From a virus: a stretch of 20,480 bases of DNA. A program made the translations under genes and the position numbers. The stretch covers positions 1-20,480 of the IMG/VR virus record IMGVR_UViG_3300005909_000174, one strand, 5' to 3'. This document shows, one piece after another, positions 1 to 20,480 of the stretch. Every line of letters begins with the position of its first letter. The stretch's first letter is position 1. The notes under the pieces were generated by a model. The model did not search any database, was not told the origin of the DNA, and saw only the letters and a program-made list of their open reading frames with translations.

Positions 1-121
1 TGTTACCGTATCTTTACCTGTACCATATATAAAATTACTTAATGGCTTTACAACTTTATCACTATAGAAACTTAAACCAGATGTTACCGTATCTTTACCT
101 GTACCATATATAAAATTACTC
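1..121. repeat. 81-bp tandem repeat, two copies visible
   Basis: Bases 1-39 recur at 82-120 (tgttaccgtatctttacctg and onward), a period of 81 bp or 27 codons in frame. The copies encode KVVxPxSNFIYGTGKDTV. Bases 121-165 continue the pattern more loosely (KVYDKKVVTPTSN), and the array probably extends past the left edge. Confidence 0.8.
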
Positions 122-825
122 GTTGGGGTAACAACTTTTTTATCATAAACTTTCAAACCAGATGTTATATCTCTCTTTATTGCTTTAGCTACAGTAACGG
201 TTATATCTTTTACTTTATTTTTACTAGATCCAGTTGGTGTTCTAGTAATTGTACTAGTTACTCTTTCAATAAAGTTTTTCTCTGGTATCTTTGTCACAGT
301 TCCTGTTGCTCCTGCCCTAGCTCTAGCTTCTCTTTGTAAATCTCTTGTAGCAACTCTATCTCGTGCATCGATAATATTAGTTGCAGTTTCCCGAGATGGT
401 ATAAATCCTAAATCTTTCTGTTGTTGAATTTGTTGTTCTATTCTAGCTGCTCTAGTAGTTGTTATTTCATTTATTCTTTGTTGAAATTCCCTAGCTTGTC
501 TTTCTGCCTGAGCTTTTCTTAGGGCTTCCTGTCTGATGGCTTCTTGTCTTGCAGTCGCGAGTTCTGCTTGTTTCCTAGCTGTTTCTTGTGCCAATGCAAG
601 TAATCTGGGGTCTGCTGCTGAACCACTCCCTCCACCTCGTCTTATATTAGCTGCTCGACTCGCAGCTTCTTCTTGTGTTATTTTACCAGCTTTCCAATCT
701 TCAATGGCCTTAGTTGTTTGTTCTTGTCTAGCTCTACGAGAATCGGAACTATTACCTGAATTACTACTAGAACTTCCAGATGGAGTTACAAACTTTCCAT
801 TTCTTATTGTTTTAACTATTACCAT
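1..825 (-). CDS. Repeat-containing Gln/Ala/Arg-rich protein, C-terminus off the left edge
   Basis: The minus-strand frame is open from an ATG at 825 to base 1 (275 codons, no stop), so the gene is 3'-truncated by the window. It begins MVIVKTIRNGKFVTPSG. A Ser/Asn/Gly linker follows, then a long charged stretch rich in Gln, Ala, Arg and Glu (such as QEAIRQEALRKAQAERQ) that should form a helix or coiled coil. The visible end holds 27-residue repeats containing SNFIYGTGKDTV. No signal peptide or membrane segment is seen. Its start overlaps the stop of the upstream gene (ATGGTAA). I do not recognise a family. A virion scaffold, tail or fibre-associated protein is a guess from the repeats and the virus context. 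The plus-strand frame at 536-853 is its shadow. Confidence 0.8.
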   Translation of the reverse strand, partial: MVIVKTIRNGKFVTPSGSSSSNSGNSSDSRRARQEQTTKAIEDWKAGKITQEEAASRAANIRRGGGSGSAADPRLLALAQETARKQAELATARQEAIRQEALRKAQAERQAREFQQRINEITTTRAARIEQQIQQQKDLGFIPSRETATNIIDARDRVATRDLQREARARAGATGTVTKIPEKNFIERVTSTITRTPTGSSKNKVKDITVTVAKAIKRDITSGLKVYDKKVVTPTSNFIYGTGKDTVTSGLSFYSDKVVKPLSNFIYGTGKDTVT

Positions 826-1055
826 TGATTACATCCTTTTAATAATTTTATAGTATCAACACGATTAACTATACCATTTCTATAATCTTCAAAATAACTA
901 TTCCATTCATCGTTTGAACAAGGTCTAGTTTCTGGTTTAGTATTTTGTCGAATAACTACATTTTCTTTAGAGATTGGCTCTGATGTAATACTAAAAGCAT
1001 AAACACCCCCAACCAACAACAACCCCAGAACCCCAATTACAAATAATTTATTCAT
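819..1055 (-). CDS. Small secreted or membrane-anchored protein
   Basis: 78 residues. The N-terminus (MNKLFVIGVLGLLLVGGVYAF) is a classic signal peptide or signal anchor, followed by about 55 polar residues with two Cys (PCSNDEW and LKGCNQW) that could form a disulfide outside the cell. The start is supported by a GGGAGA ribosome-binding site just upstream of the ATG. The stop overlaps the start of the next gene, so the two are probably translationally coupled. The family is not recognised. Position beside structural genes suggests a virion or envelope protein, but nothing in the sequence proves it. Confidence 0.75.
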   Translation of the reverse strand: MNKLFVIGVLGLLLVGGVYAFSITSEPISKENVVIRQNTKPETRPCSNDEWNSYFEDYRNGIVNRVDTIKLLKGCNQW

Positions 1056-1200
1056 ATATATCTCCCGTTACAAAGTTACAATGTATGGTTACAATGTAAC
1101 AACTAGTATTTTAATCTTTATAAATCTATTTATAAGCGATTAGTGTTTCGGTATTTAAGCTTATAGAAAGATATTTAAAGAAGTAGTTAGTTAGTTATTC
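1056..1200. promoter_or_regulatory. Divergent promoter region with operator-like GTTAC repeats
   Basis: The region separates the leftward genes (start 1055) from the rightward operon (start 1201). For the rightward gene, atatttaaag at 1171-1180 is a TATA-like box about 26 nt before the ATG, which predicts a leaderless mRNA. It is followed by ttagttagttat at 1187-1198. For the leftward genes, tttataaa at 1117-1124 would place transcription start near 1094. That point lies inside a palindrome, gttacaatgtaac (1088-1100). Further GTTAC half-sites start at 1067 and 1075. The layout suits a repressor site acting on the leftward promoter. Confidence 0.6.
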
Positions 1201-1644
1201 ATGGGTGAAGACACAGGATACGAATCAGCTTTCAATGAAGCTGCCCTCAAGATGAAGAGGATACATGAGTCTCAAGATGTTATTAATTCTATGAGCGTTA
1301 ATCTTCTTATGCATAACTACGTTGCTGAGAAGTATAATTATGAAATCGTATGTGCTGAGTTAATTAATTTATTCCATGAGGTTAGTGGTAAGCTAAGTGA
1401 TAAAGAAAAAACAGAAGGAAAGAGATGGAGAGACTTACTGATAATTACCTTAGAAGTAAAACCTATATTTACATTAGAGTATCAAGATGGTTTAGGAGAA
1501 CGAAAGAAATATAATAAACACAACAGCGAGAACTGGACATTCCTTAGGAAAATTATATTTGAATTTGGAGATATGATTAGAGAGTACCTAGAGAAACATG
1601 GAATGTCTGCACCTAATCAAGAGTCGGATGGTGGCTGGGACTAA
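1201..1644 (+). CDS. Helical protein of unknown function upstream of the ATPase
   Basis: 147 residues, predicted largely helical and charged, with no signal peptide, membrane segment or recognisable motif. It is the first gene of the rightward capsid operon and starts about 26 nt after a TATA box, so it is probably translated from a leaderless message. Its stop overlaps the ATG of the ATPase gene by one base (TAATG), which suggests coupled translation and perhaps a physical or regulatory partnership with the ATPase. The family is not recognised. Confidence 0.8.
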   Translation: MGEDTGYESAFNEAALKMKRIHESQDVINSMSVNLLMHNYVAEKYNYEIVCAELINLFHEVSGKLSDKEKTEGKRWRDLLIITLEVKPIFTLEYQDGLGERKKYNKHNSENWTFLRKIIFEFGDMIREYLEKHGMSAPNQESDGGWD

Positions 1645-2534
1645 TGGTATTGCTTAGGTTTAATAAGAGTATTAAGAAATGGGATATAATAAATCAGGTA
1701 AATAAGAAGGAAGGTGATTTATATCTTGATGGTTTTCTCAAGGATAAACTTGACTTCGCTAGGAAACAACGAGCTAAGAATAATGATGTCGTTGGTATTA
1801 TATGCGGAGATGAAGGCTCTGGTAAATCTACAGCAGCAGGTAACATAATGAGATATGTTACTGACGATAGCTTTGACCCAACCAAAGATATGATTGGCTC
1901 TGATGAGAACGATGCCTATGAAAAATTAGAGAAGGTTAAGCAAGGTGGAAATATTCTATTTGATGAAGGGAATGTTTTTTTTCTATCTACAGAGACGATG
2001 AAGAGACAGCATAGGGACTTACATAAAATATTTAGTATTTTCAGACAGAAGAATCTATTTGTATTAATTGTTTTGCCGTCGTTCTTTAGACTTGGAACTT
2101 ACTTCGCTTTAGATAGATCAAAGTTTTTAATAAGAACATATCTCAATAAAGGTGAACGTTCATTCTTTGCTTACTATGGTGACAAAAGAAAGAACAAACT
2201 TTATAGAAATGGAAAGAAGATGCACGATTATCAAGTGACACCGCCAAACTTTAGAGGACGATTCACTAAATGTTTGCCACTTGAGTCTGATGAATATAAG
2301 AAGTTCAAGTTAAAGACAATGAAAGAGGCGTTTACTATAGCTAACAGGGTTAAACCTAAGACCCCATACCAAATTAGAATTGAGAGGAATGAATCGATTG
2401 TTAGAAATGGTGGTAACTTTACAGCAAAGGGGTTAGCCACTATCCTAGAGTGTTCAGCTAGTAGTGTGGAAAAAATAAGGGCACGTTTAAAGGCTGAAAG
2501 TGTCAAGAACGCCGAGGCAATAGTCGTCAATTAG
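1644..2534 (+). CDS. P-loop ATPase, probable virion assembly or genome-packaging motor
   Basis: 296 residues. Walker A is GDEGSGKST at about residues 55-63. A Walker B-like strand NILFDEGN lies at about 103-110. These are followed by FRQKNLFVLIVLPSFFRL, an arrangement seen in the Zot-like and other ATPases of filamentous and spindle-shaped viruses. The C-terminal 45 residues (AKGLATILECSASSVEKIRARL) resemble a helix-turn-helix, suggesting that the motor contacts DNA. It sits directly before the two capsid-like genes, as expected for an assembly or packaging ATPase. The exact family is not certain. The minus-strand frames inside it are shadows. Confidence 0.8.
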   Translation: MVLLRFNKSIKKWDIINQVNKKEGDLYLDGFLKDKLDFARKQRAKNNDVVGIICGDEGSGKSTAAGNIMRYVTDDSFDPTKDMIGSDENDAYEKLEKVKQGGNILFDEGNVFFLSTETMKRQHRDLHKIFSIFRQKNLFVLIVLPSFFRLGTYFALDRSKFLIRTYLNKGERSFFAYYGDKRKNKLYRNGKKMHDYQVTPPNFRGRFTKCLPLESDEYKKFKLKTMKEAFTIANRVKPKTPYQIRIERNESIVRNGGNFTAKGLATILECSASSVEKIRARLKAESVKNAEAIVVN

Positions 2535-2630
2535 CAAAATCCCCTCAATATATATAATAACTTTGCGTTAATTATTGGAATATCCAAGCCATCTGTGTCA
2601 TAAGTCACTAAGTTACACAACAAACACCGC

Positions 2631-2659
2631 TTTATAAGTAAAAATTAGTTAGTTATTTT
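2631..2659 (+). promoter_or_regulatory. Capsid-operon promoter (TATA box plus TTAGTTAGTTAT element)
   Basis: tttataag at 2631-2638 is a strong archaeal TATA-like box, 29 nt before the ATG at 2660. Exactly 14 nt after the start of the box comes ttagttagttat (2645-2656), the same element at the same offset as in the promoter before 1201. Upstream, 2535-2630 shows no ORF; it holds one GTTAC half-site near 2612. Confidence 0.65.
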
Positions 2660-2713
2660 ATGACTATATATGTTCTACAGGTTTTGAAAGGAGGTTTAAA
2701 TATTTTAAAATGA
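2660..2713 (+). CDS. 17-codon leader ORF before the first capsid gene
   Basis: ATG at 2660 lies at the predicted transcription start. The frame encodes MTIYVLQVLKGGLNILK and ends in a TGA that overlaps the capsid ATG (ATGA, 2710-2713). A GGAGG lies inside the leader at 2690-2694, about 15 nt from the capsid start, which is rather far for normal use. Leaderless initiation here followed by termination-reinitiation could set capsid output. It is equally possible that the ATG is fortuitous and this is simply a 5' UTR. Confidence 0.4.
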   Translation: MTIYVLQVLKGGLNILK

Positions 2714-3021
2714 AGTTTAAAAAGAAAGGAGGAGTTGTAGGTGACTTGATATCTGGTACAGGTGGTTTAATTATTACTACTATCGTTATCTTAGTTGTTG
2801 TTTCAACTCTTTTAGGAGCAAGTCTATTGACTGCTAATTCTATATACGCTAACGCATCTACTTTGATGGCTGGTAACTTTACAGAGGGGATCAATAATGT
2901 TTCTAGTAAAATACCAACAATCTTATTGATTGCTGCTGTTGTACTATTATTCGGTGTTATTGTACTTTTGGTAAAACAAGCTGGTGCTATGGGAATTGGA
3001 GCTGGAGGAGCTTCCTTATAA
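2710..3021 (+). CDS. Putative major capsid protein, short paralogue
   Basis: 103 residues. A basic N-terminus (MKFKKKGGVVGDL) leads into a first hydrophobic helix (about 19-40). A short loop with three N-glycosylation sequons follows, then a second hydrophobic helix (about 69-88) and a Gly-rich tail (GAMGIGAGGASL). Two hydrophobic helices in a roughly 100-residue protein is the architecture of spindle-shaped archaeal virus capsid proteins, and position after a P-loop ATPase fits. Alternatives are an archaeal pilin-like protein (the KKGG before the hydrophobic helix is reminiscent of a class III signal peptide) or another membrane virion protein. Its N- and C-terminal coding blocks are identical at nucleotide level to those of the next gene. 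Confidence 0.7.
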   Translation: MKFKKKGGVVGDLISGTGGLIITTIVILVVVSTLLGASLLTANSIYANASTLMAGNFTEGINNVSSKIPTILLIAAVVLLFGVIVLLVKQAGAMGIGAGGASL

Positions 3022-3032
3022 AGTAGTTAACT

Positions 3033-3605
3033 ATGAGGTTTAAAAAGAAAGGAGGAGTTGTAGGTGACTTGATATCTGGTACAGGTGGTTTAATCATCTT
3101 AACCGTTATTGTTCTAGTTATAGTATCAACTCTTCTTGCCGCAAACCTTTTAGGTGCAGATGATACAACAACTAATACTGTTGCTAATGAAACAGGTGCA
3201 TGGCTTAATTCCACTGGATATACATTAGCTAATGTAAATTCTAGTAATAGTGCTTATACTATTACTGAGGTTTGGGCAAATGCAACAGCTACAGCATATC
3301 TTGTTCCATCTGCTAACTATACAGTTTCTACTGGTGGTGTTCTGACGAATGCTACTGTTATTCCAAGTGCTACAGAATATAATGACGTTAACGTAAGTTA
3401 TACATACATATATTCTACAGATAATGTTTACGAAGTAACTTCCAATGCTATGGGTGGAAACCTAACAGCTGGAATCAATAACGTCTCTAGTAAAATACCA
3501 ACAATCTTATTGATTGCTGCTGTTGTACTATTATTCGGTGTTATTGTACTTTTGGTAAAACAATCAGGAGCTATGGGAATAGGATCTGGAGAAGCATCTC
3601 TATAA
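3033..3605 (+). CDS. Putative major capsid protein, long glycosylated paralogue
   Basis: 190 residues. Residues 1-22 and the last 43 or so are nearly identical to the 103-residue protein, but about 87 residues are inserted between the two hydrophobic helices (about 22-40 and 156-175). The insert is Thr/Ser/Asn-rich and beta-like, with motifs YTITEVW, NYTVSTGG and VNVSYTYIYS, and the protein has about nine N-x-S/T sequons. It looks like a surface-exposed, heavily glycosylated decoration domain carried by a capsid subunit. It begins 11 nt after the short paralogue, so both should be co-transcribed. A minor or decorated capsid protein is the likeliest role. The minus-strand frames at 2664-2894 and 2987-3214 are shadows. 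Confidence 0.7.
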   Translation: MRFKKKGGVVGDLISGTGGLIILTVIVLVIVSTLLAANLLGADDTTTNTVANETGAWLNSTGYTLANVNSSNSAYTITEVWANATATAYLVPSANYTVSTGGVLTNATVIPSATEYNDVNVSYTYIYSTDNVYEVTSNAMGGNLTAGINNVSSKIPTILLIAAVVLLFGVIVLLVKQSGAMGIGSGEASL

Positions 3606-3631
3606 AGAAATAGATAAAAAAAATTTATTCA

Positions 3632-3654
3632 GTCTCTATTAATTTAAAAGAGAC
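3632..3654. terminator. Hairpin downstream of the capsid operon
   Basis: gtctct (3632-3637) pairs with agagac (3649-3654) around an AT loop. A-rich runs lie on both sides, so the minus-strand transcript would carry a U-run. It sits between convergent operons and may serve either. Confidence 0.4.
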
Positions 3655-3663
3655 ACAAAAAAA

Positions 3664-3695
3664 AGTGGGGGGGAAACCACACTGGCATCCCCACT
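3664..3695. terminator. Second hairpin between convergent operons
   Basis: agtgggg (3664-3670) pairs with ccccact (3689-3695). On the minus strand the stem is followed by an uninterrupted T-run (the complement of 3655-3663), which suits termination of the leftward operon ending at 3719. Confidence 0.5.
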
Positions 3696-3718
3696 ATAAT
3701 CCATAATAAATATTATTT

Positions 3719-4015
3719 TTATGGAAAGATATTATTGTAAGAAATATTAGAATTAATATTATCGTTAGGACTATTAATTAAGTAGTCACCAAAAGCATGA
3801 TTAACTATCCGTCCTTTAGAAGTTATTATTGTTAATGTTCCGTATACACTATCAGAACTAGTAGTGTTCTTTATCTTATTAACTGCAAACTTAAGAGGAT
3901 CACTTGTACATTCATTAACTCTCTCGGTGAAGAAATAGAAAGAAATATATGCTATTGATAAAATTATCAATAAATAACAAATCTTAGCTACTAAATCTTT
4001 AGGCAGAGGTTTCAT
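3719..4015 (-). CDS. Membrane-anchored protein with external C-terminal domain
   Basis: 98 residues. After a short basic N-terminus there is one hydrophobic helix (about 11-30, AKICYLLIILSIAYISFYFF), then a polar domain of about 65 residues with one Cys and one or more N-glycosylation sequons (KNTTSS, SNISYN). Its ATG overlaps the stop of the 100-residue frame upstream (TGATG), and it is the last gene of the leftward membrane-protein operon. The family is not recognised. A virion membrane protein is the reasonable inference. Confidence 0.7.
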   Translation of the reverse strand: MKPLPKDLVAKICYLLIILSIAYISFYFFTERVNECTSDPLKFAVNKIKNTTSSDSVYGTLTIITSKGRIVNHAFGDYLINSPNDNINSNISYNNIFP

Positions 4016-4217
4016 CAGTCTGCTCCGTCTGTATCTGTAGATTCTGGTTCATCTGTTGTAGTATTGATATTAGTTGAATCCTGAAGTAACTCTCGTCTTC
4101 CATGTTTTTCATTTCCTTTAACAACTGGTTTTCTTGCATCAATGCTATCAACTGTTTCTCTACATCCACTTGGGTCTCGTTTGATACTTTCCGGGTCGGT
4201 TCTGTTTTGTTCGTCAT
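3999..4217 (-). CDS. Short coiled-coil protein
   Basis: 72 residues, no membrane segment. The core (KQLIALMQENQLLKEM and ISILQQMNQNLQIQT) is strongly heptad-like, so a coiled-coil oligomer is likely. The start is well supported: AAGGAGG lies 5 nt before the ATG, one of the best ribosome-binding sites in the window. The whole gene up to 4015 lies inside a second open frame (4015-4317) read one phase away, so one of the two may be spurious or both may be coded. Its 3' end overlaps the next gene by 17 nt. Confidence 0.7.
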   Translation of the reverse strand: MTNKTEPTRKVSNETQVDVEKQLIALMQENQLLKEMKNMEDESYFRIQLISILQQMNQNLQIQTEQTDETSA

Positions 4218-4317
4218 ATTTCCTCCTTAATGTTTTTAGTTCTTTTTTACCTCTTTGGTTTAAAATCATATAGAATCCGAAAAGGATTAATATTAGTAAA
4301 GTTATTAGTAGCCACAT
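4015..4317 (-). CDS. Single-pass membrane protein overlapping the coiled-coil gene
   Basis: The frame from the ATG at 4317 gives 100 residues. It starts one base after the stop of the 231-residue gene and its TGA overlaps the ATG of the next gene, which is the junction style used throughout this genome. Residues 1-20 (MWLLITLLILILFGFYMILN) are a membrane helix, followed by a basic stretch. From about residue 35 on, the sequence shares its DNA with the coiled-coil gene in another phase and is low-complexity (TTTDEPESTDTDGAD). The membrane part looks real; the C-terminal two-thirds could be real dual coding or a by-product. An in-frame ATG at 4350 is less likely. Confidence 0.55.
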   Translation of the reverse strand: MWLLITLLILILFGFYMILNQRGKKELKTLRRKYDEQNRTDPESIKRDPSGCRETVDSIDARKPVVKGNEKHGRRELLQDSTNINTTTDEPESTDTDGAD

Positions 4318-4318
4318 T

Positions 4319-5014
4319 TTAAGCTGGGAGTATTCCCGAACCTCCAGCACATATTGTATCTGCTTGTGATAATGCTCTTACTAAGGGAGCAGTAGCATCT
4401 TCAGCAGCTTGCATTAATGTAGCGGTTTCAGATATTAATACTCCAATTTGATCTATCAATAACCATAAAGCAATTATCATAATTATTAGGAATATACCAT
4501 TTATCATGATAGTTCCATATTTCTGCATAAAGGTTTCTTTTCTATATCTCTCTTGAATATTCTTTCTTATAGCAACGTGCATATATCTCATATCTCTATC
4601 TATAGGTTCAATGTCTAACATATTCATTTTAGCATCTAAATCACCTAAAAGAAAATTATACCAATATCCATCTTGCCCAACTGCAAACCAATATTCGTTC
4701 TTATTCATCTTACGGCCATAAGCAGCTCTATAGCTTTTTAGTTTTCTAAGATAAAGTATTTCTTCTCCACCATCACCAATCTTAATTAATCTTGCACGAT
4801 CTTTATATGCAACCTTATATCCCTGGCCACCAATGTTTTCAAATAGAATAATTTTATATTTGAATTTCTTATTGGTCATAAAAATCCATATACCAATCGC
4901 TATAGAAATAAAAACCAGAACAGCAATTAATATATAAGTTATAGTACCACCAAAAGAACTAGTTAGTGATGGAAGACTAATATCTCCTGTACTTATACCA
5001 AGAACTTGTCCCAT
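4319..5014 (-). CDS. Two-helix membrane protein with a cytosolic or internal domain
   Basis: 231 residues. A short N-terminal segment precedes membrane helix 1 (about 25-46). A soluble domain of about 120 residues follows (50-165) with beta-like stretches such as KYKIILFENIGGQGYKVAY and many aromatic residues. Membrane helix 2 (about 168-195) comes next, then a small tail with one Cys. It is the largest gene of the leftward membrane operon and a plausible virion or egress protein. I do not recognise a family. Its ATG overlaps the stop of the 43-residue gene before it by one base (TAATG). Confidence 0.75.
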   Translation of the reverse strand: MGQVLGISTGDISLPSLTSSFGGTITYILIAVLVFISIAIGIWIFMTNKKFKYKIILFENIGGQGYKVAYKDRARLIKIGDGGEEILYLRKLKSYRAAYGRKMNKNEYWFAVGQDGYWYNFLLGDLDAKMNMLDIEPIDRDMRYMHVAIRKNIQERYRKETFMQKYGTIMINGIFLIIMIIALWLLIDQIGVLISETATLMQAAEDATAPLVRALSQADTICAGGSGILPA

Positions 5015-5145
5015 TAATCTAAGTCCTCACTCTCTACATTTAAACAAGGTCCCATCATATAATCATGCCAAGATAGTTTACCTTTTTTTTCTTTCATAAC
5101 ATTGTAATCTACGTCGTCAAACGCTTCATTAATAGTCTTCACCAT
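5014..5145 (-). CDS. 43-residue acidic protein, first gene of the membrane operon
   Basis: The short frame begins MVKTINEAFDDVDYNVMKEK and contains LSWHDYMMGPC near its end. It stops at TAATG, overlapping the next gene. It starts 8-9 nt after the transcription start predicted from a TATA box that carries the shared TTAGTTA element, so it is very likely translated. There is no signal peptide or membrane helix. Function unknown. Confidence 0.65.
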   Translation of the reverse strand: MVKTINEAFDDVDYNVMKEKKGKLSWHDYMMGPCLNVESEDLD

Positions 5146-5153
5146 ATTCTTAT

Positions 5154-5182
5154 TAAATAAGTAACTAACTTATAGTTTAAAT
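5154..5182 (-). promoter_or_regulatory. Promoter of the leftward membrane-protein operon
   Basis: On the minus strand atttaaac (5175-5182) is a TATA-like box, and ttagttac begins exactly 14 nt after the start of that box. The same spacing occurs in the two rightward promoters. Predicted transcription start is near 5154, giving an 8-9 nt leader before the ATG at 5145. Confidence 0.6.
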
Positions 5183-5188
5183 AGTTTT

Positions 5189-5380
5189 CTATGAAGCAGC
5201 TTTTTTCTGAATTCTCCAACAATTGAGATGAAAGTGATAACCAAGCTGTCTCGTTCTCTTCTGCTCAGGAGTTATAATTCCTCTACAAGCAATACATACC
5301 TTAGTTCCAGGAGGGTAGTTTCTACCTTTCCTTTTTCTTTCACCTATTTCTATTAGTTTTTTTATAATTCCCATCAGCAT
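5189..5380 (-). CDS. Small LIM/zinc-finger-like protein
   Basis: About 63 residues from the ATG at 5380 (ATGs at 5404 and 5374 are in the same frame; the start is uncertain). A basic helix (KKLIEIGERKRKGRN) precedes CIACRGIITPEQ and GYHFHLNCW. The spacing C-x2-C...H-x-H/x2-C resembles half of a LIM or treble-clef zinc site. It overlaps the 3' end of the upstream HEXXH gene in another phase. One of a family of small metal-binding proteins in this virus; partner unknown. Confidence 0.65.
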   Translation of the reverse strand: MLMGIIKKLIEIGERKRKGRNYPPGTKVCIACRGIITPEQKRTRQLGYHFHLNCWRIQKKAAS

Positions 5381-5639
5381 ATTTGTTGCACCACCACTCC
5401 TCATAAATTACTAGAAATATATAAATTGCCCAAGCAGTTACGGCTGTAGAATACCATTCTCTAAATACGATAGCCACCATTAAAAAGAATACCCAGAAAT
5501 TAAAAAACCATCCTTGAAGTAGAACAAGATATGACTTTTCAGTATTGAAAATAAGATGTCCTTTCTCGTGAAACCATTTCCAACTTCCTTTCTTACAACC
5601 GAATATCTTTCCGGTTGTTACATCACAATGAGTTATCAT
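5340..5639 (-). CDS. Small membrane protein with an HEXXH zinc-protease motif
   Basis: 99 residues. HEKGH at residues 24-28 fits the HEXXH signature of zinc metallopeptidases. It lies just before two hydrophobic helices (about 38-59 and 62-80), so the active site would sit at the membrane surface. A Cys pair (C5, C15) precedes it. The start has a GAGGAGA ribosome-binding site and overlaps the previous stop (ATGA). Membrane HEXXH proteases are usually much longer, so this would be a minimal version. Processing of a capsid or membrane protein, or host lysis, are guesses. A five-residue motif alone can arise by chance. Confidence 0.65.
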   Translation of the reverse strand: MITHCDVTTGKIFGCKKGSWKWFHEKGHLIFNTEKSYLVLLQGWFFNFWVFFLMVAIVFREWYSTAVTAWAIYIFLVIYEEWWCNKYADGNYKKTNRNR

Positions 5640-5782
5640 TGTCTCCTCGCAGCTTCGACTTTTAGTTTAGCACAATTCTCACAATAAAAACCGTCCTCAA
5701 ACTCTACTGGTTTTGACTGTGCAAACATTGCTCCTATTCCAGCAGTTATCTTTTGCTTACATTTCATACAAAATGGTGACAT
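5636..5782 (-). CDS. 48-residue zinc-ribbon-like protein
   Basis: The frame begins MSPFCMKCKQKITAG and contains FYCENCAKLK, two C-x2-C knuckles about 28 residues apart, the layout of a minimal zinc ribbon. It ends at an ATGA overlap with the HEXXH gene, and the start follows the upstream stop directly (TAAATG). A protein-protein or nucleic-acid-binding role is likely from the fold, but no target can be named. Confidence 0.7.
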   Translation of the reverse strand: MSPFCMKCKQKITAGIGAMFAQSKPVEFEDGFYCENCAKLKVEAARRQ

Positions 5783-5992
5783 TTAATTTTTCCTCCTTGT
5801 TTTATAATATTTAAATATAGTATAGAAACAAGTTAGAGTTGTTATCGGTCCCATTAGACAGGCTGAGATTACGGTTTTAATTGGGTGAGGTTGGGATCTA
5901 ACATAACTCCATCCTTTTATCAATGACTGAGTAGCTGAAAAAGAAAATCCACCTATCAGAACCCATATAGCTATTATAAATTGTGTTTTCAT
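5783..5992 (-). CDS. Small protein with two hydrophobic segments
   Basis: 69 residues. Hydrophobic segment 1 (about 4-22, QFIIAIWVLIGGFSFSA) and segment 2 (about 40-60, TVISACLMGPITTLTCFYTI) flank a polar loop, and the end is strongly basic (KYYKTRRKN). It is probably a membrane protein with its C-terminus inside. Its stop abuts the next start. Function unknown; a holin-like or membrane-remodelling role would be speculation. Confidence 0.65.
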   Translation of the reverse strand: MKTQFIIAIWVLIGGFSFSATQSLIKGWSYVRSQPHPIKTVISACLMGPITTLTCFYTIFKYYKTRRKN

Positions 5993-6033
5993 TGTTTCAC
6001 AAAAGGCTTAAAGAAGGTATTATCTACCCTTTT

Positions 6034-6450
6034 TTACGCTTGAACCTCCAATTTTTGTTTCGCAATTTCTACAATTTTCAAACATTCTTCTGTAATCTCA
6101 ATATTTCTTTCTTTTATTTTTTTATTCAAATCTCCAGATTTTTTACGAAGCAATATCTCTTCTTGTATCTTATACTTTCTAGCTGTTGAAATGCGGTGTA
6201 GTCTACCAATAAGAAGTTTTATTTTCTCTTGCCTATCTATAAAAAAATCAGATGAATATGCTTTTCCCTTAATATTTGAATTTTTAATTAAATCTTTTTC
6301 TAATTTTATAGAATATAGCTTATCGTTCATTTCTCTTATTGAATAATCAATTTCAGATTTTTGAATTGCAGTATCTTTTTTGTCCTTCATTAACATTATC
6401 AATATAGGATCATTAGCCCTTATCATTCTCCCATTAGGATTTTCTACCAT
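6034..6450 (-). CDS. Coiled-coil protein of unknown function
   Basis: 138 residues, rich in Lys, Glu and Ile. Long predicted helices (such as EEILLRKKSGDLNKKIKERN) look like coiled coil or a helical bundle. No catalytic motif, Cys cluster or membrane segment. It lies between the recombinase gene and the small membrane-protein cluster, separated by about 34-40 nt on each side. A plus-strand frame at 5983-6189 is its shadow. Confidence 0.7.
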   Translation of the reverse strand: MVENPNGRMIRANDPILIMLMKDKKDTAIQKSEIDYSIREMNDKLYSIKLEKDLIKNSNIKGKAYSSDFFIDRQEKIKLLIGRLHRISTARKYKIQEEILLRKKSGDLNKKIKERNIEITEECLKIVEIAKQKLEVQA

Positions 6451-6484
6451 TTAAACGTCCGATTAAATTTATTTTCGCTTAACA

Positions 6485-6976
6485 CTATAAAACCCCCCCT
6501 GTTTTCCTACTCCGTTTAAGTCTTGGTCTTCCAAGCGTCTTTCCTTGTGCCCTTGCTCTATCCAAACCAGCCATAGTCCTTTCTCTAATAATACTTCTTT
6601 CAAACTCTGCAAAGCTTCCCATTACCTGCATCATGAGTTTTCCAGAAGAAGTGCTTAAATCGATATTTTCCATAAAGCTAACAAGAACTACTCCTTTCTC
6701 ATGTAGTGCTTCCATATGAGTTACAAGTTCCTTTAAACTCCTCGCCCACCTATCTAACTTATAGAATAATAATCCATCAAACTCTTTCTTCAACAACCTA
6801 TTGTATAAGTCCCACTGGACAGGCCTAGACTTCCTTGTAGACTCTTTTTCTGTAAATACTTCATAATCCCACCCCATTCTTTCAGCGTACTCTGTAAGCG
6901 GTCTTATCTGATTCTCAAGAATTTGATCTGTCCTGGAAACCCTGCAGTATATAGCATATCTTTTTTTATTTTCCAT
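6485..6976 (-). CDS. Serine recombinase (resolvase/invertase), no DNA-binding domain
   Basis: 163 residues. The catalytic domain is complete. It opens with YAIYCRVSR with nucleophile Ser14. GLLFYKLDRWARS at 68-80 and FAEFERSIIRERTMAGL at 122-138 are hallmark motifs of the family, and the E-helix ends in GKTLGRPRLK. Resolvases normally continue with a helix-turn-helix of about 40 residues; here the frame stops after RSRKTGGVL. The last codons run through a G7 tract (6493-6499), but shifting by one base does not restore a helix-turn-helix. No TnpB or transposon ends are seen. Either a domesticated, partner-dependent recombinase or a truncated remnant; the intact catalytic core favours function. 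Confidence 0.9.
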   Translation of the reverse strand: MENKKRYAIYCRVSRTDQILENQIRPLTEYAERMGWDYEVFTEKESTRKSRPVQWDLYNRLLKKEFDGLLFYKLDRWARSLKELVTHMEALHEKGVVLVSFMENIDLSTSSGKLMMQVMGSFAEFERSIIRERTMAGLDRARAQGKTLGRPRLKRSRKTGGVL

Positions 6977-7006
6977 TTGTGTATGTATTGTGTAAACAAA
7001 ACCCCC

Positions 7007-7015
7007 CTTTTATAG
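7007..7015 (-). promoter_or_regulatory. TATA box of the recombinase gene
   Basis: On the minus strand ctataaaag precedes a G6 run. It lies about 31-38 nt before the ATG at 6976, so a short leader is predicted. The box overlaps the stop codon of the upstream gene. Confidence 0.45.
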
Positions 7016-7180
7016 TTTGCTATTTTTATCTTTTTTCATCTCTTGGCTCTTTTGTGAATGTCTTTTCTTAAACATCTTCCCAAATATCCTCTTCCCATAC
7101 TTCCTATAAATAAAATATGATATCAACTTAGTAGACAAAAAAGATACAACCAAAATAATAACTATCAATGCCTTGCTCAT
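7010..7180 (-). CDS. 56-residue single-pass membrane protein
   Basis: MSKALIVIILVVSFLSTKLI is a membrane anchor, followed by a very basic tail (YRKYGKRIFGKMFKKRHSQK) that should stay in the cytoplasm. A GAGGTGG ribosome-binding site lies 4 nt before the ATG, and the ATG overlaps the previous stop (ATGA). Family unknown. Confidence 0.65.
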   Translation of the reverse strand: MSKALIVIILVVSFLSTKLISYFIYRKYGKRIFGKMFKKRHSQKSQEMKKDKNSKL

Positions 7181-7524
7181 TTCACCACCTCATAATCGAA
7201 CACCGGATAGTAAACAATATATTTTCTTTCAACCGGAAATCCTATTCTATTACAGAAGTTATCTGAGGTACTTCTCATCTGTATCTTTGCAATTCCTCTA
7301 GCTCTCTTACTTCTCTTTAACTCTACTTCATACGAATGATTGTAAGGTTCATCGAAACCAATTACTAAATCGCAAGACTTAACTTCAAACATAGACCCAC
7401 CATGAAATATTTTAGGTTCTTTAAGCATCCAAGATACACTTCTTCTGTCTATATCAATTCTATTCAAGTGAGTAACTAAATAATCTAAAGCATCTTCGTG
7501 TGTTGTTAAATCTCTTCCATTCAT
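7177..7524 (-). CDS. Small PD-(D/E)XK nuclease-like protein
   Basis: 115 residues. The core SCDLVIGFDEPYNHSYEVELK places Asp52 on one strand and Glu68-x-Lys70 on the next, the D...ExK signature of the PD-(D/E)XK fold (Holliday-junction resolvases, VRR-NUC and restriction-like nucleases). A further basic patch (KRSKRARG) follows. The length suits a minimal single-domain nuclease. It may cleave replication or recombination intermediates, or host DNA. The fold call rests on a short motif and is moderate. It overlaps its neighbours on both sides by 4 nt. Confidence 0.55.
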   Translation of the reverse strand: MNGRDLTTHEDALDYLVTHLNRIDIDRRSVSWMLKEPKIFHGGSMFEVKSCDLVIGFDEPYNHSYEVELKRSKRARGIAKIQMRSTSDNFCNRIGFPVERKYIVYYPVFDYEVVK

Positions 7525-7733
7525 CTTAAATTAGTATAAGCACCACATTTAATTCTATGCCCATTGCATTCATAGCACCCGATAATCTGATATCCGCTCG
7601 TTCCAGTTAATCCAAGATCAACCCATAACTCAGTTACTCTTTGACTTCTTGCACAATAATATTGAGTACACATATCTTTTCCCTTTACTTCTAACTCTTT
7701 CTCAAGCTTGTTAATCCTTTCTTGTGTTTTCAT
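7521..7733 (-). CDS. Cys-containing small protein with coiled-coil start
   Basis: 70 residues. It opens with a heptad-like helix (ERINKLEKELEVKGKDM). It then has Cys at CTQYYC, CYEC and KCGAY, enough for one zinc site of the form C-x4-C...C-x2-C. The start lies 23 nt inside the previous gene and the stop overlaps the next by 4 nt. No recognised family; a zinc-dependent adaptor or DNA-binding accessory is possible. Confidence 0.65.
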   Translation of the reverse strand: MKTQERINKLEKELEVKGKDMCTQYYCARSQRVTELWVDLGLTGTSGYQIIGCYECNGHRIKCGAYTNLR

Positions 7734-7977
7734 TATAACTCCTCAAATTTTTGATTAACTTCTGAATCTTCTCTCCTTTTTCTGTAAGAGTTATAATTTT
7801 CTTTCTCTCTTTATTTTTCTTTTCTTTATTTATAACACCAGTGATTTCTATTGTTTTCATGACATTTACTACCATTGCATAGGTTATTCCTGTTGATACT
7901 GATATTAATGTAGAAGTATTATTTCTAAAATTTATACTTTCTATTATTCTTTCCATAGCTGAATCTGAAAATTTCAT
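7711..7977 (-). CDS. Winged helix-turn-helix transcription regulator
   Basis: 88 residues. Helices around ISVSTGITYAMVVNVMKTIE form the recognition region. GVINKEKKNKERKKIITLTE followed by KGEKIQKLI has the wing and the 'LTEKG' ending typical of MarR/PadR-type winged-helix domains, which bind palindromic operators as dimers. It begins at a one-base overlap with the membrane-protein gene before it. It probably regulates viral genes; its target site is not known. Confidence 0.7.
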   Translation of the reverse strand: MKFSDSAMERIIESINFRNNTSTLISVSTGITYAMVVNVMKTIEITGVINKEKKNKERKKIITLTEKGEKIQKLIKNLRSYNENTRKD

Positions 7978-8228
7978 TATTTTAGTCCCATTATAAATGT
8001 TAATGGTACTTCTCCACTAATATCACATTTAATTTTAGAATCGTTTAAATTAAAACCAGTAAAATTCATGTCTTTATTTATTCCAATATTAACTCCACTT
8101 ATCTCACAATTAGCAGAATATTCTATAGGTCTAAGTAACATTATTATTACAATTATAGATATTATTGATAATAAAATAAAGATTAATAATGCAAAAAATC
8201 CTTCTCCTTCTTGTGATAATCCTATCAT
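7977..8228 (-). CDS. Membrane-anchored small protein
   Basis: 83 residues. After MIGLSQEGEG comes one long hydrophobic helix (about 11-33, FFALLIFILLSIISIIVIIMLL) and a polar C-terminal part with two Cys (ANCEISG, IKCDISG) about 26 residues apart. The Cys could pair outside the cell. It overlaps the next gene upstream by 4 nt and the regulator downstream by 1 nt. Function unknown. Confidence 0.65.
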   Translation of the reverse strand: MIGLSQEGEGFFALLIFILLSIISIIVIIMLLRPIEYSANCEISGVNIGINKDMNFTGFNLNDSKIKCDISGEVPLTFIMGLK

Positions 8229-8554
8229 TTTTTTACTCCTAATAAAACGTCGTTTGTTCTATTCCATATTCCTCGTTCGTCTAATGGTTCATTAAATTGT
8301 TCTATTTTTTCACCATTAATGAAAAGTTCATTATTTGCACGAGTAACCATTGTCCAATTCTCTGATGGTGCTATCCATAAATTTATTGAATCCCCAATAT
8401 TTGATATTGATTGATAATCAATACTTTGCATTGCCTCTCTAGTATTATCATCCATTGAAAAATTTATATCAATATTAGATAAACTTAATGCCCAAAACAT
8501 TCCAAAATATCCTATGATTGCTAGACTAATAGGAATTACCCAATACCATTTCAT
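8225..8554 (-). CDS. Signal-anchored protein of unknown function
   Basis: 109 residues. An N-terminal hydrophobic segment (about 4-25, YWVIPISLAIIGYFGMFWAL) is followed by about 80 polar residues with two N-glycosylation sequons (NWTM, NRTN). It pairs with the next gene (another anchored protein) through an ATGA overlap, so the two may form an envelope complex. Not recognised. Confidence 0.65.
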   Translation of the reverse strand: MKWYWVIPISLAIIGYFGMFWALSLSNIDINFSMDDNTREAMQSIDYQSISNIGDSINLWIAPSENWTMVTRANNELFINGEKIEQFNEPLDERGIWNRTNDVLLGVKK

Positions 8555-8673
8555 TCTTTCACCTCGTTATTTTTTTGTTTTATGTCTTGCTTACAGGTAC
8601 ATTCCCCACAAGTTACACACCATCCACATTTATCACAAAAATAATGGTCTGGACTTTCACAGGGATTATTCAT
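8551..8673 (-). CDS. 40-residue Cys-rich zinc-binding protein
   Basis: The start is set at 8673. There an ATG overlaps the previous stop (ATGAATAA) and AAGGAG lies 9 nt upstream; the longer in-frame start at 8769 lies inside the previous gene. The protein carries FCDKCGWCVTCGECTC: C-x2-C-x2-C-x2-C-x2-C-x-C, enough for one or two zinc ions. It closely resembles the 41-residue protein at 9798-9923, so the two are paralogues. Function unknown. Confidence 0.6.
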   Translation of the reverse strand: MNNPCESPDHYFCDKCGWCVTCGECTCKQDIKQKNNEVKE

Positions 8674-8953
8674 TTTGAACATCTCCTTTTTCATGTAAGG
8701 CGAACAATACACTTGCTTTCTTCTTCCATGCTTCATAACATCCTTTACTACAGAATTGAAACGTCCCACTTGGATAGAATGGCATATTTACAAAATCGAA
8801 CATTTTAAACAATATTTTTTTTATTCCTTTTCTTTTTGAAATTTCTACTTTCATTCTTTTATTATATTCTTTGTTCCAAATGTTATCATCATCTTCAATA
8901 TTTCCATCCATGGGAACGATTAACTTTCTACAATAATCACAATATCTTATCAT
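8666..8953 (-). CDS. Zinc-finger protein with FCS/MYM-like Cys pattern
   Basis: 95 residues. An N-terminal CDYCRK pair and FQFCSKGCYEAWKKK around residues 70-80 give C-x2-C...C-x3-C. The segment FCSKGCYEAW is typical of FCS/TRASH/MYM zinc-binding domains. Between them is a basic region (KRMKVEISKRKGIKK). A nucleic-acid or protein-binding adaptor is likely. Overlaps on both sides (ATGA before, ATGAATAA after) place it inside a translationally coupled array. Confidence 0.65.
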   Translation of the reverse strand: MIRYCDYCRKLIVPMDGNIEDDDNIWNKEYNKRMKVEISKRKGIKKILFKMFDFVNMPFYPSGTFQFCSKGCYEAWKKKASVLFALHEKGDVQNE

Positions 8954-9099
8954 GCTTTTTCCCCTTTGACATTTAATGCATAGTGATAACCTAAAACCAT
9001 AGCCCTTTCTACCATTACATTAATTGAATCATCTTTCATTATTACTTCCATTTCTTCTTGCATATCTTCAAACATCTTTAATTCTTTATCACATCTCAT
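8950..9099 (-). CDS. 49-residue helical protein
   Basis: Starts MRCDKELKMFEDMQEEMEVI and ends HYALNVKGEKA. Met- and Glu-rich helix, no Cys cluster beyond C3. It fits exactly between the methyltransferase stub (ATGA overlap) and the zinc-finger gene (4-nt overlap), the main evidence that it is coded. Unknown function. Confidence 0.55.
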   Translation of the reverse strand: MRCDKELKMFEDMQEEMEVIMKDDSINVMVERAMVLGYHYALNVKGEKA

Positions 9100-9368
9100 T
9101 CAGATACCTCTTTGACATTTAACTGGACTTCATGTAGTGCGTCGTTTAGTTCTTCTGGAATTTTCCAATACCCATTAGGATAACCAAATTGTTTTCCAGT
9201 TGTAATCTTTCTAATGGCATCAAAATTGAACCATTGTTTTCCCATAAAGCCTAATCCATAAGGTGGGTCAGTAACAACAGAATCAACAGAATTATCTGGA
9301 AGTTCTTTCAAAGCAGTTAAGCAATCTGCGTTTATTATTAGGTTAGTGTTTGGTGGTTGTATTATCAT
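9096..9368 (-). CDS. Truncated DNA methyltransferase (DPPY N-terminal fragment)
   Basis: 90 residues. IINADCLTALKELPDNSVDSV followed by VTDPPYGLGFMGKQW matches the start of N6-adenine or N4-cytosine phage methyltransferases, with the catalytic DPPY motif present. Full-length enzymes are about 200-300 residues; here the SAM-binding FxGxG part and target-recognition region are missing and the frame ends after LNVKEVSE. No continuation was found in the following bases, which encode the 49-residue protein instead. Probably an inactive remnant, or a short protein kept for another reason such as binding. The overlap-tight junctions on both sides suggest it is still translated. Confidence 0.75.
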   Translation of the reverse strand: MIIQPPNTNLIINADCLTALKELPDNSVDSVVTDPPYGLGFMGKQWFNFDAIRKITTGKQFGYPNGYWKIPEELNDALHEVQLNVKEVSE

Positions 9369-9369
9369 T

Positions 9370-9471
9370 CTAATTCTTAGGCGTTCTTGGTTTAATTCCT
9401 AATACAATAAATATTCTCCAAAATTGTATTACTATATTATGTTTTGCGTTTATGTTAATTTCTTTTCCCAT
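9370..9471 (-). CDS. 33-residue hypothetical protein
   Basis: MGKEININ..., then a hydrophobic stretch (IVIQFWRIFIVLGI) and a basic end (KPRTPKN). It may associate with membrane. Spacing of 1-2 bases to both neighbours supports coding; length makes this uncertain. Confidence 0.45.
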   Translation of the reverse strand: MGKEININAKHNIVIQFWRIFIVLGIKPRTPKN

Positions 9472-9472
9472 C

Positions 9473-9613
9473 TTAATCAGAACTCGAAAGGAATAATTCC
9501 ATTTCTTTTTTAGTTATCTTGCTGTTCCAATGTCCACATTCTCCAGTATCATAGACGAAATTAGCTTTATACTTTTCCATATCTACTCCACAATTTTTAC
9601 ATTTGTTTACCAT
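9473..9613 (-). CDS. 46-residue zinc-binding protein
   Basis: Begins MVNKCKNCGVDMEKYK and contains TGECGHW, giving C-x2-C...C-x-H, a probable single zinc knuckle. Stop and next start are one base apart. One of the Cys-rich mini-proteins of this array; function unknown. Confidence 0.55.
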   Translation of the reverse strand: MVNKCKNCGVDMEKYKANFVYDTGECGHWNSKITKKEMELFLSSSD

Positions 9614-9615
9614 TT

Positions 9616-9795
9616 TTAATCAGTCCACGTATATCTAGTATCTTTTAATAATTTTTTTAGTTCTGGTATTCCAACTTGTATCTCTAATTCTTTGATTCTT
9701 TCTTTTATTGAATCAATCCATTTTTTATCAGCATTTAATCTACCTTGGTTAAAATCTTGTTTCATCTTTTCATCATCAGTTTCTTTTATTACCAT
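9616..9795 (-). CDS. 59-residue helical, probably coiled-coil protein
   Basis: Charged helix with heptads (WIDSIKERIKELEIQVGIPE), no Cys and no membrane segment. It is separated from its neighbours by 2 bases on each side. Could be an oligomerisation partner of one of the adjacent zinc proteins; unknown. Confidence 0.5.
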   Translation of the reverse strand: MVIKETDDEKMKQDFNQGRLNADKKWIDSIKERIKELEIQVGIPELKKLLKDTRYTWTD

Positions 9796-9797
9796 TG

Positions 9798-9923
9798 TTA
9801 AGGCTTTTCAGCACCACAACCATATTTATCACAATCTCCACATTCTACACAGAATCCACATTTAAAACAACATAGATGTTCTGAACAGTCTCCATAAGTT
9901 TCATGCATAGTTTTATTTTCCAT
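9798..9923 (-). CDS. 41-residue Cys-rich protein, paralogue of 8551-8673
   Basis: Cys-rich core CCFKCGFCVECGDC aligns with FCDKCGWCVTCGECTC of the 40-residue protein, sharing C-x2-CG-x-C-x2-CG-x-C. Nine Cys and two His in 41 residues make metal binding very likely. Start just after an upstream non-coding gap of 10 bases. Function unknown. Confidence 0.6.
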   Translation of the reverse strand: MENKTMHETYGDCSEHLCCFKCGFCVECGDCDKYGCGAEKP

Positions 9924-9933
9924 CGTTATTTAA

Positions 9934-10083
9934 TCAGAACCCGTCGTTTATTTCTTTAATTATTGCTTTGCAATTTATTGGATATGTTCTTCCAATATGT
10001 GATTTTATAATATCTATTATTCTATCTCTTTCTATTTCTTCATATTCTTCTGGTTGCGTTTTGTAATCTTCTAAGTCTATCAT
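9934..10083 (-). CDS. 49-residue acidic/helical protein
   Basis: MIDLEDYKTQPEEYEEIERD, then an Ile/Lys-rich half (RIIDIIKSHIGRTYPINCKA). ATGA overlap with the 86-residue gene before it. It resembles a small regulator or antitoxin in size and charge, but no motif proves that. Confidence 0.5.
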   Translation of the reverse strand: MIDLEDYKTQPEEYEEIERDRIIDIIKSHIGRTYPINCKAIIKEINDGF

Positions 10084-10340
10084 TTCGTCTTAGGTTTGCA
10101 GTACGCACAGCCATTTAATTTACAATCAGGACATGGTTCTCCAGAACCACCAATCATCATGTGGCAATCACAGGTTATATCTTCTTCCTTGATTGGTTTG
10201 CTACACGCACTAGGTTTAGTTGGTCTATTGCTACAAAATTCACAATCTTCATATTGGCATGGAGATTCTAACCAAATGTCTTTTTTATCATCATAGTATG
10301 AATCCCATTCTTTGTTATATTTTTTCATTTTCTGTACCAT
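10080..10340 (-). CDS. 86-residue Cys-rich protein
   Basis: The second half contains ten Cys, with pairs SPCQYEDCEFC, CDCHMM, CPDCKLNG and CAYCKP, enough for two or three zinc sites. The N-terminus is basic and aromatic (KKYNKEWDSYYDDKK). The start could be the ATG at 10340 or the second Met four codons on. It overlaps the 49-residue gene by 4 nt. Part of the mini zinc-protein array. A plus-strand frame on the same bases is a shadow. Confidence 0.65.
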   Translation of the reverse strand: MVQKMKKYNKEWDSYYDDKKDIWLESPCQYEDCEFCSNRPTKPSACSKPIKEEDITCDCHMMIGGSGEPCPDCKLNGCAYCKPKTK

Positions 10341-10365
10341 AATTTCAAGTATAGTTATTCACAAA

Positions 10366-10503
10366 CTATTGTTTACGTTCCTCATTTAATATATCCCACA
10401 TATCTAACATAACTCCAATTGAGAAGGAAATTGTTTTCCCGTCTAAGGTTACTGCATATCCTTGTTCTTTCATACAAATCATCAATTCTGTTTCTTTATC
10501 CAT
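10366..10503 (-). CDS. 45-residue hypothetical protein
   Basis: MDKETELMICMKEQGYAVTL then DGKTISFSIGVMLDMWDILN. It looks like a small alpha/beta domain. The ATG overlaps the previous stop (ATGGATAA). Unknown. Confidence 0.5.
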   Translation of the reverse strand: MDKETELMICMKEQGYAVTLDGKTISFSIGVMLDMWDILNEERKQ

Positions 10504-10663
10504 TGTTTTTTGTTTTTTTATTTAGTTTTAACTTATTGTTTCTTTCTGACTTATCAATCCCTAACTTTCTATGTTGTATTTGCTTATTTTTTACCATTAA
10601 ATCCCTAATTCCTTTATTATTTTCTACCATTAAATCCCTAATTCCTTTATTATTTTCTACCAT
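10496..10663 (-). CDS. Basic protein with 11-residue repeats
   Basis: 55 residues from the ATG at 10663, which overlaps the previous stop (TAATG). The N-terminal half is a tandem of GIRDLMVENNK units; the rest is very basic (SERNNKLKLNKKTKNNG), suggesting nucleic-acid binding. Each repeat contains an in-frame Met codon with a GGA/AGGGA stretch before it, so translation may start at more than one unit. Function unknown. Confidence 0.5.
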   Translation of the reverse strand: MVENNKGIRDLMVENNKGIRDLMVKNKQIQHRKLGIDKSERNNKLKLNKKTKNNG

Positions 10664-10685
10664 TAAATCCTTAATTCTATAAACC
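10593..10685. repeat. 33-bp direct repeats (two full, one partial)
   Basis: 10593-10625 and 10626-10658 are identical 33-mers (accattaaatccctaattcc and onward). A third copy from 10659 diverges after about 25 bases. The 11-codon period keeps the reading frame. Confidence 0.85.
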
Positions 10686-10764
10686 ATAACATAAATATTC
10701 CTATAAAGTTTGCTATGTATGCAGATGTTATACATATTATATCTAATTTAGTTTCTTTATTCAT
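10663..10764 (-). CDS. 33-residue membrane peptide
   Basis: MNKETKLDIICITSAYIANF continues into GIFMLWFIEL: one hydrophobic span. Start overlaps the previous stop (ATGAATAA) and stop overlaps the next ATG (TAATG). Coding is inferred from these junctions. Confidence 0.45.
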   Translation of the reverse strand: MNKETKLDIICITSAYIANFIGIFMLWFIELRI

Positions 10765-10969
10765 GAGTTATTATCTTCCCAAATTTAGTGTAATCAGCTT
10801 TGTATAATTCTTTAGATTTACATTTCGCACATTTCATATCAGCTTCATCTAATTTAAATTCCCAATTTTTATAAAAATACATAGCTTTATCACTATCTCT
10901 TGAATATCTCCAAGTAATATTAATATCAGTTGATCCACATTTATTACAGGTTAATTTTTTAGTTGCCAT
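10757..10969 (-). CDS. 70-residue zinc-ribbon protein
   Basis: LTCNKCGSTDINI and MKCAKCKSKELY are two C-x2-C knuckles 35-40 residues apart with beta-like sequence between (a classic zinc ribbon, as in transcription factors and transposon proteins). Starts MATKK. Shares one base with the previous stop. Probably binds nucleic acid or RNA polymerase, by fold analogy only. Confidence 0.7.
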   Translation of the reverse strand: MATKKLTCNKCGSTDINITWRYSRDSDKAMYFYKNWEFKLDEADMKCAKCKSKELYKADYTKFGKIITHE

Positions 10970-11115
10970 TATTTTAACTTCTCCTTATTTAGATTTGGCG
11001 TCTTGTGATATTTTCCATATTCATTAAATAATGGATTGCAACAATAATTACAAGCATCTCCATCCACATAATCTCCTAAGTTAAACTTTCCACATGAATC
11101 ACATCTTTTACTCAT
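10969..11115 (-). CDS. 48-residue zinc-binding protein
   Basis: Start chosen at 11115, where the ATG overlaps the HNH gene stop (ATGAGTAA); a start at 11160 would lie well inside that gene. RCDSCGKFNLG and ACNYCCNPLF form a four-Cys site. Part of the small zinc-protein array; function unknown. Confidence 0.6.
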   Translation of the reverse strand: MSKRCDSCGKFNLGDYVDGDACNYCCNPLFNEYGKYHKTPNLNKEKLK

Positions 11116-11755
11116 GCGACGCCTCCCGATCATCCTGATCGTCCGACGTCTTGTGGACAAAATCTGTCGTCTTTCTTTTATAATGATAGTGGTCTATAGT
11201 ATCAAAAGCAATTCCTAACTCTTTAGAAAGTTCTTTTTTTGCTTCTTGTAAAGTCCCTAACCTGTTTCTTTTAGTAAATAATAGTTCTCTAATCCTTGGA
11301 TATTTATATTCAGAATCATCTTGTTGTAATAGTTCTGGATGTTTAGAAAGTTTATTCACTTTATCTGATGGTCTATGTATTCCCATATGACATTGAACGC
11401 ATAGTGAAATTAAATTATTCATACTATTATTTTTTTCTGGCTTTTTTTTAGCCCAACCAGTTTCATCCTTATGGTGAACTACTATTATTTTTCCGTCTTC
11501 TTTATTCTTTCCACAAACTTGACATGTATAATTATCTCTTTCTAACACCTTAATCCTATTCCCACCAAAATAGTAATTATTATTAGCAATTTTAGAATAG
11601 GCTCTTATTTTCTTCGCATCTCTTACTTGTCTCATTTTTGCATAAGCCTTAACTTTCTTGGGATTTCTTTTACGCCAATCTTTTGTTTTACATGCTTCAC
11701 ATATTTTACCATTCTCCCATCTAGTTTCTCTTTGCTTACACTTTTCACATATCAT
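11108..11755 (-). CDS. HNH endonuclease
   Basis: 215 residues from the ATG at 11755 (ATGATATGTGA overlaps the upstream stop; an earlier in-frame start at 11800 is less likely). An N-terminal zinc knuckle pair (CEKCKQRE, CEACKTKD) precedes the HNH core. That core is YTCQVCGKNKED, VVHHKDETGW with the His-His of the HNH, then NNLISLCVQCHMGIHR. The C-terminal 75 residues are basic and helical and may recognise DNA. Homing-type or phage packaging-linked HNH enzymes look like this. Here, with no intron or large terminase nearby, a free-standing homing-like or host-DNA nuclease is the best guess. Confidence 0.85.
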   Translation of the reverse strand: MICEKCKQRETRWENGKICEACKTKDWRKRNPKKVKAYAKMRQVRDAKKIRAYSKIANNNYYFGGNRIKVLERDNYTCQVCGKNKEDGKIIVVHHKDETGWAKKKPEKNNSMNNLISLCVQCHMGIHRPSDKVNKLSKHPELLQQDDSEYKYPRIRELLFTKRNRLGTLQEAKKELSKELGIAFDTIDHYHYKRKTTDFVHKTSDDQDDREASHE

Positions 11756-11927
11756 TAATTTTACCCCCATTGTTCCTATTTTTGATATAATTGGAACCAC
11801 CCGTCTTTACCCCTCGTTGAGAGCCAGAAAGCTCATCCTCACATGCTTCAGGTACATCGCCACTCCCCGTCTGGACGGTTTGTTTTGTCGGGTGATTATT
11901 TGATTTGTTGATAAAATGTGTATTCAT
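11745..11927 (-). CDS. 60-residue Gly/Ser-rich hypothetical protein
   Basis: Runs from ATG 11927, placed directly after the previous stop, to a TGA overlapping the HNH start. The middle part (TVQTGSGDVPEACEDELSGS) sits on a stretch at about 11795-11885 that is clearly more GC-rich than its surroundings. The plus strand is also open here (11658-11903). Junctions favour coding, composition is odd; the segment could be a conserved DNA/RNA element instead. Confidence 0.4.
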   Translation of the reverse strand: MNTHFINKSNNHPTKQTVQTGSGDVPEACEDELSGSQRGVKTGGSNYIKNRNNGGKINDM

Positions 11928-12125
11928 TTACTCTCCAACCTTCTTTGAATCATATTTATTATTATTAGGATTTAATCCTAAGACATCTTCAAACTCTTTC
12001 CAAAAGTTTTCTGCTGATGTTTTATATTTTCCGTTTAATTTATATCTAGCATTTGATAATATTAAAAATAACTCTGAGGCTTTCTTTCTAGTTAATATTA
12101 TTTCGTTTTTTTCGTTTGTTCTCAT
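11928..12125 (-). CDS. 65-residue helical protein
   Basis: Starts MRTNEKNEIILTRKKASELF. Two predicted helices and no Cys. It is the first gene after the structured non-coding stretch 12126-12272, and the ATG lies just after an A/T-rich stretch. Unknown function; the size and basic N-terminus suit a DNA-binding or regulatory protein. Confidence 0.6.
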   Translation of the reverse strand: MRTNEKNEIILTRKKASELFLILSNARYKLNGKYKTSAENFWKEFEDVLGLNPNNNKYDSKKVGE

Positions 12126-12136
12126 TTTATTATATT

Positions 12137-12204
12137 CACAGGACTTGCACTAAGATGGGTGAATTGAATTACCCTTCTCACAATGATTATAGTGAGTTCC
12201 TGTG
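12137..12204. ncRNA. Cloverleaf-like structured element in a 5' leader
   Basis: 68 nt bounded by a 7-bp stem (cacagga 12137-12143 with tcctgtg 12198-12204). Two inner hairpins follow: gggtg/taccc (12157-12161 with 12170-12174) and ctcac/gtgag (12177-12181 with 12192-12196). A weak ctt/aag hairpin lies near 12144-12154. It resembles a cloverleaf in outline, but the loops are the wrong size and no T-loop consensus is present, so it is not called a tRNA. On the minus strand it would lie in the leader of the gene starting at 12125. Could be a regulatory RNA or DNA cruciform. Confidence 0.35.
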
Positions 12205-12214
12205 GTTTGTGAGT

Positions 12215-12240
12215 ATAAAGCCACTCTAAATTAAAGTGGC
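12215..12240 (-). terminator. Terminator after the 12273-12581 gene
   Basis: On the minus strand GCCACT pairs with AGTGGC (12235-12240 with 12220-12225) across a nine-base loop and is followed by TTTATA. It sits 33 nt after the stop of the leftward gene at 12273. The TTTATA could also serve as the TATA box for the next operon. Confidence 0.5.
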
Positions 12241-12272
12241 GAATAAGTAAAGTTTTGTACATCTGCTACAAT

Positions 12273-12581
12273 TTATTCTAAAGTTACAATTGAATATCTT
12301 GTCTTTAATCCTTCTCCAGTCTTCTCAACTGAAAAGATTTTTACATCTTTGTTATGTTTAGCATTGGCTTCTATAATGTTTTTAATATCATTCATTACTC
12401 CATTTGGAATTCTATATTCTTCTTCATCCCTAACCAAAACAAAATATTCATATTCTTTCTCATCATTATCTATTCCTTTACGAACTTCTACTAATTCTGA
12501 AATGTCAAATTTATCTAAATCTGCAATATTTTGAGTATGCTTTGGCTCATATGCCTGTGCTACATCTTTAAGTGTTACCAT
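12273..12581 (-). CDS. 102-residue protein of unknown function
   Basis: Acidic alpha/beta protein with segments EYEYFVLVRDEEEYRIPNG and KIFSVEKTGEGLKTRYSIVT, suggesting an antiparallel sheet. No catalytic motif. Single-nucleotide spacing from the gene before it and a terminator after it make it the last gene of its operon. Virus-specific hypothetical protein. Confidence 0.7.
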   Translation of the reverse strand: MVTLKDVAQAYEPKHTQNIADLDKFDISELVEVRKGIDNDEKEYEYFVLVRDEEEYRIPNGVMNDIKNIIEANAKHNKDVKIFSVEKTGEGLKTRYSIVTLE

Positions 12582-12785
12582 TTATTTACCTCCGGATAAT
12601 TTAATTAAAAGTTTCTTATGTATATCAATAGCTGCTTCCATCAATCCATCAATTAATTTCTCTTCTCCAGTTACAACTTTTATTTCCCAGGATATTCCTC
12701 TTGAAGTATTTTTCAACTTTACAGAAGATTTAGCATTAATTGAGAATGGATCTTGTTCTGCTTCCGGTGTAAATTTATCTTCCAT
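12582..12785 (-). CDS. 67-residue protein of unknown function
   Basis: The second half (GISWEIKVVTGEEKLIDGLM) reads as a strand followed by a long helix. No Cys, no membrane segment. Start shares one base with the previous stop (TAATG); its own stop directly abuts the next ATG. Probably acts with the 102-residue protein. Confidence 0.65.
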   Translation of the reverse strand: MEDKFTPEAEQDPFSINAKSSVKLKNTSRGISWEIKVVTGEEKLIDGLMEAAIDIHKKLLIKLSGGK

Positions 12786-12898
12786 TATTTAGATTGTTCT
12801 ACTATGTCCTGAGCGGACATAAACCTTCCTTTGTAAAATTTAATATCTTTTGCAAATATCTTTTGCATAGTATAATATTCTCCTTCTAGTGCTTCCAT
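12785..12898 (-). CDS. 37-residue hypothetical protein
   Basis: MEALEGEYYTMQKIFAKDIK, then FYKGRFMSAQDIVEQSK. One-base TAATG overlaps at both ends strongly suggest coupled translation. Unknown function. Confidence 0.5.
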   Translation of the reverse strand: MEALEGEYYTMQKIFAKDIKFYKGRFMSAQDIVEQSK

Positions 12899-13065
12899 TA
12901 TATAAACCTCCATCCCATAGCCCACCATATAAGAGTTAATGAAATAGCTTTTGCAAAAAGAGATATCCAGAAATTATATTTAGGCTGAGATTTACCATGT
13001 TGGTTTGCTGCAACTAATAGTGATATTCCTACTACTATATATATTGCTAATAGTCCGTTATTCAT
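12898..13065 (-). CDS. 55-residue protein with two membrane helices
   Basis: Helix 1 (GLLAIYIVVGISLLVAA) and helix 2 (FAKAISLTLIWWAMGW) flank a short polar loop. GAGGAGG lies 7 nt before the ATG, an excellent ribosome-binding site. The ATG overlaps the previous stop (ATGA). Holin-like size, but no specific evidence. Confidence 0.6.
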   Translation of the reverse strand: MNNGLLAIYIVVGISLLVAANQHGKSQPKYNFWISLFAKAISLTLIWWAMGWRFI

Positions 13066-13175
13066 AATATAACCTCCTCATTAGCTAAGTCATTAACTAT
13101 CCTAGTTGTTATAATTCCATTAATCTTAATCACATCTAGTGAGATTCCGAATCCTGTATCTTGTTTTGAGTTCAT
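13062..13175 (-). CDS. 37-residue hypothetical protein
   Basis: MNSKQDTGFGISLDVIKING then IITTRIVNDLANEEVIL. Beta-like then helical. Its last codons contain the GAGGAGG that serves the next gene. ATGA overlaps at both ends support coding. Confidence 0.5.
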   Translation of the reverse strand: MNSKQDTGFGISLDVIKINGIITTRIVNDLANEEVIL

Positions 13176-13372
13176 TGTGAACCTCCAGATAAATTATAAA
13201 CTTTAGTACGGCCATAAATCGTTTCCTCTATTTCTTCAGCTCCTAATAAGAAGGATACCGAAATCCTTATCTGATCCTTTGTTATAGGTAATTCTCTAAA
13301 TAAACCTGAGAGTGATGTTGGTTTTTTCTTAACTACTTTCTTTATCATATTTTGGTATTTTGTGTTAATCAT
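13172..13372 (-). CDS. Winged-helix regulator
   Basis: 66 residues. The helix pattern LSGLFRELPITKDQIRISVS followed by EEIEETIYGRTKVYNL (wing and final strand) is typical of a small winged helix-turn-helix. It is the first gene after a strong TATA box and is expected to be leaderless, so it is probably an early regulator. Its target could be its own or a neighbouring promoter. Confidence 0.65.
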   Translation of the reverse strand: MINTKYQNMIKKVVKKKPTSLSGLFRELPITKDQIRISVSFLLGAEEIEETIYGRTKVYNLSGGSQ

Positions 13373-13392
13373 ATTATTATTAATATTATTAA

Positions 13393-13402
13393 GTTTATAA
13401 AT
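13393..13402 (-). promoter_or_regulatory. TATA box for the winged-helix operon
   Basis: On the minus strand atttataaac lies about 26 nt (centre to ATG) before the start at 13372, predicting a leaderless transcript. Confidence 0.6.
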
Positions 13403-13406
13403 GTAT

Positions 13407-13565
13407 CTATTTATTGTTTTTTAACATTATTTTGTGTACTTCCTTTAAAGGAGTGAACTCATATTTTATGAAACATCTGTTGCAGATGATATATTCTTTT
13501 TTGCTAAATATTATTTTATCCTTTCCGGTACAGTCCGAATTGCAGATTTTGCAGGATGTTTTCAT
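13407..13565 (-). CDS. 52-residue double-knuckle zinc protein
   Basis: Begins MKTSCKICNSDCTGKDK and contains IICNRCF: two C-x2-C pairs with an extra Cys, a minimal zinc ribbon, followed by a basic helical tail. ATGA overlap with the gene before it. Function unknown. Confidence 0.6.
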   Translation of the reverse strand: MKTSCKICNSDCTGKDKIIFSKKEYIICNRCFIKYEFTPLKEVHKIMLKNNK

Positions 13566-13780
13566 ATTATCACACCACTATCCAAAACGTAGCCCTCTGA
13601 GGCGTTTGTGTGCCTTCTAACAGCTTTTATCTCTTTATTCCATATATTCCACATGGGACACTTATTAGGCTTATTATAAGGGCAAGTTGGGGCGTGTTTG
13701 TATTTTGATCTTAATCTCTTTTCAGAGTTCTTATGTGTGCATCTGTTGTTTGAATCTATATATGGGCAGTTATTTTTCAT
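13562..13780 (-). CDS. 72-residue Cys/His-rich protein
   Basis: CPYIDSNNRCTHKN, then PTCPYNKPNKCPMWNIW: five Cys plus His within the first 45 residues, compatible with one zinc site. GGAGG lies 6 nt before the ATG. It is the first gene after the composite hairpin at 13827-13910. Unknown function. Confidence 0.65.
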   Translation of the reverse strand: MKNNCPYIDSNNRCTHKNSEKRLRSKYKHAPTCPYNKPNKCPMWNIWNKEIKAVRRHTNASEGYVLDSGVII

Positions 13781-13826
13781 TTGACACCTCCGTTTCCTGT
13801 GGAGAATATACCAAATTACACATGAA

Positions 13827-13910
13827 AAACAACTTAAACAGGTTAAACGAGTGACCCCTATACGATTCTACATAGGGGAATTGAGTGGGTACTGCCTGTT
13901 TAAGTTGTTT
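13827..13910. other. Composite inverted repeat after the helicase gene (terminator, RNA element or origin)
   Basis: A 16-bp perfect outer stem (13827-13842 with 13895-13910; core aacaacttaaacagg / cctgtttaagttgtt) encloses an inner 7-bp stem, cccctat (13855-13861) with atagggg (13872-13878). On the minus strand the outer stem ends in a T-run, so it can act as a terminator for the helicase gene, whose stop codon lies at the edge of the stem. Its size, second hairpin and place beside the replication helicase also fit a replication origin or a regulatory RNA. Confidence 0.6.
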
Positions 13911-15558
13911 AAGCTGTTTGTGGTTCATTATTCCAAGCAAGGCCAACCCATGCTCTCCCTCCCTTTTTACCATAATCATTCATCCAATCCTCATATTTTT
14001 GTTTTTGTTCTATACCTTTTTCTGCCATTTTCTTACCAATAGCAACAGATGTCATTTCTCTAAACCTATTAGATTTACACCATTCGTTTAATTTCTTCTC
14101 AAATTCTCCTTTCCATATATATCCATCATATTTTTCTATAGTATATTCTTTCATAAATTTTTCAAGTGGATCTGAGTGATCTTCATACTTTTTCATTCTT
14201 TCTTCAATAGAACCTTCATTAGTAAATGTTCTTGAATCTAAAATATCCTTCAAAATAAAAGAACACTTAACAGCTAAAGCTCTATATTCTTCATCAGGTA
14301 TATCTGCTAATATATCCTTTTTTTCTGAAAATTGATTTGGAAAGTCTATAATCATCCATCTTCTGTAAAATCCTATAGTTTTATCAGTAGTAGTTGGAAG
14401 ATTATTTGTAGCAATTAATATCTTTGCATAATTAATTTCTTCAAAAGGATCTTTATTTTTGTATTCAAACCCAATTAAATCCCCTCCGGATAATTTTTTT
14501 AATACTGAGGTTTTATTCATTTCAGAAAAATTGGTTTCTCCCATCTGGCATACTAATTTTTTATGTAATCTAGTTACTTCAAAACGACTCTGTAATAATG
14601 TATCTAATTCTGTAGAACAACAATTACTACTTCCAACAAATTTTCTTAATAGATTTAAAAAACAACTCTTACCATTCATTCCTGCACCAATAAAACAAAA
14701 TATTCTATGGATTGGATAATCAGGTATTAAACAATATGCAAGAATTTCATATAGAGTTTGGATATTATCTTTACCAACCCACTCTTCAAATATTCTATCC
14801 ATAACAGGAGTCTCAGAAAATCCATCTTCATCTAAATCCCATGGGATAGGATTAGTAACAAATAACAAAGGAGTTGCCCTTTGGTTTTCTCCTGTTTTTA
14901 TATTAACTAAAGTATTCTTAAACTGAATTGTATATTTTCCTATTGGAGCAGGTGTATTTAATCTACTTACTTGTTTTAATGCTTCTAACATTTCACCCTT
15001 TTCTTTAGAATTTATTGTATTTACAGTAGCTTGTTTATCTATAGCATTTAATATATCTGTCTCATCAACCCTTTCCCACTTTGTTTCTGGCCAGTTCCAT
15101 AACCACCAACTTCTAGAAGTATCATATAAACATGGTTGTACTTCAATAATATGTTCAGCTAATTCTTTTTTATCAAACATATTACCTATTTTTTTATTTA
15201 GGTTTTCTATTGGATAATTTTTTGTTTCTTGTTCTTCTACAACTCTTTTTTTATTCTTAAAATATTTCAGCTGTTCTTTTAATCTTGTTAATTTTCTACC
15301 TGATTCTTTAGCTAATTTTTGTAATTCATCTTCTAATTCTAATGGTGGTAGTTCCATTATCTCTTTTAATTTTACAATAACTTGTTCTATAGGTTGTTGT
15401 TCTATTTCTTTTTTAGATTTATTTTTTACCTTTTCTTTTTCCAAAATTTCAATATATCCATTATCGACATATTCTTGAGAATCTCCACCCGGAAAACTAA
15501 CATTGACAATATCACCAACCCTTTTTCCTAAGGTTGGTTTAAGTATTTTAATCTTCAT
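13909..15558 (-). CDS. Superfamily 3 helicase (D5/P4-like replication helicase)
   Basis: 549 residues. A small beta-like N-terminal domain (KILKPTLGKRVGDIVNVSF) and a coiled-coil linker (to about 120) precede a D5-type N-domain (about 130-260). The SF3 ATPase core follows. Walker A is GAGMNGKS at about 291-298, the B-region LVCQMGETN at 335-343, and motif C with the sensor Asn is ILIATNNLP at 380-388. An arginine finger (FYRRW) lies near 397-401. There is no visible primase domain upstream, so it acts as a helicase only, or a separate primase is elsewhere. It should unwind the origin to start viral DNA replication. It overlaps the CoiA-like gene by 11 nt. Confidence 0.9.
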   Translation of the reverse strand: MKIKILKPTLGKRVGDIVNVSFPGGDSQEYVDNGYIEILEKEKVKNKSKKEIEQQPIEQVIVKLKEIMELPPLELEDELQKLAKESGRKLTRLKEQLKYFKNKKRVVEEQETKNYPIENLNKKIGNMFDKKELAEHIIEVQPCLYDTSRSWWLWNWPETKWERVDETDILNAIDKQATVNTINSKEKGEMLEALKQVSRLNTPAPIGKYTIQFKNTLVNIKTGENQRATPLLFVTNPIPWDLDEDGFSETPVMDRIFEEWVGKDNIQTLYEILAYCLIPDYPIHRIFCFIGAGMNGKSCFLNLLRKFVGSSNCCSTELDTLLQSRFEVTRLHKKLVCQMGETNFSEMNKTSVLKKLSGGDLIGFEYKNKDPFEEINYAKILIATNNLPTTTDKTIGFYRRWMIIDFPNQFSEKKDILADIPDEEYRALAVKCSFILKDILDSRTFTNEGSIEERMKKYEDHSDPLEKFMKEYTIEKYDGYIWKGEFEKKLNEWCKSNRFREMTSVAIGKKMAEKGIEQKQKYEDWMNDYGKKGGRAWVGLAWNNEPQTA

Positions 15559-16678
15559 TGAAATTTACCTCTTCCATTTTTCCATCACATTTTGGGAAAT
15601 CAGAACAATACCACATATATCCTTTCATTGCTTTCCCAATTCTCATTGGTTTATTACATTTCGGACACATTTTATTTATTTTATCTCTACATTGTTCTAG
15701 AGAATTTTTTATTATCTCATTGGTCTTCTCTTTAATACTTTCATGTAGAAATATTAATCCTTCACTAACACTTTTATTTATATCTTCTGTTAAATTTTTA
15801 GCATTAGTTTTATAAAAAACATCATCTAATTCAGATGCAAGTTTTTTTAATTCTTTCAATTTAATATTTTCAATTTCTAATTTATTAATTTCATTTTTTG
15901 TAAAATCTCTTGTTTCGATTTGGAATGATTTGTATACAGAATCAAAATAATTCCAAATTTCTCTTCTAAATTCTATAAGTTTTTTATCAATAATATCTCC
16001 ATAAGAATTAATTCTATATATAAAACTATTTTCTACTTCTCTATCTAAATCTATTAACATCATTCTATGACTAGGTATCTCTAAATTATTAGATATTATA
16101 TTCATTGATTCATCAAAATCCTTTTCCCATAACCAACATCCACTAAATCCTTCAATAACTCTTTGGTATGTTCTTTCGATAGTTTTTTCTTCAGATTGAT
16201 TTGATAGTTGTATCTCCACAAAAATTCCAAGACCATATTTAATATGTTGTTCTTTAAATTTAATCATTATATCTGGAATTATAGAACCTCTTTTAGATTG
16301 TCTATATTCTATATAAATATCATCAATAATAGATTTATTTAAAACTTCACTATTAATTTTAATTTCACCAGAATAGATACCATCATAAATATTTTGTTTT
16401 GCTTTTCTATGATCACTGCTTTCACCAGATAAATTAGTAATAGGTTTTGGTTGTCCTGGAGATGCCCTAAAATAGGAAGCTATAATTTTACCATCTTTCT
16501 TTTCATATTTTTGTACAAAAATCATTTTGATTCTTTGTCCTTGTTCACAATAATTAGCAGTTGCAATTAATTCATCTTTTTCTTTTCCTATCCATGTCGC
16601 ATCATTTTCAAATTTAAATGCAGTAACTATATTATCTGTAGGAATATGTACCACAGAGATGTATTTTGCATCACTCAT
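15548..16678 (-). CDS. CoiA-like nuclease with C-terminal topoisomerase-type zinc finger
   Basis: 376 residues. ESSDHRKAKQNIYDGI near 86-101, PDIMIKFKE with Asp136, and FVEIQLSNQS with Glu155-x-Gln157 match the CoiA-like branch of the PD-(D/E)XK superfamily. WLWEK about 25 residues on is also typical. A charged helical region (about 245-335) links to a C-terminal CPKCNKPMRIGKAMKGY...YCSDFPKCDG four-Cys zinc finger, as in type IA topoisomerases. Such enzymes process single-stranded or branched DNA. Direct coupling to the SF3 helicase suggests a replication or recombination partner. Alternatively it degrades host DNA. Confidence 0.75.
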   Translation of the reverse strand: MSDAKYISVVHIPTDNIVTAFKFENDATWIGKEKDELIATANYCEQGQRIKMIFVQKYEKKDGKIIASYFRASPGQPKPITNLSGESSDHRKAKQNIYDGIYSGEIKINSEVLNKSIIDDIYIEYRQSKRGSIIPDIMIKFKEQHIKYGLGIFVEIQLSNQSEEKTIERTYQRVIEGFSGCWLWEKDFDESMNIISNNLEIPSHRMMLIDLDREVENSFIYRINSYGDIIDKKLIEFRREIWNYFDSVYKSFQIETRDFTKNEINKLEIENIKLKELKKLASELDDVFYKTNAKNLTEDINKSVSEGLIFLHESIKEKTNEIIKNSLEQCRDKINKMCPKCNKPMRIGKAMKGYMWYCSDFPKCDGKMEEVNFNED

Positions 16679-16803
16679 TCTACTATCCCCAATTCTCTTT
16701 TAATATAAGTCTCATTCCTATTCTCCAAAGATTCAACATACCCAAGTTCTTTTCTATAAACATTTCTAACATTCTTAACACACTTACTATAAACAGTTAT
16801 CAT
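16675..16803 (-). CDS. 42-residue basic helical protein
   Basis: MITVYSKCVKNVRNVYRKEL, then GYVESLENRNETYIKREL. ATGA overlap with the Lsm-like gene before it and 4-nt overlap with the CoiA-like gene after it. Unknown; perhaps a small accessory factor. Confidence 0.55.
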   Translation of the reverse strand: MITVYSKCVKNVRNVYRKELGYVESLENRNETYIKRELGIVE

Positions 16804-16994
16804 CCTTTCACCTCTAAATCTTTAATATTCTCTAAATCAAAAACATGATAAGAATTGGTTTTATAATCAAGAATCTCTAAATGGTTTTCGTCGCAACCAG
16901 TAATCTTACCAGCATATATAAAATTATTTTGTAGAACTATCTTCACATCTTTATTGACGCTTTCACTTATTCTCTTCTTCATTATATTTTCCAT
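16800..16994 (-). CDS. Sm/Lsm-like small protein
   Basis: 64 residues from the ATG at 16994 (a TTG at 17024 is an alternative). VKIVLQNNFIYAGKITGCDE then LEILDYKTNSYHVF and LENIKDLEV reproduce the strand order of an Sm fold, with the variable 'L-x-N-G-x-G' region as LQNNFIYAGKI. Archaeal Sm proteins form RNA-binding rings; a viral version might bind viral or host RNA. The match is by pattern only and the N-terminus is shorter than usual. Confidence 0.5.
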   Translation of the reverse strand: MENIMKKRISESVNKDVKIVLQNNFIYAGKITGCDENHLEILDYKTNSYHVFDLENIKDLEVKG

Positions 16995-17079
16995 CTTCTT
17001 CTTCCCCGTAGCTGTTATGGGCAACCACGAGAAGTTTCAAAACCGAAGTCCTAAAACCTAATATCTCTAAATAATCTTT

Positions 17080-17087
17080 CTTTAAAT
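17080..17087 (-). promoter_or_regulatory. Promoter of the replication operon and its intergenic leader
   Basis: On the minus strand atttaaag is a TATA-like box about 90 nt before the ATG at 16994, so a leader of about 65 nt is predicted. The rest of 16995-17190 holds no convincing ORF. A second TATA-like stretch (gtatttaag) occurs near 17150. I see no clear structure. Confidence 0.4.
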
Positions 17088-17190
17088 AGTTTCATTAACA
17101 TTTTAAAATGGTAACACAAAAATCAGTATACCATCGTATAACAACAATACTTAAATACTAAACACAACTTGTAATTCTTCGTTATCTATC

Positions 17191-17445
17191 TCACCCAACC
17201 CTAACAACTCCACTCTCTTCATTATACTTTATCATATCGGAAGCTAGTTCATAATCTTTTTCATTGTTAGTACATTTTATTTTTATCTTACCATTCTTTT
17301 CTATCTCTTCACATACCTTTATTGCCTTAACATTTTTAGGTTTGTCAAACTTTAAATCTTTAACGTCCTCTATTTTAACATCTCTAGCAATTACAATTAC
17401 AGAAGTTGCTATCATTACTAATACTATTATTGTTATTATTTTCAT
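17191..17445 (-). CDS. Signal-anchored protein of unknown function
   Basis: 84 residues. MKIITIIVLVMIATSVIVIA is a signal peptide or anchor. The rest is a Lys/Glu-rich domain with two Cys (KVCEEIE, IKCTNNE) about 14 residues apart, probably a disulfide in an external domain. It stands alone between the RHH regulator and the replication operon. Unknown function; a superinfection or surface protein is possible. Confidence 0.65.
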   Translation of the reverse strand: MKIITIIVLVMIATSVIVIARDVKIEDVKDLKFDKPKNVKAIKVCEEIEKNGKIKIKCTNNEKDYELASDMIKYNEESGVVRVG

Positions 17446-17475
17446 CTTAGTTTAAAGAAATCATATTATAAAAAC

Positions 17476-17604
17476 TTATTGTTTTAGTACTTTCCATAGC
17501 AATTGATTTAAAAATGTAGAAATTCCAAGATGTTCTTGATTAGCTTTTTTATCTAGCCATTCAATTATTTCTTCGTCAAGCGTCGTACTTATCCTCTTCT
17601 TCAT
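17476..17604 (-). CDS. Ribbon-helix-helix regulator
   Basis: 42 residues beginning MKKRISTTLDEEIIEWLDKK. The pattern (basic residues, alternating ISTTLD strand, helix EEIIEWLDKKA, turn, helix TFLNQLLWKV) is that of CopG/Arc-type DNA-binding proteins, which bind as dimers through the N-terminal strand. It is divergent from the integrase gene across a 100-bp AT-rich promoter region, so it is a good candidate for a repressor of the integrase or of lysogeny. Confidence 0.75.
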   Translation of the reverse strand: MKKRISTTLDEEIIEWLDKKANQEHLGISTFLNQLLWKVLKQ

Positions 17605-17704
17605 AACATTTTATAGTATATTATATTATTTAAACTTTACTATGATGTAAAATATATTTTATATCTCATAAATTCATAAGTAGGATATAATAGTATTTTG
17701 TATT
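17605..17704. promoter_or_regulatory. Divergent promoter region between RHH regulator and integrase
   Basis: Very AT-rich. On the minus strand tttaaataatataatata (near 17615-17632) contains TATA-like boxes before the regulator at 17604. On the plus strand candidates are aaaatatattttatat (around 17650-17665) and gatataatag near 17690. Which are used cannot be decided from sequence. Confidence 0.4.
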
Positions 17705-18532
17705 ATGATACAACAACTACAAAACTTTGAAAGACATCTAACTTTACAGAGTAGTTTACAACCAATAACCATTAAAGCACATATCTATTGCATAATGAGA
17801 ATCTTTAAAATAGTAAAAACAATTTATCCATCAGACGAACAAATAGAAGATTATGTTTTAGAATTGAAACAAAGTTCTTATAGCTATAATCACATCTCAA
17901 ATAATCTTGTGGCAATAGAATATTATACGGAATCCTGTGGAAGAATTTTAACTTTTGCTAGACCTAAAAAACCAAAAAGATTAATTAAAGATTTTTTATC
18001 TGAAGCTGAAATAAGTAGAATAATTAGTTCTTGTAAAAATATTAGAGAGAAAGCTATTATTTCTTTACTTGCTTATTCAGGGATTCGTAATCGTGAATTA
18101 TGTAATTTGAAAATTAGTGATTTAGATTTTGGAGATAATTTGGTTAGAGTTATCAAAGGTAAGAACATGAAAGATAGAATCGTTAATATGGCTGGAGAAT
18201 GCACTAAAATTCTTATTGAATATCTTTCTAAATTTCCAAGAGGTGAAGATGACTACTTGTTTACTACTTTAGTTCGTGGCAATCAATATCATCCAAATGA
18301 CCTGAGAAAGCTTGTTAGAGTGGTTGCTAACCGTGCTGGGATAGGTCGTAGAACCTTTCCGCATATGTTCCGTACTTCACTTGCGTCTAACTTATTAAAA
18401 AGGGGTGCTGGTATTTTAACAATTAAAGAACAATTAGGTCATTCTGATTTGAGTAGTACGCTCGTATATTTGTCGAGCTGTCCACAAAGAGCAAAATCAG
18501 AGTACGACCACTTTAAACCTGCTTATGTTTAA
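17705..18532 (+). CDS. Tyrosine recombinase (integrase)
   Basis: 275 residues. An N-terminal SAM-like core-binding domain (about 1-85) precedes the catalytic domain. The active-site set is complete: Arg128 in SGIRNRELCNL, Lys in KGKNMKDR (about 152-156), His220-x2-Arg223 in FPHMFRTS, His246 in QLGHSD, and nucleophile Tyr255 in TLVYLS. Size and motifs are of the XerCD/phage type; it is not split. It should catalyse site-specific integration and excision, so the element is probably temperate. Its 3' end overlaps the fibre gene by 20 bp on the opposite strand. The attachment site is not visible. Confidence 0.93.
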   Translation: MIQQLQNFERHLTLQSSLQPITIKAHIYCIMRIFKIVKTIYPSDEQIEDYVLELKQSSYSYNHISNNLVAIEYYTESCGRILTFARPKKPKRLIKDFLSEAEISRIISSCKNIREKAIISLLAYSGIRNRELCNLKISDLDFGDNLVRVIKGKNMKDRIVNMAGECTKILIEYLSKFPRGEDDYLFTTLVRGNQYHPNDLRKLVRVVANRAGIGRRTFPHMFRTSLASNLLKRGAGILTIKEQLGHSDLSSTLVYLSSCPQRAKSEYDHFKPAYV

Positions 18533-20480
18533 TTGCACTGCACCACGCATATTTGCTTGAATCAGTTGCCTCAATACAAATCGCCTCTTCTAATAATTCT
18601 ATTCTATCATCTTGTTTGTCATTCCAATCAAATAATTCTTTAATAGCTTCTATAATCAGAGTAACTGTTCCACCTATATCCCTTGTGAATTGAATTTCTG
18701 TTTCTGTTATATCTGAAATATTTAATTCTTTTTTAATGTAATTTTCTTGTTCTAATTGACTTAAACTTTCATCAACTTTGATGGATTTTTTAATTATTTC
18801 ATTATAAGGTTCGTTTTCGTAGATTGTTTCATTTGTTGTTATATTAAAACCCTTTTCTATTTGTCTTGTTTTGGTTTCTTCAAATTCAAAAGTGTAAAAT
18901 TTACTTCTTAATTTTATTGGATAAGATGTATGATTTATTTCTTTTCCATTATTGGATATTTTTGCTATTGCATTTTTTGCAGAACCATCTGTCCCTTTAA
19001 CCCAAGCAGGTGTTAAATCGTTATAAGTTACTGCATAAACATTATCCCATGCTAAAACACTTGTCCCTAAGTCAAAGGTTGCATTTGTTTCAGGTGCTAT
19101 ATCTCCGTCTACTTGAAGTTTGAAGTCTGGGGAAGTCGTCCCAATTCCTACATTGCCAGTAGCATTTTGAATAAATAATCTTGTTCCAATACCTTGTTCT
19201 CTAATGTGAAAACCATCAGCATTATCACTATCTTGTCCAATATCCCATGTAATATCACTATTCGTAGCATTAAATCTAATTAATGGATTACTTGCTACTA
19301 AATCTAATAACTTTCCTGGACTAGTCGTTCCAATTCCTACATTACCAGAATAATCTATCATCATACGAACAGGGTGAGATGTATCTCCAGTAAATAAAGC
19401 CAAACCGCCTCTCAAATTATTATTTCCTAAGACACCCACTATCCCAGAACTCATCTGTGCATTAAGTCCTGGTTGGAAATAAACACCTGTATATTTATTG
19501 TTATCAGTACTCCCTCCACCAGCTTGATTATTCCAAATTCTAACCAAATTACCTTCTGTAAGACTAACGTCTGAGAAATTAATATCAGTAAGAGATGTTC
19601 CTGTTAACACATCTAATTTCTGTGTTGGACTATCTGTTCCTATTCCTACATTACCACCATTTGGGTTAAAAACTAAAGGACGATTAACAGATAAATCTGT
19701 TGGCTTTTGTGCTTGGAACCATACTGGATAATTCCCCGCATTAGTAACTCCTATATTTAATTCTGAACCAGCCCAAGTTCTACGGTCATATCCAATTCTC
19801 ATAAATCCTGTATTTGTTGTTCCTGTAGTTGCTGGAGGATTTAAGTCAGAACTTGCAACATCTAATTTTAGACTCGGACTCCCCGTTCCAATTCCAACAT
19901 TGCCACTTTTCTCATAAATATTAACCAAAGGACTGACACTATCAGAACCAACTGCTATCCAGTCTAAATCAAAAATACCTCCTAATGCATTACTCCAATC
20001 GTTTCTTATGAATGTAATAGTATTATTTTTCCAATCTGTACCACCAGCATTCAAATCCCACATATCTAAAACATATGTTTTCCATTCACCACTAGTATCT
20101 ACTGTATACGTTTGCCTATAGCTCTCCATTTCACCATGACCACTGGTACGATAATAAGTTGTACCTTGAACTGTTGTACTACCACCAACATATCTAAGTT
20201 TAAATACAATATATCTATATACTCCACCGTCAATATCTAAATCATCCCATTTAAAATTAGGATCATTACTAGTAGAATTTAATCTAATCAAACTACCTGG
20301 TTCTGGAAAAGAAGTTGCAATACCACTCGTAGTAAAATCTGAAGGCAAAGCTCCATCATTAAAATCCTGATGCAAATATGCTCCAAAATTATTCAAATTC
20401 AATCCATCTCCATAAATAACTATACTACCATTTGATACTTCTAATTTTTCATTAGGGCTAGTAGTCCCAATTCCTACATT
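18513..20480 (-). CDS. Receptor-binding fibre/adhesin, 5' end off the right edge
   Basis: The frame is open to the window edge (655 codons visible). The TTG at 20402 is not a true start because a GIGTTSP repeat is read upstream of it. Five copies of [GN]-NVGIG-x2-SP followed by KLDV-like residues are seen, a motif of phage tail fibres and surface adhesins. Near the visible N-terminus about 140 residues (WKTYVLDMWDL, GIFDLDWIAVG) look like a carbohydrate-binding beta-sandwich. Later, FDLGTSVLAWDNVYAV is the fibre 'knob' entry typical of tail-fibre ends. The C-terminus (IKELFDWNDKQDDRIELLEE) is a coiled coil that may act as a trimerisation or chaperone domain. Role: host-surface binding. Confidence 0.85.
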   Translation of the reverse strand, partial: NVGIGTTSPNEKLEVSNGSIVIYGDGLNLNNFGAYLHQDFNDGALPSDFTTSGIATSFPEPGSLIRLNSTSNDPNFKWDDLDIDGGVYRYIVFKLRYVGGSTTVQGTTYYRTSGHGEMESYRQTYTVDTSGEWKTYVLDMWDLNAGGTDWKNNTITFIRNDWSNALGGIFDLDWIAVGSDSVSPLVNIYEKSGNVGIGTGSPSLKLDVASSDLNPPATTGTTNTGFMRIGYDRRTWAGSELNIGVTNAGNYPVWFQAQKPTDLSVNRPLVFNPNGGNVGIGTDSPTQKLDVLTGTSLTDINFSDVSLTEGNLVRIWNNQAGGGSTDNNKYTGVYFQPGLNAQMSSGIVGVLGNNNLRGGLALFTGDTSHPVRMMIDYSGNVGIGTTSPGKLLDLVASNPLIRFNATNSDITWDIGQDSDNADGFHIREQGIGTRLFIQNATGNVGIGTTSPDFKLQVDGDIAPETNATFDLGTSVLAWDNVYAVTYNDLTPAWVKGTDGSAKNAIAKISNNGKEINHTSYPIKLRSKFYTFEFEETKTRQIEKGFNITTNETIYENEPYNEIIKKSIKVDESLSQLEQENYIKKELNISDITETEIQFTRDIGGTVTLIIEAIKELFDWNDKQDDRIELLEEAICIEATDSSKYAWCSAIKHKQV

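Follow-up and report, generated by a model that had tools for sequence, protein, structure and literature searches.

Two adjacent genes of the window (the whole stretch analysed, 20,480 bases long and taken from IMG/VR), capS and capL, are probably paralogues encoding the coat of a spindle-type virus of DPANN archaea, as a plain major subunit and a decorated minor one, the helices of both having been homogenised by gene conversion. The genes lie in tandem, capS first, 11 nt apart (Table 1), and according to sequence and low-confidence models both products consist of two hydrophobic α-helices linked by a loop with sequons. The original prediction had described exact blocks of 57 and 78 nt between the genes, about 87 extra residues and about nine sequons in the long copy, and a difference between the copies in helix 1 and the loop. 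Both blocks are present where they had been placed, the long copy has 87 more residues and nine N-X-S/T sequons to the three of capS, and comparison of the two genes confirmed that helix 1 and the loop differ. Neither block can be extended, even by one base.

Table 1. Positions of the paired genes, their exact blocks and neighbouring features in the window.
Feature	Coordinates	Strand	Basis or remark
Conserved protein preceding the ATPase, 147 aa	1201..1644	+	homologues in L037 and L038
ATPase upstream of the pair, homologous to SSV1 B251 and His1 ORF16	1644..2534	+	hmmsearch
Shine-Dalgarno-like GAAAGGAGGT preceding capS	2686..2695	+	
capS (103 aa, 3 sequons), plain short gene; helix-loop-helix protein of capsid type	2710..3021	+	ORF; relatives
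Exact block 1, capS copy (N-terminus and start of helix 1)	2715..2771	+	57 nt
Exact block 2, capS copy (SSKIPT and helix 2)	2902..2979	+	78 nt
capL (190 aa, 9 sequons), the long, decorated paralogue of capS	3033..3605	+	ORF; long-type relatives
Exact block 1, capL copy	3038..3094	+	= 2715..2771
capL loop domain, 102 residues (15 in the capS loop), rich in sequons, with weak beta prediction	3153..3458	+	homologous in other viruses
Exact block 2, capL copy	3486..3563	+	= 2902..2979
Conserved 231-aa membrane protein, syntenic marker by the capsid pair	4319..5014	-	homologues in many relatives

Within the blocks, codons are identical in unbroken runs of 18 (block 1) and 26 (block 2); given the window's own codon usage, full codon agreement by chance has a log10 probability of -6.5 and -9.8, respectively. 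Outside the blocks, residues common to capS and capL are frequently encoded by differing codons, and synonymous sites there have diverged roughly as far as they have between viruses. Between loci, residues in common use the same codon in 44% of cases on average (6906 codons compared). Because the blocks are synonymously identical and the stretches beside them strongly diverged, gene conversion, one of the causes originally proposed, is a better explanation than a recent duplication of the whole gene or nucleotide-level selection; it is supported as a process that would account for sharp-ended exact tracts covering the helices and stopping before the loop. A single recent duplication, also proposed, is unsupported since it predicts even similarity along the genes, which is not seen, and since homology of the long loops extends across diverged viruses while the helices of the long genes do not form one clade. 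Helix-only trees grouped short with long by genome, with three type changes for three longs and, with 28 rows, eight for eight. A single clade of longs was rejected with 18 rows (AU p 4e-43) and with 28 rows (AU p 7e-5), values that mean "rejected" and have no meaningful magnitude, as the trees are built on 90 hydrophobic columns and are fragile; all alignments were small (3-28 rows). Simple descent of the longs as a single line that predates the divergence of the viruses would make their helices group together, which is not observed. Selection for a signal or structure in the nucleic acid of the blocks, DNA or RNA, would also produce synonymous identity within them, but other viruses vary the same codons freely (against L024, the nearest relative, 13 of 37 are identical in the C-terminal half holding block 2), and this explanation is very improbable. 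Scarcely credible, too, is the switch cassette of the original prediction, here taken as a phase-variable one in which recombination between the blocks would alternate plain and decorated coats. The loop is flanked by direct repeats and relatives with a single gene exist, but crossing-over between direct repeats would irreversibly delete one gene and leave one short or one long gene; moreover, the order is short then long at every locus with both, and no inverted repeats were found at the blocks.

Scans of viral and genome contigs with capS or the ATPase as single proteins, or with a two-row alignment, gave no matches, and the way into the family was a scan with the P4-type primase, which led to ten contigs. 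Over a dozen viral contigs or MAGs contain relatives of capS. Some have a single short gene alone, L057 and L046 (a contig of a Pacearchaeota MAG) have two short copies, and in L024 a row of three genes comprises two short ones and a long one. The short-to-long tandem occurs at nine loci besides the window, in IMG/VR contigs and DPANN MAGs, and in all ten the gene order and the insertion point of the loop are constant. Long-type relatives are L024, G016, L082-L085, L094, L097 and L098, among which L082 and L083, being near-copies, do not count as independent, and L085 is close to L097 (81%). Recurrence of the same gene order in independent metagenomes makes an assembly artefact unlikely as the source of the pair. 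Four of the relatives (L082, L083, L084 and L098) have both the 231-aa neighbour and the ATPase, as the window does, and are therefore related viruses or proviruses, not chance look-alikes; this argument from shared neighbours leaves out L085, L094 and L097. Aligned identity of short to long within one locus is 74-91% in nine loci and 57% in L094, while that of short to short between loci is often 16-30%, the range into which most distant loci fall against the window's capS. Exact blocks between short and long genes were also found in L083 (79 nt), L084 (47 nt), L085 (46 nt) and other loci (38 and 35 nt).

Some peculiarities of these contigs were recorded separately. Several stop in or near a capsid gene, as repeats would cause. 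The ends of G016 and G011 overlap by 54 and 99 nt, respectively, which suggests circular complete genomes in records classed as linear; through its overlap the short gene of G016 runs into the long gene. In L045 (JAFCGI010000012.1, 8276-8640) two tandem short capsid genes merge out of frame at a repeat junction, and there is a short tandem duplication at the 3' end; recent recombination or an assembly error would account for this.

The loop of capL contains more sequons than expected (P 0.029 by shuffling), and for three long loops the excess has P values of 0.007-0.029. Shuffling tests established homology among the long loops of L024, G016 and the window, with one score of 141 against a shuffled maximum of 81, and others of 78 (reached by one of 2000 shuffles) and 60 (by none of 2000). 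A profile of these three loops led to proteins of 193-202 aa at four loci in DPANN MAGs, all four of which, in their wider context, have a short copy upstream of the long gene. The same profile matches the remaining longs, to which L094, L097 and L098 are later additions, at E 4e-18 to 9e-6. Between capL and the long protein of L085, the loop has 42 of 93 residues identical (z 17) and the helices 25 of 86 (z 7.5). The loop domain was also found within a large protein of surface type, rich in sequons, that a DPANN genome encodes (L086/L078; G321:C9), so it may be common to viral coats and cell-surface proteins. The loop tree (AU p 0.09-0.12) is too weak to separate vertical descent from re-insertion, and discordance between loop and helix histories was not significant. 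A different arrangement was seen in L044 (786-2288), where a Laminin_G_3 domain is followed by the C-terminal half of a capsid protein, and in L094 (7720-9660), where a capsid-like N-terminal helix is followed by a putative LamG-like stretch. These LamG-type fusions are possibly further decorated subunits; similarity of the L044 ectodomain to the long loops was not significant.

The reading of these proteins as probable coat proteins draws on their architecture and neighbourhood. Sequence searches of Pfam, NCBIfam and the PDB with the capsid candidates gave no match, and PHROG matches were weak only (E 0.015 or worse). Aligned with fusellovirus VP1/VP3 or His1 VP21 by hhalign, they gave a probability of 3.4% and a P of 0.013, figures obtained with short hydrophobic sequences. 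The capS model has helices at 8-36, 45-65 and 68-97 (pLDDT 71, pTM 0.27); the low-confidence capL model has helices at 8-36 and 132-181 and weak strands in the loop. With these low-confidence models fold searches returned one gap-junction chain for capS and, for capL, weak matches to phage tail and neck proteins, and no solved spindle or bacilliform capsid chain appeared in the Foldseek and VIA listings. A degenerate GD-L-I-S-G-T-G-G pattern was tried and discarded, as all its matches were unrelated. The upstream ATPase was more informative: hmmsearch against four viral proteomes gave E values of 3.7e-18 (His1), 2.6e-6 (SSV1) and 5.5e-6 (SSV2), and hhalign gave 97% and 92%. Its homology to His1 ORF16 and SSV1 B251 ties the virus to spindle-shaped archaeal viruses. 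Taken together, the helix-loop-helix proteins, the sequons of the loops and the adjacent spindle-virus-type ATPase leave the originally suggested plain and decorated capsid subunits as the best reading of the pair.

The host is probably a DPANN archaeon, Pacearchaeota or a relative, as judged from the MAGs into which relatives were binned; the capsid profile matches one of 371 genomes of the phylum. The Pacearchaeota MAG encodes an STT3 oligosaccharyltransferase, and the window itself encodes a XerA-like integrase. A limited literature search, which proves little, found no published work on such viruses of DPANN hosts. Elsewhere in the window, positions 1-162 hold an 81-nt tandem repeat (copies 81% identical) in a frame running off the window start, and positions 6485-6976 encode a serine resolvase N-terminal domain that is 86% identical to one in L021, whereas the capsids of the window and L021 are far less alike; by this comparison, the resolvase gene appears to be mobile or strongly conserved. 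In L082 (6278-7333) a reverse transcriptase-like frame lies near two similar proteins with related C-termini, which together could be a diversity-generating retroelement.

A working model of the coat can be proposed. Both capS and capL would form hydrophobic hairpins, with the two helices packing in the virion shell and the loop facing outward. With its short loop and its own ribosome-binding site, capS would probably be the major subunit. No Shine-Dalgarno sequence lies near the start codon of capL, which may be translated behind capS and is probably the minor subunit. Across the loci such a sequence precedes the first short gene in most cases and the long gene in one of ten, which suggests that the decorated form may be in the minority. 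On the virion surface capL would display a predicted N-glycosylated beta-type domain of about 95 aa, which could help the virion attach, shield it or control its shape. A single lattice would have to accommodate the helices of both proteins, and repeated conversion between the neighbouring genes would keep those helices alike; as conversion halts at the loop, the decorated domain would keep its own history. The mechanism offered is thus one of two coat proteins in one lattice, with decoration at some positions only.

Two other accounts of the pair concern the origin of the loop and the function of the proteins. One holds that in each lineage a young local duplicate of the capsid gene took up a circulating loop domain at the hairpin turn, the helices matching only because so little time has passed since duplication. 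Its attractions are that loop similarity exceeds helix similarity between lineages, that the domain occurs in the large surface-type protein of G321, and that the window's nearest neighbours differ by loop and by helix. Identical tracts amid virus-level synonymous divergence, as seen in the window, are nevertheless impossible from a single young duplication, the constant order and insertion point in ten loci speak against repeated capture, and the loop tree does not reject vertical descent; we regard this account as rather unlikely. Still less likely is that the proteins are a cell-surface or pilin-like two-helix set, not capsid proteins, carried by viruses to modify the host surface. The N-termini of several relatives (KKGQ or KRGQ) resemble those of archaeal prepilins, and a loop domain in common with a surface-type protein would fit such a role, but there are two hydrophobic helices and not one, viral contigs carry the genes, with a spindle-virus ATPase close by, and Pfam and PHROGs searches, among the window proteins that they covered, revealed no second capsid candidate.

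A broader proposal can be made tentatively, and it is somewhat more doubtful than an even chance: the exposed domain would be the conserved, portable part across DPANN viruses and the assembly helices the fast-changing one, with conversion from the plain gene overwriting the decorated helices, so that one display domain persists in, or moves between, otherwise incompatible shells. The conserved loop would also be a bait for capsid genes with helices too diverged to recognise, and since it works as such, hidden viruses of DPANN archaea become searchable.

Among known systems, two groups of uncultivated spindle viruses, Huangdivirus (Bathyarchaeia) and the NYMAG-47 group (Nitrosopumilaceae), have two-helix capsid proteins with loop sequons; the available parts of the reports describe short turns, with 0-2 potential sites in the NYMAG-47 group, and no long decorated tandem copy (PMC10848311, PMC10866085). 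His1 (Halspiviridae) has the ATPase closest to that of the window and a small two-helix capsid protein, VP21, but its genome lacks an exact repeat of at least 25 nt and has its own type-B DNA polymerase gene. SSV1 (Fuselloviridae), which also has a related ATPase, offers the nearest parallel. Its VP1 and VP3 are likewise encoded by adjacent paralogous helix-loop-helix capsid genes, the one with the shorter loop first, with sequons in the loops. Both proteins are glycosylated, and VP3 is a minor, dispensable subunit, the loss of which results in longer, thinner virions (PMC5748691, PMC9608457). There is no significant sequence or profile similarity to the window's capsids, the loop of VP3 exceeds that of VP1 by just some 20 residues, whereas capL has a whole domain of about 90, and VP1 is produced as a cleaved precursor (PMC5748691). 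As in capS and capL, however, the two SSV1 genes have an exact block in common, of 61 nt, annotated as "direct repeat 3" (L065, 12926-12986 and 13212-13272); SSV4 has a corresponding block of 25 nt, and five others have blocks of 8-11 nt. Block lengths in the other loci and in fuselloviruses fit conversion events of different ages. The window's pair is best read as a new and unusually clear variant of VP1/VP3-type paralogy, and beside it the SSV1 repeat would look like one instance of a general process.
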